Source of the DNA: Imperialibacter sp. EC-SDR9
Lineage (GTDB): Bacteria > Bacteroidota > Bacteroidia > Cytophagales > Cyclobacteriaceae
Reading direction: 5' to 3'
DNA: 64,000 bases
Assembly (NCBI RefSeq): GCF_902498805.1
Contig: NZ_LR701575.1
Span: 66,454-130,453 of the forward strand
How positions within the stretch are numbered: position 1 is the first letter of the stretch; every line of letters starts with the position of its first letter. The translations under genes were made by a program, and so were the position numbers. This document shows positions 1 through 64,000 of this stretch, piece after piece. Under the pieces are notes generated by a model that worked only from the letters and a program-made list of their open reading frames with translations, had not been told where the DNA came from and made no database searches.

Positions 1-388
1 TGCCCAGCGACCGGTTGACAATCCAGCCACCCCTTACGCCGCCGAGCACCATGGGCTGTCCACGGAATTCGGTCGCACGGAAAGAAAGGGCACCAAAGCC
101 ACCGCTGTGGTTCAAGCTGCCAGAAAGTGTTTTGATATCACTTTTCCGGCGTGACCTCGATTTAACATAGTATTGCCTTTCCGGCTCATTGCGGTCGTCA
201 CGATCCGACGGCAGTGTTTCGTAATACTTAATGGTTCTGTTGCTGTCAGATTTCTCTTCAGGTTGGGTGGCAGGGATGGTGTCGGCTTTGACTGTCGTAT
301 CCGCCTTGTAAGTAATGGTTTGTGCATGGGTCACCGTACCAAAGACTGCCGAAAGTGAAAGCAAGCTTAAAAAAAGGATCAGTTTCAT
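1..388 (-). CDS. Secreted hypothetical protein, C-terminus beyond the window
   Basis: This reading frame starts at an ATG at 388 and runs leftward off the window, giving the first 129 residues. Residues 1-23 form a signal peptide (MKLILFLSLLSLSAVFG..., cleavage probably after THA). A low-complexity Thr/Asp/Lys-rich stretch follows, then a Gly-rich region (GGFGALSFRATEF, GGVRGGWIVN) starting near residue 100. Gly/aromatic alternation of this kind is common at the start of Bacteroidetes outer-membrane or periplasmic proteins of unknown function. It is divergent from leuS. I do not recognise a family, and no function is assigned. Confidence 0.7.
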   Translation of the reverse strand, partial: MKLILFLSLLSLSAVFGTVTHAQTITYKADTTVKADTIPATQPEEKSDSNRTIKYYETLPSDRDDRNEPERQYYVKSRSRRKSDIKTLSGSLNHSGGFGALSFRATEFRGQPMVLGGVRGGWIVNRSLG

Positions 389-706
389 TTATTACAAGTT
401 AAATTCTGAAGCAAGGACGAGACTTGGTGAAAGAGGTTTCCATCTTCGCTGAAAAATCTGTTTGATTTTTTTCGCCGATTACAATTCTAGTTCTTTTCAA
501 CTCTTGAAACCATTGCTATTTGTTGAAAATCATGCAAAGGCGCAGCCTGATAAATCAGGTCGCAAAGGCATAGTGCCCTCCTTTGCGGTTTTTGCGACTT
601 TGCGTGAATCCCACCCTCTAAATTAAACTCACCTTTCCTTTCGCAAAATCCACTCATTTCTGACTGTAATCATTAATTTTGCCAGCTAATTGAAAAACCA
701 CTGGTA
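389..706. other. Intergenic region between divergent genes
   Basis: This 318-bp stretch separates the minus-strand secreted protein from leuS. It contains a promoter-like motif near leuS (listed separately) and a GC-richer patch around 535-600 with repeated 'GCAAAGGC/GCGCAAAG'-type words. I see no coding potential and no structured RNA that I can name. Confidence 0.5.
674..681 (+). promoter_or_regulatory. Putative Bacteroidetes -7 element for leuS
   Basis: TAATTTTG matches the Bacteroidetes sigma-A -7 consensus TAnnTTTG and lies 25 bases before the leuS ATG. I do not see a clear -33 TTTG partner at the usual spacing, so this is a motif match only. Confidence 0.4.
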
Positions 707-3478
707 ATGGCTGAGTACAACTTCAGAGAGATTGAGCAGAAATGGCAGAAAAACTGGAAAGAGAAACAGGTATTCAAAACCGGCTCCGACACGTCCAAAC
801 CTAAGTTCTATGCGCTCGACATGTTCCCCTATCCGTCTGGCGCCGGGCTGCACGTCGGTCACCCGCTGGGTTACATCGCTTCCGACATTGTGAGCCGCTA
901 CAAAAGAATGCAGGGATTCAACGTGCTTCACCCGATGGGTTTCGACTCTTTCGGCTTGCCTGCTGAGCAATACGCCATTCAAACGGGGCAGCATCCAGCC
1001 ATTACTACCGACACCAATATCAAACGATACAAGGAGCAACTGGAAAATATCGGTTTCTCCTATGACTGGGAAAGAGAAGTGCGCACCAGTGATCCATCGT
1101 TCTACAAGTGGACGCAATGGATCTTCAAACAGTTATTCAATAGTTGGTACAACAGAGACACCGACAAAGCGGAACCCATTGCTGGGCTGATTGCTAAATT
1201 TGAAACTGAAGGCAATGGCAAGGTAAACGCTGTTTGCGATGATGATACAGCGCTATTTACGGCTACAGACTGGAAAGCCATGTCGGAAGCCGACCAGCAA
1301 AGAACACTGCTGAAATACAGGCTAACGTACATCAACGAAACCACCGTAAACTGGTGCCCTGCTTTGGGTACTGTACTTTCCAACGACGAAGTGAAAGACG
1401 GCTTCTCCGAAAGAGGGGGTCATCCGGTGATCAAAAAGAAGATGCCGCAGTGGAGTATGCGCATCACGGCCTATGCCGACCGTTTGCTGGAAGGCCTGGA
1501 CCGCATCGACTGGCCAGAGCCTATCAAAGAAATGCAGCGCAACTGGATTGGCAAGTCCATTGGCGCTGAGGTTGACTTCAAAATCGAAAACTCAGAAAAG
1601 AGCATACGGGTATTCACCACCCGAATAGATACTATCTACGGAGTCACCTTTATGGTGCTGGCACCAGAGGCAGACATTGTAAAAGAACTGACCACTACGG
1701 AGCAAAAAGCCGAAGTGGAGCAATACGTGGAAGTGGCGAAAAACCGTTCGGAACGAGACCGGATGAGCGATGTGAAGACTGTTTCAGGCGTTTTCACGGG
1801 TTCTTATGTGATCAATCCTTTCTCGGGCGAAAGAGTGCCTATCTATATCGCCGACTACGTACTGGCCGGCTATGGTACGGGTGCCGTAATGGCCGTGCCG
1901 AGTGGCGACCAGCGTGACTTCAACTTTGCGAAGCATTTCGGCTTGCCGATTACACAAATCATCGACGAGCAAAAAATCACAGATACCGAAGCCGACCCTA
2001 CCAAACAGGGCAAAATGGTCAATTCGGGGATGCTGAACGGATTAACTCCGCTGGAAGCGATTGAGAAGGCCGGTCAATACGTGGAAGAAAAGGGCATTGG
2101 CGTTCGTAAAGTGAATTTCAGGATGCGTGATGCCATTTTTGGTCGTCAGCGCTACTGGGGTGAGCCTTTGCCGGTATATTTCAAGGATGGAATCCCCTAC
2201 CTGCTGGAAGATAACGAATTGCCGTTGGAGCTTCCTGATGTCGATAAATTCCTTCCTACCGAAGATGGCGAACCACCTCTTGGCAGGGCGAAAGACTTTA
2301 AAACTCAGGAAGGCCATCCTTACGAGCTGACTACCATGCCTGGCTGGGCTGGATCAAGCTGGTATTTCTTCCGCTACATGGACCCAAGCAACGAAAAGGA
2401 GTTCTGCAGCAAAGAAGCTCAGGAGTATTGGCAATCGGTCGATTTGTACATTGGCGGCTCCGAGCATGCCACCGGGCACTTACTGTATTCCCGGTTCTGG
2501 ACCAAGTTCCTTTACGACCTTGGATTGGTAACGGTAGACGAATATGCGACCAAGCTGGTGAATCAGGGAATGATTCAGGGACGATCGAACTTCGTTTACC
2601 GGGTGAAGGGTGAAAACAAGTTTGTATCGCACGGGTTGAAAGGCCAGTACGACACGGTGGACTTGCATGTAGATGTCAACATCGTCACCAATGACGTGCT
2701 TGATATCGAAGCCTACAAGAAATTTAACAAGGATGCTGCCACAGCGGAGTTTGTACTCGAAGGTGGAAAGTATATTTGCGGCTGGGAAGTCGAAAAGATG
2801 TCTAAGTCGAAGTACAATGTGGTCAATCCAGACGATATGATTGAAAAATACGGCGCTGACACCCTGCGCCTGTACGAGATGTTCCTTGGGCCGCTGGAGC
2901 AATTCAAACCCTGGAACACCCACGGCATCGACGGCGTTTTCAAATTCCTTCGCAAGACCTGGAGGCTGTTCCACGATGATAAAGGTGAATTGAGCGTTTC
3001 TTCTGAAAAACCAACAGCTGACGAACTGAAAGTACTTCACAAAACCATCAAAAAGATGGCGGATGATGTGGACAAGCTATCGTTCAACACCAGCGTGAGC
3101 AGCTTCATGATTTGTGTGAATGAGCTCACTGACCTGAAATGCAACAAAAAGGAGATTCTAGGGCCATTGACCCAGATTATTGCGCCTTATGCTCCTCACA
3201 TCGCCGAAGAACTTTGGGAGAAGTTGGGTAATACCGAGAGTATCACTTATTCGAAGTTCCCTGAGTTCAATCCTGAATTCGTCAAAGAGGATGCCTTCGA
3301 ATACCCGATCAGTATCAACGGAAAGATGAGGCACAAAATGAGCTTCTCTGCCGATGCATCGCCTGCTGAGGTAGAAAAAGCCGTGCTGGCCGACGAAAAT
3401 GTGCAGAAATGGATCGAGGGAAAGGCACCGAAGAAGGTGATTGTGGTGCCGAAGAGGATTGTGAATATTGTCCTTTAA
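707..3478 (+). CDS. leuS: Leucine--tRNA ligase
   Basis: This cytoplasmic class I aminoacyl-tRNA synthetase charges tRNA-Leu with leucine using ATP. The 923-residue product carries the HIGH-type motif HVGH at residues 49-52 within [16 protein letters not shown] and the KMSKS loop at 697-701. Between them are the connective-peptide editing domain ([33 protein letters not shown]) and the [14 protein letters not shown] motif. The C-terminus has the anticodon-binding and leucine-specific domains. It is longer than the roughly 860 residues of E. coli LeuRS. An insertion of about 70 residues between [15 protein letters not shown] and KMSKS accounts for much of this, which is usual for Bacteroidetes enzymes. 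It is a single gene transcribed away from its left neighbour, and its ATG start agrees with the conserved N-terminus. Confidence 0.97.
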
Positions 3479-3500
3479 AGAAAGCCAGGTAAAAAAAGAA

Positions 3501-3529
3501 TGGGAGAGTAAACTGAATTTACTCTCCCA
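3501..3529. terminator. Perfect 12-bp hairpin terminator between convergent genes
   Basis: TGGGAGAGTAAA at 3501-3512 and TTTACTCTCCCA at 3518-3529 form a perfect 12-bp stem with a 5-base loop. The run of A at 3491-3497 becomes a U-tract when read on the minus strand. It is therefore a canonical intrinsic terminator for the minus-strand sugar dehydrogenase gene ending at 3559. It may also stop leuS transcripts, although no U-tract follows on the plus strand. Confidence 0.8.
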
Positions 3530-3558
3530 CTCTCCTGCTACTAGCTCTCCACTTTGTT

Positions 3559-4689
3559 TTATTTCGGCATCAACCGGATAATCTGCCCCGGCCCTTCAGT
3601 GGAAATGTAAAGATAGCCATCAGGCCCCTGAGCTACGTCACGGATACGGCCCACACCATTCAACAGACGCTCTTCTTTCAACACCTTGCCGTCTTTTACT
3701 TCAAGCCTGGCAAGCGTTTGTCCGGCTAAGGCACCAACAAACAGGTTGCCTTTCCATTCAGGATATTTGTCGCTGGTTACGAAGTCCATTCCACAAGGAG
3801 CAATAGATGGCACCCAGTAGTGGATAGGCTGCTCCATGCCTTCCTTTACCTTGTCGTTGCTGATGATGCTGCCATCATAGTCGATGCCGTAAGTGATTCT
3901 TGGCCAGCCGTAGTTTTTTGCTTTGCGAACGATGTTTACTTCGTCACCACCTCTCGGGCCATGCTCGTGCTCAAACAGTTCGCCTGTGGTCGGGTGAAAT
4001 TTCAGTCCCTGAGGGTTCCTGTGTCCATAGCTCCAAATGGTAGTTTTGGCATCAGGTATCCGCACATAGGGGTTATCTTCCGGCACTCTGCCATCATCAA
4101 AAATTCTGTGGATCTTGCCACAATCATTCGTCAGGGTTTGGGCATTTTCCATCTCTCCTCTCTCTCCTACTGAAAAGAAAAGATAACCATCTTTGTCAAA
4201 CGCCATCCGTGCGCCAAAATGCTGTCCTTTCTCCGTCAAAGGGCCAGCCTTAAATATTGTCTCCTGACTTGTCAGTTCGTTGCCTGAAAGCTTCCCTCTA
4301 ATGATGACGGTGTTGGCTCCGCCTTCACCTGGCCCGGCGTAGCTGATGTATATCCATCCCGTATTTGCATAGTTAGGGTGAAGTTCTACATCAAACAGAC
4401 CACCCTGGCCTTTAGTAGACACAGCAGGAATGCCTTTGATTTCGGTTTTCTCTTTGCTGCCTTTGGCGATCTTCCAAAGCTTGCCCGGCTTATCGGCCAC
4501 CAGCATATCACCGTTGGGCAGCCAGGCCATCGACCAGGCACTTTCAAAGCCTTTGGCAAATACTTCTGTTTCAAAGGCAAAAGGTGCTTCAACATTCGTG
4601 ATGGTGTCGTCACTCAACCTGCGGCTGAAGCCAGTGACGATGAGTAATGTTGCCAGGAAGGCAAGCGCATAGATATTTTTCTTCTTCAT
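3559..4689 (-). CDS. Secreted PQQ-dependent sugar dehydrogenase (glucose/sorbosone dehydrogenase family)
   Basis: The 376-residue protein has a signal peptide (MKKKNIYALAFLATLLIVTGFS) and a single six-bladed beta-propeller of the glucose/sorbosone dehydrogenase (GSDH) family. Family hallmarks visible are AWLPNGDMLVADKPGKLW, GQGGLFDVELHPNYANTGWIYISYA, SVGERGE, SYGHRNPQGLKFHPTTGELFEHEHGPRGGDEVN and GPDGYLYISTEGPGQIIRL. Members oxidise aldoses to lactones in the periplasm with pyrroloquinoline quinone, but many homologues have no proven substrate. No PQQ biosynthesis genes are in the window. It is convergent with leuS across a strong terminator and divergent from the trehalase gene. Confidence 0.9.
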   Translation of the reverse strand: MKKKNIYALAFLATLLIVTGFSRRLSDDTITNVEAPFAFETEVFAKGFESAWSMAWLPNGDMLVADKPGKLWKIAKGSKEKTEIKGIPAVSTKGQGGLFDVELHPNYANTGWIYISYAGPGEGGANTVIIRGKLSGNELTSQETIFKAGPLTEKGQHFGARMAFDKDGYLFFSVGERGEMENAQTLTNDCGKIHRIFDDGRVPEDNPYVRIPDAKTTIWSYGHRNPQGLKFHPTTGELFEHEHGPRGGDEVNIVRKAKNYGWPRITYGIDYDGSIISNDKVKEGMEQPIHYWVPSIAPCGMDFVTSDKYPEWKGNLFVGALAGQTLARLEVKDGKVLKEERLLNGVGRIRDVAQGPDGYLYISTEGPGQIIRLMPK

Positions 4690-4958
4690 AATTTAATAAA
4701 GGTCTTGCAGTTTAACAGGGATTAGCACTTAATTGTTACGTTTCAGAAGTCAGGAGGCCTGGTGATAGTTAAAAAAATCTCTTGACCAATCATTGAGCCA
4801 GCTCTTCCTAAGAAATGAAAGCTTTTGTAAAAATAGGACAATTCTGACTGAGATTGGTCTGCTTTGGATAATTTTACATTTTATGACAATTTTAAATGAG
4901 TTACAGACTTCGCTTTGAGAAGTAAATGACTGTCATGATTCTTACCAAAAGCCAACCT

Positions 4959-6569
4959 ATGCAACGTTCCATTTGGAAGTACACCCAGCTAGTATTCTTA
5001 GCCCTTCTTTTTGCTTGTCAGCCCAGCGACCAGCCGTCAAATGTTGACGTTAATGCCTCCTACAGCCCCAACGAAGACCTGGGAGTGCTTTTTCACGACG
5101 TGCAAATGGCTCAAATTTTTTCTGACTCAAAAACTTTTGTCGACAGCGACCCTTTGAGACCTGCTGCTGAGATCGTGGCTGAGTACATGGAGAAAAAAGA
5201 TCAACCAGGCTTTAGTCTTGGGGAGTTTGTAAGTGCCAATTTCAGAAAGCCGATGGCCAAGGGTGCTGATTATGTGCCTGACACAACGAAAAGCTTTACA
5301 GAGATACTCACAGAGAAATGGGACTATCTCACCCGGTCTCCGGATGAAAAGAGTTACAGTTCATTAATTCCTCTGCCCTACAAATATGTGGTGCCAGGCG
5401 GGCGTTTCGGTGAGATTTACTATTGGGACAGCTACTTCACAATGCTCGGCCTACAGGTGTCTGGTCGTGAAGACCTGATGGAGAACATGCTGGACAACTT
5501 TGCCTACCTGATCGACTCCATCGGTTTTATCCCCAACGGCAACCGCACTTACTTTCTCAGCCGCTCGCAGCCGCCCTTCTTTGCAGCTATGGTCAACCTG
5601 CTGGCTGACTCAAAAGGTGACTCATCCGTAGTGAAATACCTGCCGGCGCTTGAAAAAGAATATGCCTTTTGGATGGATGGCAGAGAGACCCTGAACCAGG
5701 GCAACCCGGCCTACCGTAGAGTGGTGATGGTAGACAATGGCTTGATCATGAACCGCTATTTCGATGACAGGCCAGAGCCCAGGCCGGAATCGTACCGGGA
5801 AGACGTAGAGCTTGCGGAAGGGCTTAGCGAAAATCAGAAAGTGGAGCTTTACACCAACTTGCGGGCAGCCTGCGAGTCAGGCTGGGATTTTAGTACCCGC
5901 TGGTTTGCTATTGCCGGTGATTTCAAAACGATCGTTACCACGGAAATCCTGCCGGTTGACCTCAACAGTCTCATGTACAACCTGGAATCAACCATTTCCA
6001 GACTGAAGGCCTTTGGTGGCGACGATGATGGAGCACAACAGTTTGATCAACTGGCCAGCGATCGAAAGTCGCTCATCCTCCAGTACTTCTGGAGTGACGA
6101 AAAAAACTATTTTGTTGACTACCACTGGCCATCTGCGGCGCAAAGAAACTTCATCACTCCCGCCGGCATGTACCCTCTTTATTTCGGACTGGCAGATGAA
6201 AGCCAGGCTCAAAAGGTAGAGGGCGCCGTGAGACGTAATCTACTGAAGCCAGGCGGCATTACCACGACGAACATTATCTCGGGTCAGCAGTGGGACGCTC
6301 CGAATGGCTGGGCTCCTTTGCAATGGATGACCATCTACGGGTTCCGCAGGTATGGCAACGACCTGCTGGCTGACCAGATAAGCGAAAGGTGGCTTACATT
6401 GAACTCCCGTGTATTTGATAAGACAGGGAAGATGATGGAAAAATACAACGTGCTTGACCTGAGCCTCGATGCAGGAGGCGGAGAATACCCTACACAGGAC
6501 GGCTTCGGCTGGAGCAATGGCGTTGTGTTGCGCCTGCTGCACGACGAAAGAATCGACAACAACAGGTGA
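4959..6569 (+). CDS. treA: Alpha,alpha-trehalase, GH37 lipoprotein
   Basis: The enzyme hydrolyses trehalose to two glucose units. With the ATG at 4959 the protein has 536 residues and a clean lipoprotein signal (QLVFLALLFAC, lipid-anchored Cys at residue 20), so it probably sits in the periplasm. An in-frame ATG at 4926 would only add an 11-residue charged leader. Both GH37 signatures are present: PGGRFGEIYYWDSY around residues 146-159 and QWDAPNGWAPLQ from residue 444. The catalytic-region motifs SGWDFSTRW (general acid Asp) and GGGEYPTQDGFGWSNGV (general base Glu) are intact. The gene is divergent from the sugar dehydrogenase and is followed 52 bases later by a 3-hydroxybutyryl-CoA dehydrogenase gene. 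Confidence 0.93.
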   Translation: MQRSIWKYTQLVFLALLFACQPSDQPSNVDVNASYSPNEDLGVLFHDVQMAQIFSDSKTFVDSDPLRPAAEIVAEYMEKKDQPGFSLGEFVSANFRKPMAKGADYVPDTTKSFTEILTEKWDYLTRSPDEKSYSSLIPLPYKYVVPGGRFGEIYYWDSYFTMLGLQVSGREDLMENMLDNFAYLIDSIGFIPNGNRTYFLSRSQPPFFAAMVNLLADSKGDSSVVKYLPALEKEYAFWMDGRETLNQGNPAYRRVVMVDNGLIMNRYFDDRPEPRPESYREDVELAEGLSENQKVELYTNLRAACESGWDFSTRWFAIAGDFKTIVTTEILPVDLNSLMYNLESTISRLKAFGGDDDGAQQFDQLASDRKSLILQYFWSDEKNYFVDYHWPSAAQRNFITPAGMYPLYFGLADESQAQKVEGAVRRNLLKPGGITTTNIISGQQWDAPNGWAPLQWMTIYGFRRYGNDLLADQISERWLTLNSRVFDKTGKMMEKYNVLDLSLDAGGGEYPTQDGFGWSNGVVLRLLHDERIDNNR

Positions 6570-6621
6570 GCTTTTTAATATCCTTTTTAGTTTTGCCGTC
6601 AAAGCATTAACCCTACATAGC

Positions 6622-7512
6622 ATGAAGAATATAGCAGTGATTGGATCTGGCACCATGGGCAACGGCATCGCTCATGTTTTTGCATTGAAAGGTTTTAAAG
6701 TGGCTCTTGTCGACGTGTCGGCGGCGGCGCTTGAGAAAGCAAAGGCTACAATATCAAAGAATCTAGACCGCCAGGTAAGCAAGGAGCTGATCAGCGAATC
6801 AGACAAGGAAACAGCCCTCTCCAACATCACCACCTTCACAGAAACTGCCAAGGGTGTTGCGCAGGCTGACCTTGTGGTGGAAGCTGCGACAGAGAAAATG
6901 GACATCAAGCTGGAGATTTTCCGTAAACTGGATCAACTGACTCCAGCGGGCTGCATACTTGCCTCCAACACCTCTTCTATTTCCATCACTAAAATTGCTT
7001 CAGTCACTTCAAGACCGGATAAAGTGATAGGTATGCATTTCATGAACCCGGTGCCTGTAATGAAACTGGTAGAGGTGATCCGTGGCTATGCCACCAGCGA
7101 TGCAGTGACGAAGCAAGTGTTGGAGCTTTCCCGAACCCTCGACAAGATACCAACCGAGGTAAACGACTACCCTGGCTTTGTGGCGAACCGCATCCTGATG
7201 CCCATGATCAACGAGGCCATTTATTCGTTGTACGAAGGCGTGGCTGGCGTCGAAGAGATCGACACTGTGATGAAGCTGGGTATGGCACATCCAATGGGCC
7301 CCTTGCAACTGGCTGACTTCATTGGATTGGATGTGTGTCTTTCTATCCTTAAAGTAATGTATGACGGCTTAGGCAACCAGAAATATGCCCCCTGCCCTTT
7401 GTTGGTCAATATGGTGACAGCGGGTAAGCTGGGAGCTAAAGCTGGCGAAGGTTTTTATCAGTATACTGCCGGGTCGAAGGAAGTAATTTTATCTAACCGC
7501 TTTAGAAAATAG
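6622..7512 (+). CDS. 3-hydroxybutyryl-CoA dehydrogenase
   Basis: This cytoplasmic enzyme interconverts acetoacetyl-CoA and 3-hydroxybutyryl-CoA with NAD(P)H in short-chain fatty acid or butanoate metabolism. The 296-residue product starts MKNIAVIGSGTMGNGIAHVF, a Rossmann dinucleotide-binding motif. It continues with the family motifs ASNTSSISITKIA, RPDKVIGMHFMNPVPVMKLVEVIRG (catalytic His) and NDYPGFVANRILMPMINEA. GMAHPMGPLQLADFIGLDVCL follows, and the C-terminus is GEGFYQY. I chose the ATG at 6622 because the conserved fold begins there. Upstream in-frame sequence overlaps the trehalase gene and is not conserved in type. The length is typical of the hbd/paaH family. Confidence 0.95.
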   Translation: MKNIAVIGSGTMGNGIAHVFALKGFKVALVDVSAAALEKAKATISKNLDRQVSKELISESDKETALSNITTFTETAKGVAQADLVVEAATEKMDIKLEIFRKLDQLTPAGCILASNTSSISITKIASVTSRPDKVIGMHFMNPVPVMKLVEVIRGYATSDAVTKQVLELSRTLDKIPTEVNDYPGFVANRILMPMINEAIYSLYEGVAGVEEIDTVMKLGMAHPMGPLQLADFIGLDVCLSILKVMYDGLGNQKYAPCPLLVNMVTAGKLGAKAGEGFYQYTAGSKEVILSNRFRK

Positions 7513-7585
7513 TTTTCTTATCGAAGCTAAAATACCGTATCTTCCCTTTCAAGAGGCAGCCATCGTTTAATAGAAAAGTATACTC

Positions 7586-8695
7586 TTGATTCAAGCAATA
7601 TTTAAGCAAGTACTGCTAGTTACCTTTTTTATTGTTTGCGCCTGCATTAATGTCAAAGCGCAACACAAGGGATACATTGTTATTCAGGACTCTCTCTATT
7701 CCTCGGGGAGAATTCGGTTCAATCAATCTACTCCTGATTCAGTATATTTTTTCTTATCAAAAAAGCATCCTCCCAAGGCTTATGGTGCTGATATGGTAAC
7801 CGAGTTTGGATTTAGTGACAGCACACAGTTTATCAGCAGAAGGGTTGAATTAAATGGACTCAATTCTAATGTTTTTCTCCAAACATTAGTGAGTGGGCGA
7901 GCAACATTATACGAAGTTAGCCGGTTTTTCTTTTGGCACGATGAAAATGGCTTAGTACCCATTGGACATTCTAACTATTCAACATTCATTGAGGAAAAGT
8001 CAACGTTTTGTTCAATGTCAAACGTTAGCCTCGCCCATCTTGTGAAATACAACCGAAACTCTCTGTCAAATTTTACAAGAAATTATAATCGAAGTGATTG
8101 CCAGGAGGTTCAGTTTTTCAATTATGGAATCTCATTTTCAGCAACCTCCTCCACGCTTTTCTTTGGGGATCAATCTTACAAGGAAAATGCCTTCGGAAGA
8201 TATTCTCTTTCAACAAGTTCATTTTCAGTGGGTCTATTTAGTGAAATCCCTTTTTGGAAAACCAGGCGAATGAGCGTTGTCACCCATTTAAACGCCTCTA
8301 ATCAGTCATTTGTAAAGGAACTAAAATCTAATTCGATAAATCAGGATGTGAAAATTACTCTTGCAGCACTTGATTTATCCATAACTCCAAAATTTGCCAT
8401 CCTTAAGGCGAAAAGAGTTAGCCCATACGTCTTCGCTGGCCCTTCTTTATGGTACAATTTTAAGTCGAAGTCTGAGCTATTTCAAGCCGACATCGGTAAC
8501 AACACTATTTCATTTAAAAGTCAAAATGATTTAATAAACTTCAATAACCCATTGATCGGATTTAAGTGGGGAATAGGCTCACAATTATACTTAGCCAAAA
8601 AACGTTTTATTTTTGTTGAGTTAGGCACCCTTCATGTCAGCGATCAAGACAAGAAAATTAGCAACTTCTCATTTAGCGTAAAAACAAACCTATGA
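7586..8695 (+). CDS. Hypothetical secreted protein, possible outer-membrane beta-barrel
   Basis: I do not recognise the family. The 369-residue product has a signal peptide (VLLVTFFIVCACINVKAQ). An N-terminal domain of about 130 residues follows (GYIVIQDSLYSSGRIRF...). From about residue 170 there is an alternating hydrophobic/polar pattern with SPYVFAGPSLWYNF and GFKWGIGSQLYLAKKRFIFVELG. These resemble the strands of PorT/OMP-b-brl type barrels. The start is TTG; no ATG lies in frame nearby. The stop overlaps the next gene's ATG as ATGA, so the two are translationally coupled and probably act together at the cell surface. The A+T content is higher than that of the flanking metabolic genes. 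Confidence 0.6.
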   Translation: MIQAIFKQVLLVTFFIVCACINVKAQHKGYIVIQDSLYSSGRIRFNQSTPDSVYFFLSKKHPPKAYGADMVTEFGFSDSTQFISRRVELNGLNSNVFLQTLVSGRATLYEVSRFFFWHDENGLVPIGHSNYSTFIEEKSTFCSMSNVSLAHLVKYNRNSLSNFTRNYNRSDCQEVQFFNYGISFSATSSTLFFGDQSYKENAFGRYSLSTSSFSVGLFSEIPFWKTRRMSVVTHLNASNQSFVKELKSNSINQDVKITLAALDLSITPKFAILKAKRVSPYVFAGPSLWYNFKSKSELFQADIGNNTISFKSQNDLINFNNPLIGFKWGIGSQLYLAKKRFIFVELGTLHVSDQDKKISNFSFSVKTNL

Positions 8696-10473
8696 GATCC
8701 CTAGGCCAAATTTTGTTCTTAGGTGTCGCTGTGTTAGTGATTATCAGTTCGTGTGCGGAAAACCAGGATATCCCACTTCCAAAAGACTATCCGATACTGA
8801 TCACAAACGAGGCTATCAACGTAGATAGTACCGGGGTAACAATATCCGCCAGGTTAATTCCTGGGAATTCAAGCGAAATCATTGCGTTTGGCTTTCGCTG
8901 GTTCAGTGCTCATGAAACATTTGACTATCAGATCACGCCATTATCAGACGATATGATGACCTTAAGAATAGAAGGCGGCTTATCTGTCGACACAAGTTAT
9001 TCTTTTTCAGCCTATGTCAAGACCCCTCAATATGAAATCGTTTCTGAACACAAATCATTTACCAGCGCCGGTAGCCCGAAATTAGAGATTTTTGATTTCC
9101 AGCCAAAAATGGTTGATGTGGGTGACACGGTTACAATCTTCGGCAAAGGGTTTTCACCAGGTAAAACAAGTATATTCTTCCAAGGTGTATATGGTCAAAT
9201 TATACAACTAAGCTTCACTTCCATCAAGTTCATCGTCCCCAAAAGTCAGTATGTAGGGCCAACTACTTTCAAAATACTCAGCAGAGGTTCTTCCGCAGCA
9301 AGTCCTGAAAAAATCACAGTCAATGGCCATAATATCACTTCGATCTCCCCGATACGGGGAATAATTGGTGAGACAGTAATCAGCCTAACCGGGCATGGCT
9401 TTGCTGCGACCCTAGAAGAAAATATCGTCCATGTAGGTAATTCAGGAAGCGCCACAATTTTACAAGCTGATAGTAATTCGATATCCTTCATTATGCCTTA
9501 TGCAATGACACCAGGCAACGCTCCAGTATCCCTTGAAGTCAATGGCTTGACCTTTACAACAGACGAAACGATTGAGGCCGTTTCCAGATGGGGTAAGCTA
9601 AATGATTTTCCTGGTGAACCAAGGACTGGCGGCAACCTGGTTACTACCGAAGATGCTGCGTTTTATATTGGTGGATACGGCTCCGGAACTAACTCGAACT
9701 ATTTCGAAGAAGTATGGAGATATAACTCTACTAACGACGAGTGGACAAAAATGGCCAACTTCCCGGGCGATACAAGATTGGATGCAACCTCATTTGTAAT
9801 AAATGGCCTGATCTATCGGACGGCAAGGTCAGGGAATTATCGTGATTATTGGATATATTCGCCAGAGGCTAACGAATGGAAACAGTTTCCTGTCGCCGTC
9901 AATCAGTATTTTTCAACCGGCGGCTCAGGAACCTTGGTTGTAGATGATCACGCCTATATTTTAGGTGGAACGGAAAGCAATCGTTATGATATTAAAGTCT
10001 ACGATATTTCGGTCAATGAGTGGTATCTTAAAATAAACCCTCTTCCCTTCCCATTAGATAGTCGTGATGCCCTTTTCGTGGCCAGCAACAAAGGATATGC
10101 AATCCCGTTCACATTTGGCGGTTCGATGCCAAAAATGTACCTATTCGACCCCAATACATCAGACTTTGACACCACCCCTATCACAACAGTCCCTTTTCAG
10201 AAGTCCTATCAAACAAACAACCCAATTACATTTGTGGTTAATGGAGATCTTTATCTGGGAGACTATTCTGCCAACAATGAAGTGTTGATGTATCGCTATA
10301 GCTTTGCTTCCAACCTGTGGACTAGAATCGAGAATTTTCCTGGCAGGCCAGCTTATAACAAAAGCTCTTTCCAAATCGGCAACAAAGGGTATGTTGGCTT
10401 TATTGCGCCGCTGAATCCCATTTTTGGTAGCACTCTGACTGACATATGGATGTATGACATAGAAGTCAAATAA
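8692..10473 (+). CDS. IPT/TIG and Kelch-repeat surface lipoprotein
   Basis: The 593-residue protein begins with a lipoprotein signal (VLVIISSC, Cys at residue 21). A fibronectin-like N-terminal region follows. Then come two IPT/TIG immunoglobulin-like domains (PKLEIFDFQPKMVDVGDTVTIFGKGFSP and ITSISPIRGIIGETVISLTGHGF). From about residue 300 there is a Kelch-type propeller with repeats such as EEVWRYNSTNDEWTKMANFPG and DIWMYDIEVK. This arrangement is common in Bacteroidetes surface proteins that bind glycans or other macromolecules; the ligand here is unknown. Its ATG overlaps the stop of the preceding barrel-like gene, suggesting a two-protein outer-membrane complex. It ends directly against the convergent flavoprotein gene with no spacer. 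Confidence 0.8.
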   Translation: MRSLGQILFLGVAVLVIISSCAENQDIPLPKDYPILITNEAINVDSTGVTISARLIPGNSSEIIAFGFRWFSAHETFDYQITPLSDDMMTLRIEGGLSVDTSYSFSAYVKTPQYEIVSEHKSFTSAGSPKLEIFDFQPKMVDVGDTVTIFGKGFSPGKTSIFFQGVYGQIIQLSFTSIKFIVPKSQYVGPTTFKILSRGSSAASPEKITVNGHNITSISPIRGIIGETVISLTGHGFAATLEENIVHVGNSGSATILQADSNSISFIMPYAMTPGNAPVSLEVNGLTFTTDETIEAVSRWGKLNDFPGEPRTGGNLVTTEDAAFYIGGYGSGTNSNYFEEVWRYNSTNDEWTKMANFPGDTRLDATSFVINGLIYRTARSGNYRDYWIYSPEANEWKQFPVAVNQYFSTGGSGTLVVDDHAYILGGTESNRYDIKVYDISVNEWYLKINPLPFPLDSRDALFVASNKGYAIPFTFGGSMPKMYLFDPNTSDFDTTPITTVPFQKSYQTNNPITFVVNGDLYLGDYSANNEVLMYRYSFASNLWTRIENFPGRPAYNKSSFQIGNKGYVGFIAPLNPIFGSTLTDIWMYDIEVK

Positions 10474-11721
10474 TCATGCGCCAGAGGAATTGACAACACC
10501 ACGTGCGACACTCTTCGCAGCCACCCACGCCCCTGACCAGGCATTCTGGAAATTAAAGCCGCCAGTAATACCGTCAATATCAAGCACTTCACCTGCAAAA
10601 TAGAGGCCCGGAACAATTCTGCTCTCCATAGTGGCGGGGTTTACTTCATCCAGACTCACGCCTCCACAGGTAACAAATTCTTCCTTGAAGGTTGTTTTGC
10701 CATCCATATCGAATGTGCAGCGAATCAGCATCTCGCATAGTCTGTTCTTGTCTTTTTTGGATAGGTCGAGCCAGCGTCTTTCGGGCGTAACCCCTGCTCT
10801 TTCAACTATTTTTTCCCACAGGCGACCAGGCAGGCCGTACATTGGATTTCCAAAAACTACCTTTTTGGGGCTTTGCGCTGCATGTGATTCTATCTCACCC
10901 CGCAAGGCTTCTTCCTTTTTATCGCCCAACCAGTTCACCAGAAACACTGACTTATAGCCAATTTCTGCCAAATCCCGGGCGCCCCATGCCGAAAGGCGCA
11001 ATACAGCCGGGCCACTAAAGCCCCAGTGCGTGATCAGCAGCGGGCCTGTTGCCGCCAGCCCACGGCCAGCCACTTTTACTTCTGCAGATGGAACTGACAC
11101 GCCAGACAATTCTTTAAGTCCGCCTTCCGGCACGTTGAAGGTGAACAACGATGGTACTGGTGCAACTATGGTGTGCCCCAGTGCCTTGACCCAGCTAAAC
11201 CCATCTTCTTTGGGTTGCCCGCCTATGGTGACCAATACTTTATCAGCCTCAAGAACGATGGTTTCACTTTTCACAAGAAAACTGTTAGGAGCCTTTTCCA
11301 GCTCTTTTGCAGCAAAATGAGGAATGAGCTCAACATTGTACTTCTCAGCCTCCTTCAACAGGCAATCAATAACTGTCTGCGACGAATTGGTCACCGGAAA
11401 CATTCGTCCGTCTGCTTCCACTTTCAATGGTACTCCCCTTTCTTCAAACCACTTCACTGTGTCCCTGGCGTCAAACTGATCGAATACCTTTTTAAGGAAG
11501 TTACCACCTCTTGGATAGTGCTTTACAAGCTGTGAGGCATACTGGCAGTCGTGTGTCACATTGCAGCGACCGCCGCCCGACACTTTCACCTTCCCGAGCC
11601 ACTTACTGGTCTTTTCCACAACTGCGACCTTCAAGCCTGGGTTTTGAACACAGGCGTTCACCGCACCGAAAATTCCCGCCGCCCCTCCTCCTATTACTAC
11701 CAGATCGTACCTGACCGCCAT
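10474..11721 (-). CDS. NAD(P)/FAD-dependent oxidoreductase, HI0933/BaiN (YhiN) family
   Basis: The 415-residue flavoprotein has the N-terminal FAD-binding motif YDLVVIGGGAAGIFGA followed by VVEKTSKWLGKVKVSGGGRCNVTHDC, the diagnostic signature of the HI0933-like family. Near the C-terminus it has VTCGGVSLDEVNPATMESRIVPGLYFAGEVLDIDGITGGFNFQNAWSGAW in conserved blocks. Family members are predicted FAD-dependent reductases; BaiN acts on bile-acid intermediates, but most homologues lack a defined substrate. The ATG at 11721 fits the conserved start; a TTG two codons upstream adds nothing. Its stop codon abuts the stop of the Kelch lipoprotein gene. Confidence 0.92.
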   Translation of the reverse strand: MAVRYDLVVIGGGAAGIFGAVNACVQNPGLKVAVVEKTSKWLGKVKVSGGGRCNVTHDCQYASQLVKHYPRGGNFLKKVFDQFDARDTVKWFEERGVPLKVEADGRMFPVTNSSQTVIDCLLKEAEKYNVELIPHFAAKELEKAPNSFLVKSETIVLEADKVLVTIGGQPKEDGFSWVKALGHTIVAPVPSLFTFNVPEGGLKELSGVSVPSAEVKVAGRGLAATGPLLITHWGFSGPAVLRLSAWGARDLAEIGYKSVFLVNWLGDKKEEALRGEIESHAAQSPKKVVFGNPMYGLPGRLWEKIVERAGVTPERRWLDLSKKDKNRLCEMLIRCTFDMDGKTTFKEEFVTCGGVSLDEVNPATMESRIVPGLYFAGEVLDIDGITGGFNFQNAWSGAWVAAKSVARGVVNSSGA

Positions 11722-11778
11722 TTGCAAATTTCCTTGTAAGAAGGCACGAAAATACGGGATTCATTCAAACAGATAAAT

Positions 11779-11786
11779 TAGATTTG
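11779..11786 (+). promoter_or_regulatory. Putative -7 element for the nuclease gene pair
   Basis: TAGATTTG matches TAnnTTTG and is 23 bases before the ATG of the nuclease gene, in the short region shared with the divergent flavoprotein gene. A -33 element is not obvious. Confidence 0.4.
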
Positions 11787-11809
11787 TCTTTAGAGATCAA
11801 AAAGCACCA

Positions 11810-12844
11810 ATGGCTAAGAAAAAAGCACCAGCAAAAAATAGAAGTACCCGTAAATCGTCTAAAGACTCAGGAAGCAATTCGGGGCTCATACTCGGAATTG
11901 TGATGATCCTGGTAATAGGACTGGCATGGTATCTGAAAAATAATGATGGCCTGCCAGACTTTCTTCAGGCCGGGGGCAAGCAAGAACAGACTGTAGAATC
12001 CTCTAAAAAACCTTCGAATCAGGTTGAAAAAAAAGAAAGTGGCAAAAAGTCGTCAGCTCAAAAGCCTGTTAAGACGGAGCCTAAAACTGGAAAGTCATCA
12101 TCTGACAAGCCTGCTGAAGAGGTAGAAATACCCACAGACTACGACCATTACTACTACACCACCTCCTTCGACTTTGCCTGGCCAGCTTACAGCCAGGACG
12201 ACCTTATCGTGGAGCATGAGGGCTACACCCTGGCCTACGACGAGGACATTGAGCAGCCTAAGTGGGTGGCCTACCGGCTAACAGCCGAAAACATCAGTAA
12301 GAATGCGGCCCAAAGAAAGGATAACTTTCGACCAGACAAAGACGTGCGGACTGAGTCTGCAACTTTAGCCGACTATAAAGGGTCTGGGTATGACAGGGGA
12401 CATCTGGCACCAGCCGCCGATTTTAGCTGGTCGCAGTCGGCTATGGATGGCACTTTCTTTCTGAGCAACATGAGTCCTCAGGATCCCTCGTTCAATCGGG
12501 GAATTTGGAAACAGTTGGAGGAAAAGGTCAGGGATTGGGGAAAGAGAGACAAAGAGCTTTTTGTGGTGGTAGGCCCAATCGTAGAAGGTGGTGCCAAGAA
12601 AATAGGAAAGAATAAAGTGGCTGTTCCTCAAAAGTTTTACAAAATTGTGCTGGACATTTCTGAACCCGAGCTGAAGGCAATTGGTTTTGTGATGGAGAAT
12701 AAGGCCTCAACCCTTGGAATAATGGAATATACCGTGACTATTGACTCCATCGAAAAGATCACAGGGCTGGATTTCTTTCCAATGATTCCCGATGAATTAG
12801 AAAAGAAATTGGAGAGCACAATTAATAAAAACCTCTGGAAATGA
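11810..12844 (+). CDS. Membrane-anchored DNA/RNA non-specific endonuclease
   Basis: This 344-residue protein belongs to the NucA/NucB beta-beta-alpha-metal family of sugar-non-specific nucleases. A Lys-rich N-terminus (1-20) precedes one transmembrane helix (GLILGIVMILVIGLAWYL, about 25-42). A Lys/Ser/Pro-rich linker reaches to about residue 105. The catalytic domain has the DRGH motif at 195-198, with His198 the expected general base. FLSNMSPQDPSFNRGIW supplies the metal-binding Asn at 229. The topology predicts a nuclease domain outside the cytoplasm, held at the membrane, suitable for degrading extracellular nucleic acid. It overlaps the following zinc-ribbon gene by ATGA. Confidence 0.9.
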   Translation: MAKKKAPAKNRSTRKSSKDSGSNSGLILGIVMILVIGLAWYLKNNDGLPDFLQAGGKQEQTVESSKKPSNQVEKKESGKKSSAQKPVKTEPKTGKSSSDKPAEEVEIPTDYDHYYYTTSFDFAWPAYSQDDLIVEHEGYTLAYDEDIEQPKWVAYRLTAENISKNAAQRKDNFRPDKDVRTESATLADYKGSGYDRGHLAPAADFSWSQSAMDGTFFLSNMSPQDPSFNRGIWKQLEEKVRDWGKRDKELFVVVGPIVEGGAKKIGKNKVAVPQKFYKIVLDISEPELKAIGFVMENKASTLGIMEYTVTIDSIEKITGLDFFPMIPDELEKKLESTINKNLWK

Positions 12845-13554
12845 GAAGTTGGACAATGAAAAGCATGGTATTCTGCCTATTGATCATCTCATCGTATGGT
12901 GGGTGGGCTCAAACTGGTCAGGGCCGTGCCAAAGCATTGCTCGAAGAGGCCAAAGGGTATATGGCCAAAGAAGATTATCGGGCTGCTGACAAAAAATTCC
13001 GCCAGATTCTCTCTCTCAACGAAGTAGTACCTACCGAGGCGTTGTACTTTTTCGCTTTCACGCTGGAAAAAAACCACCAACTTCAAAGCAGCCGCAATTT
13101 CCTTAATAAGTACACAGACCTTACGGGCAAGTCTGGCGAGTATTTCAACGAAGCCAAAATGCTGCAAAACCGGCTTGACGTGCTGGCAAGGGAGATAGAG
13201 GCCTGTGAATATTGTGATAACGATGGCTTCAGGTTGATCACATGTAGCCAGTGCGATGGCTCGGGGCACATCGATGACAAGTGCCCGCTATGTCATGGAT
13301 TCGGAGAGATAACGTGCCACAAATGCCTTGGCGAAGGCGTTCAGATTTCCAAAAACCAGTTTGGAGAAAATGTATATAAAACATGTGATGTTTGCACTGG
13401 AAAAGGCAAAGAAACCTGCACACAATGTCGGGGTGAAAAGCATGTGGTGCAGGACTGCCCCCGTTGTAACGGGCTGGGAAGAAGTGGATCGGACGTGCTC
13501 TGCAATCACAAAGAGCACTTCATTATCCCCTCAATGACCCAAATAAAAAATTAA
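12841..13554 (+). CDS. Secreted TPR-like protein with seven DnaJ-type zinc-ribbon motifs and no J domain
   Basis: The 237-residue product has a signal peptide (SMVFCLLIISSYGGWAQ) and a helical TPR-like segment (about 30-115: ALLEEAKGYMAKEDYRAADKKF in outline). A C-terminal half follows with seven CxxC knuckles: CEYCDNDG, CSQCDGSG, CPLCHGFG, CHKCLGEG, CDVCTGKG, CTQCRGEK and CPRCNGLG. These resemble the CxxCxGxG repeats of DnaJ, but the J domain and substrate-binding domain are absent. Its ATG overlaps the stop of the membrane nuclease, so the two are made together. A role as periplasmic chaperone or scaffold for the nuclease is inference. The gene ends 6 bases from a convergent TPR lipoprotein gene. 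Confidence 0.8.
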   Translation: MRSWTMKSMVFCLLIISSYGGWAQTGQGRAKALLEEAKGYMAKEDYRAADKKFRQILSLNEVVPTEALYFFAFTLEKNHQLQSSRNFLNKYTDLTGKSGEYFNEAKMLQNRLDVLAREIEACEYCDNDGFRLITCSQCDGSGHIDDKCPLCHGFGEITCHKCLGEGVQISKNQFGENVYKTCDVCTGKGKETCTQCRGEKHVVQDCPRCNGLGRSGSDVLCNHKEHFIIPSMTQIKN

Positions 13555-13560
13555 GGCCTG

Positions 13561-14166
13561 TTATTTACAGTATTGGGAAAGAGCTTCATCTGCGTCCTTC
13601 GCTCCCAGTGATTTTGCCGTTTTAAAATCATTGCAAGCATTGTTCCCTTGCTTAAGATTGACTTTCAAAGCACCTCTGTACAAGTAAGCCTCTCCAAGGT
13701 CATTGTTAAGGCTAATGGCATTGTTGTATGCCCCCATCGCCTCTTTCATCATGCCTTGCAGGTGGTAGCTTCGCCCCAGCAGGAAATAAGCCTGTGAATT
13801 GGAGCCGTCAATTTCAACAGCTTTTCCAAAATTGAAAGCCGCATTGTCATACTGGCCGTCTCTGTAATAGTACTGACCAATGCTCAAAAGTGCCGGCACA
13901 TTCTTGCCGTCAAGTTCAAGGGTTCTTCTGAAGGACTCCAGAGCCTTATCGTACTGCCCCAGTTCCTCATAAGATCGCCCCTTGTTGTATACAGACTTTA
14001 CATGCGTCGGATTGAGTGACAGATACTGGTCGTAGGCCTCAATGGCCTCCTTGTACTGCCCCTTTTCATAAAGCAGATCGCCCTTCACCACAGCCTCGTC
14101 TTTGCACGAAACCAAACACACCATCACTATTAAAAATCCCTTGAGGAAATTTCTATTCAAACTCAT
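13561..14166 (-). CDS. TPR-repeat lipoprotein
   Basis: With the ATG at 14166 the protein has 201 residues and a lipoprotein signal (KGFLIVMVCLVSC, Cys at about residue 17). Four to five tetratricopeptide repeats follow (GDLLYEKGQYKEAIEAYDQYLSLNP, GRSYEELGQYDKALESFRRTLELD, GQYYYRDGQYDNAAFNFGKAVEID and others). The longer in-frame reading upstream lacks a signal and is not preferred. TPR lipoproteins act as periplasmic or outer-membrane protein-protein adaptors; the partner is unknown. It sits downstream of dapD on the same strand, 94 bases away. Confidence 0.85.
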   Translation of the reverse strand: MSLNRNFLKGFLIVMVCLVSCKDEAVVKGDLLYEKGQYKEAIEAYDQYLSLNPTHVKSVYNKGRSYEELGQYDKALESFRRTLELDGKNVPALLSIGQYYYRDGQYDNAAFNFGKAVEIDGSNSQAYFLLGRSYHLQGMMKEAMGAYNNAISLNNDLGEAYLYRGALKVNLKQGNNACNDFKTAKSLGAKDADEALSQYCK

Positions 14167-14260
14167 CTGACAACTTTGAGATAATAAAATTGGTCGCACC
14201 CAACCAAAATGAAGGTGCAAATAAAGTGAAAATAATTAAGTAGGCAGAATTGATTGTATA

Positions 14261-15073
14261 TTACACTGCAACGTCGTTCTCACGTAAAGCGCTATTCAGC
14301 GACGTCTTTTTATCTGTGCTTTCTTTTCTCTTTCCTATGATCAACGCACAGGGCACCTGGAACGTACCTGCCGGAAACTTCTTGGGAATTGTGCCCGGTA
14401 TCACCACCGAGCGCTCGGGCACATAACCCTTATACTCCACTGGCTCACTACCCGAAACGTCTATAATTTTAGAGCTGCCCGTCAACACAACATTGGCACC
14501 AAGCACAGCTTCTTTGCCAATCCTGATGCCCTCTACAATGATGCAACGTGAACCAATAAATGCATTGTCTTCCACGATAACCGGGGCCGCCTGAACGGGC
14601 TCAAGTACACCACCGATTCCAACGCCTCCACTCAGGTGAACGTTCTTCCCAATCTGCGCACAGCTTCCCACTGTTGCCCAGGTATCGACCATAGTTCCCT
14701 CGTCGACATAGGCTCCGATATTCACATAGCTTGGCATCATCACCACGCCTGCACTCAAGTAAGAGCCGTAGCGAGCCACGGCATTTGGCACCACCCTCAC
14801 TCCCAATTTATCGTAGCCAGTCTTTAGCTTAATCTTGTCGTGATACGAGAATGGCCCCACCTCAATGGCCTGCATTTTCATCAGAGGAAAATAGAGAATG
14901 ACCGCCTTCTTGATCCACTCGTTCACAACCCAATCGTCCCCCACTTTTTCGGCCACACGACGAATCCCTTTGTCAAGGTCATCGACAATTGTTTTGATGG
15001 CAATTGCCGTTTCCTTGTCCTGCAAAGTTGCCCGGTCGTCCCACGCATTCTCTATTAATTCTCTTAATTCCAT
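14261..15073 (-). CDS. dapD: 2,3,4,5-tetrahydropyridine-2,6-dicarboxylate N-succinyltransferase
   Basis: DapD succinylates tetrahydrodipicolinate in the succinylase branch of lysine and meso-diaminopimelate synthesis, using succinyl-CoA in the cytoplasm. The 270-residue length matches the family. The sequence shows a helical N-terminal domain ending in FPLMKMQAIEVGPFSYHDKI. The left-handed parallel beta-helix then includes VVPNAVARYGSYLSAGVVMMPSYVNIGAYVDEGTMVDTWATVGSCAQIG and GVLEPVQAAPVIVEDNAFIGSRC in blocks. The conserved tail contains KEAVLGANVVLTGSSKI and GTFQVPCALIIGKRK. It is divergent from the glycosyltransferase gene. Confidence 0.96.
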   Translation of the reverse strand: MELRELIENAWDDRATLQDKETAIAIKTIVDDLDKGIRRVAEKVGDDWVVNEWIKKAVILYFPLMKMQAIEVGPFSYHDKIKLKTGYDKLGVRVVPNAVARYGSYLSAGVVMMPSYVNIGAYVDEGTMVDTWATVGSCAQIGKNVHLSGGVGIGGVLEPVQAAPVIVEDNAFIGSRCIIVEGIRIGKEAVLGANVVLTGSSKIIDVSGSEPVEYKGYVPERSVVIPGTIPKKFPAGTFQVPCALIIGKRKESTDKKTSLNSALRENDVAV

Positions 15074-15130
15074 TCAGTAGAAATTCTATTAAATTATCTT
15101 CGGCCAAAGGAATCGGATTTCCTTAGCGCC

Positions 15131-16246
15131 ATGTTAAAAAAACAAATTGTGATTGGTTCGGTATTGAAACCTGTGGATGACATACGTCACTATCACAAGC
15201 TTGCCCTATCAATGACGAAAACAAATAAATATGGTTTTAATATCATAGGATTCAATTCGAAAAATCACTCAGCACATCCCGATATTATATTTACCCCTCT
15301 CTTTTACTTCAAAAGAATCTCATTTGGGAGACTTTTTGCTCCCGCCAGGTTCTTCCTAAAGTTAGTTAAATTAAAGCCTGAACTAATCATAGTTAATTCA
15401 TCTGAATTTCTGATTGTTAGTTGTCTATACCAAATAATATTTGGCACCCGGATTGTGTATGATATTCAGGAAAATTACCAACTGAACATCAAATACCTTT
15501 CCCCTCTTCCCTCCTTTCTAAAACCTCTTGCAGCCGCATGGGTCAGACTGTCTGAAACAATGAGCGCTCCTTTCATTTCTCATTTTATCCTGGCAGAAAA
15601 CAGTTACACTGCCCTTCCTTTTATCGGCACCCGGTGGACCGTTCTTCAAAACAAAGCACTGCCCCTTGCAGTCCGCACCGCCCGAAAAGCAAACCTCAAC
15701 GCTCCCGTATTTCTCGTGACTGGCACGCTGTCTCTCACCTATGGGGTTCGGGAAGCCATCGATGCTTTTATGAAAATTCACGAAACGATTCCCGGAAGCC
15801 AACTCCACCTTTGTGGCAAAGTACCCGACAAAAAGTCGATTCGATATATCAGTGAAACGATAGACAATTACCCCTCCATCAAGCTGATTGGAGGCGCTGA
15901 TGGGGTGCCTTACGAAACTATACAATCTGCCATTGCTCGAGCCGACTTTGGGTTGGTGTTTTATCCCGACAACCCAGCCATCAGCGAATGTTTTCCTACC
16001 AAGATTTGGGAGTACATGTCTTATCGGCTGCCGATGATCATTCAAGAAGAAAGGATGTGGACCAACTACTGCCTGGAAAAAAAAGCTGCAGTTATTTTTA
16101 AACCCGGGCAAGCTCCGACTGGCGAACCATTGTCCATACTTTATGGCACCTTCTACCCTGCTTCTATCGACTACGGCGACATCTACTGGACAGGTGAGGA
16201 ACAAAAACTTATCCAGTTGATTAACACCCTTGTGTCGGATCAGTAG
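15131..16246 (+). CDS. Glycosyltransferase, GT4-like (GT-B fold)
   Basis: This 371-residue cytoplasmic or membrane-associated enzyme probably transfers a sugar during cell-surface glycan assembly. The N-terminal half has the acceptor-side pattern (LKPELIIVNSSEFLIV, FGTRIVYDIQENY). The C-terminal donor-binding half starts with VFLVTGTLSLTYGVREAIDAF and contains the EX7E motif ECFPTKIWEYM, typical of retaining GT4-type enzymes. No signal peptide is present. It is a lone gene rather than part of a polysaccharide cluster, so donor and acceptor cannot be inferred. Its A+T content is higher in the first 450 bases than in the rest. Confidence 0.82.
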   Translation: MLKKQIVIGSVLKPVDDIRHYHKLALSMTKTNKYGFNIIGFNSKNHSAHPDIIFTPLFYFKRISFGRLFAPARFFLKLVKLKPELIIVNSSEFLIVSCLYQIIFGTRIVYDIQENYQLNIKYLSPLPSFLKPLAAAWVRLSETMSAPFISHFILAENSYTALPFIGTRWTVLQNKALPLAVRTARKANLNAPVFLVTGTLSLTYGVREAIDAFMKIHETIPGSQLHLCGKVPDKKSIRYISETIDNYPSIKLIGGADGVPYETIQSAIARADFGLVFYPDNPAISECFPTKIWEYMSYRLPMIIQEERMWTNYCLEKKAAVIFKPGQAPTGEPLSILYGTFYPASIDYGDIYWTGEEQKLIQLINTLVSDQ

Positions 16247-16315
16247 CCACCTGTTCAGGTCTGTTTGATCGAGGTGTGAACATCTCCTGCTGTTTTTGTG
16301 TTATACCATCGATTG

Positions 16316-16370
16316 AAAAATATTTTTAGATAACTCTAAAATATTTTTACCTTTGGGGAAAAATATTTTG
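16316..16370 (+). promoter_or_regulatory. Operator/promoter region of the metal operon: three AT palindromes
   Basis: Three copies of AAAATATTTT (16317-16326, 16338-16347, 16360-16369) are spaced 21 and 22 bases apart, about two helical turns, so they lie on one face of the DNA. Between the first two lies TTTTAGA-TAAC-TCTAAAA (16324-16341), a 7-bp-arm inverted repeat like a DtxR/MntR half-site pair. A promoter-like TACCTTTG (16348-16355, TAnnTTTG) is embedded between copies two and three, and the last copy ends 3 bases before the regulator's ATG. Binding here should block transcription of the whole operon, including the regulator itself. Confidence 0.6.
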
Positions 16371-16372
16371 TA

Positions 16373-17029
16373 ATGCTAAGCTTTGCCGAAGAAAACTACC
16401 TGAAAGCCATATTTCATTTGTCTGACAGCGGTGCTACTGAGGTGTCTACCAATGCTATTTCTGACCACATGAGCACGAAGCCTGCGTCGGTCAGCGACAT
16501 GATCAGGAAGCTGGACGAAAAAGGGATGGTGACTTACAAAAAGTACTATGGAGTCAACATTTCCAAGAAAGGAAAAATGATGGCCTTGCAGGTCATTCGC
16601 AAGCACAGGCTTTGGGAAGTGTTTCTGGTTGATAAATTAAAATTCAATTGGGATGAGGTGCATGAAGTGGCCGAACAGCTGGAACACATCAGATCCGGTC
16701 TCCTTATCCAGCGCCTGGACGAATTCCTCGACTACCCTAAAGTAGATCCTCATGGCGACCCTATTCCTGACGAAAACGGTGACATGGCCGTTGCAAAAAA
16801 AACACCTCTGGACAAAGTTGAGGTGGGAGTCAAAGGAAAAATTGTTGCGGTGAACGACGAAGGCTCTTCCTTTTTACAATACCTCGATAAAATCGGCATT
16901 TACCTCGGTGCCAAGCTGGAAGTAACTGAGCGAGTCGACTTTGATGGTTCAATGGAGATACTAATAGATAATAAGCAAAAGGTATTTATTTCCAGAGAGG
17001 TATCACAAAACATTTTGATCACAGATTAA
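16373..17029 (+). CDS. DtxR/MntR-family metal-dependent transcriptional repressor
   Basis: The 218-residue regulator has an N-terminal winged helix (AEENYLKAIFHLSD, STKPASVSDMIRKLDEKGMVTYKKYYG) and a metal-binding dimerisation domain (ALQVIRKHRLWEVFLVDKL, VHEVAEQLEHI). The expected ligands His78, Glu101, Glu104 and His105 are present. A C-terminal FeoA/SH3-like domain occupies about 153-216. Proteins of this family bind Mn or Fe and then repress metal-import genes. It is the first gene of the operon, two bases before the binding-lipoprotein gene, and sits behind a palindrome array that is probably its own operator. Mn versus Fe specificity cannot be decided from sequence. Confidence 0.92.
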   Translation: MLSFAEENYLKAIFHLSDSGATEVSTNAISDHMSTKPASVSDMIRKLDEKGMVTYKKYYGVNISKKGKMMALQVIRKHRLWEVFLVDKLKFNWDEVHEVAEQLEHIRSGLLIQRLDEFLDYPKVDPHGDPIPDENGDMAVAKKTPLDKVEVGVKGKIVAVNDEGSSFLQYLDKIGIYLGAKLEVTERVDFDGSMEILIDNKQKVFISREVSQNILITD

Positions 17030-17031
17030 AT

Positions 17032-17964
17032 ATGAAAAAATTGATGTTGAGAATAACCCTGTCAGTTGCAATCATCAACATGCTGTTCTTTGGCTGCACC
17101 CAAACAAGTCAAAAAAGGCAGAAAGACACCAAGCTCAAAGTGCTGGCGACTACCGGAATGATTTACGATGCCGTACTGAATATTGCAAAGGACTCCGTTG
17201 AAGCGGATGCATTAATGGGGCCAGGTGTTGATCCTCACCTTTACAAAGCCACCCAGGGAGACCTCCAGCGACTATCAGCAGCCAACGTTGTTTTTTACAA
17301 CGGCCTTCACCTTGAAGGAAAAATGGGCGAAGTGCTGGAGAAGTTGGGGCGGCTGAAGCCAGTTGTGGCAGTTTCGGAAGAAATACCGAAGGAAAAACTC
17401 AGGGACACGCCTGTTTTCGCAGGAAACTATGACCCCCATATTTGGTTCAATGTTGACCTGTGGAAAAACGCCGTGCTGGAGGTTGGCAAAACACTGAAGG
17501 AAAAAGACCCGGCGAACGCCGCTTACTACCAAAAAAACCTGGAGGTCTATTTGAAAAAGCTTGATTCGCTTCACAGCTGGGTAACGTCAGAAATAGCCAC
17601 AATTCCTGAAACTCAGAGGATTCTGGTTACAGCCCATGATGCATTCGGCTACTTTGGTGATGCTTACAACATCGAAGTAAACGGTCTTCAAGGTATCTCC
17701 ACGCAATCGGAGTTTGGCCTCAAAGACGTGGCCGATCTGGTGAATCTTATTGTTGACAGAAATGTCAAAGCTGTTTTTGTTGAGACTTCAGTATCTGAAA
17801 GAGCCATCAATGCGGTGGTAGACGGCTGCAGGCAGCGTGGACATCAGGTAGTGATTGGTGGCAAACTCTATTCTGACGCAATGGGCGAATTTGGCACACA
17901 AGACGGCACCTATATCGGCATGGTTACGGCGAATGTAAACACAATAGTATCCTCTTTAAAATAA
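17032..17964 (+). CDS. Metal ABC transporter substrate-binding lipoprotein (TroA/MntA type)
   Basis: This periplasmic lipoprotein (310 residues, lipobox LFFGC with Cys22) belongs to the cluster A-I metal-binding family. The four expected metal ligands are visible: His69 (GVDPHLYKAT), His136 (YDPHIWFN), His202 (TAHDAFGYFG) and Asp282 (KLYSDAMG). The spacing is nearly that of Treponema TroA. The His-rich loop typical of dedicated zinc proteins (ZnuA) is absent, which favours manganese or iron but does not prove it. It is followed by the ATPase and two permease genes, completing an importer. Confidence 0.93.
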   Translation: MKKLMLRITLSVAIINMLFFGCTQTSQKRQKDTKLKVLATTGMIYDAVLNIAKDSVEADALMGPGVDPHLYKATQGDLQRLSAANVVFYNGLHLEGKMGEVLEKLGRLKPVVAVSEEIPKEKLRDTPVFAGNYDPHIWFNVDLWKNAVLEVGKTLKEKDPANAAYYQKNLEVYLKKLDSLHSWVTSEIATIPETQRILVTAHDAFGYFGDAYNIEVNGLQGISTQSEFGLKDVADLVNLIVDRNVKAVFVETSVSERAINAVVDGCRQRGHQVVIGGKLYSDAMGEFGTQDGTYIGMVTANVNTIVSSLK

Positions 17965-17973
17965 TCTGGTAAG

Positions 17974-18768
17974 ATGAACATACATGCAGAAGATCCGATC
18001 ATTGAAGTGCACGATCTCACGGTCAGCTACAGTCAAAAGCCGGTGCTGTGGGGTATCGATCTCTCTCTTCCCAAGGGCAGCCTGGTAGGGATTGTGGGGC
18101 CCAACGGCGCTGGTAAGTCGACCCTCATCAAGGCCATTATGGATCTAGTGCCGCTTAGCAGCGGTTATGTGAAGCTATTTGACACGCAACTCGACAACGT
18201 GAGGGAAAAGATCAGCTACGTGCCCCAGCGGGAGTCCGTCGACTGGGATTTTCCGGCTTCAGTATATGACGTGGTAATGATGGGCCGTTACGGAAAGCTG
18301 GGGCTTTTCAAAAGGCCACGGCAAGCCGACAGGGAGGTGGTGCAGGAGAGCATGCGCTTGGTGGGAATGGAAGCCTTCAAAAACAGGCAGATTTCACAGC
18401 TCTCAGGTGGACAGCAGCAACGGGTGTTTCTGGCCCGGGCGCTGGCGCAGCAGGCAGAGGTCTATTTTATGGATGAGCCATTTGCCGGTGTAGATGCGGC
18501 CACTGAAAAAGCGATTGTAGAGTTGCTGAGGAGAATGTCTAAAGAAGGGAAGACGGTAGTGGTGGTGCACCACGACTTACAGTCCGTAGCCAAGTATTTC
18601 GATTGGCTCATTTTGCTGAATATGCGTCTGGTAGCATCAGGGCCAACAGTCGATGTGTTTAAAGAAGAGCTTTTGCAGGAAGCATACGGTGGCAAGCTCA
18701 CCATTCTGTCGGAAGTGGGCGACTTGCTTACTAAAGGGCGTTTCCCCAGCAGAGAGAAAACAGTGTAA
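17974..18768 (+). CDS. Metal ABC transporter ATP-binding protein
   Basis: The 264-residue cytoplasmic ATPase energises metal uptake by the neighbouring permeases. It has Walker A GPNGAGKST, Q-loop SYVPQRESVDWDFP (the QR-x-DWDFP context typical of Mn/Zn/Fe importers), signature LSGGQQQRV, Walker B VYFMDEPFAGVD and the switch His in VVVHHDL. It lies 9 bases after the binding-protein gene and 20 bases before the first permease. Confidence 0.94.
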   Translation: MNIHAEDPIIEVHDLTVSYSQKPVLWGIDLSLPKGSLVGIVGPNGAGKSTLIKAIMDLVPLSSGYVKLFDTQLDNVREKISYVPQRESVDWDFPASVYDVVMMGRYGKLGLFKRPRQADREVVQESMRLVGMEAFKNRQISQLSGGQQQRVFLARALAQQAEVYFMDEPFAGVDAATEKAIVELLRRMSKEGKTVVVVHHDLQSVAKYFDWLILLNMRLVASGPTVDVFKEELLQEAYGGKLTILSEVGDLLTKGRFPSREKTV

Positions 18769-18788
18769 GCAAATTTGGCAGCCATATC

Positions 18789-20078
18789 ATGGAAGACTTT
18801 CTCTATTTCTTTTCTTTTCAGGATCCCAACATCAGGTACGTGGTGGTGGGCTCGGTGCTGCTGGCTATCAGTGCGGCCATTGTGGGTTGTTTTACCTTTC
18901 TTAAGAAAAGAGCCCTCATTGGGGATGCCGTGGCACATTCGGTGCTACCAGGTGTCTGCCTCGCATTTGTAGTGTCAGGAACCAAAAACCCCATTTACTT
19001 GATTATTGGAGCGTTCATTACCGGCTGGCTCTCCCTCCGGTTTATCGACATGATCGTCAGGTACTCCAAACTAAAAGAAGACACAGCGATTGGTCTTACC
19101 CTGTCGGTCTTTTTCGGCCTTGGCATTCTGATCCTTACGGCTATCCAGCATTCCGGCAACGCCAATCAAAGCGGGCTGGATCAGTTCCTGTTTGGCAAAG
19201 CAGCTTCTCTTGTTGGCCAGGACCTGATTGTGTTCGGATCGGTCAGTATTATTTTGCTGCTGGTTGTCGGCCTTCTCTTTAAAGAGCTCACCCTGCTGGC
19301 CTTTGACGAACAGTTTGGAAAAGCCATTGGCATGCCTGTGAAGGGGCTGGAGCTCGTTTTGACAACCCTCACAGTACTGGCCGTAGTTACAGGCATTCAG
19401 GCTGTGGGGGTGGTGCTCATGGCAGCCATGCTTATTACGCCTGCAGCAGCGGCCCGGTTCTGGACCGACAAGCTGACCACAATGGTGTTCCTTGCAGCAC
19501 TCTTTGGGGCGATCTCCGGCGTTTCGGGTGCCTACATTTCCTTTGTGGCTCCGGCCATGCCTACCGGGCCGTGGATTGTGCTGGTGATTTCCTTCATCGC
19601 CATGAGCTCGTTCTTTATTGCGCCAAGGAAGGGCATCCTGTATAAGCAATTCCAGCAAAGAAAATATCAAAAACAGATCCTGGAGGAAAATATCCTCAAG
19701 GCATTTTTCCACCTGGGTGAGGCCGATGAACAATACTATGGACACCGAAAGATAAGCGACCTGATCTCCCAACGACGTTTCGTAATGGGCCGGTTAAAAG
19801 GCGGCCTCCAAAAACTAGTGAGAAGCGGTTTCCTGAAGCAGGACCGGGAAGGCTGGGTACTTACCGAGGAAGGTAAAAACAAAGGGCAACGCATAGTGAA
19901 GCTTCACCGGCTTTGGGAGCTTTACCTTACCGAGTATTTGCGCATTGCGCCCGACCATGTGCACGATGAGGCTGAAACAATTGAGCATATCATAACGCCG
20001 GAAATAGAGGCCAGGCTGGAGAAAAAACTCAACTATCCGTCGGTTGATCCACACAACGAAACTATACCTTACAGATAA
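18789..20078 (+). CDS. Metal ABC permease fused to a C-terminal DtxR-like regulator domain
   Basis: Residues 1-280 form a TroC/ZnuB-type permease with about eight transmembrane helices and the conserved GDAVAHSVLPGV and ITPAAAARFWTDKL motifs. Residues about 296-429 form a soluble domain resembling DtxR/MntR. It has a winged helix (ILEENILKAFFHLGE, RLKGGLQKLVRSGFLKQ) and a metal-binding/dimerisation part (KLHRLWELYLTEYL, DEAETIEHI). The ligand positions His373, Glu396, Glu399 and His400 are kept; the FeoA-like domain of the stand-alone regulator is missing. The arrangement matches the Chlamydia YtgCR permease-repressor fusion. The domain may bind DNA after proteolytic release, or may gate the transporter by sensing cytoplasmic metal. 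It is in the middle of the operon, 3 bases before the second permease. Confidence 0.92.
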   Translation: MEDFLYFFSFQDPNIRYVVVGSVLLAISAAIVGCFTFLKKRALIGDAVAHSVLPGVCLAFVVSGTKNPIYLIIGAFITGWLSLRFIDMIVRYSKLKEDTAIGLTLSVFFGLGILILTAIQHSGNANQSGLDQFLFGKAASLVGQDLIVFGSVSIILLLVVGLLFKELTLLAFDEQFGKAIGMPVKGLELVLTTLTVLAVVTGIQAVGVVLMAAMLITPAAAARFWTDKLTTMVFLAALFGAISGVSGAYISFVAPAMPTGPWIVLVISFIAMSSFFIAPRKGILYKQFQQRKYQKQILEENILKAFFHLGEADEQYYGHRKISDLISQRRFVMGRLKGGLQKLVRSGFLKQDREGWVLTEEGKNKGQRIVKLHRLWELYLTEYLRIAPDHVHDEAETIEHIITPEIEARLEKKLNYPSVDPHNETIPYR

Positions 20079-20081
20079 GCC

Positions 20082-20978
20082 ATGGAAGCGATATATATCA
20101 TTTTAGCAGGTTCGTTGGTGGCGGTGTCCTGCGGCCTGGTGGGGAGCTACCTCATCCTTCGAAAAATGGCCATGGTGGCTGATGCCATTTCTCATGCCGT
20201 GTTGCCGGGTATTGTGATAGCGTTTTTCATTTCTGGCAGCCGGGACTCCCTGCCCATGCTTTTGGGAGCAGGTGCGTTGGGTATCATCACCACCTTTCTC
20301 ATCGAGTTCTTTCACAAGAAGGGCAACCTCCAAACGGACGCCTCCATCGGTGTCACCTTCACCTGGCTGTTTGCCCTGGGCGTTATTTTGATTTCCACGT
20401 TCGCTGGCAAGGTTGACCTCGACCAGGACTGCGTGCTTTACGGTGAAATTGCCTACGTGCCCATTGATCTTTGGATCACCGACACCGGCACCATCATGGG
20501 GCCAAGAGTACTGTACATCTCCGGATCAGTGCTGCTGGTGGTCATTGCTTTCATCTTCATCGGATACAAAGAGTTGTTCCTCACCACGTTCGACCCCTCC
20601 TACGCCGCCATCATTGGCATTAACACCACCCTATGGCACTACTTGCTCATGGGAGCTGTGTCGCTTACAACGGTGGCATCTTTCGAATCCGTTGGGGCAA
20701 TTTTGGTGGTGGCTTTGCTTATTGCCCCGCCAGCAACGGCCTACCTGCTCACGGAGGATTTCAAGAAAATGCTTATTTTCACTTGTATCATCGGCATAAT
20801 TGTATCCGTGCTGGGCTATTATCTTGCGTCTTATATTGACGGATCCATCGCCGGTGCTATGTCGACGGTGGCGGGTTTAATCTTTTTGGTTGTATTTTTG
20901 TTCTCTCCCACGCAAGGAGTAGTGTTCAGAAATAGAAGATCGAAACTTTCCATGACTTTAAACGAAGAACCAATATGA
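20082..20978 (+). CDS. Metal ABC transporter permease (TroD type)
   Basis: This 298-residue inner-membrane protein has about eight hydrophobic segments and the family motifs MAMVADAISHAVLPGIV and LLIAPPATAYLLTEDFKKM. It pairs with the fused permease to form the heterodimeric channel, as TroC and TroD do. It starts 3 bases after the fusion gene and its stop overlaps the thioredoxin-like gene by ATGA. Confidence 0.93.
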   Translation: MEAIYIILAGSLVAVSCGLVGSYLILRKMAMVADAISHAVLPGIVIAFFISGSRDSLPMLLGAGALGIITTFLIEFFHKKGNLQTDASIGVTFTWLFALGVILISTFAGKVDLDQDCVLYGEIAYVPIDLWITDTGTIMGPRVLYISGSVLLVVIAFIFIGYKELFLTTFDPSYAAIIGINTTLWHYLLMGAVSLTTVASFESVGAILVVALLIAPPATAYLLTEDFKKMLIFTCIIGIIVSVLGYYLASYIDGSIAGAMSTVAGLIFLVVFLFSPTQGVVFRNRRSKLSMTLNEEPI

Positions 20979-21424
20979 AGCAATTGATTGGACTACTGTC
21001 AGTGGCAATACTCGCCATTGTGGTTACGGCTGCTACTCCAGCTGAACCAACGGCTACGGAATGGACTTCTATTGACCAGTTGGCTGAAAAGCTGAAAAAA
21101 GAACCCAGGCCGGTGATTGTGGAGATGTACGCCAACTGGTGTGGCTGGTGTAAGAAGATGGACAAAACCACTTTTACCGACCCGGAGGTTGTCTCGCTTT
21201 TGAACGAATCGGTTTATGTGGTCAAAATAAATGGAGAAACAACAGATAAGTTTACCTTTTTGGGTAAGGAAACCAGTGGCAGGGAGATGGTGAAGGCGTT
21301 GGGGATACAAGGATACCCTACCTTCATTTTGGTAGACAACGACCAGGACAGACTTGAAATCGTTTCAGGTTACAAGACTTCGCCGCAGCTGAAAAGGATC
21401 ATCACCAAACTGGCCAAAAAATAA
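20975..21424 (+). CDS. Secreted thioredoxin-like protein, CGWC active site
   Basis: The 149-residue protein has a signal peptide (IGLLSVAILAIVVTAATPA) and a thioredoxin fold of the Thioredoxin_7/DsbD-gamma type. Its redox motif is ANWCGWCKKMD (Cys56 and Cys59) and the cis-Pro loop is IQGYPTFILVD. It should act in the periplasm as a thiol reductase or isomerase. Its ATG overlaps the stop of the second metal permease, making it the last gene of the metal operon. A link to metal uptake or to oxidative stress is suggested by this coupling only. Confidence 0.87.
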   Translation: MKQLIGLLSVAILAIVVTAATPAEPTATEWTSIDQLAEKLKKEPRPVIVEMYANWCGWCKKMDKTTFTDPEVVSLLNESVYVVKINGETTDKFTFLGKETSGREMVKALGIQGYPTFILVDNDQDRLEIVSGYKTSPQLKRIITKLAKK

Positions 21425-21583
21425 GCTCTGTAAAAACCCAATACTCAAATGACAAAATATAAACAAGCTCCAAATCACCTAGAATTCACATTCGAAACGG
21501 TTTAGTGCTTCGATATTGAATTTTGTTGCTTGTCTTTTGTTATTTCTACCGAGTCTTTCATTCTAACAAACAGTTCATAACCC

Positions 21584-22966
21584 TTGGGTGCTCTCTCCTA
21601 CTCTCAGTTCGACGATACCATTGTGGCGCTTGCTACCCCTCAGGGCATTGGCGCTATTGCCGTTGTTCGCCTTTCCGGGCCTCAGGCGATAAGTATCGCC
21701 AATGCAGTCTTCCATGGCAAAGACCTTGATGCAGTCGACTCGCACACAATACATTTTGGCACTATCAGAGAAGGCAAAGAGGTCATCGACGAAGTGTTGA
21801 TGTCGGTCTTCATTGCCCCCAGGTCGTTTACCAAAGAAAACGTGGTGGAGATTTCCTGTCACGGGTCGTCGTATATCATCAAGCGCATCATTAACCTCCT
21901 CGTGAGCAAGGGAGCCAGGTTGGCCAAGCCAGGCGAGTTCACCAAAAGGGCATTTCTCAACGGGCAATTTGATCTGGCCCAGGCCGAGGCAGTAGCCGAT
22001 GTGATCAGCTCCGATTCCGAAGCGGCCCACCAGGCGGCCATGTCGCAGATGCGGGGAGGCTTTTCGAAAGACATCAAACAACTGCGGGAGCAGCTCATCC
22101 ACTTTGCCAGCATGATTGAGCTGGAGCTGGACTTCGGCGAAGAAGATGTGGAATTTGCCGATCGTCACGACCTGGCGAAGCTGGTCAACGACCTGAAAAC
22201 GATCATCAACCAGCTGATCAAGAGCTTCGATTTGGGCAATGTCATCAAAAATGGCGTGCCCACAGTGATTGCAGGCAAGCCAAACGCCGGCAAGTCTACC
22301 CTGCTCAATGCTTTGCTTAAGGAAGAAAAGGCGATCGTTTCTGACATCGCCGGCACCACCCGTGACTCCATCGAAGATGAAATCAATATTGAAGGCGTGG
22401 CTTTCAGATTCATCGACACGGCTGGCATCCGAGAAACAACCGATGTCATCGAAGCGCTGGGTGTGGAAAGAACGCACAGCAAAATGAAGGAAGCTTCGCT
22501 GATCCTTTACCTTTTTGACCTGGTGAACGACAACATCACCGACATCAACAAAGAGATAAACAAGCTGGAGAACCTGGGTAAACCGTTTATTCCTATCGGG
22601 AATAAGATAGACAAAGCACCCGCTGCTCTGGTGGCTCAGCTAAAAGAAGATGACAGGTTTATCTTTATTTCTGCCTCACAGCAGCAATACCTGGAAGAGC
22701 TGAAAGACAAGATCCTCGATCAGGTCAACCTGAAGAACATCCGCAGCAGCGACACCATCGTGACCAACGCCCGCCACTTTGAAAGCCTGCTGAAAACCAG
22801 CCAGGCCCTGGATGATGTGCTCACTGGCATCGGCTCCAACGTCACTGGCGACTTCCTGGCCCTTGACATCCGGCAGGCCCTCCACCACCTCGGTGAGATT
22901 ACCGGTGAGGTAACTAATGATGACTTGCTGGCAAATATCTTTAGTAAGTTTTGTATCGGAAAATGA
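21584..22966 (+). CDS. mnmE: tRNA uridine-5-carboxymethylaminomethyl modification GTPase MnmE
   Basis: MnmE with MnmG builds the cmnm5 modification at wobble uridine 34 of several tRNAs. The 460-residue protein has the N-terminal tetrahydrofolate-binding domain (DTIVALATPQGIGAIAVVRLSG, CHGSSYIIKRI, GEFTKRAFLNGQFDLAQAEAV). The G domain has G1 GKPNAGKST, G2/G3 GTTRD and DTAGIRE, and G4 NKID. The invariant C-terminus FCIGK carries the catalytic Cys457. The start is a TTG at 21584; a TAA sits in frame just upstream at 21578 and no ATG precedes the conserved DTIVA. The final codons and the TGA stop lie in a recombination junction (22949-22966) and overlap the next gene's ATG. Confidence 0.95.
   Translation: MGALSYSQFDDTIVALATPQGIGAIAVVRLSGPQAISIANAVFHGKDLDAVDSHTIHFGTIREGKEVIDEVLMSVFIAPRSFTKENVVEISCHGSSYIIKRIINLLVSKGARLAKPGEFTKRAFLNGQFDLAQAEAVADVISSDSEAAHQAAMSQMRGGFSKDIKQLREQLIHFASMIELELDFGEEDVEFADRHDLAKLVNDLKTIINQLIKSFDLGNVIKNGVPTVIAGKPNAGKSTLLNALLKEEKAIVSDIAGTTRDSIEDEINIEGVAFRFIDTAGIRETTDVIEALGVERTHSKMKEASLILYLFDLVNDNITDINKEINKLENLGKPFIPIGNKIDKAPAALVAQLKEDDRFIFISASQQQYLEELKDKILDQVNLKNIRSSDTIVTNARHFESLLKTSQALDDVLTGIGSNVTGDFLALDIRQALHHLGEITGEVTNDDLLANIFSKFCIGK
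22949..22962 (+). repeat. attL-like core: direct repeat at the 3' end of mnmE
   Basis: TTTTGTATCGGAAA is identical to 25079-25092. Here it encodes FCIG plus the first two bases of the final Lys codon of MnmE and is followed by A-TGA. At the right copy the same frame reads FCIGK then TAA. Duplication of the mnmE end is the expected footprint of a tyrosine-recombinase island integrating at this gene. Confidence 0.75.
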
Positions 22967-23517
22967 AAATTAAGATAGCAGACATTAGTCCATATCTGGA
23001 AAGCCTTAGTGAGAAAGAAAAGGATAAGCTGATCGCCCGGTTGCTGACAAAAAACCAGGCTGAGCTGGAGGCAATTTATTTTCAGAAGGTGGCTTCAAAA
23101 AACGACCTGGAAGATCTATTTGCCGATGTAAAAGCTGAAATAGAAGACGCCATGAATGTTTATATCAATTATGGTGTCATACAAAAGAACCTTGCCAAAG
23201 GCATCCAAAAGGCTACACAGGCAATCAACCGTTATAAGGCAATTGATCGGCGACCGGAAAAAGAGGGCGAACTGATCATGTATATGCTGGAGATCATTTT
23301 TACGGATTTCGGCAATGAATTCGGCACTTGCTGGACAGTTTTTGATTTTAGGGTAGCGCAAGCGATATCTAAAGTAGTCACAATTGTTACCAGGAAAATC
23401 CACGCAGACTACAGAATGGACTTTGAGGGTAAAATCAATGGACATATACGGCGACTTAAGGCCGAGGCTTCCCACAATGACGTGATTTACAACTTGCCGG
23501 ATAGGATAACCTATTGA
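22963..23517 (+). CDS. Hypothetical all-helical protein coupled to mnmE
   Basis: I do not recognise this 184-residue cytoplasmic protein. It is predicted to be largely alpha-helical, with charged heptad-like segments (SEKEKDKLIARLLTKNQAELE, NDLEDLFADVKAEIEDAMNVYI in outline). A more hydrophobic middle contains FGNEFGTCWTVFDFRVAQAISKVV. The C-terminal part is basic (RKIHADYRMDF, GHIRRLKAEASH). There is no signal peptide or membrane helix. Its ATG overlaps the mnmE stop (ATGA), and that overlap lies exactly at the attL-like junction. The integration event therefore appears to have placed the gene under mnmE transcription and translation. No function is assigned. Confidence 0.75.
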   Translation: MKIKIADISPYLESLSEKEKDKLIARLLTKNQAELEAIYFQKVASKNDLEDLFADVKAEIEDAMNVYINYGVIQKNLAKGIQKATQAINRYKAIDRRPEKEGELIMYMLEIIFTDFGNEFGTCWTVFDFRVAQAISKVVTIVTRKIHADYRMDFEGKINGHIRRLKAEASHNDVIYNLPDRITY

Positions 23518-23710
23518 GCCACCCCCGGAACTGACAGGGGCATCAACTTCACTTGCATTTAGCAGTCTGTCTTCTCCTCTTTCACCCTTGTCAAGCCGTC
23601 GATCTCCGTCTTCGATAGAGAATCGTTCAAAAGAATGGTATTCAACTCATACTTAGTTTTCGTATCTTTGGTCAAAGTCATTCGTTAATAGCTGTAAACA
23701 AATTTTGACA
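23518..23710. other. Promoter-bearing spacer before the antitoxin/PIN pair
   Basis: No coding sequence is visible. TATCTTTG at 23663-23670 fits TAnnTTTG and lies about 40 bases before the antitoxin start, so the pair probably has its own promoter. Confidence 0.35.
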
Positions 23711-23914
23711 ATGCTGGTAGAGAGAAAAAATAATGAAATAATCGTCACCCTTGATGGAGCTGTGAACGTCGACTTTCTCCAACAAACACTGGACTACTTG
23801 CGCTATTTGGAACTAGGTGCAAAAAGTAAAGCCAGCCAAGCTCAAATTAACCAATTGGCGCAAGACGCAAAAAAAGGCTGGTGGGAAAAGAACAGAGATA
23901 AGTTCATTAAGTGA
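23711..23914 (+). CDS. Small antitoxin-like protein preceding a PIN gene
   Basis: The 67-residue product starts at an ATG at 23711. It has a beta-rich start (RKNNEIIVTLDGAVNVDFLQQTLDYLRYLEL) and a C-terminal helical segment rich in Gln, Lys and Trp (QINQLAQDAKKGWWEKNRDKF). This matches small antitoxins found ahead of PIN-domain toxins in Bacteroidetes, where the N-terminus would bind operator DNA and the tail the toxin. Its stop overlaps the GTG start of the PIN gene (GTGA). I rely mainly on context and size; the family cannot be named with confidence. Confidence 0.6.
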   Translation: MLVERKNNEIIVTLDGAVNVDFLQQTLDYLRYLELGAKSKASQAQINQLAQDAKKGWWEKNRDKFIK

Positions 23915-24147
23915 AATTAGTAGTTGACACCAACATCCTGTTCAGTGCTCTCTTAAACTCCGAAGGTAAAATCGGCCATCTTCTTTTTAATTCTCTTCAT
24001 GTATTCGAATTCTATAGTGTCAACTTCCTCAAAGAGGAGATTAAGGAGCACCAGAGAAAAATTATGCTCATTTCGGGGTTCACCGAAGAAGAGTTCAATG
24101 AGCGAAAAGCGCTGACTTACAAGCAAATTAAAGAATCCACCCTCTAA
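23911..24147 (+). pseudogene. PIN-domain toxin gene, truncated at an IS200-type element
   Basis: The start is GTG, overlapping the antitoxin stop. The product begins MKLVVDTNILFSALL, the first PIN motif with catalytic Asp6, and continues with NFLKEEIKEHQRKI. It stops after 78 residues at KQIKESTL, where the left end hairpin of the IS begins. PIN toxins of this type are usually about 130 residues, so roughly the last 50, including the later acidic active-site residues, are missing. I do not find them beyond the IS. The gene is therefore probably inactive as a ribonuclease. Confidence 0.7.
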
Positions 24148-24673
24148 GAAGGTGGACTTGATTATGCCCCTATAAGGGGCCAAAGTCCAGCTTTTGCTGT
24201 TCTTCTAGTTTTTCCTGCTTTTCTTGATACTTCACATATCGCCTGATTTTCTCTTCGTCTAGTCCTATTGTGTCTACACAATAACCTCGTGACCAAAAGT
24301 GATTCCCCCAGTATGGCTTCTGCTTCAACTGAGGATAACTTTTGAATGTCTTTATAGCCGTCTTGCCCTTCAAGACTCCCATCAGTTGCGATATCGATAC
24401 TTTTGGTGGAACACTAACTATTAGATGCACATGGTCAATCTGTATATTGAGTTCCTTCTTTTCACACGCCTTCCATTCCAAAAGCATCAACAAATCCTTT
24501 TCAAGTTGTTGTTTTACTAAACCTTCGAGTACTTTGAATCGATATTTTGGAGTCCATACTATATGGTAATCACATCGATACAATACATGACTTAGCTTTT
24601 TAAAATTGCTCATCATGTAAATATAAAACTTCAGGCTAAGCCAATTATACATGACCACCTTCAAAGAAGGTGG
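24137..24673 (-). mobile_element. IS200-type insertion sequence
   Basis: One Y1 transposase gene is framed by near-identical end hairpins. CCACC...GGTGG lies at 24137-24155 and again at 24655-24673, and the 11-bp word AAGAAGGTGGA recurs at 24146 and 24664. A second hairpin GCCCC-TATAA-GGGGC (24166-24180) overlaps the transposase stop. There are no inverted terminal repeats or target duplication, as expected for IS200/IS605 single-strand transposition. No tnpB is present. The exact ends are uncertain by a few bases. Confidence 0.75.
24170..24613 (-). CDS. tnpA: IS200/IS605-family transposase TnpA (Y1 HUH)
   Basis: The 147-residue transposase is of full length for the family. It has the HUH motif in QIDHVHLIVSVPP (His61 and His63), the conserved YHIVWTPKYR start, YWGNHFWSRGYCVDTIG, and the catalytic tyrosine in EEKIRRYVKYQ (Tyr126). 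It cuts and rejoins single-stranded DNA through a tyrosine intermediate, usually at the lagging strand of replication. ATG at 24613 (MSNFKKLSH) is preferred over upstream in-frame starts because conserved sequence begins there. No frameshift is seen, so it may be active. Confidence 0.93.
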   Translation of the reverse strand: MSNFKKLSHVLYRCDYHIVWTPKYRFKVLEGLVKQQLEKDLLMLLEWKACEKKELNIQIDHVHLIVSVPPKVSISQLMGVLKGKTAIKTFKSYPQLKQKPYWGNHFWSRGYCVDTIGLDEEKIRRYVKYQEKQEKLEEQQKLDFGPL

Positions 24674-24984
24674 ATTTCTCAGTTATATTAAAGAACAAGG
24701 CAAGCTTTATTCAACAATTCAAGACTTATGACCCTGACATCCTGATTCCAGAATTAAATGTAGCAATCGAATACAAGTTTATTCGGAAGGGCAATATCAT
24801 TGAGGATTATATAGATCAAGTGAAGACGGACGCAAATAACTATAAGGGAGATAATAGATATGAAAACTTCGTAGCGGTGTTATGCATTGAGGACAGTGCG
24901 TCAGCAACTGAGGATAACATAAGAGAATCATGGACGGCTAAAAACTTTCCCGATAACTGGGATCTGGTGGTGGCCTTTTTGTAA
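24670..24984 (+). pseudogene. 5'-truncated PD-(D/E)XK nuclease-like gene
   Basis: The frame is open from the right IS end to 24984. Its first codons come from the IS end, so the natural start is lost. The remaining 100 or so residues contain DPDILIPELNVAIEYKF, an Asp...Glu-x-Lys arrangement typical of PD-(D/E)XK nucleases. DYIDQVKTDANNYKG and ENFVAVLCIED follow, and the tail is DNWDLVVAFL. Such C-terminal domains occur in phage-defence and mobile-element endonucleases, but this assignment rests on a short motif. No start signal is visible, so it is probably not expressed as an active enzyme. Confidence 0.5.
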
Positions 24985-25020
24985 AGATAGTTTCATGTCT
25001 AAACTCACTAAACCTGACTG

Positions 25021-25064
25021 ATTTGTACCTTATTTGTACCTGACTATTATAACTACCTGACTAT
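25021..25064 (+). repeat. Cluster of short direct repeats beside the attR-like site
   Basis: ATTTGTACCT occurs at 25021-25030 and 25032-25041. TACCTGACTAT occurs at 25037-25047 and 25054-25064, with a related CCTGACTGAT at 25013-25022. They end 15 bases before the right 14-bp core. Tyrosine recombinases and excisionases bind such arm-type repeats next to their crossover cores. Confidence 0.55.
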
Positions 25065-25078
25065 CAACACTAATTACT

Positions 25079-25092
25079 TTTTGTATCGGAAA
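25079..25092 (+). repeat. attR-like core: second copy of the mnmE 3' end
   Basis: TTTTGTATCGGAAA repeats 22949-22962. In the MnmE frame it reads FCIGK and then TAA at 25094-25096, so it probably preserves the original end of mnmE before integration. Confidence 0.75.
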
Positions 25093-25152
25093 GTAAATAA
25101 CGATCACCAGCAATGAAAAAGTGTGCGGCTGTGAATCGGATTGCGATATAAA

Positions 25153-25167
25153 TTACATTTTATGTAA
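25153..25167. promoter_or_regulatory. Palindromic operator before the HigB/HigA cluster
   Basis: TTACAT-TTT-ATGTAA is a perfect 6-bp-arm inverted repeat 22 bases before the toxin ATG, followed by the related word TTTACATTTACA. HigA-type antitoxins repress their own promoters by binding such sites. Confidence 0.5.
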
Positions 25168-25189
25168 CTTTACATTTACAATTGAAGTA

Positions 25190-25486
25190 ATGAGGATTGT
25201 AACGTTCCGAAGGATCAGGGAATACACCGAAAAGGTGCCGGAGGCCAAAACAGCCCTGGAAGAGTGGTATCACAAAACCAGCAAAGCCAGTTGGGAGAAT
25301 TTCCGGGAGATGAGACAGACCTTTAATAGTGTGGACCATGCCGGAAGCAACCGGTATGTTTTCAACATCAAAGGAAATAAATTCCGGCTGATTGCTATAG
25401 TGATTTTTGCTTCAAAAAAAGTGTATATCCGGTTTATCGGTTCACATTCTGAATATGACGACATTCAGGACTATTCAAGTATCTAA
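25190..25486 (+). CDS. higB: HigB-family toxin (RelE/HigB mRNA interferase)
   Basis: The 98-residue product matches HigB toxins. It starts MRIVTFRRIREYTEKVPEA, and the core has ALEEWYHKTSKASWENF and NRYVFNIKGNKFRLIAIV. It ends VYIRFIGSHSEYDDIQDY. These proteins cleave mRNA on the ribosome and are neutralised by HigA. The ATG at 25190 fits the family's usual N-terminus; an upstream in-frame extension does not. It precedes its antitoxin by 11 bases, the toxin-first order typical of higBA. It lies just outside the right att-like repeat. Confidence 0.9.
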   Translation: MRIVTFRRIREYTEKVPEAKTALEEWYHKTSKASWENFREMRQTFNSVDHAGSNRYVFNIKGNKFRLIAIVIFASKKVYIRFIGSHSEYDDIQDYSSI

Positions 25487-25497
25487 AGAATACGGAT

Positions 25498-25851
25498 ATG
25501 ATCAAAGAAAAGGAATATAAAAAGTACCTGGCACGGATCGAAGAGCTTCTAAAGGTTGTGGGCAATGATACCTCTCCGGAAGACCCAACATTTGTCGAAC
25601 TTGATGAAATATCTGACCTCGTTGCTGAGTACGAGGAAGCTCACCTGCCGGTAGCTACGCCTGGGCTGATCGATGTGATCCGGTTACGCATGTCTGAGAT
25701 GGGCCTAAGCCAAAAGGAGCTTGCTGAACTCCTTGGAACATCCGCCAGCCGGATCAGTGAATACTTAAAAGGCAAGCGTGACATTACCCTGGACATGGCT
25801 AAGACTATACATAAAAAGCTGAACATCGATGCTGACATTATTCTCCAGTAA
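25498..25851 (+). CDS. higA: HigA-family antitoxin with C-terminal HTH
   Basis: The 117-residue protein has the HigA layout. A helical, acidic N-terminal half (EYKKYLARIEELL, ELDEISDLVAEYEEAHLPV) wraps the toxin. A C-terminal Xre-type helix-turn-helix (LSQKELAELLGTSASRISEYLKGKRDITLDMAKTIHKKL) binds DNA. It should neutralise the neighbouring HigB and repress the operon. Its 3' end overlaps the following HTH gene by 23 bases in another frame. Confidence 0.9.
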   Translation: MIKEKEYKKYLARIEELLKVVGNDTSPEDPTFVELDEISDLVAEYEEAHLPVATPGLIDVIRLRMSEMGLSQKELAELLGTSASRISEYLKGKRDITLDMAKTIHKKLNIDADIILQ

Positions 25852-26185
25852 AGAAAGACTGCCGGCAAACGACCTAGTACCAGGATCGGCTATGCATCCT
25901 GGAGAGCTTTTAAAAGACGAGCTGGAAGCCAGGGAAATGAAGCAGATTGAGTTGGCAAAGGCACTTGGTATTGCCAAGAATATAATGTCTGAGCTGATTG
26001 GAGGAAAGCGAAACATCACTCCAGAGTTGGCTGTTCGCCTGGAAGATGCCCTTGGCATCAAAGCAGGATTTTGGATGAAATACCAGGTTGCCTATGAGAT
26101 CGATAAGATCCGGGTCAAGAACAAAAAGGCTATGGAGAAGGCCGATATCCCAACAAAGACTAAAGTGCAAATGGCTTCAATTTGA
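25829..26185 (+). CDS. Second HigA/VapI-type HTH antitoxin-like protein without its own toxin
   Basis: The 118-residue product has the signature of the HigA/VapI addiction-module antidote family: MHPGELLKDELEAREMKQIELAKALGIAKNIMSELIGGKRNITPELAVRLEDALG and GFWMKYQVAYEIDKI in blocks. This is a different family from the preceding HigA. ATG at 25829 overlaps higA by 23 bases; ATG at 25892 (MHPGE) is the alternative start and begins exactly at the conserved domain. Its usual HigB-1-like toxin partner is not present upstream. It may be an orphan, or an accessory regulator of the HigB next door. Confidence 0.8.
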   Translation: MLTLFSSKERLPANDLVPGSAMHPGELLKDELEAREMKQIELAKALGIAKNIMSELIGGKRNITPELAVRLEDALGIKAGFWMKYQVAYEIDKIRVKNKKAMEKADIPTKTKVQMASI

Positions 26186-26203
26186 GAGCAAAAACTTCTT
26201 TAT

Positions 26204-26227
26204 CTGCGCAAGATACTGCTTGCGCAG
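26204..26227. terminator. Perfect 9-bp hairpin after the antitoxin cluster
   Basis: CTGCGCAAG and CTTGCGCAG pair across the loop ATACTG, 18 bases after the second antitoxin's stop. No U-tract follows, so it is either a weak or factor-assisted terminator or a processing or binding site. Confidence 0.45.
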
Positions 26228-26330
26228 TGGCCAGCAAAGCCACCGTTTTCCCACACCCACCGCCCATCCTCTCTCCTATTCCGAAATCATAACTACTGCC
26301 CTATCTTAGACAATTATTATCCAGAAGATC

Positions 26331-27284
26331 ATGCATAGAAGAAAATTCATCCAGGCCTCAGCCATGGCCGCCGCCGTTGCGGCGACACCCTCATTTCCCA
26401 CGTTTTCCAGCACGAAAGCCACAAGGAAGTTCAAACTAGCACTCAACCCGGGTATTATCGGGGTGAAGGCCAACTTTGCGCAAACCTTGGATTACGCCAT
26501 CCAGTATGGTTATGAGGCCATTAGTCCGTTTACACAGGAAGTGATGAAAGACTACTCGTCGGCTCAGCTGAACGAAATCATGGCGAAGATGAAGGCCAAC
26601 AAGATCAGCTACGATTCGACCAATATACCTGTGGAGTTTCGCCGGGACGATGCCAAGTTCAAAGAAGACGTGAAGGAACTGCCAAAATTCTGCGAGGCCA
26701 TGCAAAAGCAAGGGGCCACCCGGATCAACACATGGATCATTTCTTCACACGGCACACTTACCTACAATGAAAACATGCGCCAGCATGCCGCCCGGCTTGG
26801 GGAATGCGCCAAAATAATGAATGACTATGGCATAAGGCTTGGTCTTGAGTACCTGGGCATGCGAACACTTGTGGCCGGGAATCGCTATACATTTATCAGT
26901 TCCATGAAGGAAGGGAAAGAACTCATTGCTGCCATAGGAACTGGAAATGTTGGGTTTGTGCTGGACAGCTTCCACTGGTATTGCGCCAACGACACTCTGG
27001 AGGACATCAAAACCCTCACCCCTTCCGATATCATTACAGCCGACATTAACGATGCCAGAGCTGGCTTCAAACGAGAGGAGCAGCAGGACGGAAAACGAGA
27101 GCTGCCACTGGCCACCGGCGTGATCAACATGAAAGACTTTCTGCAGGGTTTGATCGACATCGGGTACGACGGGCCGGTGAGAACCGAGCCGTTTAACCAG
27201 GCGCTTAACGACCTCGAAAACGACGAAGCGCTGACCACCAACATGGCCGCCATGAAAAAATCGCTGGCGCTGGTGGGTATGTAG
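26331..27284 (+). CDS. Tat-exported sugar phosphate isomerase/epimerase-like protein
   Basis: The 317-residue protein starts with a twin-arginine-like signal (MHRRKFIQASAMAAAVAATPSF). A TIM-barrel of the xylose-isomerase-like (AP_endonuc_2) family follows. Expected metal-site acids are seen in LGLEYLGMR, GFVLDSFHWYCAND, TADINDAR and PVRTEPFNQAL. Exported members in Bacteroidetes are usually linked to sugar or inositol breakdown, but the substrate is not predictable. Tat export suggests folding with the metal in the cytoplasm. The gene stands alone after the antitoxin cluster. Confidence 0.85.
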   Translation: MHRRKFIQASAMAAAVAATPSFPTFSSTKATRKFKLALNPGIIGVKANFAQTLDYAIQYGYEAISPFTQEVMKDYSSAQLNEIMAKMKANKISYDSTNIPVEFRRDDAKFKEDVKELPKFCEAMQKQGATRINTWIISSHGTLTYNENMRQHAARLGECAKIMNDYGIRLGLEYLGMRTLVAGNRYTFISSMKEGKELIAAIGTGNVGFVLDSFHWYCANDTLEDIKTLTPSDIITADINDARAGFKREEQQDGKRELPLATGVINMKDFLQGLIDIGYDGPVRTEPFNQALNDLENDEALTTNMAAMKKSLALVGM

Positions 27285-27726
27285 ACATGCCCGACACTGG
27301 AATCCGCCTACCCACACCATGTAGTTTTTGACAGGTATAATTTTTTTCGTTCGGAGGAATACCTACAAAAGCTAACTCATCGTCGCTTCTATGCCCTTCA
27401 GTGCAACCTCGGCAAAGTGCAGTTCTTCGTATGCACGCTACACTGGCCCTAATCGGTTTGAGGCAGGTAGGAACAACATCCCTGGCCTGCTCCGTTGGCT
27501 TTCATGCACTTCCGACAGCATGATCTGAATTACTATTAGGGTAATTGTTTTTTATTAGAATAATACAATTAATAATTTATATAGTGCAGCAAGTAATCGG
27601 CAGGTAATCAACCTAATAGAAGCCAGCCGCTACTTCAATATCTATCAAAAAACCGACCCTCTTCTATTGAAATGCTCTTTTTCGTCCGTAGATTGGGAGA
27701 TATTCGATCATTTTTTTTCTGTACCT
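27285..27726. other. Long intergenic region with a possible decayed minus-strand gene end
   Basis: The left part (27372-27523, minus strand) reads as a plausible protein C-terminus in one frame (RAYEELHFAEVALKGIEATMS and stop), interrupted upstream by an in-frame TAG. It may be a gene remnant. The right part (27530-27600) is very A+T-rich and probably holds the promoter of the giant surface-protein gene. I cannot name a function for either. Confidence 0.3.
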
Positions 27727-30700
27727 ATGTCAAAATTTCGCTGGGTTCTTTTTTTGATCTTATTTAGCAACAATGCCTTTTCCCGGGCTGCAACCCCCAT
27801 CATCAAAAGTTTTTCGCCAACCTCTGCCAGAGTTGGAGATAAGGTAATTATCAAAGGCGAAAACTTCGATGACAAGTCAGAAGGAATGCAGGTATTTATC
27901 GGCGGAGTAGTGGCAAAAATTACAAGTGGCAGCACCACGGAGCTGGAAGTCACTGTGCCACTGGAGGCCAAAATGGGGCCAATTATCGTCGTTTCGTCGA
28001 CTGGCATGGTGGCCACCTCTAACCTCGACTTCATCCCGACATACAGCGACGGTGTTGCCATCATCGACACCAACGCTTTCGGCCCTGAAACCACTATTTC
28101 GACAGATGACAATCCCGAAAGATTAGAAAGTGCTGATTTCGATGGAGACGGCCTCATAGATCTTTTGATGACGCTAACCGGATCGAAGCCCAGCCTGAGT
28201 ATTTTGAGAAACACCACGGATAAAAGTGTTCCTTCTTTCGACGTCACCCCCTATCCCGTCACTTTCGGAAACAATCAGGGAGCAAAAATCCATGACCTGG
28301 ATGGTGATGGAAGGCTCGACATTGTCTGCTGGGGAAGTACCTCCCCGGGAATTGTGGTGATGGCTAATGAAAGTTCACCCGGTGAAATCTCTTTTAGCCC
28401 AGCAACTACCCTGGGCATTGAAGGCACACCTCATATTGGCCTTGTGCTTTCGGATCTTGATCAAGACGGCAAAGTTGACATTGCTGCTATCACAGGAAGC
28501 TCAATCAATATTTACTACAATACCAGCACAATAGGCAAGATCACCTTCACAGGTTCCTCTACCCTTGCCATTGGCGGTGGCGACCTGACGGCAGGCGATT
28601 TGAATGATGACGGGATCCCTGAACTCATTCGAGCCTTTGGAACCAGTTTAGACGTTATCACCAATACCAGCACGCCGGGAAAACCTTCCTTCGGTCCTTT
28701 GACTAGCTTTAAACCTAATTCAGCTGCGGCAATCGTGAGAGCGGCTGATATGGATCAGGATGGTTTCTTGGACATCATTGTAGGATCCCAGACTGCTACT
28801 GTCATAGAAATATTCAGAAATGCCTACGCCAGCGACGGAAAAATTACATTGGATGAACCTCTTGGATTCAATACTGGAGAAGGCTCGTCGAGCTATGGCG
28901 ACTTCTTTGATGTAGGTGATATCAATGGAGATAAGCTGCCCGATATCGCCGTTCCCTCGGTGACCGAAGATCGGATTTTTGTTTATGGCAACAAGAGTGA
29001 GCCGGGCACCATTGCCATGCACGAAGTCGTCGTTTTTGGTACCTCCTCAGCACCGTTTGCTGATCAGCTGGATGACATCGACGGAGACGAAAGACCTGAC
29101 CTGATTTATACCAACCGCCAGGCCGAGGGGAAGGGAATGCTGAGCATAAGACTTAATCAGACTGAGGCCCCAGAGCCAGAAATTAATGTCTACAACGGTG
29201 CAACTGACGCATCTTCAGTTATTACCGACGCACAAGGGACAGCCATCAACTTTGGTAATGCGGTACAGGGAAACAACATCACCCGAACTTTTGCTATCAA
29301 AAATACAGGAACGAGTTCGCTCAATGTCAGCAGCATTACTGTTTCCGGCTCAGCCTTCAGCGTGAACAGTTCTATTACCTCCATTGCAGTGGGCGCCACC
29401 CAAACGTTCACTGTTCGGTTGTCTGGCACAAATGCCGGCACTTTCAGTGCCACCGTCACTATCAACAACAATGACGCTGACGAAAATCCATTTACATTTC
29501 CTGTAACAGGTACCATCCTGGCGCCAGAAATCAATGTGTACAACGGGGCTACGGACGCTTCTCCTGCAATCACTGATGCACAAGTCGCTGTCATCAACTT
29601 TGGCAATGCAGTACAGGGCAACAACATCACAAGGACTTTTGCGATCAAAAATACCGGAACGAGCGTACTCAATGTCAGCAGCATTACTGTCTCCGGCACG
29701 GCCTACGCTGTCAGCAGTGGGATCACCACAGTGGCTGTAAGTGCTACGCAGACCTTCACTGTGACTCTTTCCGGCTCCAACACAGGCACATTCAATGAAA
29801 CGGTGACCATTGCCAGTAACGACGCCGACGAAAACCCTTTTACCTTCCCTGTAAGAGGCGTCATCACCTTTCCTGAAATCAATGTTTACAACGGCGACAC
29901 GGACGCCTCTCCTGTAATCACTGATGCACAAGTCGCTGTCGTCAACTTTGGCAGTGCGGTGCAGGGCAACAGCATCTCCCGAACTTTTGCTGTCAAAAAC
30001 ACAGGGACAAGCATGCTCAATGTCAGCAGCATTACCGTTTCCGGCACGGCCTACAGCGTCAGCAGTGCCATCACCGCAGTGGCTGTGGGCGCTACCCAGA
30101 CTTTCACTGTGACTCTTTCCGGCTCCAACACAGGCACATTCAATGAAACAGTGACTATTGCCAGTGATGACGCAGACGAAAACCCTTTCACCTTTCCTGT
30201 AAGGGGCACTATCACCTTTCCCGAAATCAACGTTTACGACGGTGCCACTGACGCCTCTCCCGTAATCACCGATGCACAAGTCACTTCTATCAACTTTGGC
30301 AGTGCGCTACAAGGAAACAATATTACCAGGACTTTCGCTATCAAAAATACCGGAACGAGCGTACTCAATGTCAGTAGCATTACTGTTTCGGGCACTGCCT
30401 ACAGTTTGGTCAGCGTCATCGCATCTGTTGCCGTGAATGCCACGCAAACTTTTACCGTGACCCTGTCGGGCACCAACCCAGGCAGTTTCAATGAAACAGT
30501 GACCATTGCTAGTAACGACGTAGATGAAAATCCTTTCACTTTCCCCGTAACCGGCACCATCACTGCACCGGAGGTCGATGTTTATAATGGCGACAACGAG
30601 GCCTCGCCAGAGATCATCGATGCGCAAATCACACCGATCAGTTTTGGTGGTGCACTACAAGGAAACGACATTACAAAAACGTTTGCTGTTAAAAACTCCG

Positions 30701-33700
30701 GGACTAGCACGCTAACTATCAGCAGTATAATTGTTACAGGATCGGACTATACTGTCAACAGTTCAATCGGAGCGTTGAGTGCCGGCACTACTCAAACTTT
30801 TACAATTACCTTATCAGGGGCAATTACAGGCACCTTTGATGCGATGGTCACGATTTCGAGCGACGATACCGACGAAAATCCCTTTACGTTCTCCATCACA
30901 GGCGGCATATCTGAGCCAGAGCTAGACGTTTTCTATGGAAGTAGCAATGCTGGTTTTCCCATCATGGACGGGCAGTTGTCAGCCATCGATTTAGGATCCG
31001 TTTTGCAGGGAAATGATATCATACAAACATTTGCTATAGAAAACACCGGGTCATTGCCTCTGGAGGTAAGCAGCATTAGTGTTTCGGGCACTGACTTTAT
31101 CGTTACCAGTTCAATCTCGACAGTTGCAGTCGGCATAACAGAGACATTTACTATCACCCTTTCTGGCGCAACCATGGGCACCTTTAATGCTACAGTGACC
31201 ATCACCAGCAACGACACCAATGAAAACCCATTCACCTTCCCTGTAACAGGTGCCATCACCTTGCCCGAGATCAACGTATACGACGGTGCCACTGATGCCT
31301 CACCGGGGATTACCGATGCGCAAGTGCCCGCAATTAACTTTGGTAGTGCGGTACAAGGAAGCGAGATCATAAGAACCTTTGCAATTAAGAATTCGGGGAC
31401 GAGCACACTCAATATCAGCAACATCACCGTTTCCGGCACCGATTACAGCGTAAACAGCGCCATCTCAACGGTTGCTGCGAATGCAACGGAAACCTTCACT
31501 GTCAGCCTTTCAGGAACCAACACAGGCAACTTCAGCGCTACCGTAACCATCACAAGCGACGATGCTGATGAGAGCGATTTCACTTTCCCTGTAACTGGCA
31601 CAATCACCTTCCCTGAGATCAACGTCTTCGATGGTGCCACAGACGTCTCACCATCAATTACCGATGCACAAGTGACCGCAATCAATTTTGGTAGTGCGGT
31701 ACAAGGAAGCGAGATCATAAGAACCTTTGCCATTAAGAATTCGGGGACGAGCATACTCAATGTCAGCGGCATCACCGTTTCAGGCACCGATTACAACGTA
31801 AACAGCGCCATCTCGACGGTTGCTGCGAACGCAACGGAAACCTTCACTATCAGCCTTTCAGGCACCAACACAGGCAACTTCAGCGCTACCGTAACCATCA
31901 CAAGCGACGATGCTGATGAGAGCGATTTCACTTTCCCTGTGACTGGCACAATCACCTTCCCTGAGATCAACGTCTTCGATGGTGCCACTGATGCCTCGCC
32001 GGGAATTACCGATGCGCAAGTGACCGCAATTAACTTTGGTAGCGCAGTACACGGAAGCGAGATCATAAGAACCTTTGCAATTAAGAATTCGGGGACGAGC
32101 GTACTTAATGTCAGCAGCGTCACCGTTTCCGGCACCGATTACAACGTAAACAGCGCCATCTCGACGGTTGCTGCGAACGCAACGGAAACCTTCACTATCA
32201 GCCTTTCAGGCACCAACACAGGCAACTTCAGTGCTACCGTAACCATCACAAGCGACGATGCTGATGAAAGCGATTTCACGTTCCCCGTGACTGGCACAAT
32301 CACCTATCCGGAAATAAACATGTTTGCTGGTAATGACAACACGGCGTCAGCTATTTCTGATGACCAGACAGAAACTATTAGTTTTGAACCTACTGTTAAA
32401 GGGACTGACGTTCCCAGAAATTTCACTATTGAGAATACCGGCACCAGTGCTCTTAACATAAGTAGTGTGACTGTTTCTGGGGCAGATTTCAGTGTTTCCA
32501 GCGCCATTACTTCCGTCGCAACAAATGCATCAGCCAACTTTAGTATAACCCTTTCAGGGGCAAATGCGGGCACCTTCAATGCCACAGTCACGATTGCGTC
32601 TGACGATGCGGATGAAAATCCATTCACCTTCCCCATTACCGGAACGGTCACATATCCTGAGATCAATGTCTTCGCCGGCACGGACAATACGGCCACCATG
32701 ATCACAGATGGTCAAACCTCTGCTGTAGAGTTTGGTAGTTCAGTGCAGGGCAATCCGATTACCCGTACTTTTGCCATACAAAATGCTGGCACCAGTGTAC
32801 TCACCGTTAGCGGTATAACCTTGTCCGGTACTGATTTCAGCGTTTCCAGTGCCATTACCAGTATTGCCGCTGGCGCTACGGAAACATTCACCGTCACACT
32901 GTCGGGGGACAACACCGGTAACTTTAGCGCCGATGTGACCATCGGCAGCGACAACAGTGGCGACAACTCATTTACCTTCCCTATTACTGGCTCCATCACC
33001 TATCCCAACATTGCAGTGTTTGCCGGAGAGGACAATTCGGGAGAAGCAATATCTGATGAACAAGCCACTCCGATTAGCTTCGGAAGTGCTGTTCAGGGAA
33101 GTAATATCGTAAGAACATTCGCTATTGAAAATACAGGTACGAGCACACTAACCATCAGCGAGGTCACCGTTTCAGGTACTGGTTACAGCGTGACCAATGC
33201 TATTACTGCTATTGCCGCTGGGGCTACCCAAACGTTCACCCTTACCCTTTCGGGCACTGATACCGGCACTTTTGATGAGATCGTAACGATTACAAGCGAT
33301 GATGCAGATGAAAGCCCGTTCACGTTTCCTGTATCTGGCACTATCACCTTTACTGAAATCAGTGTTTTTGCCGGGACAGAAAACACGGCTCCTGCTATTC
33401 TCAACGGTCAGCCGGCACCTGTAGACTTTGGAAGCGCAGCAGAGGGAAGCGAGATTTCTCAGGGTTTTGCCATTGAAAATACCGGCACCAGCAACCTCAA
33501 CATCAGCGCCATTACTGTCGACGGAACAGCCTTCAGTGTCAGCAGTACTATCGCCAGTATCTCACCCGGAAACACCGAAATGTTTACAGTAACTCTATCT
33601 GGTGCCAATGCAGGCATGTTCAATGCCACCGTTGCTATCATTAGCGACGACCTGGATGAAAGCTCATTTACATTCCCCATAACCGGCGAAATATTATCTG

Positions 33701-34683
33701 GAGTGCCTCTGGTACCTGAAATAGAAATATTTGTGGGAAGCAGCGACACCGGCACAAGTATAACTGATGGACAATCCACCGCCATTGAAATGGGTACCAC
33801 CGAACAGGGTGCCGACCTGGAAGCGGTCTTCACAATCAAAAACACGGGAAATGCTGCGCTCGAAATCTCAGGCATCACCTCTTCAAGCGAAGTATTCAGT
33901 ATTCTGTCGTCAATAACAAGCTTACTGCCGGGAACAACCGGGCAGTTTACAGTAGTGATGGACGCCTCGGCGGGGGGAGATTTCACTGCAACTATTTCCA
34001 TTGCCAGCAATGACGACGATGAAGCAGATTTTGACTTTTCGGTCAGTGGAAAAGTTGAATTTGAAGAGATGCAAGTAATAGAGGAAAGCAACAACAAGCT
34101 GATCACTTCCAACACGACAGTCAACCTGGGCACCACTCAGTTTGGAGACCCTATTTCCAAAGTATTTTTTATCGCCAACCCGTCAGAAAATGAAATCTTG
34201 ATAATTCATTCCGTTGAAATCACAGGTGACGAATTTGAGGTGGCGCAGGTACCAGAAACCGTTGAAATTGGCGAAACAGGCCTGCTTGAGGTAGTGCTTC
34301 GGGCAACAGCCGAGGGGAGCTTCTCGGGTACCGTGACGATCAAAAGTAACTTCGCCGATTTTGTTTTTGACGTGTCGGGTGAGGTTGGGCCCAGAAACAA
34401 GACCATTCATGTCTTTAACGTGCTTACCCCCAATGGCGATGGAAAACATGATTTTCTGAAGATTGAGCGCATTACCGAATACGCAAATAATTCGGTTTCC
34501 ATTTTCACCAAGGCAGGCAAACTGGTGTATCAAGCTGACCGGTATGACAACATAGATATCAAATTTGAAGGCAATGGGAATGTTGGCAGCAATCAGGCTC
34601 TGGATGCCGGCACTTATTATTACCTGATCAAGCTAGAGCGTGGGAAAAATGAATCCGGATTCATTCAGCTACTAAGAGACTAA
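27727..34683 (+). CDS. Giant T9SS-secreted repeat protein (IPT, FG-GAP, choice-of-anchor-D-like repeats, type B sorting domain)
   Basis: The 2318-residue surface protein starts at ATG 27727 with a signal peptide (WVLFLILFSNNAFSRA). An IPT/TIG domain (about 23-105) has SFSPTSARVGDKVIIKGENF. About seven FG-GAP/VCBS repeats (about 115-480) carry Ca-binding-like DxDxDG loops such as ADFDGDGLIDLL and HDLDGDGRLDIV. Fourteen 116-residue HYDIN/choice-of-anchor-D-like repeats run from residue 484 to 2112, followed by a degenerate fifteenth. The final 95 residues are a gliding-motility-associated C-terminal (CHU_C) domain (FNVLTPNGDGKHDFLKIE), the type B signal for export by the type IX system. It is followed 2 bases later by a PorP/SprF gene. 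A role in adhesion or gliding is inferred. Confidence 0.93.
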   Translation: MSKFRWVLFLILFSNNAFSRAATPIIKSFSPTSARVGDKVIIKGENFDDKSEGMQVFIGGVVAKITSGSTTELEVTVPLEAKMGPIIVVSSTGMVATSNLDFIPTYSDGVAIIDTNAFGPETTISTDDNPERLESADFDGDGLIDLLMTLTGSKPSLSILRNTTDKSVPSFDVTPYPVTFGNNQGAKIHDLDGDGRLDIVCWGSTSPGIVVMANESSPGEISFSPATTLGIEGTPHIGLVLSDLDQDGKVDIAAITGSSINIYYNTSTIGKITFTGSSTLAIGGGDLTAGDLNDDGIPELIRAFGTSLDVITNTSTPGKPSFGPLTSFKPNSAAAIVRAADMDQDGFLDIIVGSQTATVIEIFRNAYASDGKITLDEPLGFNTGEGSSSYGDFFDVGDINGDKLPDIAVPSVTEDRIFVYGNKSEPGTIAMHEVVVFGTSSAPFADQLDDIDGDERPDLIYTNRQAEGKGMLSIRLNQTEAPEPEINVYNGATDASSVITDAQGTAINFGNAVQGNNITRTFAIKNTGTSSLNVSSITVSGSAFSVNSSITSIAVGATQTFTVRLSGTNAGTFSATVTINNNDADENPFTFPVTGTILAPEINVYNGATDASPAITDAQVAVINFGNAVQGNNITRTFAIKNTGTSVLNVSSITVSGTAYAVSSGITTVAVSATQTFTVTLSGSNTGTFNETVTIASNDADENPFTFPVRGVITFPEINVYNGDTDASPVITDAQVAVVNFGSAVQGNSISRTFAVKNTGTSMLNVSSITVSGTAYSVSSAITAVAVGATQTFTVTLSGSNTGTFNETVTIASDDADENPFTFPVRGTITFPEINVYDGATDASPVITDAQVTSINFGSALQGNNITRTFAIKNTGTSVLNVSSITVSGTAYSLVSVIASVAVNATQTFTVTLSGTNPGSFNETVTIASNDVDENPFTFPVTGTITAPEVDVYNGDNEASPEIIDAQITPISFGGALQGNDITKTFAVKNSGTSTLTISSIIVTGSDYTVNSSIGALSAGTTQTFTITLSGAITGTFDAMVTISSDDTDENPFTFSITGGISEPELDVFYGSSNAGFPIMDGQLSAIDLGSVLQGNDIIQTFAIENTGSLPLEVSSISVSGTDFIVTSSISTVAVGITETFTITLSGATMGTFNATVTITSNDTNENPFTFPVTGAITLPEINVYDGATDASPGITDAQVPAINFGSAVQGSEIIRTFAIKNSGTSTLNISNITVSGTDYSVNSAISTVAANATETFTVSLSGTNTGNFSATVTITSDDADESDFTFPVTGTITFPEINVFDGATDVSPSITDAQVTAINFGSAVQGSEIIRTFAIKNSGTSILNVSGITVSGTDYNVNSAISTVAANATETFTISLSGTNTGNFSATVTITSDDADESDFTFPVTGTITFPEINVFDGATDASPGITDAQVTAINFGSAVHGSEIIRTFAIKNSGTSVLNVSSVTVSGTDYNVNSAISTVAANATETFTISLSGTNTGNFSATVTITSDDADESDFTFPVTGTITYPEINMFAGNDNTASAISDDQTETISFEPTVKGTDVPRNFTIENTGTSALNISSVTVSGADFSVSSAITSVATNASANFSITLSGANAGTFNATVTIASDDADENPFTFPITGTVTYPEINVFAGTDNTATMITDGQTSAVEFGSSVQGNPITRTFAIQNAGTSVLTVSGITLSGTDFSVSSAITSIAAGATETFTVTLSGDNTGNFSADVTIGSDNSGDNSFTFPITGSITYPNIAVFAGEDNSGEAISDEQATPISFGSAVQGSNIVRTFAIENTGTSTLTISEVTVSGTGYSVTNAITAIAAGATQTFTLTLSGTDTGTFDEIVTITSDDADESPFTFPVSGTITFTEISVFAGTENTAPAILNGQPAPVDFGSAAEGSEISQGFAIENTGTSNLNISAITVDGTAFSVSSTIASISPGNTEMFTVTLSGANAGMFNATVAIISDDLDESSFTFPITGEILSGVPLVPEIEIFVGSSDTGTSITDGQSTAIEMGTTEQGADLEAVFTIKNTGNAALEISGITSSSEVFSILSSITSLLPGTTGQFTVVMDASAGGDFTATISIASNDDDEADFDFSVSGKVEFEEMQVIEESNNKLITSNTTVNLGTTQFGDPISKVFFIANPSENEILIIHSVEITGDEFEVAQVPETVEIGETGLLEVVLRATAEGSFSGTVTIKSNFADFVFDVSGEVGPRNKTIHVFNVLTPNGDGKHDFLKIERITEYANNSVSIFTKAGKLVYQADRYDNIDIKFEGNGNVGSNQALDAGTYYYLIKLERGKNESGFIQLLRD
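29176..34062 (+). repeat. Tandem array of fourteen 348-bp coding repeats
   Basis: Units start at 29176, 29524, 29872 and so on every 348 bp. Only unit 13 (33352-33714) is longer, by 15 bp. Each encodes 116 residues beginning PEINVY/F and ending DENPFTFPVTGTIT. Units 7, 8 and 9 (31264-32307) are almost identical at DNA level over their second halves, so they were duplicated or homogenised recently; the outer units are more divergent. A degenerate fifteenth unit follows at 34063-34392. Confidence 0.9.
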
Positions 34684-34685
34684 AT

Positions 34686-35591
34686 ATGAACAGACACCTC
34701 TACTTATTGTTAGTTTTACTTGTAGCTGGGCGTTGTTTTGGACAGAATGTAGTACCGTACAGCCTGTACCTGATGAATCAGTCAACTCTGAACCCTGCTT
34801 ATATTGGCGTGAACAGCCTGGCCAATGTCACAGCGATATCGAGGAAACAATGGCTGGGCATCGATGGGTCTCCCCTTACCACCACGTTAATGGGATCGAG
34901 CACCATTTCCATGCATAGTGCCGCCGGCTTGCGGCTGATGAGTGATAGTTATGGTATTAACACCGACACTGAAGTGATTGCCAACTATGCCTATCATATC
35001 AATTTCGACGATGACCATAACCTCTCGTTTGGTCTTCAGGGTGGCTTTCTTTCCTCCACCATTAATTACTCGAAGTTGGATGTCGACGTCTTTGACGACC
35101 CGTCGGTAGGCACGGGCAAGCAGTCGGAGTTTACGCCGAGTTTTGGCTTTGGTGCCATGTACAAGTCAGACTTCTTCTATCTGGGCGTGGCTGTTCCTCA
35201 GGTAACTAACTCTAATCTGCAAACCAACGGCGTCCAAACACGGAACCTGTATCAAAGTTATAACGTAACCGGCGGGTTCATCATCACCACTGTCCGAACC
35301 TTAAAAATTAAACCTTCCTTTCTCGTTAGCTATTCTCACAACGACCTCCTGGTAGATTTGAACGGTCAGGTGCTTATCGACGAAAAGATATGGCTGGGTG
35401 CCTCCATCAGAAACTTTGGTGCTGGCGGAGTGAATATCCTATTCACAGAAAACAATATGTTTCACTTTGGCTACTCCTTCCAATTTCCGTTCAATGAACT
35501 GGCTACCGTGGGATATGGAACACATGAAGTGATTGTCTCTGCCGACCTCAAGCTTGGCAAAAGACATGACCTTTCGGGTCGGTATTTCTGA
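34686..35591 (+). CDS. PorP/SprF-family type IX secretion system membrane protein
   Basis: The 301-residue outer-membrane protein has a signal peptide (LYLLLVLLVAGRCFGQ). The PorP/SprF hallmark PYSLYLMNQSTLNPAYIG opens the mature part. A beta-barrel-like sequence follows to the C-terminal ADLKLGKRHDLSGRYF. Members are needed for secretion or surface attachment of specific T9SS type B cargo, and each is often encoded directly after its cargo. It lies 2 bases after the giant repeat protein, which is almost certainly its cargo. Confidence 0.93.
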   Translation: MNRHLYLLLVLLVAGRCFGQNVVPYSLYLMNQSTLNPAYIGVNSLANVTAISRKQWLGIDGSPLTTTLMGSSTISMHSAAGLRLMSDSYGINTDTEVIANYAYHINFDDDHNLSFGLQGGFLSSTINYSKLDVDVFDDPSVGTGKQSEFTPSFGFGAMYKSDFFYLGVAVPQVTNSNLQTNGVQTRNLYQSYNVTGGFIITTVRTLKIKPSFLVSYSHNDLLVDLNGQVLIDEKIWLGASIRNFGAGGVNILFTENNMFHFGYSFQFPFNELATVGYGTHEVIVSADLKLGKRHDLSGRYF

Positions 35592-35857
35592 TCTATGAAT
35601 GCGTTGATTGCTGGACCAAAAACCACATAGATAAACCGAGCGCCATCCGTTCGTGCACCAGAGCGGGTATCAAGTCAAATTCGGTTACATATTTCCAGAA
35701 TGATCGAAACCTACTTGTCATATACATTTGCGTCCCATCGTGCATCAGAGGCATAATGGCTTTCTAGTCAATTAGATGTACATTTAGTGTCCGCCGTTCA
35801 TTTGGCGACATCGATGTTTAGCCAAAAAAAGAAATTCAGGACAAGACAAATAAAGAC

Positions 35858-36295
35858 ATGGACGAAACTGATCCCCGAACGCTACCTATCTTCAAAAAAG
35901 GACAAGAAATACTCGAAACCGTCCGGCTTATTGGAAATCTGATTCCTGAGGATGACGAGATGTTACAAGATATCGAGGGCCATATGCTGTCGGATGCTGC
36001 ATTGCTCACAGTAAAAGTAGCTGGCGCAGAAGCCGGCGACCTTTACGACATCAGAATGGAAGCTGCGGCCATTATCCGAAAAGCAGCCAGAGACTTAATG
36101 GTGCAAAACCACAGTCTCGACATGCACGGGTTTAAAGAAGTGCGATACTACCAACTGGTACGGGATCTGATAGAAGAGTATCGGCTGCTCTTCATCGATT
36201 GGGTGGCAGGATTTGACACAAATAACTATATCGTCGACCAATGGGGCTTGTTTAATCCTCCCGGAATTGGGCCTTTTGACGAAAACGATGAGTAA
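35858..36295 (+). CDS. Hypothetical helical protein
   Basis: I do not recognise this 145-residue cytoplasmic protein. It is acidic and predicted to be helical. It begins IFKKGQEILETVRLIGNLIPEDDEML, has a central AEAGDLYDIRMEAAAIIRKAARDLM, and a Trp/Tyr-rich end (YRLLFIDWVAGFDTNNYIVDQWGLFNPPG). The spacing of helices recalls small regulatory proteins of Bacteroidetes, but I claim no function. It stands alone between the PorP gene and a serine hydrolase gene, 266 bases from the former. Confidence 0.7.
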   Translation: MDETDPRTLPIFKKGQEILETVRLIGNLIPEDDEMLQDIEGHMLSDAALLTVKVAGAEAGDLYDIRMEAAAIIRKAARDLMVQNHSLDMHGFKEVRYYQLVRDLIEEYRLLFIDWVAGFDTNNYIVDQWGLFNPPGIGPFDENDE

Positions 36296-36411
36296 ACGTC
36301 GCTACCAATTCTTTGATTCTGATGTGCCTCAAATAGACGCCCTAAACCATCAGACATCACCATAGCGTATTCCCAAATATTCAGTTAAATTGAGAGAGTA
36401 AACCTATACCT

Positions 36412-37686
36412 ATGAAACGATTACTCCTCATTTTCCTGGCAGGAACTCTCCTCACCTGCCAGCCCCTCCAGGATCCGGCTTCCTCTGCGCTTACTATTGG
36501 CACCCCGAAGGCTGCCGGGTTCTCTCCCACCCGATTGGCCAGAATCGACGCCTCTCTACAGGACTGGGTAAACAAAGGCTGGATAAATGGTGCCGTTGGC
36601 TTGATCGCACGAAATGGCAAAATTGTTTACTATAAGGGCGTTGGCTACGACGATCTCGAAACTAAGGAGGCACTAGAAAGAGAAGGAATTTTCAGAATTG
36701 CCTCGCAAACGAAAGCTATCACAAGTGTGGCTGCCATGATGCTGTACGAGGAAGGAAAATTTCTACTGGACGACCCGGTGGCCAATTATATATCCTCCTT
36801 CAAAAACGCTCAGGTTTTGGACACGTTCAACCCGGAAGACACCACTTACACCACCGTTCCGGCGAACAGGGCGATTACCATACGAGATCTCCTTACTCAC
36901 ACCTCCGGCATAGACTATGCACAAATAGGCAGCCAGGAGGCGCAGGCAATTTATGCTAAGAACAATATTACAGCTGGATTGGACGTGTATGAGGGTACCC
37001 TGGACGATGCAATGGTCAGGTTGGGAAGCCTGCCTCTCACACATCAACCCGGCGAACGATGGACATATGGGCTCAATACTGACTTGGCAGGCCGCCTAGT
37101 GGAGATCTGGTCCGGGATGACTTTGGAGGAATTCTTCTACGCCCGCATTTTCAAACCACTGGGGATGGAAGACACCTATTTCAATATCCCTGAAGTGAAG
37201 GCTGACCGTTTGGTGAATTTCTTTTTGGAGGACTCCACCGGTTTGAAAAAAAGTGAACAAGCCCTGGGTGGCGATATGAACTTCCCCCTTCGGAAAAAAA
37301 GCTATTTCTCCGGTGGCGGTGGATTGTCGTCCACCATTTACGATTACGCTATTTTTCTACAGATGCTACTGAATGGCGGAGAGTATGATGGAGTGCGCCT
37401 GCTGTCACGTAACACCGTACGGATGATGACCATGAACCAAATTGGTGACCTGACATTTGGGGTGAACAAATTCGGATTAGGATTCGAGGTCGTTTCAGCT
37501 ACAGGAAGTGGCAAATTTCCCTCCAATGAAGGCACCTACAGTTGGGGTGGTGCATTCTCTACCAGCTATTGGGTTGACCCCAAAGAAAAAATGGTGATCC
37601 TTTTCTATCAGCAAATGTGGGGTTCTCATACCAACACTACCGGCAACACATTTAAAGTACTGGCCTACCAGGCGCTGGTTGATTGA
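36412..37686 (+). CDS. Serine hydrolase lipoprotein, class C beta-lactamase fold
   Basis: The 424-residue protein has a lipoprotein signal (LLIFLAGTLLTC, Cys16) and the PF00144 beta-lactamase/esterase fold. The nucleophile motif SxxK is FRIASQTKAITS (Ser98, Lys101). The motif LLTHTSGID follows, the YxN-type motif is WTYGLNTD, and the C-terminal part has GGGGLSSTIYDYAIFLQML and TYSWGGAFSTSYWVDP. Family members include esterases, D-aminopeptidases and penicillin-interacting proteins; sequence alone does not predict beta-lactam resistance. It would be anchored in the periplasm or on the surface. Confidence 0.9.
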   Translation: MKRLLLIFLAGTLLTCQPLQDPASSALTIGTPKAAGFSPTRLARIDASLQDWVNKGWINGAVGLIARNGKIVYYKGVGYDDLETKEALEREGIFRIASQTKAITSVAAMMLYEEGKFLLDDPVANYISSFKNAQVLDTFNPEDTTYTTVPANRAITIRDLLTHTSGIDYAQIGSQEAQAIYAKNNITAGLDVYEGTLDDAMVRLGSLPLTHQPGERWTYGLNTDLAGRLVEIWSGMTLEEFFYARIFKPLGMEDTYFNIPEVKADRLVNFFLEDSTGLKKSEQALGGDMNFPLRKKSYFSGGGGLSSTIYDYAIFLQMLLNGGEYDGVRLLSRNTVRMMTMNQIGDLTFGVNKFGLGFEVVSATGSGKFPSNEGTYSWGGAFSTSYWVDPKEKMVILFYQQMWGSHTNTTGNTFKVLAYQALVD

Positions 37687-37855
37687 GGGTAATAAGGGAA
37701 TATTTGATCGTTGGGAGTGTTCCTTTGACAAACGATATGTAGAAACTTAGTGACTACAAATTTGTTAACGTCACACGCCGGCGAATGTTATGCGTCACTA
37801 CTGACCTAGAGTTTAATATTTCAGTATTGATCAAGTTTCTGATTATTTGAAGGAA

Positions 37856-38524
37856 ATGAAACTCTCAAAAAGCTGTAAGATGGCCGAAATAAAAGTGCTT
37901 GTTGTCGATAGCTTCGAACTAGCCAGGTACGGGCTCAGGGAAATCCTCCAATCCCATCCGGATTTTAACTGTCTCGCTACTTTGTCCAGTGGAAAAGAAG
38001 CACTCATTTTTTGCGAGACGCACCAGGTCGACGTTATTCTCATTGACATCGCTCTGCCTCAACTTGACGGCATTGAAATAACAAGGGAGATTTTGAGCCA
38101 TGGGAGATCAGAAAAAGTAGTAGGGCTCATCTCCAATCACAAACTCGAATACTTGCAGGGTATGATTCGTGCCGGGGCCAATGGCTACCTCCTTAAAACT
38201 GCCGACAAAGATCAAATTGGAGAAGCTATTCGCAAAGTGCACCGGGGTGAAGTTTACTTTTGCGAAGAAGCACAAAAAGACCTGGTTGAAATTATCAGGG
38301 GACATTTACACTTCTCCCCGAACGATGAGTTGCTGAAAAATCTCACTCGCCAGGAAAAAAAAGTCCTGAAGTATGTTTCACGAGACTTTAGCAACAAGGA
38401 GATCGCTCATGAGCTTTTTATTAGCCCGAGAACAGTTGAAACACACAAACGGAATCTGATTAGCAAACTAAGACTGAAGGACGCTAAGGAACTGCGCCGA
38501 TATGCTCTAAAAGCGGCAGAATGA
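37856..38524 (+). CDS. NarL/LuxR-type response regulator
   Basis: The 222-residue regulator has an N-terminal receiver domain (EIKVLVVDSFELARYGLREIL) with phosphoacceptor Asp64 in VILIDIALPQLDG. The Lys motif is GYLLKTADKDQIGEAI. A LuxR-type HTH occupies the C-terminus (LTRQEKKVLKYVSRDFSNKEIAHELFISPRTVETHKRNLISKL in outline). ATG at 37856 is used; ATG at 37880 (MAEIKV) is an equally likely start. It is the first gene of a signalling cluster, 143 bases before a histidine kinase that could be its partner. Confidence 0.9.
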   Translation: MKLSKSCKMAEIKVLVVDSFELARYGLREILQSHPDFNCLATLSSGKEALIFCETHQVDVILIDIALPQLDGIEITREILSHGRSEKVVGLISNHKLEYLQGMIRAGANGYLLKTADKDQIGEAIRKVHRGEVYFCEEAQKDLVEIIRGHLHFSPNDELLKNLTRQEKKVLKYVSRDFSNKEIAHELFISPRTVETHKRNLISKLRLKDAKELRRYALKAAE

Positions 38525-38667
38525 AAAAAAAGAACCTACGAAACACCTAATTTTTCCTTAAGTATTTTTCCTTATTTTTCACATACTTTGTGGAAATGTT
38601 AGAACAATTTCGTTACTTAATTGGTTACTGGCACTTTTTGAATCCTGGCATCCATCTGTAAGAAATT

Positions 38668-40338
38668 ATGAGTTATACAGAATTGCTTACGAACCTTAGA
38701 CCCGATTTTTCGTCTGATGACATGAAGTCGGTTCAGGGGTATTATGTTTTTTATCAAAAATACCAGGAGCAGGTATCCGAAAATCTCCGAAGGATTTTGT
38801 TGCAGCACCCCATCTTTGAACCCATTCTTAAGCAGCAGGATCTTGAAACCCAGCTAAAAGAAGAGCAACTGTCCAACGACCTGCAGAAAGCTGCCATCAT
38901 GAAAGGTGAGTGGGAACCCTATACCCGCCACCTCATGATGCAGGGAGCAGCTTATGGCCAAATGGGCCTTGAATTCAACGATTGGTACAGCGTTGTAAAA
39001 CTCTTCAGAGAATGCCTGCAACCTTACCTGATCAATGACTACGGCAAAAATATACAGCAGCTATTGTTGATTTTGAACGGGCTAGACAAATTCTTGGACT
39101 ATACCATGTCGTCGATTGCTGCGGCTTACATGAGAGCCAAGAACAATCGGGTATTGGAAGAAAAAGCAAAAACCCAGGCTGCACTTGAAGAGCTGCAATC
39201 GATACAAGAGCGGTTCCGGCTTGCCATTGAAGGCTCCAGTGCAGGTATTTGGGATTGGGACATCCGCACCAATGAAGTGTTTTACGCACCCCGGTTCAAA
39301 GCCCAGCTGGACTACGAAGAGCATGAGTTTGTCAATCAATTTGACTCCTTTGCAAATGCCCTTCATCCGAGAGACAAAAAATATGTTTTTGAAAAAATAA
39401 ATGCTACGCTGGAGAATGACGACCCCTATGACGTAATTTATCGCCTTAAGACAAAAAAACGTGGATACCGCTGGTTCCTTGCAAGAGGCAAAGTGCTTCG
39501 GGACGAAGAAGGAAAAGCCTACCGCATGGCTGGCTCTATAGCTGACATTACCAATGCCAAAAAAGCGGAAGAGGAAGTCAAAAAATTAAATGCCTCTCTG
39601 GAACAAAAAGTAAAACAAAGGACTACTGACCTTCAGCAAACCAACGAAGAACTTGAGAGTTTCAGCTATACCGTATCGCACGACCTCCGGGCACCGCTTA
39701 GGGCCATAGACGGTTTTTCTAAAGTGCTGGTATCCAAACTCGATGGAAAACTTGAGCCCGATCAACTTCACTACCTTGAAGTCATCATTGAAAATGTAGG
39801 GAAAATGGGAAACCTGATCGACGACCTGCTGGCATTTTCAAGAATGAGTCGGCGGGAAAAAAGAGAGGTTACTTTCGACACAAATCAGCTTGTCAGCGAA
39901 GTTTTCAACGATCTTATGCAGATAGAAACCGGGGGGAAAACTGCGCTAAAACTGGACAAACACCTTCCTCCTATGTTTGCAGACAGGGACATGATGAAGC
40001 ATGTGTTCGCCAATCTATTGGGCAACGCTATCAAATTCAGCGGAACCCGGGAAGAACCATTGATCGAGGTCGGTTACCTGTCTGATCAAGAAGACCTTGT
40101 ATACTTTGTGAAGGACAATGGCGTAGGTTTCGATATGACCTATGCTAAAAAACTGTTTGGTATCTTCCAGCGCCTTCACAGCGAAGATGAATTTGAAGGT
40201 ACCGGCGTAGGGCTTGCCATCGTGCAGCGCATCATTCACCGGCACGGAGGAAAGGTGTGGGCCCAATCTGAGGAAGGAAAAGGAGCCATTTTTTATTTTT
40301 CACTGAAAAAAAATGAGAAGCAAAATGACAAAGGATAA
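38668..40338 (+). CDS. PAS-domain sensor histidine kinase, cytoplasmic
   Basis: The 556-residue kinase has no transmembrane segment. Residues about 1-160 are a helical sensor region ([44 protein letters not shown]) that may be globin-like or RsbR-N-like; this is uncertain. A PAS domain (about 180-300: [24 protein letters not shown]) and a short coiled coil follow. The HisKA domain has phosphoacceptor His338 ([17 protein letters not shown]). The ATPase domain has N box [10 protein letters not shown] and G boxes DNGVGFD and GTGVGLAIV. The kinase core resembles phytochrome-like kinases. It overlaps the following single-domain receiver gene, its likely partner. Confidence 0.92.
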
Positions 40339-40768
40339 TATTGTTGAAATCCTGCTCGTTGAAGACAACAAGCACGACGCTGAGCTGACCATGTTGGCCC
40401 TTAAAGACGCCAAACTGTTCAACAACGTAGTTTGGCTGAAAGATGGAAAGGAAGCTTTAGACTTCCTGTTTGGTAAGGGACAGTACATAGGCAGAGATAT
40501 CAATCATCACCCAAAGGTAATTCTTCTTGATCTGAAAATGCCCAAAGTAGACGGTTTGGAGGTATTGAAAGAAATCAGGGCACATGAAAATACCAGAAAG
40601 ATTCCCGTCGTTGTACTTACCTCTTCGAAAGAAGACAAAGATATTATAAGAAGCTATGAGCTTGGGGTCAATAGCTTTATCGTGAAACCTGTCGATTTTG
40701 ATCAGTTCACTCAATGCGTAAAGGAAATTGGGTATTACTGGGCACTCATCAACCAGTTTTCGGCATAG
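40325..40768 (+). CDS. Single-domain response regulator, Rcp1-like
   Basis: The 147-residue protein is a stand-alone receiver. It starts [22 protein letters not shown], has phosphoacceptor Asp69 in [13 protein letters not shown], the Thr/Ser motif [13 protein letters not shown], and the Lys in SFIVKPVDF. The inserted loop ([13 protein letters not shown]) is typical of Rcp1-type partners of phytochrome-like kinases. ATG at 40325 fits the family start; ATG at 40313 is an alternative. It overlaps the kinase gene, so the two form one transcription and translation unit. No output domain is present. Confidence 0.93.
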
Positions 40769-40817
40769 AATTTTTTAAGAAAAATGCTAACAATGAATAA
40801 GGAAGGCTGGGTAGTAT

Positions 40818-43800
40818 ATGCCAAAGGAAAACTCAAAAAAGGAACTAAAAGTACTCATTCTCGAGGACGTCAGCAGCGATGCGGAATTAGTCAAGCTAAG
40901 CCTGACTGATTTCGACTACCTATGCCACTTCGAGGTATGCTCATCCAAAAATAGTTTTTCAACACAAATTAACCTTTTCAAACCTGACATTGTCCTGTCG
41001 GATTTCAATCTACCCGGATTTAATGGATTGGCAGCACTTTCTCAATTACGGGAACATGACAACTTGACGCCATTTATCTTTGTGACAGGCACCCTCACTG
41101 AAGAAAACGCTGTGGAAGCCATACGTCAGGGGGTAACTGATTTTATCCTCAAAAAAAATCTTGGCCATTTGCCTGCCGCAGTGCTCCGGGCGATGCGTGA
41201 AAAAAAACACAAGATGGACAAGCAGGAGGCGTTGAGCCGCCTGGAAGCAAGTGAAAAGCGTTTTGCAGCACTTGTTCAGGAAGGATCCGACCTCATCGGT
41301 GTACTCGATATTGAAGCCAACTACCTGTTTGTCAGCAAGTCGTCCGAAAGAATTTTGGGGATAAAGCCAGAAGTTTTTGTTGGAAAAAATGCATTTGATT
41401 TTATCCACCCCGACGACGAAGCCTTTGTCCGCCAAAAATTCAGTGCGCTAACCGCAAATAAACGGGTACTGATTGGACCTTTTCGTTTCAAAAATAATAA
41501 GGGTGATTGGCGTTGGATCGAAACTATCGCTACCAACACCTTAGAAGAGGCAGCGATCAAGGGCATCATCGTGAACTCCAGGGATATCACAGATAAGATA
41601 GAACGGGAAGAAGCGCTCAGGCTAAGCAATGAAAGGTATCGCCTGGCATCGCTGGCCACCAAGGATATTATTTACGATTGGAAGCTGGATAATAACCAAG
41701 TAACCAGAATGGGTGATGGCATCAACAGGTTGTTTGGTTATGCACAAGACGACCTGCAATCTGACCCCAAATTCTGGGAACAGCATGTGCACCCTGAAGA
41801 CAAAGAGGTTGCCTACGAAAAGCTTCAAGCGGCTCTCAACACAGTCACCGAAAGCTATTGTGAGCATGAATATCGTTTTCAAAAAGCCGATGGAAGCTTC
41901 GCATGGGTGTATGATAAAGGCTATATTGTCAGGGACAAAACCGGTAAGGCGAGCCGACTGGTTGGTGCCCTCAGGGATGTAACCGAGCAAAAAAACCAGT
42001 TGGCGCAAAAGGAACTTGTCGCCTTTCTAAGAAGAGAAATTGGCACCCCCGGCCCATTTAAGCAAGCTGCCATCAATCTCCTTAAGCTCGTTACCGACTT
42101 CTCTGGCCTTGAGGTGGGCGAATTATGGTTGACCGCAGTCGATGACACAAGGCTAAATCTGGTGGCTCATTTTGGGCGATCAAGGAAATCCGAAGCGCTG
42201 TACCCATCAGCCTATCAAAATTACTCTTTTGGGCAGGATGAGGGTCTTCCCGGTAAAGTATGGGCCAGCAGAAGCATTTCAGTTTGGAGAAACCTGACCT
42301 CGAACGATGACTTTCAGCGACGAAAAGAAGCCACAGAAGCCGGGCTTACTATTGCCTACGGAACACCTATTCTTTATGGTCAAAAAGTAATTGGTGTTTT
42401 TATATTTTTTGACCGGGGTGAGCACCATAGTTTTACCGATCTGTCCAACGTGCTATCGACTATCGGAACCCAGCTGGGCCCCGATATTCAAAGAAAGAAG
42501 TTGGAAGAAGAGCTCAATAGCTTTTTCGAACTATCGACAGACATTTTGGCAATAGCAGGTACGGACGGTTTCTACAAAAAAGTAAATCCCGCCTTTTCAA
42601 GAATACTTGGCTACTCTCAGGAAGAAATTTTGACGATACCTTATCTGAATCTTATCCATCCGGAAGACAGAAAAAAAACCATTTCTGAACTGACGATTCT
42701 CGAATCGGGCATGCCAACTCACAATTTCGAAATCCGGTATACGACCAAAGACAATAAGGAAATTTGGCTTTCATGGTCGTCAACTCCTCTTCCAGAGCAA
42801 AATCTTATGTACGCAGTGGGCAAGGACATTACTGAAAAAAAGAAGACCGAAAAGGCCTTGCGAGAATCTCTTTATCAACTCAAAACGGCGCAACAAATTG
42901 CCAAACTCGGCTACTGGACACATGATTTCAAAACCAACGAGCCAAAGTGGGCAGAGGAAATGTTTATGATCTGGGAGCAGGATCCTGCTAAATGGAAACC
43001 TACGTTCAACAACCTGAAACAGACTGTACATCATGAGGATCAAAAAAAGCTACTTGGGCTTAATTTGACCAAACTGGAAGGTCTTCGAAGAAATAGCAAA
43101 GAGTACCGGATTGAAACTCCCTCGGGAGAAACCAAATGGATTTCCGAAATTATCACTGTTTATAACGACGAAAACGGGCAGCCACAAAAAATGGATGGAG
43201 TGGCGCAGGATATTACCGAAAGGAAAAAATTGGAGCTTCTCTATCGGGAAATTGGGCAGCTGGCAAAAGTGGGTGCCTGGGAGCTTGATTTAGTGGAGCA
43301 AAATCTATTTTGGTCGTCGATCACAAAAGAAATTCATGAAGTGGCCTACGATTTCACACCCCATTTGGATAGGGCCATTGATTTTTACAAGGCCGGAAAG
43401 AGCAGGGATACTATTACCAGGTGTGTAAATATGGCCATAGAGAGCGGAATAGCTTTTGATGTTGAACTCCAGGTTGTCACTGCCAAAGGCAATGAAAGGT
43501 GGGTCAGAGCAATAGGCAAACCCGAACTTATCAACAACAAGTGTGTGAGACTTGTAGGAAGCTTTCAGGACATCCACGCCAGAAAAGTAGCCGAAGAAGA
43601 ACGCAAGGAAATATTGGAAAGTATCACGGATGGTCTTTTTGCAGTTGACAAAACATGGAAGGTGATCTTCTGGAATACGGCAGCTTCCCAGATGCTTGGC
43701 GTGGCAAAGTCAGAAGAAATTGTGGGCCAGGAATTATGGGCGGAGGTGCCCGCTCTTAAGAAATCAAGATTTTACCAACAGGCGCATCATGTGCTTGAAA

Positions 43801-44549
43801 AACAGCAACCTTTTGTTGCTGTAGAAGAATTTAAATCACGAAAGCGCTGGTTCGAAATTTCGTTATTTCCCAAATTCGGCGGCCTATCAGTATATTTCAA
43901 AGACATTACGAAAGAAACTGAACAGCAGCAGCAAATTCTTAAGATCAAGAAAAACCTGGACACCACCATCAACAGTACCAACGACTTGATATTCTCCATC
44001 GATGCCAACATGCGCCTGATATCTGCAAACAGGGCATTCCGGGATCGCCTGAAAGCTGGCTTCAACGCAGAAATAAAAGAGGGGTACCCGATTACACTTG
44101 CCTCAGTCGGCAGAGAGGCAATGGACAAATGGAAGAAGCATCTGGCCAGGGCGCTGACAGGCGAGCAATTCACAGTGACTGAAGAGGATGCCGTGGGCGG
44201 TCAAACCTATTACTCACTGGTTTCCTTCAACCCTTTCATAGAAAATGGACTTTGCACGGGCGTGGCATGCTTTGTGAAAGATGTTACCGAACGAACGATC
44301 CATCTAAACGCCATCGAAGAACAAAACCAAAGACTAAGAGATATCGCCTGGATGCAATCACACGTGGTGCGTGCCCCGGTAGCAAGAATAATGGGTTTGG
44401 TTGATTTGGTTAGTTCGGATTCTTCCACAAACGAGGATAAAACCAAATTGCTACAGTACATCGATTTGTCGGCCAGGGAGCTGGATGAAATCATCAGGGA
44501 CATCACCGCCAAAACAGCGAAAATTGATCCGTTGAGCGGCAAAAATTGA
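40818..44549 (+). CDS. REC, seven PAS, GAF signalling protein ending in a HisKA-like domain without an ATPase
   Basis: The 1243-residue cytoplasmic protein starts with a receiver domain (phosphoacceptor Asp62 in VLSDFNLPGFNG). Two PAS domains follow (about 145-265 and 270-395) and a GAF domain (about 400-565). Five more PAS domains run to about residue 1155, each ending in a DIT/DVT-type linker. The last 75 residues (LRDIAWMQSHVVRAPVARIMG...ELDEIIRDIT) resemble a HisKA helix pair with His1182, but no HATPase domain follows before the stop. It therefore cannot autophosphorylate alone; it may be phosphorylated by another kinase or act as a scaffold. It starts 49 bases after the Rcp1-like gene. 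Confidence 0.9.
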   Translation: MPKENSKKELKVLILEDVSSDAELVKLSLTDFDYLCHFEVCSSKNSFSTQINLFKPDIVLSDFNLPGFNGLAALSQLREHDNLTPFIFVTGTLTEENAVEAIRQGVTDFILKKNLGHLPAAVLRAMREKKHKMDKQEALSRLEASEKRFAALVQEGSDLIGVLDIEANYLFVSKSSERILGIKPEVFVGKNAFDFIHPDDEAFVRQKFSALTANKRVLIGPFRFKNNKGDWRWIETIATNTLEEAAIKGIIVNSRDITDKIEREEALRLSNERYRLASLATKDIIYDWKLDNNQVTRMGDGINRLFGYAQDDLQSDPKFWEQHVHPEDKEVAYEKLQAALNTVTESYCEHEYRFQKADGSFAWVYDKGYIVRDKTGKASRLVGALRDVTEQKNQLAQKELVAFLRREIGTPGPFKQAAINLLKLVTDFSGLEVGELWLTAVDDTRLNLVAHFGRSRKSEALYPSAYQNYSFGQDEGLPGKVWASRSISVWRNLTSNDDFQRRKEATEAGLTIAYGTPILYGQKVIGVFIFFDRGEHHSFTDLSNVLSTIGTQLGPDIQRKKLEEELNSFFELSTDILAIAGTDGFYKKVNPAFSRILGYSQEEILTIPYLNLIHPEDRKKTISELTILESGMPTHNFEIRYTTKDNKEIWLSWSSTPLPEQNLMYAVGKDITEKKKTEKALRESLYQLKTAQQIAKLGYWTHDFKTNEPKWAEEMFMIWEQDPAKWKPTFNNLKQTVHHEDQKKLLGLNLTKLEGLRRNSKEYRIETPSGETKWISEIITVYNDENGQPQKMDGVAQDITERKKLELLYREIGQLAKVGAWELDLVEQNLFWSSITKEIHEVAYDFTPHLDRAIDFYKAGKSRDTITRCVNMAIESGIAFDVELQVVTAKGNERWVRAIGKPELINNKCVRLVGSFQDIHARKVAEEERKEILESITDGLFAVDKTWKVIFWNTAASQMLGVAKSEEIVGQELWAEVPALKKSRFYQQAHHVLEKQQPFVAVEEFKSRKRWFEISLFPKFGGLSVYFKDITKETEQQQQILKIKKNLDTTINSTNDLIFSIDANMRLISANRAFRDRLKAGFNAEIKEGYPITLASVGREAMDKWKKHLARALTGEQFTVTEEDAVGGQTYYSLVSFNPFIENGLCTGVACFVKDVTERTIHLNAIEEQNQRLRDIAWMQSHVVRAPVARIMGLVDLVSSDSSTNEDKTKLLQYIDLSARELDEIIRDITAKTAKIDPLSGKN

Positions 44550-44899
44550 AATCGCTCTGATCAAAGTTGATAGATTCGATAAAAAACGGGATGCTTGTGA
44601 TACGTGGGGGTACGGAACAACATCCATCTCCTTTCGAATTCTACAAATATCGAGTCTCTAAAGGGCTATGGAACGATGGTCTATACGAAGAAATTTAACG
44701 TACTTCGTTTTGGTGTTTTTAACCTATGCCCAGTTTCTGATTCCTGAGATAAATTTATAACAGATTTATCCAATCAACAATTGGTTGGCTTGATCGAAAG
44801 CTCCCAATTTATTGCACCCTAAAGCTATACCCTTGCCAGTTAAATCTAAGTGGTAAATCATCTCAAAAAATCAACTTCCATGTTCCGAAGGTTTTAGGG
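44550..44899. other. Intergenic region, 350 bp
   Basis: I see no coding sequence, tRNA or strong terminator here. A weak ACGAAG...CTTCGT inverted repeat near 44685-44710 is the only structure noted. Confidence 0.4.
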
Positions 44900-45517
44900 C
44901 TACTCCGAAGGCTTAAAGAAAATGAAAATTTGAATGATCACCCCGATCACGATAAGCACAGCAATTTCCAGCTTGGCGATCATATCGCTATTCTTTATTG
45001 CCCGGTTTGAGTAGTGAATTTGCCTGATCCCCTCGGCTAGCTGTATCTCCGATAGCACGTCCAAATCGTTGCTTACCCTATCAAACTGAGCTTGTATATT
45101 CTCAATATATCCCTTTTGTTCGGAGGGAGACTTGCCAAACAATTGCTTTTCGGCCTTCAATAGCCTTTCCAGGTTGGCCTGAAGCGACTCAAAGTACTGC
45201 GCCTCTTTCGGGGTAAGCTCGGTAGTGTTGTATTTCCCAATAAGGCTTTGTATTGAGTCGTTGGCACTTTGGTTGGCCTTAGCTATTCCCTCCAAGTCGT
45301 CGGTATAAAGCGACTTATTCTTATACTGCAACTGGCGGGAAATTTTATAAATATAGTCCTTGGCAACAAGCCGGTCGTCGTAAACGGTTTCCAGCGAACG
45401 CTGCACAATGGCAAAATGATTATTGTCCATGATGTTTGTGGCCAGCACAAGCAAAAACACCACAAGCAACGCCGCAACAATCTTGATCTTTTGGAAATGG
45501 GTCAGTTTACGTATCAT
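44900..45517 (-). CDS. Membrane protein with periplasmic four-helix-bundle (MCP-type) sensor domain
   Basis: The 205-residue protein has two transmembrane helices, IVAALLVVFLLVLATNIM (about 13-30) and IAVLIVIGVIIQIFIFF (about 185-202). A helical periplasmic domain of about 150 residues lies between them, with the pattern of the 4HB_MCP family (AIVQRSLETVYDDRLVAKDYIYKISRQL in outline). Only a few residues follow the second helix, so the usual signalling output domain is absent. It may sense ligands and signal through partner proteins, such as the kinases encoded to its left. Convergent with the PAS protein gene. Confidence 0.75.
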   Translation of the reverse strand: MIRKLTHFQKIKIVAALLVVFLLVLATNIMDNNHFAIVQRSLETVYDDRLVAKDYIYKISRQLQYKNKSLYTDDLEGIAKANQSANDSIQSLIGKYNTTELTPKEAQYFESLQANLERLLKAEKQLFGKSPSEQKGYIENIQAQFDRVSNDLDVLSEIQLAEGIRQIHYSNRAIKNSDMIAKLEIAVLIVIGVIIQIFIFFKPSE

Positions 45518-45702
45518 ATCGGGTCAGTTTTCACAAGAGTTACGTGAACTCTACCGTGTGGGTTAGTTTTCTCTGATCAACAGCTACGTCTGTCTTGCAA
45601 GCGGTATTGTATCATGCTATTCTATAGTTCACGTGGGCATTTTTCGAAACCTTCCTTCTGATCTTTAGTTTTTCTGTCTTTGTGCATTGGTCTCTACAGT
45701 GT

Positions 45703-47058
45703 CTACTTTACATACACCGTTTTCACATTCACGAACTCCATTATGCCATTTTTGGCCAGTTCACGGCCATAGCCCGAACTTTTAGTGCCGCCGAAGGGCA
45801 ATCGTGGATCCGACTTCACCAGCTCGTTGACAAAATAAGCGCCATCGCTGATGTTCTCCGCATGACTAAGGGCCTTTTCAATGTCGGTCGTACAAACCGT
45901 GGTACCCAAGCCGAATTTTGACTGCTCCGCCAAAGCAAAGGCATGCTTTTCATCTTTGGCTTTGATCATTGGTGCCAGCGGCCCAAACGTCTCTTCGTCA
46001 AAGGCGGGCATGCCTGGGGTAACATTCGTTAAAATGGTAGGCTCGTGAAAGCATTCGTTTTGCTTTCCGCCGAGCAAGAGCTTCGCCCCGGCCTTGATCG
46101 ACTCCTGCACCTGCCGCTGAAGCTGATCTGCCAAATCCTTTCGAGCCAACGTGCCTATCTGAGTGGCGTCGTCCATGGTATCGCCAGCTATCAGCTTCCC
46201 AACTGCCTCAACATACTTTGTCACAAACTCATCGAAAACACCTTCGACGATGATAAAGCGCTTGGCGGCAATGCAGCTCTGACCGCAATTCATCATTCTT
46301 GCCGTGAGCGCCGTCTGAATGGTTTTTTCCATGTCGGCATCCTCCAGTACAATAAAGGCGTTGCTTCCTCCCAGCTCAAGTACTGCCTTCTTCAAATACT
46401 TTCCAGCTGTTTGAGCCACCGACTTACCTGCTCCTTCGCTGCCAGTGAGCGTTACTGCCTTTACAGTATCATGAGCGATAACGGCTTCTATTTTCGTGTG
46501 ATGAATAATTAGGTTTTGGAACACTCCCTCAGGAAAACCCGCCTTTTTAAATACTCCAGCTATTTGTTCAGCGCAGCCGAATACATTAGGCGCATGTTTG
46601 AGCAAGGCGACATTGCCAGCCGAAAGTGAAGGTGCAGCGAACCGAAACACCTGCCAGAAAGGGAAATTCCACGGCATGATGGAAAGGATACATCCCATGG
46701 GATCGTGTCGCACGAAGCTTTTTTGCGCCTCCGTCTTTATCACTTCATTAGCGAGGAAGTCAGCCGCATTCTCAGCGTAGTAATCGCAAACCCATGCACA
46801 TTTGTTCACCTCTCCTCTTGACTCAGAAATTGGTTTACCCATTTCCAGTGTGATCATTTTTGCATACTCCTCCACATTATCCCGCAGCACAGCGCCCGCC
46901 TTTGCCATCAAACGGGCACGTTCAGCCACAGGTACTTTTCTCCATTTATCGAAAGCACTCTGAGCCTTTTCAATCATCAAGTCGACTTGTGGCGTGGTTT
47001 GCTCTTCATAAGTTCCTATTACCTGTCCGTTATAAGGGTCAATGCTCTTGAATTCCAT
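45703..47058 (-). CDS. gabD: NAD(P)-dependent succinate-semialdehyde dehydrogenase
   Basis: The 451-residue aldehyde dehydrogenase is the short form typical of the succinate-semialdehyde group. It has IMPWNFPFWQVFRF (oxyanion Asn131), TLTGSEGAGKSV, the general base Glu228 in VLELGGSNAFIVL, and the nucleophile Cys262 in MMNCGQSCIAAKRFI. The C-terminus is LPFGGTKSSGYGRELAKNGIMEFVN. It oxidises succinic semialdehyde to succinate in the cytoplasm. It is divergent from a gabT-like gene 238 bases away, so the pair makes a GABA shunt. Substrate choice is inferred from family and neighbour. Confidence 0.88.
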   Translation of the reverse strand: MEFKSIDPYNGQVIGTYEEQTTPQVDLMIEKAQSAFDKWRKVPVAERARLMAKAGAVLRDNVEEYAKMITLEMGKPISESRGEVNKCAWVCDYYAENAADFLANEVIKTEAQKSFVRHDPMGCILSIMPWNFPFWQVFRFAAPSLSAGNVALLKHAPNVFGCAEQIAGVFKKAGFPEGVFQNLIIHHTKIEAVIAHDTVKAVTLTGSEGAGKSVAQTAGKYLKKAVLELGGSNAFIVLEDADMEKTIQTALTARMMNCGQSCIAAKRFIIVEGVFDEFVTKYVEAVGKLIAGDTMDDATQIGTLARKDLADQLQRQVQESIKAGAKLLLGGKQNECFHEPTILTNVTPGMPAFDEETFGPLAPMIKAKDEKHAFALAEQSKFGLGTTVCTTDIEKALSHAENISDGAYFVNELVKSDPRLPFGGTKSSGYGRELAKNGIMEFVNVKTVYVK

Positions 47059-47296
47059 TCATCTCAATTTAATGACTAATGTAGTCAGTAACTACCGACT
47101 CTCTGTAATTGATTCTACGATACAACAACAACGCATTTTTAGCATTCACTAATAACATTTCCGCTCTCTGCAAATGATGGCATTTGCTGGTTTAATCCAT
47201 CATTATCGTTCTTGCACTTAAAAATACAAATCGATGATCTTGAAAGCTTCTGATGATTGAATAATTTGTCGTTTGATATCAAAACCGAAGCAGACC

Positions 47297-48634
47297 ATGC
47301 CCATGCAACCAGGTACCAGTAACCACCCTCTAAGCTTTCCAAAGACGGAAGAATTGCTTGCCCGTAGAAAAAAAGTGGTAGCCAACGGCGTAAGCGTTTT
47401 CGTGCCTTCCTCCGCCATGGAAGCCCATGGGGCCACCATTGTTGATGCCAACGGAAATGAGTTGATTGATTTTGCAGGTGGAATCGGCGTAACCAACGCC
47501 GGCCATTGCCCGCCGCCAGTAGTGAAGGCGATTCAGCAGCAGGCAGAAAAGCTGATCCATGCTTGCTTTAACATTTCCACGTACGAGCCCTACCTCGAAC
47601 TAAGCGAAAAATTGGCTTCGCTTTTCCCGCACGGCGACAGCACGAAAGTGATGCTGACCAACACCGGTGCTGAGTCGGTGGAAAATGCCATCAAAATTGC
47701 CCGTCAGGCCACCAAACGACCTGCAGTGTTGTGTTTCAGCGAAGCATTTCATGGCCGCACGATGATGGCCATGACGCTCACTTCCAAAATTAACTATAAA
47801 ACTGATTGCGGCCCCTTTGCTCCAGAAGTGTACCGCTTGCCCTTCCCTAATTTCTACCACGATGGGCAGGGGCTCAACGAAGATGATTTTGCGGAGCAGG
47901 AACTTCAGAAGCTTTACGATTCCACGCACACACTTGTCGACCCTAACAGCGTGGCCGCTATTATTATCGAGCTTGTACAGGGCGAAGGAGGCTTTAATAT
48001 AGCTCCGAAAGCCTATGTAGAGGGCTTACGTGCATTCTGTGATGAATATGGCATCATGCTCATATTCGACGAAGTGCAGAGTGGATTTGGAAGAACCGGG
48101 AAATGGGGCGCTTATGAGCACTACGGCGTTACACCTGACATTTCCACCTGGGCAAAGTCAATGGGGTCAGGCATGCCCATCGGAGCAGTGATTGGTAAAC
48201 AGGAAGTGATGGACGCTGCCGCCGTAGGAACAATCGGAGGTACCTATCTGGGCAATCCAGTTTGTTGTGCCGCAGCTATCGCCACGATCAAGTACATGGA
48301 AGAGATCAATTTGAACGAGAAGGCCCTGCAGGTGGCTGAGATCGTAAATAATCGCTTCCTGAAGCTAAAGGAAAAGTGCCCGGCTATTGGAGATGTCAGA
48401 GGACTTGGTGCCATGCAGGCGATTGAGTTTGTGGAGAACGGCGACCCTAACCAGCCCGATGCCGACACCGCAGCAGACCTTACCAAAGCATGCCTGAAAA
48501 GAGGCCTGATTCTGTTAACCGCCGGCACCAACAAAAATGTAGTGCGTGTACTCAGTCCACTTGTTATTTCCCAAGAGCAGCTGAATCAGGGGCTGGACAT
48601 TATTGAGGAGGAGCTATTAAAACTAACAACATAA
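47297..48634 (+). CDS. gabT: 4-aminobutyrate aminotransferase
   Basis: The 445-residue class III PLP-dependent aminotransferase transfers the amino group of GABA to 2-oxoglutarate. It shows GGIGVTNAGHCPPPVVKAI, MLTNTGAESVENAIKIAR, SEAFHGRTMMAMTLT, the cofactor aspartate in LIFDEVQSGFGRTGKWGAYEHYG, and the Schiff-base Lys287 in STWAKSMGSGMPIGAVIG. ATG at 47297 is preferred; ATG at 47303 is possible. Its partner gene, succinate-semialdehyde dehydrogenase, is divergent next door. Confidence 0.92.
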   Translation: MPMQPGTSNHPLSFPKTEELLARRKKVVANGVSVFVPSSAMEAHGATIVDANGNELIDFAGGIGVTNAGHCPPPVVKAIQQQAEKLIHACFNISTYEPYLELSEKLASLFPHGDSTKVMLTNTGAESVENAIKIARQATKRPAVLCFSEAFHGRTMMAMTLTSKINYKTDCGPFAPEVYRLPFPNFYHDGQGLNEDDFAEQELQKLYDSTHTLVDPNSVAAIIIELVQGEGGFNIAPKAYVEGLRAFCDEYGIMLIFDEVQSGFGRTGKWGAYEHYGVTPDISTWAKSMGSGMPIGAVIGKQEVMDAAAVGTIGGTYLGNPVCCAAAIATIKYMEEINLNEKALQVAEIVNNRFLKLKEKCPAIGDVRGLGAMQAIEFVENGDPNQPDADTAADLTKACLKRGLILLTAGTNKNVVRVLSPLVISQEQLNQGLDIIEEELLKLTT

Positions 48635-48732
48635 ATACCAAATACTAGTCTAGTGCAGAGTGGGGCATATTTTTCACCCGCCCTCGGTATTCGATATTGG
48701 AAAAAAATGCCCCGGTGTCCTCCAACTCAGGC

Positions 48733-49746
48733 TCAGTATTTCACTAAAACGTCTACATCATTTGACTCTGGCGAACCAAAATCGGGTCGGCCTCCCTTCC
48801 ACGAAAAAGGCTGAATCCTCACCTTTCGGCTATCCCAGCCGCCTCCCTTGACCGGCATGGCATGGTACACGATATAGTCCTGCCCACCGCTTTCTACGAA
48901 TGACGCATGCCCTGGACTGATCACTTGTTCTGTTCCAGAAAAGGCAGGGTTTTCGCCTTTGACCCACGACTCTGGGAGCATAGGATCGCCTCCTTTCAGT
49001 TCAAGCAAACCCAAACAATAACTGTCGGACCAGCTGCCGCTGGCAGAATAGACAATAAACATGCGACCACCTTTCTGCAAAACTTGAGGGCCTTCGTTGA
49101 TGGTGGGTAAGTTGTCGCTTGAGCCTCTCTTTTCCCATTCAAACTCCGGGCTCGATATTTTCACCCTTTCCGAGCTTATCTGCGTCGGGCTGCTCATCTC
49201 AGCAATGTACAAGTGCTGAGCTTCGTTGACATCGCCCTCCCAGCCTGACCAAACAAAGTACATTTTATTCAGATGGGTGAACACTGTGCCATCGATGGCC
49301 CACTTGTCTGTCTCGTCAGAGATTTTACCCTCGAAGACAAAAGGCGATTGAGGCAGCTTCGCCTCAGACGAAAGCACATACATCCGGTGATTGGCATTGT
49401 CTCCATCATCAGCCGCAAAGTAGATATACCATTTCCCATCCAACCTGTGCAACTCAGGAGCCCACACCTCTTTTGAATACATGCCTGAGTCAGGAGCCTG
49501 CCAAATCATGTGTTCCTTAGCCGTATTCAAATCAGAGAACTTCTGAACCGATTTCACATAAATGCCTCCACCTTTGGCGTAGCAATAGTGAAACGTGCTG
49601 TCCTGCCGGATGATCCATGGATCAGCTCCAGCGTCGACAATAGGGTTGGTTACAATTTCCTCAAAAGATGCATCTGTCTCTTTTGGCTGACTATTGCATG
49701 CTACCAGAAAAACTGCAAATAGGCTAAAAATGCTTTGTCTCATCAT
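48733..49746 (-). CDS. GH43 glycoside hydrolase lipoprotein
   Basis: The 337-residue five-bladed propeller enzyme has a lipoprotein signal (SLFAVFLVAC, Cys17). GH43 catalytic motifs are present: base Asp42 in VDAGADPWII, the pKa-modulating Asp in KWAIDGTVFTH, and the acid Glu in TINEGPQVL. GH43 enzymes are mostly arabinofuranosidases or xylosidases acting on hemicellulose and pectin side chains. Surface or periplasmic anchoring fits carbohydrate feeding. No susC/susD pair is adjacent; a GH28 polygalacturonase gene lies 3.3 kb away on the same strand. Confidence 0.92.
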   Translation of the reverse strand: MMRQSIFSLFAVFLVACNSQPKETDASFEEIVTNPIVDAGADPWIIRQDSTFHYCYAKGGGIYVKSVQKFSDLNTAKEHMIWQAPDSGMYSKEVWAPELHRLDGKWYIYFAADDGDNANHRMYVLSSEAKLPQSPFVFEGKISDETDKWAIDGTVFTHLNKMYFVWSGWEGDVNEAQHLYIAEMSSPTQISSERVKISSPEFEWEKRGSSDNLPTINEGPQVLQKGGRMFIVYSASGSWSDSYCLGLLELKGGDPMLPESWVKGENPAFSGTEQVISPGHASFVESGGQDYIVYHAMPVKGGGWDSRKVRIQPFSWKGGRPDFGSPESNDVDVLVKY

Positions 49747-49832
49747 TGGAGTCTTGGACGATTTTCTTTAGCTGCCTAAGTTAACAGCTAAAATTTAAAC
49801 CGGATAATGAAGCAAAAACTATAAGCAATGCC

Positions 49833-50489
49833 TCAAGCTCTCAGTTCCTCCATGTCAGCTAACATCTCCTGTAGCCTGTTCATCACGTTCCCATAAACCA
49901 GCTTAAGCTCAAACTTGTAAAGGCGGCCACCAAAGAAAGCCAGAAGGACAACTACCAGCATTACGCCAATAATCCCTATGAGGGGAAGCCCGCCAACCAA
50001 ATAGGTTTGAGGATAATGGATCATTAGTTTATTCATTAGTGCCTCACCCAACGTCCTTCCATCCACATCAAAAAACCAAAAACCAGCCAGAAGAGAAAGA
50101 AACGCCCAGGGGTAGTTAAATGCCGACATTTTTGTGTTGATGGAAATTTGCTTCTGCATCCAGGCATCGAAAGCTTTGAGGTATTGATAGCTGCTTACGC
50201 TTTTATCAATTTTCTTTAATCCATTCGAAAGCCGTTTGTTAACGACTGCCACAGCATTGAGAAGCAAAAACATGGGTACCCCCATATAAGGCATGCCGAA
50301 CAAAAAACTTACCGGCAACAACACAACAGAAAAAATGAGGATGGCGATCAGATTAATCTCAAACATCCTTTTAAACTTATCAACAATATGCTTCGACTTT
50401 TGGCTGTATAACCGATTGATCTTCGGTGCCACCAAAGCATCGCTCACTAAAAACCCTTCCTTCCAAATGGCTTCAATTGACCTTTCCAT
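49833..50489 (-). CDS. Membrane protein cotranscribed with an ECF sigma factor, possible anti-sigma factor
   Basis: The 218-residue protein has a cytoplasmic N-terminal segment (MERSIEAIWKEGFLVSDALVAPKINRLYSQKS) and four predicted transmembrane helices (LIAILIFSVVLLPVSFLFG, GVPMFLLLNAVAVV, WAFLSLLAGFWFF, GLPLIGIIGVMLVVVLLAFF). I do not recognise the family. Its start overlaps the end of the sigma-factor gene by 17 bases. Anti-sigma factors are usually placed there, so a sigma-sequestering role is likely but not shown by any known anti-sigma domain. Confidence 0.7.
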   Translation of the reverse strand: MERSIEAIWKEGFLVSDALVAPKINRLYSQKSKHIVDKFKRMFEINLIAILIFSVVLLPVSFLFGMPYMGVPMFLLLNAVAVVNKRLSNGLKKIDKSVSSYQYLKAFDAWMQKQISINTKMSAFNYPWAFLSLLAGFWFFDVDGRTLGEALMNKLMIHYPQTYLVGGLPLIGIIGVMLVVVLLAFFGGRLYKFELKLVYGNVMNRLQEMLADMEELRA

Positions 50490-50964
50490 CTAATATTACT
50501 TTTAGTCGATCTTTGATTCGTTTAATCCGCACACCAATATTATTGGCATTGGTGCCGGTTATCTCGGCGATTTCCTGATAGCTCTTTTCGTCGAGGTAGA
50601 GCAAAACCACTCCTCTATCAACCTGAGAAAGCTGTTTGATGGCAGCATATAATTCGTTGAGCGACTCGTTGGCAAATGCCCGGCTGTCTTCGGTAGCCTC
50701 ATCGGGCAGATAGTCGGACGCAAAATGCTGCGGGTCGTTCTTCCTTTTCTTCAATAAGGTGAGGCAAACATTCAGGGCAACCCTATACACCCAGGTCGAC
50801 CACTGCGACTCCTCTCTGAAGTTGGCATGACTCCTCCAAATCTGTAGGCACACCTCCTGATAGTAATCTTCAAAATCTTCCTGAGTATTGGTATATGCCC
50901 GGCAAATCTTGATGATGATGCCCGAAAACGGCAAAATCATGGACGTATAAAAGTCGCTGCTCAA
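50473..50964 (-). CDS. ECF-type RNA polymerase sigma factor
   Basis: The 163-residue protein has region 2 (FEDYYQEVCLQIWRSHANFREESQWSTWVYRVALN in outline, with the QWSTWVYRVA -10 recognition helix). A variable linker follows, and region 4 has LSQVDRGVVLLYLDEKSYQEIAEITGTNANNIGVRIKRIKDRLK in conserved blocks. It directs RNA polymerase to a small regulon, probably when its membrane partner releases it. The best start is a TTG at 50964, because region 2 needs residues ahead of the ATG at 50940; either is possible. Confidence 0.9.
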   Translation of the reverse strand: MSSDFYTSMILPFSGIIIKICRAYTNTQEDFEDYYQEVCLQIWRSHANFREESQWSTWVYRVALNVCLTLLKKRKNDPQHFASDYLPDEATEDSRAFANESLNELYAAIKQLSQVDRGVVLLYLDEKSYQEIAEITGTNANNIGVRIKRIKDRLKVILDGKVN

Positions 50965-51098
50965 ATCTTTTACCTTGGTTGGTGGCCAAAGTTGGGGATT
51001 ATTACACCCGGGGCATTCCCTTTTTGATGTTTTTTGAAGAGCGGAGGTGGAATCAACTGTTATTGATCACAGCGTCTACAAGTGGCGTTTGCGCTCAG

Positions 51099-51554
51099 TT
51101 ATTTAAATTCAACATTTAACACCCTATCTTGTGCTTCGGCCTGAGCGTCGAGATACCTCCCAACAACCAAACCAAAAGTGATTCCAAAACTAATCCCGAG
51201 AGAGCTGCCGAGCGTTCTGTCAATCATCATTCCAAACATGCCACCAAAAGCCACGCCAAAGGCAATCCCCAGTGCTGTGTAGTGGCCTTTTGCGATAAGG
51301 GAAAATTTGTCCTTCAAAAATTGCTGAAACTTAGCCAGCTTCTTTCTTAGGTGTCTTTTTCTGTTTTCCTGGTAGGCATTCAATTCCATAACGTCCAACT
51401 CGCTTTCTACTGTGGCAAGATCCTCAGCGGATAATTGTCGGTGTTGCAAGTCCAACAGAATACCAATCATGTTTTGTAAAACCTTTATCTCAGACTTTTT
51501 CTCAGTCTGGACTTCCTCGGCTTTAAGTAAATCAATGGCTTCAGCTATTTTCAT
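51099..51554 (-). CDS. Hypothetical membrane protein with glycine-zipper hairpin
   Basis: This 151-residue protein is unknown to me. A helical, charged N-terminal region (1-90) precedes two short Gly-rich hydrophobic segments, ALGIAFGVAFGGMFGMMI and LGISFGITFGLVVGRYL, joined by a tight turn. The GxxxG pattern suggests a helical hairpin that packs or oligomerises in the membrane. It lies 134 bases upstream of the sigma-factor gene on the same strand and could belong to its regulon. Confidence 0.65.
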   Translation of the reverse strand: MKIAEAIDLLKAEEVQTEKKSEIKVLQNMIGILLDLQHRQLSAEDLATVESELDVMELNAYQENRKRHLRKKLAKFQQFLKDKFSLIAKGHYTALGIAFGVAFGGMFGMMIDRTLGSSLGISFGITFGLVVGRYLDAQAEAQDRVLNVEFK

Positions 51555-51694
51555 AATCGTTTTCTCTGGTTAGTGGCCAGCGCACAAAAACCTTACACCT
51601 CTTTGAATCTTTTTTCAAATTGAAGGTTCGATTACCATATTGCCATAAGCCCTGCTCTTGATATAAATGCATTTACCTGCAGGCAACCTACTTG

Positions 51695-52033
51695 CTATTT
51701 GCCATGTTCAGACTTTTTCTCTCCCTTCTTCAACAACTCATCTAGGCTACTCAGGTGTTGCGTCCAGTACTTCTCAAAGTGGCCTATCCAACTCTGAACC
51801 TCTTCGAAACCCTTAGCATTGAGGCTGCAAAGCCGTTCCCTACCCCTTTCTTCGATATTGATGAAGCCCGTATCTACCAGCACTTTGATGTGCTTTGACA
51901 CTGCTGGTCGGCTTATCTCAAAAGCATCCGCCAGGGTATTGATGCTGCTCTTTTCCTTGGTGAGCAGCATCAGTATCTCCCTGCGGTTTTTGTCGGCAAG
52001 GGCCAGAAAACTATCGTACTGTGTGTGTGTCAT
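51695..52033 (-). CDS. ArsR-family winged-helix repressor
   Basis: The 112-residue regulator has the ArsR/SmtB-type core: FLALADKNRREILMLLTKEKSSINTLADAFEISRPAVSKHIKVLVDTGFI, followed by a wing (EERGRERLCSL). The metal-binding Cys motif (ELCVC) is replaced, so it is unlikely to sense metals. It overlaps the AHSA1-domain gene by 23 bases and is the last gene of a three-gene operon. The 16-bp-arm palindrome before the first gene is its probable operator. Confidence 0.9.
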   Translation of the reverse strand: MTHTQYDSFLALADKNRREILMLLTKEKSSINTLADAFEISRPAVSKHIKVLVDTGFINIEERGRERLCSLNAKGFEEVQSWIGHFEKYWTQHLSSLDELLKKGEKKSEHGK

Positions 52034-52472
52034 GTTGTATTTCGTTAAGCGCTTTCATCAGGCGCTTGCTGAAGAATTTACCCCAGCCTTTTTCCATGAT
52101 AAAGGCAGTAAAGGCCCCTTTAAGTCCCTGGAAGCCTGTATGAGAAAGCTGAAGCTCCACGCCGCCGTTCTTCTCCACCAGTTTGTAAGTAACAACGGTA
52201 TCCAGCGACAGCTCGCCAGGTCGTGGGCCACCCTTGAGAGCGTAAGCCAATTTCTCTTTTGGCACTACTTCAAGCACCTCCAGGTACATAATGCCGTCCC
52301 AGCCCCGGCGGGCTTTTTGGGTTGATGTCCATTGAAACCCTGGCTCCGCCTGAAAAGGCTCGTCTCTATGAATAGTACTCCACTGTTTCAACAAATCTGC
52401 GTCGGTCAGGTATTCCCAAATAGTATCGATGGAATGCGGATAAAACCATTTTAAGTGTATTTCCTTTTTCAT
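52011..52472 (-). CDS. SRPBCC (AHSA1-like) domain protein
   Basis: The 153-residue protein has the START-like/AHSA1 fold. It begins EIHLKWFYPHSIDTIWEYLTDADLLKQWS, contains FQWTSTQKARRGWDGIMYLEVLEVVPKEKLAYAL, and ends with LQLSHTGFQGLKGAFTAFIMEKGWGKFF. Such small proteins bind hydrophobic ligands and are very often paired with a metal-independent ArsR regulator, as here. The ligand is unknown. Confidence 0.88.
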   Translation of the reverse strand: MKKEIHLKWFYPHSIDTIWEYLTDADLLKQWSTIHRDEPFQAEPGFQWTSTQKARRGWDGIMYLEVLEVVPKEKLAYALKGGPRPGELSLDTVVTYKLVEKNGGVELQLSHTGFQGLKGAFTAFIMEKGWGKFFSKRLMKALNEIQHDTHTVR

Positions 52473-52476
52473 TGCA

Positions 52477-52836
52477 TTATGCGTTTTTCTGGTTCAAACT
52501 CCATGTGTTGCCGTCGGGGTCTTCAATCGAAGCAAACTTACCCCAAGGCGTGTCGTCTATCTTACCAACTAGAATGCCCTTGGCTGTCAACTTTTTAACG
52601 TCGCCAGCGATATCGTCGGTGTTAATCACCACCGCCTGAAGGCTGCCCGCAGGCATCTTCGGAAACCATGTCACCAATGTGATGCTCGTTTCTCCTTTGG
52701 GAAAACCCATCTGTATCCACAGCTGATCACCCTGAAATGGCGCTTCTACAACTATATGAAGTCCCATTTTCAAATAGAATTCCTTTGCTCGCTGCTGGTC
52801 TGACACCGGCACTGATAGTACGTCGATCCTGTTCAT
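52477..52836 (-). CDS. VOC-family (glyoxalase/bleomycin-resistance fold) protein
   Basis: The 119-residue protein shows the VOC pattern: DVLSVPVSDQQRAKEFYLKMGL at the start, TLVTWFPKMPAGSLQAVVI in the middle and SIEDPDGNTWSL at the end. It may be a dioxygenase, lyase or small-molecule-binding protein; the fold is shared by all. It is the first gene of the VOC-AHSA1-ArsR operon, 4 bases before the AHSA1 gene. Confidence 0.9.
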   Translation of the reverse strand: MNRIDVLSVPVSDQQRAKEFYLKMGLHIVVEAPFQGDQLWIQMGFPKGETSITLVTWFPKMPAGSLQAVVINTDDIAGDVKKLTAKGILVGKIDDTPWGKFASIEDPDGNTWSLNQKNA

Positions 52837-52859
52837 ACTGCTATGCGTTTTTATGTTAT

Positions 52860-52903
52860 GTGAATCAAAAGTTACGCAATTATATATGTAACTTTTGATT
52901 CAC
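52860..52903. promoter_or_regulatory. Large perfect inverted repeat, probable ArsR operator
   Basis: GTGAATCAAAAGTTAC (52860-52875) is the exact inverse of 52888-52903, with a 12-base A+T-rich spacer. It lies 24 bases before the VOC gene start, where the operon promoter must be. ACGCAATT also occurs twice, 28 bases apart (52874 and 52902). A homodimeric or tetrameric ArsR-type repressor is the natural candidate ligand. Confidence 0.7.
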
Positions 52904-53048
52904 GCAATTTTTTTTTAGTTTTTTTATACCTGGTTGGGGTTCAAGGCACAATCAGTCACCAGCGAAGCTTTATCGCAGTGGTAGTGATTGATATAAACTT
53001 CCGATAAACTTTCCTTGATTCGTATGAAGGGATGCCAGAGTATTCGCC

Positions 53049-54398
53049 TTACCGCAGGATGTCGGCATTCACCTTCACATTCTCCAACGTGAAATCCTTA
53101 ACCAGGCTCTTGTCAAAAGCTGGGTTGACAGCCTTGATCGTCAGGTTTTGGAAAGTGAAATTAGACAGCCGGTCGTGCTCGGTAATGGCCACATCGAAAA
53201 AGATCTCGCAGTCGAGGTCGATATTGCGCATGGTAATGTGATCTGAGTACGACAATGGCACCTCTTCCCTGCCCTTTAGGTCAAAAAACTGCGTCCAGGG
53301 CTTCACATAGATAAAGCTGTAGGCATTGCCGGTAATATTCTCAACGGTCACATACTCATACTTCTGAGGTGTATCAGGCCGCATTTTGAGCCATAGCAAC
53401 CTCCTGGCTTCGTTTACGTGGCTATTGCGCAGCACAACGTTCTTGTCGTGGATAGACTCACTGCCAAAGGTCAGCGCTGAGTGGCAAAAGCCAAACTCGC
53501 AGTCTTCAATGAGGATATTGGTGTTCTCTCCATTATTGGCATCAGTGTCAGCAAATGGCCCCTTTCCTCCCTTGAGAGCAATGGCATCGTCGTTCACCGA
53601 CATGTAGCAACCTTTGATCAGCACATTGGAGCAAACATCCAGGTCAATGGCATCGGTGCTGGGCGCTTTCACCGGCGCATGTGGAGAAGAAATGTGCAGG
53701 TCAAGGATTTTCACATTGTTGCACTGGTAGTAGTGGCTGGTCCAGAAGCCCGAGTTGTGCAAACGCACGTCCTGCACCTGCACATTGTCGCTACCCCAAA
53801 TAAACACCAGGCGTGGCCGTGATACCTCCAGGTTGGTGCAGTTGGGGTCTTCCTCTCTGCGTTTCCAGAAAGCTTCCCAATATTTCAGTCCATTGCCATC
53901 AATAGTGCCTTTGCCGGAAATGGTAAAACCATCCACACCATAGGCATTCACCAGCGCTGGAAAGTAGTCGAGGTTTTGGCCTTCCATTCTGGAGGCCATT
54001 TTAGGATAGTGAGCAATATTGTCAGAGCCTTTGAGGATAGCACCTTCAGACACATACAAATGTGTTTTGGGCTTAAAAAACAGCGCTCCGCTTAGAAAAG
54101 TACCTTTCGGGATGATTATAACGCCTCCGCCATTACTGCTGGCTTCGTCGATGGTTCGTTGAATGACTTCAGTTTGTAAAACAGTGCTGTCATTAACCAA
54201 TCCATAGTCGGTAATGGTATAGGGCGTTCCGAGGTCAGCCAATTTCACCTTGGTGGTATCCGAAAACCACTCGGGTATTTCAGTGCCGTCGGGCCAAAGA
54301 TTGACTTGCTTTGATTCCGGTGAAGTGCAGCCGAAAAATGCTGCAACACCGATGAGGAGTAAAAAAAGGGCCTGGATGTTGGGTAGACGAGTCTTCAT
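53049..54398 (-). CDS. GH28 polygalacturonase-like lipoprotein
   Basis: With ATG at 54398 the protein has 449 residues and a lipoprotein signal (ALFLLLIGVAAFFGC, Cys22). The right-handed beta-helix carries the GH28 active-site blocks APSTDAIDLD (Asp), SVNDDAIALKGG (Asp-Asp pair), the variant CHSALTFGSE in place of GHG, and LLWLKMRPD in place of RIK. GH28 enzymes hydrolyse galacturonan or rhamnogalacturonan; bacterial exo-acting forms show similar variants. It is probably surface or periplasmic and may be controlled by the hybrid regulator 2 kb to the right. A longer in-frame start at 54494 lacks a signal and is rejected. Confidence 0.9.
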   Translation of the reverse strand: MKTRLPNIQALFLLLIGVAAFFGCTSPESKQVNLWPDGTEIPEWFSDTTKVKLADLGTPYTITDYGLVNDSTVLQTEVIQRTIDEASSNGGGVIIIPKGTFLSGALFFKPKTHLYVSEGAILKGSDNIAHYPKMASRMEGQNLDYFPALVNAYGVDGFTISGKGTIDGNGLKYWEAFWKRREEDPNCTNLEVSRPRLVFIWGSDNVQVQDVRLHNSGFWTSHYYQCNNVKILDLHISSPHAPVKAPSTDAIDLDVCSNVLIKGCYMSVNDDAIALKGGKGPFADTDANNGENTNILIEDCEFGFCHSALTFGSESIHDKNVVLRNSHVNEARRLLWLKMRPDTPQKYEYVTVENITGNAYSFIYVKPWTQFFDLKGREEVPLSYSDHITMRNIDLDCEIFFDVAITEHDRLSNFTFQNLTIKAVNPAFDKSLVKDFTLENVKVNADILR

Positions 54399-54592
54399 TG
54401 TTTCCGTATGTTGTGCAGAAATATAAGAAATCTCATGCTTTTTGGAGGCATTGCGATTGCCCCATCGTCTTTTATGGGGATAAAGGATGCCCAATCACTT
54501 CATGCCACATCAACGACTGGCCCATTGTTCTTCAAGTGAAGCCTTTGCACACTATTTTTCAGTGCACACCCACCATCGGCAAAAGCTGGCAA

Positions 54593-55255
54593 TCAAGCGA
54601 ACTCATGATCACTGGCTGCCCAGCTTCTTACCCTGGATCTGAATAGTGCATCGGCTTCCTCCGTCCAGTTGTAGTTATCCCTTAAGTATCTGATCGTATG
54701 TTTTTCCACCTGTGTGTAATCTTGTCCGTCTGAAATTGTACCAAAAATCTTCTCCGCATCCGCTTTGCTTATGCGTCCATCTCCCTGACCAGCAATAGCC
54801 TCATCGGCCATGTTGAGTGTGGCAGCTTTGTACCTGTGGCCATCAATATGTCGGTAGTAGGAGATTTTCCTCAGCGCCAGCTCTTTGCTGACCTCTTCGA
54901 GTTCTCTTTCTTTCTCAGCCATTTCAACTTTCAACAGCGCTATTTCCTTTTTGAAATTCTTTGATGCGATAGCGTCCGCCTTTGATACATCATGTCTTCC
55001 TGAGGCTTGCTCGTTTGCGCTGACCTTGGCCATTGTAAGTTGCTCACGGAGTTGTTCTAGTTCGCTTTCTCTTTCGTTGGTGATGGAGTGTGCTGTTTTT
55101 AGTTCTTGCTTCAGGTTGTTTACTTCCTTGCCAAGCTGATCGTTATGACGCTGGAGTCTGTAATATTTGGCTTTCCAAAATCGATAGGTGAAAAAGACAC
55201 CTATGAGGCACGAAACGGTAAGCAATGCGAGTATTTCTAAGATGGCCAGGATCAT
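54593..55255 (-). CDS. Membrane-anchored coiled-coil protein paired with an OmpA-like gene
   Basis: The 220-residue protein has one N-terminal transmembrane helix (ILAILEILALLTVSCLIGVFFTY). A long coiled coil (about 30-130) contains ERESELEQLREQLTMAK and EMAEKERELEEVSKELALRK. A small C-terminal domain (HRYKAATLNMADEAIAGQGDGRISKADAEKIFGTI, TVEKHTIRYLRDNYNWTEEAD in outline) resembles an EF-hand-like or DUF-type fold that I cannot name. Its ATG overlaps the stop of the OmpA-like gene. The two probably form an envelope-spanning or polar complex, but no function is assigned. Confidence 0.75.
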   Translation of the reverse strand: MILAILEILALLTVSCLIGVFFTYRFWKAKYYRLQRHNDQLGKEVNNLKQELKTAHSITNERESELEQLREQLTMAKVSANEQASGRHDVSKADAIASKNFKKEIALLKVEMAEKERELEEVSKELALRKISYYRHIDGHRYKAATLNMADEAIAGQGDGRISKADAEKIFGTISDGQDYTQVEKHTIRYLRDNYNWTEEADALFRSRVRSWAASDHEFA

Positions 55256-56013
55256 GGTTTTGAGGATATGAGTAAGGTTACTCGTCTGTTTTTAATTCTG
55301 TTCAGTTCTGAGGTATTGGGTACCAGTGGATTGGCCTCCCCTTGAGAGGTAAATGTCAACGCTGGCCAATCGATGGTGCTGGCCTTTAAGGCCGTCATCA
55401 CATAGTTGGCCCTGCTGAGGCCCAGCTTCATATTGTAGGCTTCAGTCCCCAGGTCGCAGGTATAGCCCATGATGCTCACGTCTACCTTTCGGCCAGCCAG
55501 CAAGGGTTGAAGGCTATCAGCAAACTGCTTGACCGCCCCGGGGTGTATCATGTCCGCCGTGTTTATGTGAAAGGTGAAGGTCTTTGTCAGTTCGATGGGC
55601 ATTGGCACTTCCGCCGCTGACTTGTCTTCCGCAGCCATAGATGTGACTTCTGCTGCTTTCTTGGGCAGCATCACCAGTTCCTTTTGTGAGTCAGTGTCAA
55701 ACACTTTGATGTAGTTCACATACAGCCAGGTGCTGAGGGTAGACCAAACCGCAAACGAAACGACTCCGAGAAAAACGTTGATATTCATAGTGGCAGCATA
55801 AAACGATGAAATTGATATCACTTTGACCACGAAAAGACCGGAGTAGCCAAGAAACACCTCGAAAAGGGTTTCAAATGATACAGTAAATTTGGACCAAACT
55901 CCGCCGTGAAGTGTTTCACGTTCCTGGAAAAGAGTTACATAATTCACAGGTTCAGGCTTAAAGTTGACAATCCAAATGCCCCGCCAGTGTGTTGCCTCCG
56001 TTGTGGAGTGCAT
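55252..56013 (-). CDS. Inner-membrane protein with C-terminal OmpA-like domain
   Basis: With ATG at 56013 the product has 253 residues; a TTG at 56085 would add 24. Two hydrophobic segments (LFEVFLGYSGLFVVKVISISSF and VFLGVVSFAVWSTLSTWLYV) anchor it. After a linker comes an OmpA_C-like domain: TFHINTADMIHPGAVKQFADSL, VDVSIMGYTCDLGTEAYNMKLGLSRANYV in blocks, then LTFTSQGEANPL and the NRIKNRRVTLLI tail. OmpA-like domains bind peptidoglycan. Two membrane helices rather than a barrel resembles MotB-like or other inner-membrane peptidoglycan-binding proteins. It overlaps the coiled-coil gene by ATGA. Confidence 0.8.
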   Translation of the reverse strand: MHSTTEATHWRGIWIVNFKPEPVNYVTLFQERETLHGGVWSKFTVSFETLFEVFLGYSGLFVVKVISISSFYAATMNINVFLGVVSFAVWSTLSTWLYVNYIKVFDTDSQKELVMLPKKAAEVTSMAAEDKSAAEVPMPIELTKTFTFHINTADMIHPGAVKQFADSLQPLLAGRKVDVSIMGYTCDLGTEAYNMKLGLSRANYVMTALKASTIDWPALTFTSQGEANPLVPNTSELNRIKNRRVTLLISSKP

Positions 56014-56305
56014 TGAAAGGAGGCCCCACAGCCAAAAAAGCTTCCGGTGCGGGTTTTTAATTTTCCCCTGCCCGACAAGCGACAATTTTGATAAACACGC
56101 CGCTTGAGCGGTCGATGAAGTATCTATTTCCTTAGCTATTCAATAACGATTTTGTCAGAAATGAAACTCTTTTAAAGCCCCATTACCACAAATAGTTATC
56201 ACATTGATAACTAACATTTTAGCAATCACAAAAGACATCGTCGGTAGCGTGTCAAAATGCCTAATAGCGTTTACCAATATGGCTTCGACGACGACCTGGA
56301 AGAGC

Positions 56306-59300
56306 TTAGTCCTGTGCGCCATTGGTTTGTTCACGGTATTCTGTGGGCGTCACCTGATACACTTCTTTAAAACTTTGCGAAAAATAAGAGTGGGTTTCAA
56401 AACCAACGTTGAACGCTACTGTGGCAATACTTTCACCCGCCCGGATCAACTCCGCAGCTTTTTGTAGTCGATAGCGCTTTATCAGCTCATTTGTTGTAAT
56501 GCCTAATAGCGATTTTACTTTTCGATTGAGCGTGCTATTGCTCATCGCCATCTCCCTTGCCACTGTTTCAACTTTCAGAGAAGTGTCATGCAAACTTCTA
56601 TCCAGAAAACGATAGAACTTATCAATAAAGGCGTCGCCAACGCTCAATGCTGCTGTCGGTAGTTCAGTAGCCAGGAGTTGTTGCTGATAATGACTAATCA
56701 AATTACGTTGTTGAATCATTGCATTTTGGATACGCAATTCTAATTCGTAAAGGTGAAAAGGCTTGGCAATGTAGCCATCAGCGCCAGCTTCCAGTCCCTC
56801 AACTTTTGATTCCTGTGCCGTTTTGGCCGTGAGCAGGATAAAATATATGTGGGAGGTACGAAGATCTTGCTTGGATTGCCTGCATAATTCATAGCCATTC
56901 ATTTCGGGCATCATTATGTCTGAAATAACCACATCAGGCAGCCTGTCCAAAAGTATCTCCCATCCCTCCTTTCCATTCCTTGCAGAAACGACAACGTTAT
57001 TCTCCGAGAGGCTTTCCACAATGAAGGCCCGGAGCTCATCATTATCCTCAACAACCAGTACCAGCGGGACATTTTCCCCTGACTCTGCCGGAGTAAAACT
57101 AATGTCGTGTTGTTCCACATCATGCAGCGGCATTTTTATCACCGGCATATACACCGTGAAGCAAGACCCTTGTCCAACAACACTTTCTACAGTTACCTCG
57201 CCACCCATCAGGCTGACCAGCTCATTTACCAGTGACAGCCCGATGCCCGTGCCACCATGCACCCGGGTGGATGTTTCGTCTACCTGATAAAAACGATCAA
57301 ATAACCTGGGCAACTGCTCTTCAGGGATGCCAATTCCTGTGTCCCTCACCTCTATTCTGAGTTGATCCCCCTGTCCTACCTCCACCGCAAAGTGAACCTG
57401 ACCATGAGGTTCAGTAAACTTGATGGCATTGCTTAGCAGGTTTTGCAACACTGTCTCCAAATGAGTTTTATCAAACTGATAGAAGCCATCAAGGTTTTTG
57501 GATTCAGCTGCAAGCTCAATGTTTTTTGTTTGTGCAATTTCCTGAAACTGGTCGACACAAGATTTCACGAACGTGTCCAATCGCCCGGTAGAAGGATGAG
57601 ATTGCATAAATCCTGATTCCAGTTTGGAGATATCAAGCAATTCATTCACAAGCTTCAAAAGGTGGCTCCCGTGGCGATAGTTATTTTCCAGAATGGATTG
57701 GACCTCTTTGGGGAAATTTTTGTCTCGCAGTTGTTTCTCCAAAGGTGAGAGGATCAGTGTGAGAGGAGTGCGAAACTCATGTGTGATATTTGAAAAAAAT
57801 CTCGTTTTCATGTCGTCAACCTCTTTCAAACGAATATTCTCCCGCCTGTTAAACTCCTCTTCCTGCTGCTTTATAATCTTTTTTCGGTAGCCCCTCCAGT
57901 AGATGTAAACCAACGAAGAAAGAGCAAGGCCATATAGTGTAAAAGCCCACCAACTCAGCCAGGGCGGCGGAAGTACTTTGATCGTCAGTTCCCTGACATT
58001 GGTACTCCAGGTTCCATTGGTGTTGGAAGCATTCATGGCGAGGGTATAAGTCCCACTCCGTAGCTTGTCGAATTTTATTTTTCTGTCGGTACCGTTGTAA
58101 ACCCAGTCCTGGTTATAACCACTCAGTTTATAACGATACTGGTTCTTTTTGGGGCCATTGAACTGCATGGCAGCCATTTCCAGCAAAAGCGAATTCTCCT
58201 GATAGCCAAGCTGAAGCTTTTGTAACTCGTTCAATGGAGCGGTAAGAATCGGATGGTCTTTGGAATAAGACTGTATCTGGTTGTTGATTGAAAGGCTGGT
58301 GATTTTCAGCTCAGGTTCAAAATCATCTTCCACAAATTCGTTTGGATCAAAAACAGAGTAACCTATGGTACCGCCAAGCGCAATTCTTCCATCCGGCAGT
58401 GTAAACGAATGGTGACGGTTAAATTCACTCTCTATCAGCCCATCTTGCTTATAATAGGCAGTAATCACTCCTGCCTTTTTATTTAATCTGCTGATGCCAT
58501 TAAAAGTGGCCATCCATAAGTTGCCCAAACTGTCCGGCACAACTGCCCCCACACTGTTGTCTGAGAGCCCATCTTTGGCATTATAAACGTAGCTTGTTTT
58601 CTTTGTCGACTTATCCCATTTAACGAGGCCATCTCCTAGCGTAGCAATCCATAGGATATCGGATTGATCGGGGTCTTGAACAATGTCGATGAGGCTTGCA
58701 TTGTCACTTGCCGGGGAAAAACGCTGAATGATTTCTCCATCTTTAACCTGGTAGAGGGTGTTGTTCACCGAGATCACCCACTGAAAATCATTGTCGACGA
58801 TCATATCCGAAAGTACTTCCTCAGCCAGACTGTTGATTTCCTTCATTCTAACTTGTTCCGGAGGTGAGAGGTCATTGACCCAACTGTACATCCAACCATA
58901 CTTTCCGAGTGCCCAGCGTTTATCGCTGCTTTCACCAAGCCCGACAAAGTATTCAATGCTGTTCTCCCCGGTTTCAACCGGTTCTAACTTCTTGTTATTC
59001 AGCTTAAATAATTGCCTGGGACCGTCGTAGTTGTAGTAGTCGTACTTTAAATACATCTGTTCTTTTCCTGTAGAAAAGTATCGGAAATCATATGCCCATT
59101 GATTGGCTTTCCAGCTAGCTGGCAATTCCTTGGCCGGAACACCAATTTCTCCCATGAGGATGTCGGCCACAAAATTTACCTTATATTCACTGGAGTGAAA
59201 AGAAGGGGTAAGCAGGTTCACTTTGTACAATCCTCCTGTATTAATTCCAACCCACAGCGTATTTGACCGATCAACCAAAAGGCCTGTTACGACAAATTTT

Positions 59301-60247
59301 TCCCGCTCAGGGTAAGCCCACAGCACCGTGATGCGGTCGTCCTTCTCCACTCTGAAAATATACCCCTGATATTGAAAAACCGGCCTTTGCTGAAGGTCGG
59401 TTGTCAAATTGAAAATCTTCGAATTATTTATTACCGGCACATTTGGCACAGAAAGTTCTTGATACCTATTGGTCGTTTCATGGTACATGAACATTCTATT
59501 TTCGTAGGCAAACAAGACTTTGCTGTCGGGCAAGCACACAACGGGACATTTGTTTCGTATTCCGGGCTCGTAGTTGAAATCAGCCGGAATGGGAATCAGT
59601 GTCAAAGAATCTTTTGTGGTTTTCGCCACAGCAAGGCCCCTATCCGTCATGTACCAAAAGCGACCCTTTTCATCGATGTCAAATCCATACCCAAACTCCG
59701 TGCTATCCTCCGAAGCGAAAATATCACTTACCTGTGTCAGCGTGGAGTCAATATGGTAGTACTCAGTACCATTCTTTACGAACCAGTTTTTCTTTGCATT
59801 GTCACTTACAAAATAGACAAACCGGGCAGCTTTTGGCCCCATGTTAAACTTGAAGTGCAGGTCATCGGATCTCATGAAGGGCTGTACGTCCCTTTGTACT
59901 TCGAAAGTCCTGGGGTTCATCAGATCAACCTTGTAATTAAAGTTCAGTATCCAAAGATTGTTGGCGTCGTCGATAATAAGATCGAGAATTTGAGAGGTAG
60001 ACAGTCTGTTGGGGTCAGGCGAATTACTGTTGAACTGGAGAAATTGGTGCCCATCGAACCGGGCAAGGCCATTCAGCGTAGCCAACCAGATGAACCCGTC
60101 ACCATCCTGGGCCAGGTAAGACACATAATTCTGCGGCAGCCCGTCTTCTACCTCGTAATGCACATAGTTGTTGTACACAGGATCAATCTGTCCGTAACAA
60201 GCGCAAGAGAGTAGTAGAACAAAAAGTAAAATGTTGCATTTGAACAT
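56306..60247 (-). CDS. Hybrid two-component system sensor/regulator (one-protein HTCS)
   Basis: The 1313-residue protein has a signal sequence (NILLFVLLLSCACYGQ) and periplasmic Reg_prop beta-propeller repeats (EDGLPQNYVSYLAQDGDGFIWLAT and others). A Y_Y_Y domain ends near residue 775, and one transmembrane helix follows (LSWWAFTLYGLALSSLVYIYW). The cytoplasmic part has HisKA (His823 in SNITHEFRTPLTLIL), HATPase (NLLSNAIKFT, DTGIGIP, GTGIGLSLV), a receiver (Asp1110 in VVISDIMMPEMNG) and a C-terminal AraC-type HTH. HTCS proteins sense oligosaccharides and switch on polysaccharide-use genes. The start ATG 60247 gives the signal peptide directly. The nearest likely targets are GH28 and GH43. Confidence 0.95.
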   Translation of the reverse strand: MFKCNILLFVLLLSCACYGQIDPVYNNYVHYEVEDGLPQNYVSYLAQDGDGFIWLATLNGLARFDGHQFLQFNSNSPDPNRLSTSQILDLIIDDANNLWILNFNYKVDLMNPRTFEVQRDVQPFMRSDDLHFKFNMGPKAARFVYFVSDNAKKNWFVKNGTEYYHIDSTLTQVSDIFASEDSTEFGYGFDIDEKGRFWYMTDRGLAVAKTTKDSLTLIPIPADFNYEPGIRNKCPVVCLPDSKVLFAYENRMFMYHETTNRYQELSVPNVPVINNSKIFNLTTDLQQRPVFQYQGYIFRVEKDDRITVLWAYPEREKFVVTGLLVDRSNTLWVGINTGGLYKVNLLTPSFHSSEYKVNFVADILMGEIGVPAKELPASWKANQWAYDFRYFSTGKEQMYLKYDYYNYDGPRQLFKLNNKKLEPVETGENSIEYFVGLGESSDKRWALGKYGWMYSWVNDLSPPEQVRMKEINSLAEEVLSDMIVDNDFQWVISVNNTLYQVKDGEIIQRFSPASDNASLIDIVQDPDQSDILWIATLGDGLVKWDKSTKKTSYVYNAKDGLSDNSVGAVVPDSLGNLWMATFNGISRLNKKAGVITAYYKQDGLIESEFNRHHSFTLPDGRIALGGTIGYSVFDPNEFVEDDFEPELKITSLSINNQIQSYSKDHPILTAPLNELQKLQLGYQENSLLLEMAAMQFNGPKKNQYRYKLSGYNQDWVYNGTDRKIKFDKLRSGTYTLAMNASNTNGTWSTNVRELTIKVLPPPWLSWWAFTLYGLALSSLVYIYWRGYRKKIIKQQEEEFNRRENIRLKEVDDMKTRFFSNITHEFRTPLTLILSPLEKQLRDKNFPKEVQSILENNYRHGSHLLKLVNELLDISKLESGFMQSHPSTGRLDTFVKSCVDQFQEIAQTKNIELAAESKNLDGFYQFDKTHLETVLQNLLSNAIKFTEPHGQVHFAVEVGQGDQLRIEVRDTGIGIPEEQLPRLFDRFYQVDETSTRVHGGTGIGLSLVNELVSLMGGEVTVESVVGQGSCFTVYMPVIKMPLHDVEQHDISFTPAESGENVPLVLVVEDNDELRAFIVESLSENNVVVSARNGKEGWEILLDRLPDVVISDIMMPEMNGYELCRQSKQDLRTSHIYFILLTAKTAQESKVEGLEAGADGYIAKPFHLYELELRIQNAMIQQRNLISHYQQQLLATELPTAALSVGDAFIDKFYRFLDRSLHDTSLKVETVAREMAMSNSTLNRKVKSLLGITTNELIKRYRLQKAAELIRAGESIATVAFNVGFETHSYFSQSFKEVYQVTPTEYREQTNGAQD

Positions 60248-60475
60248 CAAACTCAATATAGAAAGCAATTTCGGATTATCGTTGAAAAAGTATCATTCAC
60301 CAGGATGGTTGATATGACCAACTTTGGAACCCCTACTACTCAGTGTACCTGGTGCAGAGCATATTGCTTGCAGCAGCCTTCCTGCGATGCTTTCTTCGAA
60401 TGACTTGATAGATGCAGAACTGGCAAGTTCTTTATCAAAATCAACACCCCCCCTCCCTTCTACCAAACTTATTAA

Positions 60476-60483
60476 TACCTTTG
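60476..60483 (+). promoter_or_regulatory. Putative -7 element for the ABC-F gene
   Basis: TACCTTTG fits TAnnTTTG and lies 19 bases before the ATG. It is identical to the motif in front of the metal operon. Confidence 0.45.
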
Positions 60484-60502
60484 CGGCCTAATTCGGTAAA
60501 AT

Positions 60503-62140
60503 ATGATCTCAGTTGATGCGGTGGGCGTCGAATTTAGCGGCACTACCCTTTTTAGCAATATCACTTTCAATGTCAATCCCACCGACCGCATTGCCCTCAT
60601 GGGTAAAAACGGCGCCGGCAAGTCTACCCTCCTCAAAATCATCGCCGGAGAAAGCAAACCCACCCAAGGCAAGGTAACGGCACCAAAAGAGGCAGTCATC
60701 GCTTACCTGCCGCAGCACCTGCTCACGGCCGACGAATGCACGGTGTTTGAAGAAACATCAAAAGCGTTTTCCAAAATCCTGGACATGAAAAACAGGATGG
60801 AAGAGCTGAATCACCAGTTGGAAACCCGCACCGACTACGAATCAGATGCCTACAGCAAGATTATAGAAGAGGTGTCTGAGCTGAGCGAAAAGTACTACAG
60901 CATTGAAGAGATCAATATTGATGCGGAAGTAGAAAAGACATTGCTGGGCCTCGGCTTCCTTCGGAGTGACTTCACCCGCTCTACCAGCGAGTTCAGCGGG
61001 GGGTGGCGCATGCGCATCGAGTTGGCCAAGATTCTGCTTCAAAAGCCCGACCTCATCCTACTCGATGAGCCCACCAACCACCTCGACATAGAGTCAGTGC
61101 AGTGGCTGGAAGACTTCCTAAAAAACAGCGCCGGTGGTGTGATGGTCATCAGCCACGACAAAGCCTTTGTGGACAACCTGACCAACCGCACCATCGAAAT
61201 CACCCGTGGCCGCATTTATGATTACAAAACCAACTACTCCCACTACCTGGAACTGCGTAAAGAGCGCCGGGAACAGCAGCAGCGCCAGTTCGACGACCAG
61301 GCGAAGCAAATTGCCGACATCCAGGGCTTCATCGACCGCTTCAAAGGCACTTACTCCAAGACTTTGCAGGTGCAGTCCCGGGTGAAAATGCTGGAGAAGA
61401 TTGAGATAGTGGAGGTGGATGAAGTGGATACTTCAGCGCTGAACATCAAGTTCCCTCCTGCCCCACGGTCGGGCAATTATCCGGTGATCGCCACCGATCT
61501 TGGCAAGTCGTATGGCGACCATGTCGTGTTCAAAGATGTCACACTGACCATTGCCCGTGGAGAGAAGGTTGCCTTTGTTGGCAAAAATGGTGAAGGAAAG
61601 TCGACCCTGGTGAAGGCCATTATGGGCGAGATTCCCGTCGACGGCACTTTGCAGGTAGGCCACAACAGTGAGATTGGTTACTTCGCTCAAAACCAGGCTT
61701 CGCTGCTCGATGAAAAGTTGACCGTCTTCGAAACAGTGGATGAAATCGCCAAAGGCGATATACGGTCACGTATCAAAGACCTGCTGGGCGCCTTCATGTT
61801 CAGCGGCGACACCATCGACAAGAAGGTGAAAGTGCTCTCAGGTGGTGAGCGCACCCGACTGGCGATGATCAAGCTGCTGCTACAGCCGGTAAACCTGCTT
61901 ATCCTCGATGAGCCTACCAACCACCTCGACATCAAAACCAAAGACATCCTGAAAGATGCACTGAAAGCGTTCGAAGGCACACTCATCCTCGTTTCTCACG
62001 ACCGTGATTTCCTCGACGGACTGGCGGCAAAAGTGTTTGAATTTGGTAACAAGCGGGTAAAAGAGCACTTCGAAGACATCAATGGCTTCCTGCGGAACAA
62101 GAAGATGGAGAATTTGAAGGAGATTGAGAGAACAAAATAG
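60503..62140 (+). CDS. ABC-F family ATPase
   Basis: The 545-residue cytoplasmic protein has two ABC domains and no membrane segment, as in ABC-F translation factors. Domain 1 has Walker A LMGKNGAGKST, signature FSGGWRMRIELAK and Walker B LILLDEPTNHLDI. Domain 2 has FVGKNGEGKST, LSGGERTRLAMIK and LLILDEPTNHLDI. The linker (KERREQQQRQFDDQAKQIADIQGFIDRF in outline) is the P-site tRNA-interacting type. Length and linker resemble YbiT/EttA-like housekeeping members rather than antibiotic-protecting ones, but resistance cannot be excluded by eye. Confidence 0.92.
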   Translation: MISVDAVGVEFSGTTLFSNITFNVNPTDRIALMGKNGAGKSTLLKIIAGESKPTQGKVTAPKEAVIAYLPQHLLTADECTVFEETSKAFSKILDMKNRMEELNHQLETRTDYESDAYSKIIEEVSELSEKYYSIEEINIDAEVEKTLLGLGFLRSDFTRSTSEFSGGWRMRIELAKILLQKPDLILLDEPTNHLDIESVQWLEDFLKNSAGGVMVISHDKAFVDNLTNRTIEITRGRIYDYKTNYSHYLELRKERREQQQRQFDDQAKQIADIQGFIDRFKGTYSKTLQVQSRVKMLEKIEIVEVDEVDTSALNIKFPPAPRSGNYPVIATDLGKSYGDHVVFKDVTLTIARGEKVAFVGKNGEGKSTLVKAIMGEIPVDGTLQVGHNSEIGYFAQNQASLLDEKLTVFETVDEIAKGDIRSRIKDLLGAFMFSGDTIDKKVKVLSGGERTRLAMIKLLLQPVNLLILDEPTNHLDIKTKDILKDALKAFEGTLILVSHDRDFLDGLAAKVFEFGNKRVKEHFEDINGFLRNKKMENLKEIERTK

Positions 62141-62219
62141 TCGGCAATTAACGAGGTCACTCTGTGCTGAACCGCACGGAGTAACCTCTTTAATCTTGGA
62201 CACGCCTAACCTGACTTCG

Positions 62220-62747
62220 CTAGCGCTTTTTTGACTTTTCTCGTTTGTCTTTAAAATATGCTTCGTCAGCTACATAAATGGTCTTTTTCACCTCACAATA
62301 GACTATGCTCTTGTCTCTGTTGGTAAGTGACGTGGTTTTTACTATTTCGATTTCATTCTCTAAGCCAACTCTCTTTTTGATTTCATCGACCTCTTCCAAT
62401 GAATATGAAAATTCGGCGTAGATGTTTTCCCGGGCCGGGCGCTTGAAGAAAATTTGTGCCGATTTGTCCCAAACCACAAAGTCGTCACCGATGAGGTTCA
62501 TTAACTGCACCATCGGAATCGGGTCCACTGCCGCAAACATACTCCCTCCAAAAATGGAGTTGACATAATTTCGGTTCTTGTAACTAATGGGCAGCTTGAT
62601 GCTCACCTCCATTAGATCATTGGAAACATAAATAATCTTAGCGGTGCTTCTTCTGTACATCGGTGATAGGTTGAACCCGTATTTGAAGAGTTTGGATTTA
62701 CCTACGTACGTAGAGCCTATTTTTGCTATTGTTTGATATATGGACAT
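62220..62747 (-). CDS. DUF4442-like hotdog-fold protein
   Basis: The 175-residue protein fits the DUF4442 family of the hotdog superfamily. It begins SIYQTIAKIGSTYVGKSKLFKYGFNLSPMYRRSTAKI, has NSIFGGSMFAAVDPIPMVQLM at the substrate-helix position, and VVWDKSAQIFFKRPAREN. Relatives are thioesterase-like proteins of unknown substrate. ATG at 62747 is preferred; the longer in-frame start is a TTG. It ends 79 bases from the convergent ABC-F gene. Confidence 0.8.
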   Translation of the reverse strand: MSIYQTIAKIGSTYVGKSKLFKYGFNLSPMYRRSTAKIIYVSNDLMEVSIKLPISYKNRNYVNSIFGGSMFAAVDPIPMVQLMNLIGDDFVVWDKSAQIFFKRPARENIYAEFSYSLEEVDEIKKRVGLENEIEIVKTTSLTNRDKSIVYCEVKKTIYVADEAYFKDKREKSKKR

Positions 62748-62845
62748 GCTCAGCCTTTTTTTAATTCTCGCCAATCAGCTCAATATACGTAACAGCCCTT
62801 ATCTCAGATATACTTCCGAGCAATCGTTGTAGCTGGCAGGCTCTA

Positions 62846-63295
62846 TTATTTCCTTACCCGCACCTGCATTTTCATGAAATATCTACTTACGTAAAAAATA
62901 ATAGCCCCTCCGACACCTTGTTCGACAACGTGATATATCGTGTTTTTCACCTCATAAAGTATCGATGTCTCGTGTGTGGCTGCCATTGCCAAGCCATGTG
63001 GAAACACCCATAAAACCCCAATGATGCAGCCATGCCTTATCCCTTTTGCCCAGGAGTTTTTCCCTTCCGTAGTTGAATAAATATAGGTCATTAAAAAAGC
63101 CAAAATAAAATAAGCGATCAAGGTGGTACCCAGCCCTTCGTGGTGCGGATGCATGTCCTTGTTAACGGTTGGCAATATCAAATTGTGGTAGAGCCCCCCT
63201 ACTACCCACATGCCAAGTCCGGTTAATAGTGCAGAGGCAATAAACCACTTCAGTGTTTTTCCATTGCTCTTTGTTGAAATCTCATTCATAGTCAT
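62846..63295 (-). CDS. Small four-helix membrane protein of unknown function
   Basis: The 149-residue inner-membrane protein has four hydrophobic segments (LKWFIASALLTGLGMWVVGGLY, GTTLIAYFILAFLMTYIY, GIRHGCIIGVLWVFPHGLAMAA, VVEQGVGGAIIFYVSRYF). Conserved-looking His and Gly residues are present (HPHHEGLG, FPHGLAMAATHE). It resembles small DUF1761-like membrane proteins, but I cannot name a family. It is 73 bases downstream of the AraC-type regulator on the same strand. Confidence 0.7.
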   Translation of the reverse strand: MTMNEISTKSNGKTLKWFIASALLTGLGMWVVGGLYHNLILPTVNKDMHPHHEGLGTTLIAYFILAFLMTYIYSTTEGKNSWAKGIRHGCIIGVLWVFPHGLAMAATHETSILYEVKNTIYHVVEQGVGGAIIFYVSRYFMKMQVRVRK

Positions 63296-63368
63296 ATCAG
63301 TTAGTAAGCTGTAAAATATATGACCGCAAAGCTCCCTTCTCGGCGAGTGGAAAACTTGAACAAACGGA

Positions 63369-64000
63369 CTATTTCAAACTTGTCGAAGGCTTTATTCCAA
63401 AATTGTCCTTGAACGTTCTGGTGAGGTGCGGTTGGTCTGCAAATCCGCCAATAAATGCTGCCTGGGTTAAGCTATTTTGCTCATACATGGCAAAAATTGA
63501 CTTTATCAGCTTGCTGTGGAGGACAAATTTTCTAAATGTCAGCCCCGTTTCCTTTTTAAACAATCGGTTAAAATGGCTTACGGACAAACAAACCTGAGGT
63601 GCCACATCATTTACCGATAGTTTCTCTGCCTCGCTCTGCATAATCAATTGAAAACTCTCCATTACCCTGCTGTCAATATCAATATGATCACAGTTTGACA
63701 GCGGAATCGACGAAACAGCATGTAACAGCTCTTTGATCTTTTGTGGATCATTTCCTTCCTGATAAAACCAGTCTTTTATTTGCCCGACAACTGAATCGAA
63801 ATCAGCTATATCCAGTACTCTGACAGCACACTGACTGTCTGACAATTTCAAGCCTTCGCTCGTGTACGGTACAATATGAATAAATGCCAGATAGTCCGTG
63901 TTTCCACTCTTAAGGCTATAGCTAACATTCTTCTGTACTAAGGCAGCGCTGTAGACATCCTCATTATGTCCTGCTAGCTTAATACTGAAAGTCTCGCCAA
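63369..64000 (-). CDS. AraC-family transcriptional regulator, N-terminus beyond the window
   Basis: The frame is open from the stop at 63369 to the window's right edge, giving about 210 residues of the C-terminal part. The two-helix-turn-helix AraC domain is clear: LSVNDVAPQVCLSVSHFNRLFKKETGLTFRKFVLHSKLI, then LTQAAFIGGFADQPHLTRTFKDNFGIKP. Before it lies part of an effector domain (TDYLAFIHIVPYTSEGLKL) and a helical linker. It probably controls the small membrane protein gene that follows. The effector is unknown. Confidence 0.88.
   Translation of the reverse strand, partial: GETFSIKLAGHNEDVYSAALVQKNVSYSLKSGNTDYLAFIHIVPYTSEGLKLSDSQCAVRVLDIADFDSVVGQIKDWFYQEGNDPQKIKELLHAVSSIPLSNCDHIDIDSRVMESFQLIMQSEAEKLSVNDVAPQVCLSVSHFNRLFKKETGLTFRKFVLHSKLIKSIFAMYEQNSLTQAAFIGGFADQPHLTRTFKDNFGIKPSTSLK

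Follow-up and report, generated by a model that had tools for sequence, protein, structure and literature searches.

The window (the whole 64-kb stretch of DNA analysed, part of the 6.8-Mb genome G000) carries an intact mnmE gene whose last codons recur further downstream, and the following features lie at, between and beside the two copies:

21584..22966, + strand: mnmE (trmE), a 460-aa open-reading frame intact to FCIGK-stop
22949..22966, + strand: left core (attL-like), an 18-bp sequence TTTTGTATCGGAAAATGA that forms the functional end of mnmE (repeat search; SNP drop relative to the sister genome G001)
22963..23517, + strand: 184-aa protein with no assigned function, its ATG overlapping the mnmE stop (ATGA)
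23711..23914, + strand: small open-reading frame directly upstream of the PIN fragment, a candidate antitoxin by position only
23911..24147, + strand: PIN_2-domain fragment, approximately the first half of the domain (PF10130, E 1.7e-8, profile positions 1-68 of 133), ending at the IS
24170..24664, − strand: IS200/IS605-family transposase TnpA (PF01797, Y1_Tnp, E 6.7e-37; NF033573, E 1.1e-39)
24670..24984, + strand: C-terminal fragment of a restriction-endonuclease-like protein (PF18742, profile positions 66-132 of 150, E 1.3e-7)
25023..25040, + strand: paired TTGTACC motif TTGTACCTTATTTGTACC 56 bp before the right core; putative arm sites for an integrase at the right end
25079..25096, + strand: right core, attR-like, 18 bp TTTTGTATCGGAAAGTAA, the probable original mnmE end (repeat search; same 18 bp in G001, L034 18504)
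25121..25851, + strand: HigB- and HigA-type genes immediately to the right of the core (PF09907, E 2.9e-30)
25829..26185, + strand: third gene, a HigA-type antitoxin (TIGR02607, E 1.2e-19)

The earlier note had described a 14-bp word present at both 22949 and 25079, each time followed by a Lys codon and a stop, and this holds exactly: the 14-mer TTTTGTATCGGAAA is identical in the two places, 2,130 bp apart on the same strand and in the same frame, where 22949-22966 reads F C I G K stop in the MnmE frame (ending AAA TGA) and 25079-25096 reads the same peptide and stop (ending AAG TAA). Only the core is repeated, because the sequence upstream of the right copy bears no resemblance to mnmE (ATTACT where mnmE has AGTAAG), and no third core was found in the window right of 25096, allowing up to three mismatches. 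Genomes G035 and G045 have in common about 15 bp lying upstream of the core. Long duplications of the mnmE 3′ end, of about 270 bp in G002, about 150 bp in G055 and about 60 bp in G015, seem to be products of different events and were not considered further. Across G000 the exact 14-mer occurs three times forward, never in reverse and never as the reversed-pattern control, so it is not a word scattered many times through the genome; the third copy, on contig C44 inside an unrelated 923-aa open-reading frame (LptD-like by eye), is taken as chance. The whole repeat could in principle have arisen by chance or gene conversion with no mobile element involved, as a 14-mer is short, has this one further genomic copy, and the match counts in the window are reached by two of 100 shuffles (three matches to the 14-mer at ≤2 mismatches) or four of 100 (two matches to the 18-mer at ≤3 mismatches). 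These shuffle controls are modest and concern the window alone, and the weight rests on the exact match, its phase and its position at the end of mnmE; the evidence presented below from the sister genome, the arm motif, the joined sites and the relatives all agrees, and the right ends matched beside mnmE in other genera contradict a chance origin, which we regard as very improbable.

Between the cores, family searches covered the five main open-reading frames; three overlapping ones of 60-119 aa lie on shadow frames. G+C content is 0.36-0.46 across 22750-25499, compared with about 0.48-0.53 in mnmE. The 184-aa protein had no Pfam match over the cut-off and no NCBIfam or PADLOC match, is 98% identical in G001, and has distant relatives in three of the other 57 genomes; a pattern search gave 17 matches in genome_contigs and three in viral_contigs, none confirmed as relatives, and its single-sequence structure model is all-helical, with a mean pLDDT of 47, a confidence too low to support a fold search. 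Its gene is presumably element cargo, although none of the five complete integrase-bearing elements compared contains it. The small open-reading frame matched no family in domain/family profile searches or PADLOC, the PIN_2 fragment had no PADLOC match, and the endonuclease-like fragment matched helical-REase models in PADLOC only weakly (best E 3e-7). The earlier claim that no recombinase is encoded between the repeats stands for integrases, but an IS200/IS605-family TnpA is encoded at 24170-24664; the DNA of this stretch is single-copy in G000 and absent from G001, with no other copies in either genome, and we read it as an IS inserted into the cargo. To the right of the core, the HigB/HigA-type genes match the PD-Lambda-2 components in PADLOC (A, E 9.4e-32; B, E 1.6e-25), whilst the third gene showed only weak HTH matches there.

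The sister genome G001 was the one other genome found in the genus, and its site is occupied. It has the same two cores, 8,540 bp apart, which enclose hsdM, hsdS and hsdR (type I restriction) with PD-T4-9 A and C. Alignment to G001 covered 44.7 kb of the 64-kb window, and MnmE itself is 98% identical in G001, against 45-72% in other relatives with near-full-length matches. Amongst 3,871 stretches of 550 bp aligned in full, none outside 22.7-26.3 kb exceeded 96.5% identity, whilst 22951-23500 reached 98.7% and stretches inside 25081-25850 reached 99.45%. Divergence shifts sharply at 22960 and at 25075-25079: SNPs fall from 25 in 22600-22960 to eight in 22961-23520, and only three occur in 25079-25857 before 25 in 25858-26190, a backbone-like density in the third gene. 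The DNA recently shared with G001 thus runs beyond the right core to about 25857 and, judging by these counts, includes the HigB/HigA-type genes at 25121..25851. The foreign region is therefore larger than the 22949-25092 proposed previously, and since the window holds no third core, a plain insertion between two cores is not the whole pattern.

The right end ties the segment to a wider family. The only exact copy of TTGTACCTTATTTGTACC in G000 is that at 25023-25040. Across 390 genomes the arm pair gave 18 matches in 16 genomes (none for the reversed control), of which 15 lay within mnmE islands or ahead of an mnmE-end core; the one in G244 is 3.9 kb downstream of mnmE, where no core was seen, and the two matches in G212 and G152 do not fit the mnmE-island pattern. 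At relatives' right ends the pair sits 56 or about 78 bp before the mnmE-end core, the 56-bp spacing of the window recurring in G085, G211, G380 and G083. The right-end pattern TTACTTTTTGTATYGGNAARTRR was found in seven of 390 genomes (control 0) and closes an integrase-containing element in G040, G085, G211 and G380; the window's right end matches those of integrase-bearing elements at mnmE in relatives in its paired arm-like motif, 56-bp spacing, ATTACT flank and core. In the viral contig L145 (73 kb) the arm pair was also seen 78 bp before a core, with no mnmE and no integrase in the 10 kb examined. No arm motif is present at the left junction when as many as three mismatches are allowed, and the left side is thus tied to the family by the core alone. 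At that tolerance 17 of 100 shuffled windows hold an arm-like match; the window's own match is exact.

Integrase-bearing relatives are common at this site. Within the order, mnmE lay within 1.5 kb of a tyrosine integrase, which sits just downstream of it, at 24 of the best 30 integrase loci; of the other six, read further, G222 showed mnmE and five did not. Forty mnmE regions were surveyed from 58 relatives (those near contig ends, without a full mnmE or not fetched were left out), each with about 4 to 19 kb of downstream sequence. The mnmE end was located in 39, an integrase 160-660 bp from it in ten, and amongst the 32 regions passing a strict filter a direct second core copy was present in nine, against two with the inverted control. 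Two IMG/VR contigs, L146 (terminal repeats of 114 bp) and L147 (127 bp), each contain one joined site, with a left arm motif beside the core. Judged from these sequences, the family is definable by its anatomy: core, arm motif, integrase and joined site. With the integrase-bearing elements (G026, G040, G085, G211 and G380; L146 and L147) the window shares the target site, the 18-bp core, the ATTACT or GTTACT flank and the paired TTGTACC motif, which G026 and G380 have in variant form. Unlike the window, they possess left arm motifs, an HTH_17 gene, the integrase and other element genes, and because those genes are absent between its cores we call the window copy a derivative and not a full member. 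Queried against phage and plasmid collections, the integrase matched 460 and 513 records, with best identities of 46% and 45% among the eight matches listed for each; one match in the phage collection fell in the 60-80% identity band.

Searches for the missing half were negative. None of 17 element proteins matched the islands of G000, G001, G030 or G017 at E ≤ 0.1 (five short hits had E 0.14-0.71), whilst the same search gave matches in all four positive-control elements. A genome search for a tyrosine recombinase had been proposed; PF00589 has four matches in G000, but none is on the window's contig C29 and none is in the mnmE-element integrase family, of which neither G000 nor G001 has a member. 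A relative with mnmE ending in AAG TAA joined directly to the sequence after 25092 was likewise not found, the one congener found being occupied, and a 28-base junction pattern gave no match in genome_contigs, where near relatives' records may be absent. The opposite case, the same gene order without a second copy, was not seen either.

We consider it likely that 22949-25096 is an integrase-less, one-ended deletion derivative of a site-specific element whose target is the final 18 bp of mnmE, and that it is probably immobile. The earlier proposal of an insertion at the mnmE 3′ end, with the right copy as the original gene end, gains from the shift in divergence from G001 at both cores and from integrase-bearing relatives with the same right end at mnmE, but lacks an empty site. 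An ancestral element of about 7-15 kb would have inserted by a tyrosine-integrase crossover within the core, supplying new last codons to mnmE and displacing the old gene end to 25079. A later deletion of the integrase half, flush with the mnmE stop, may have left the 184-aa gene fused to mnmE through the ATGA overlap, and the cargo would have decayed afterwards through the IS200-type insertion and truncation of the PIN and endonuclease genes. A single arm-bearing end would then remain, probably leaving the copy immobile, and incoming elements could still target the remaining cores, which would account for the sister species differing in cargo.

Of the two options raised before, a remnant or an element mobilised in trans, the remnant is better supported, owing to the missing left arm motif and the broken cargo. 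A still-mobile cis-mobilizable element, for which the cores and right arm site suffice whilst a related element supplies integrase in trans, would fit the retention of both cores, a right end intact in sequence and spacing, the widespread integrase-bearing relatives and the different cargo of the sister genome; it is unlikely, given that the left arm motif seen beside the core in the joined sites of L146 and L147 is missing here, that neither G000 nor G001 encodes the integrase family, and that the cargo is broken. We similarly doubt that the locus is a composite, in which a chromosomal allele on the left (mnmE and the 184-aa gene) was joined by recombination, and not by one insertion, to the surviving right end of an element (cargo, arm site and core). 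The distant relatives of the 184-aa family look chromosomal by eye, the left junction is armless, the region shared with G001 overruns the right core, and G203 appears analogous, with the same terminator-like sequence after both cores and an arm site on the right only; against this, divergence from G001 shifts exactly at the left core, for which a site-specific boundary is simpler.

We tentatively suggest that the mnmE 3′ end may be a docking site common across an order (probably Bacteroidota) for small, circularising integrase elements, some of them units of 7-8 kb, whose family has so far gone undescribed, and that integrase-free right-end derivatives (the window, G001, G203 and G030) persist as exchangeable slots, loaded with new cargo, some of it defence, by integrase-supplying relatives. 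Clear PADLOC defence matches were those of G001 and G015 (PDC-S27). The integrase-bearing element of G380 has HsdM, HsdR and HsdS 73%, 66% and 49% identical to those of G001, its restriction system having been recognised by that similarity. A simple reading as defence carriers is disfavoured, as one of nine right-end genes tested in G026, G040 and G085 had a PADLOC match, a weak one (DrmC-type, E 8e-7). The repeat is tied to a definable mobile-element family at the site that SGI1 uses in another bacterial group; sister genomes keep the same junctions with different cargo, including defence genes in one, and the arm pair with the core provides a searchable signature for integrase-less derivatives missed by integrase-based surveys.

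No mnmE-targeting element in Bacteroidota appeared among the matches listed from a subset of the open-access literature. According to PMC9035990, SGI1 and related elements insert site-specifically at the last 18 bp of mnmE, with the last 9 bp of attL coming from the element and the last 9 bp of attR from the gene, and the window agrees with SGI1 in its insertion at the mnmE/trmE 3′ end and its 18-bp site. PMC8138268 groups the SGI1 integrase with Bacteroidetes integrases in the IntCTnDOT subgroup, to which the integrases of the mnmE elements would also belong on their Pfam domains. The suggestion of an SGI1-type island therefore keeps its attachment site, but the relatives identified here form a separate family of elements. 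A remnant of an SGI1-family island, sharing this target and the 18-bp site logic described in PMC9035990, is hardly credible: none of the backbone genes named there (int, xis, rep, traN, traG and others) has a counterpart by Pfam among the five main open-reading frames, the host phylum probably differs, and the nearest right ends belong to the mnmE integrase-element family of the same order. There is also a likeness to the CIME, described in PMC5704250 as an element without integration genes that keeps its att cores. The window, with no integration or transfer genes amongst its five main open-reading frames or by the 17 element proteins tested, resembles it, and whereas a CIME keeps attL and attR, the window keeps both cores with a recognisable arm motif on the right end only.

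The 3′ end of mnmE in Imperialibacter sp. EC-SDR9 carries an integrase-less derivative of a mobile family that its insertion site, integrase, arm motif and joined site together define, and the window copy is probably immobile. The relevant features, in window coordinates, are:

22949-22966, left core (attL-like), the last 18 bp of mnmE
22963-23517, + strand, 184-aa gene whose ATG overlaps the mnmE stop (ATGA)
25023-25040, paired TTGTACC motif (arm pair)
25079-25096, right core (attR-like)
25121-26185 region, HigB/HigA-type pair right of the core, matching PD-Lambda-2 components A and B
27667-34683, ORF of 2,338 aa with many similar repeats

The word TTTTGTATCGGAAA has two exact copies in the window, separated by 2,130 bp; read in the MnmE frame, a Lys codon and then a stop come after each, so the duplicated gene end described in the earlier note is real. 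Nor is the word frequent: the 6.8 Mb genome (64 contigs) holds one more exact copy, making three, on a different contig within an unrelated ORF. As the right copy has no likeness to mnmE beyond the core, the repeat is limited to the last 18 bp. The proposed insertion at the mnmE 3′ end proved largely right.

The sister genome G001, the only other member of the genus among the relatives found, encodes an MnmE 98% identical to that of the window and has the same two cores, spaced 8,540 bp apart; the right 18 bp are identical in both genomes, whilst the left copy ends in GGGAAATGA in G001 versus GGAAAATGA in the window. Between the cores both share the 184-aa gene beside mnmE, after which G001 carries a type I restriction system and PD-T4-9 components A and C, and the window, in their place, an IS200-type transposase with a fragment of a PIN gene on one side and of an endonuclease gene on the other. 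Over the 44.7 kb alignable to G001, the best identity outside 22.7-26.3 kb was 96.5% (3,871 fully aligned 550-bp stretches), versus 98.7% at 22951-23500 and up to 99.45% in stretches within 25081-25850. SNPs fall from 25 in 22600-22960 to 8 in 22961-23520, the drop lying inside the left core, are dense in the short stretch leading up to the right core (8 in 25041-25078), and number 3 in 25079-25857, then 25 in 25858-26190. As SNP density shifts at both cores, both are breakpoints of recent exchange. The stretch up to 25857, past the right core, has also moved recently; no third core that would account for this boundary was found in the window.

In the window, the genes of PD-Lambda-2 type fall beyond the segment that the two cores bound. 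In the matching stretch of G001 (L034/L042), reading by eye found an in-frame TGA in the third gene and, after it, an added gene pair (ribbon-helix-helix and PIN-like). Further right, the G001 alignment is shifted between the repeats of the 2,338-aa ORF, suggesting a change in repeat copy number. PADLOC gave clear matches in G001 and G015, and one weak match among nine right-end genes of G026, G040 and G085; defence genes are thus not consistently present in the elements.

We read the DNA 3′ of mnmE in 40 relatives, locating the mnmE end in 39. Ten had a second copy of this end (G001, G002, G015, G017, G026, G030, G035, G040, G045 and G055), and under a stricter 15-base test of 32 regions there were nine direct copies versus two inverted copies, the control. 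Integrases of one family start ~160-660 bp past the mnmE end in 10 of the 40 regions, and occur together with a second mnmE end in G026 (11.0 kb element) and G040 (12.7 kb). In both the gene order is mnmE, an HTH_17 gene, the tyrosine integrase (Arm-DNA-bind_5, SAM_5 and Phage_integrase domains, called on G026 proteins), more genes, cargo and core; the additional genes of the G026 element include an AAA_25 ATPase, and a zinc-ribbon/DUF6371 protein of the elements is read as primase-type. Duplications exceeding the core length were seen in G002 (L035, ~270 bp of the mnmE 3′ end, 1.2 kb downstream) and G055 (L036, ~150 bp, 2.5 kb downstream), possibly another integration mode.

With the G026 integrase as query against 390 genomes of the order, an MnmE C-terminus lay within 1.5 kb upstream at 24 of the 30 best loci. 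Longer reading of the remaining six placed mnmE upstream in G222 and not in the other five, whose integrases fall among the mnmE-linked ones (midpoint-rooted tree of 40, without support values). The best named relatives of the integrase in plasmid records, among the matches listed, were from Prevotella and Bacteroides (≤45% identity). The right-end pattern TTACTTTTTGTATYGGNAARTRR occurs in seven of the 390 genomes (reversed control, 0): the window genome; G040, G085, G211 and G380, where it closes an integrase-bearing element; G083, in a contig of 7.4 kb; and G305, where the contig ends. Right-end cores are preceded by the paired motif TTGTACCTTATTTGTACC, which we infer to be integrase arm sites; it starts 56 bp before the core in the window genome, G085, G211, G380 (a variant pair) and G083, and 78 bp before it in three IMG/VR contigs (L145, L146 and L147). 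The G001 motif begins CTGTACC, which the automated scan did not catch, at equal spacing judging by positions. Pattern TTGTACCTYAYTTGTACC gave 18 matches in 16 of the 390 genomes (reversed control, 0), the single one in the window genome at 25023. Fifteen lie within an mnmE island or ahead of an mnmE-end core; the others are in G244 (3.9 kb 3′ of mnmE, no core seen), G212 (adjoining an integrase, no mnmE seen) and G152 (a 7.7-kb contig without mnmE, ahead of an altered core-like sequence).

Of the three IMG/VR contigs found by motif, L146 (7,164 bp) and L147 (7,810 bp) begin and end with the same sequence, an exact repeat of 114 bp in the first and 127 bp in the second; such terminal repeats indicate a circle or a tandem array. 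Both carry the integrase, with no mnmE seen, and one joined site each, in which the right arm pair and core are followed by more TTGTACC motifs on the left-end side. The repeats and joined site together are most simply read as showing that the mnmE-targeting family circularises at this site, and the two contigs look like circular forms of its elements. They come from a viral collection, yet no capsid or structural gene was seen by eye among the ORFs read.

The window copy keeps the right half of this joined site in both sequence and spacing. No left arm motif was found at its left junction, even allowing three mismatches, 17 element proteins had no match in this island at E ≤ 0.1 (positive controls matched in 4/4 elements), and the integrase family has no member in the window genome (best E 2.1e-9) or G001 (best E 3.3e-11). 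G001 has cargo similar to what the G380 element, with its integrase, carries (HsdM 73%, HsdR 66% and HsdS 49% identity), which supports derivation through loss of the integrase half. Since the cell needs mnmE with an unbroken end, a loss of that half starting at the stop codon would be retained, and in the window such a deletion would have fused the 184-aa gene to mnmE through the ATGA overlap. The islands of G030 (3.4 kb, variant pair) and G203 (1.45 kb; L149, 17064-18532) likewise lack the integrase and have a right arm pair. An identical terminator-like sequence after both G203 cores points to a recombination step; the island's single gene has tail-fibre/S74-type likeness by eye.

Among the matches listed in the open-access literature, we found no mnmE-targeting element in Bacteroidota; a Riemerella island with excision shown attaches at Arg-tRNA and not mnmE (PMC6764341). 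By the CIME definition, which like the accretion model comes from PMC5704250, the window copy is a CIME only on the view that a single end with arm sites suffices. Within the IntCTnDOT subgroup, the SGI1 integrase has been grouped with those of Bacteroidetes (PMC8138268), and SGI1-related elements also insert at the last 18 bp of trmE, the last 9 bp at attL coming from the element and those at attR from the gene (PMC9035990). The window copy shares this insertion site and is nevertheless not an SGI1 member; it works as a leftover of an island of this kind would.
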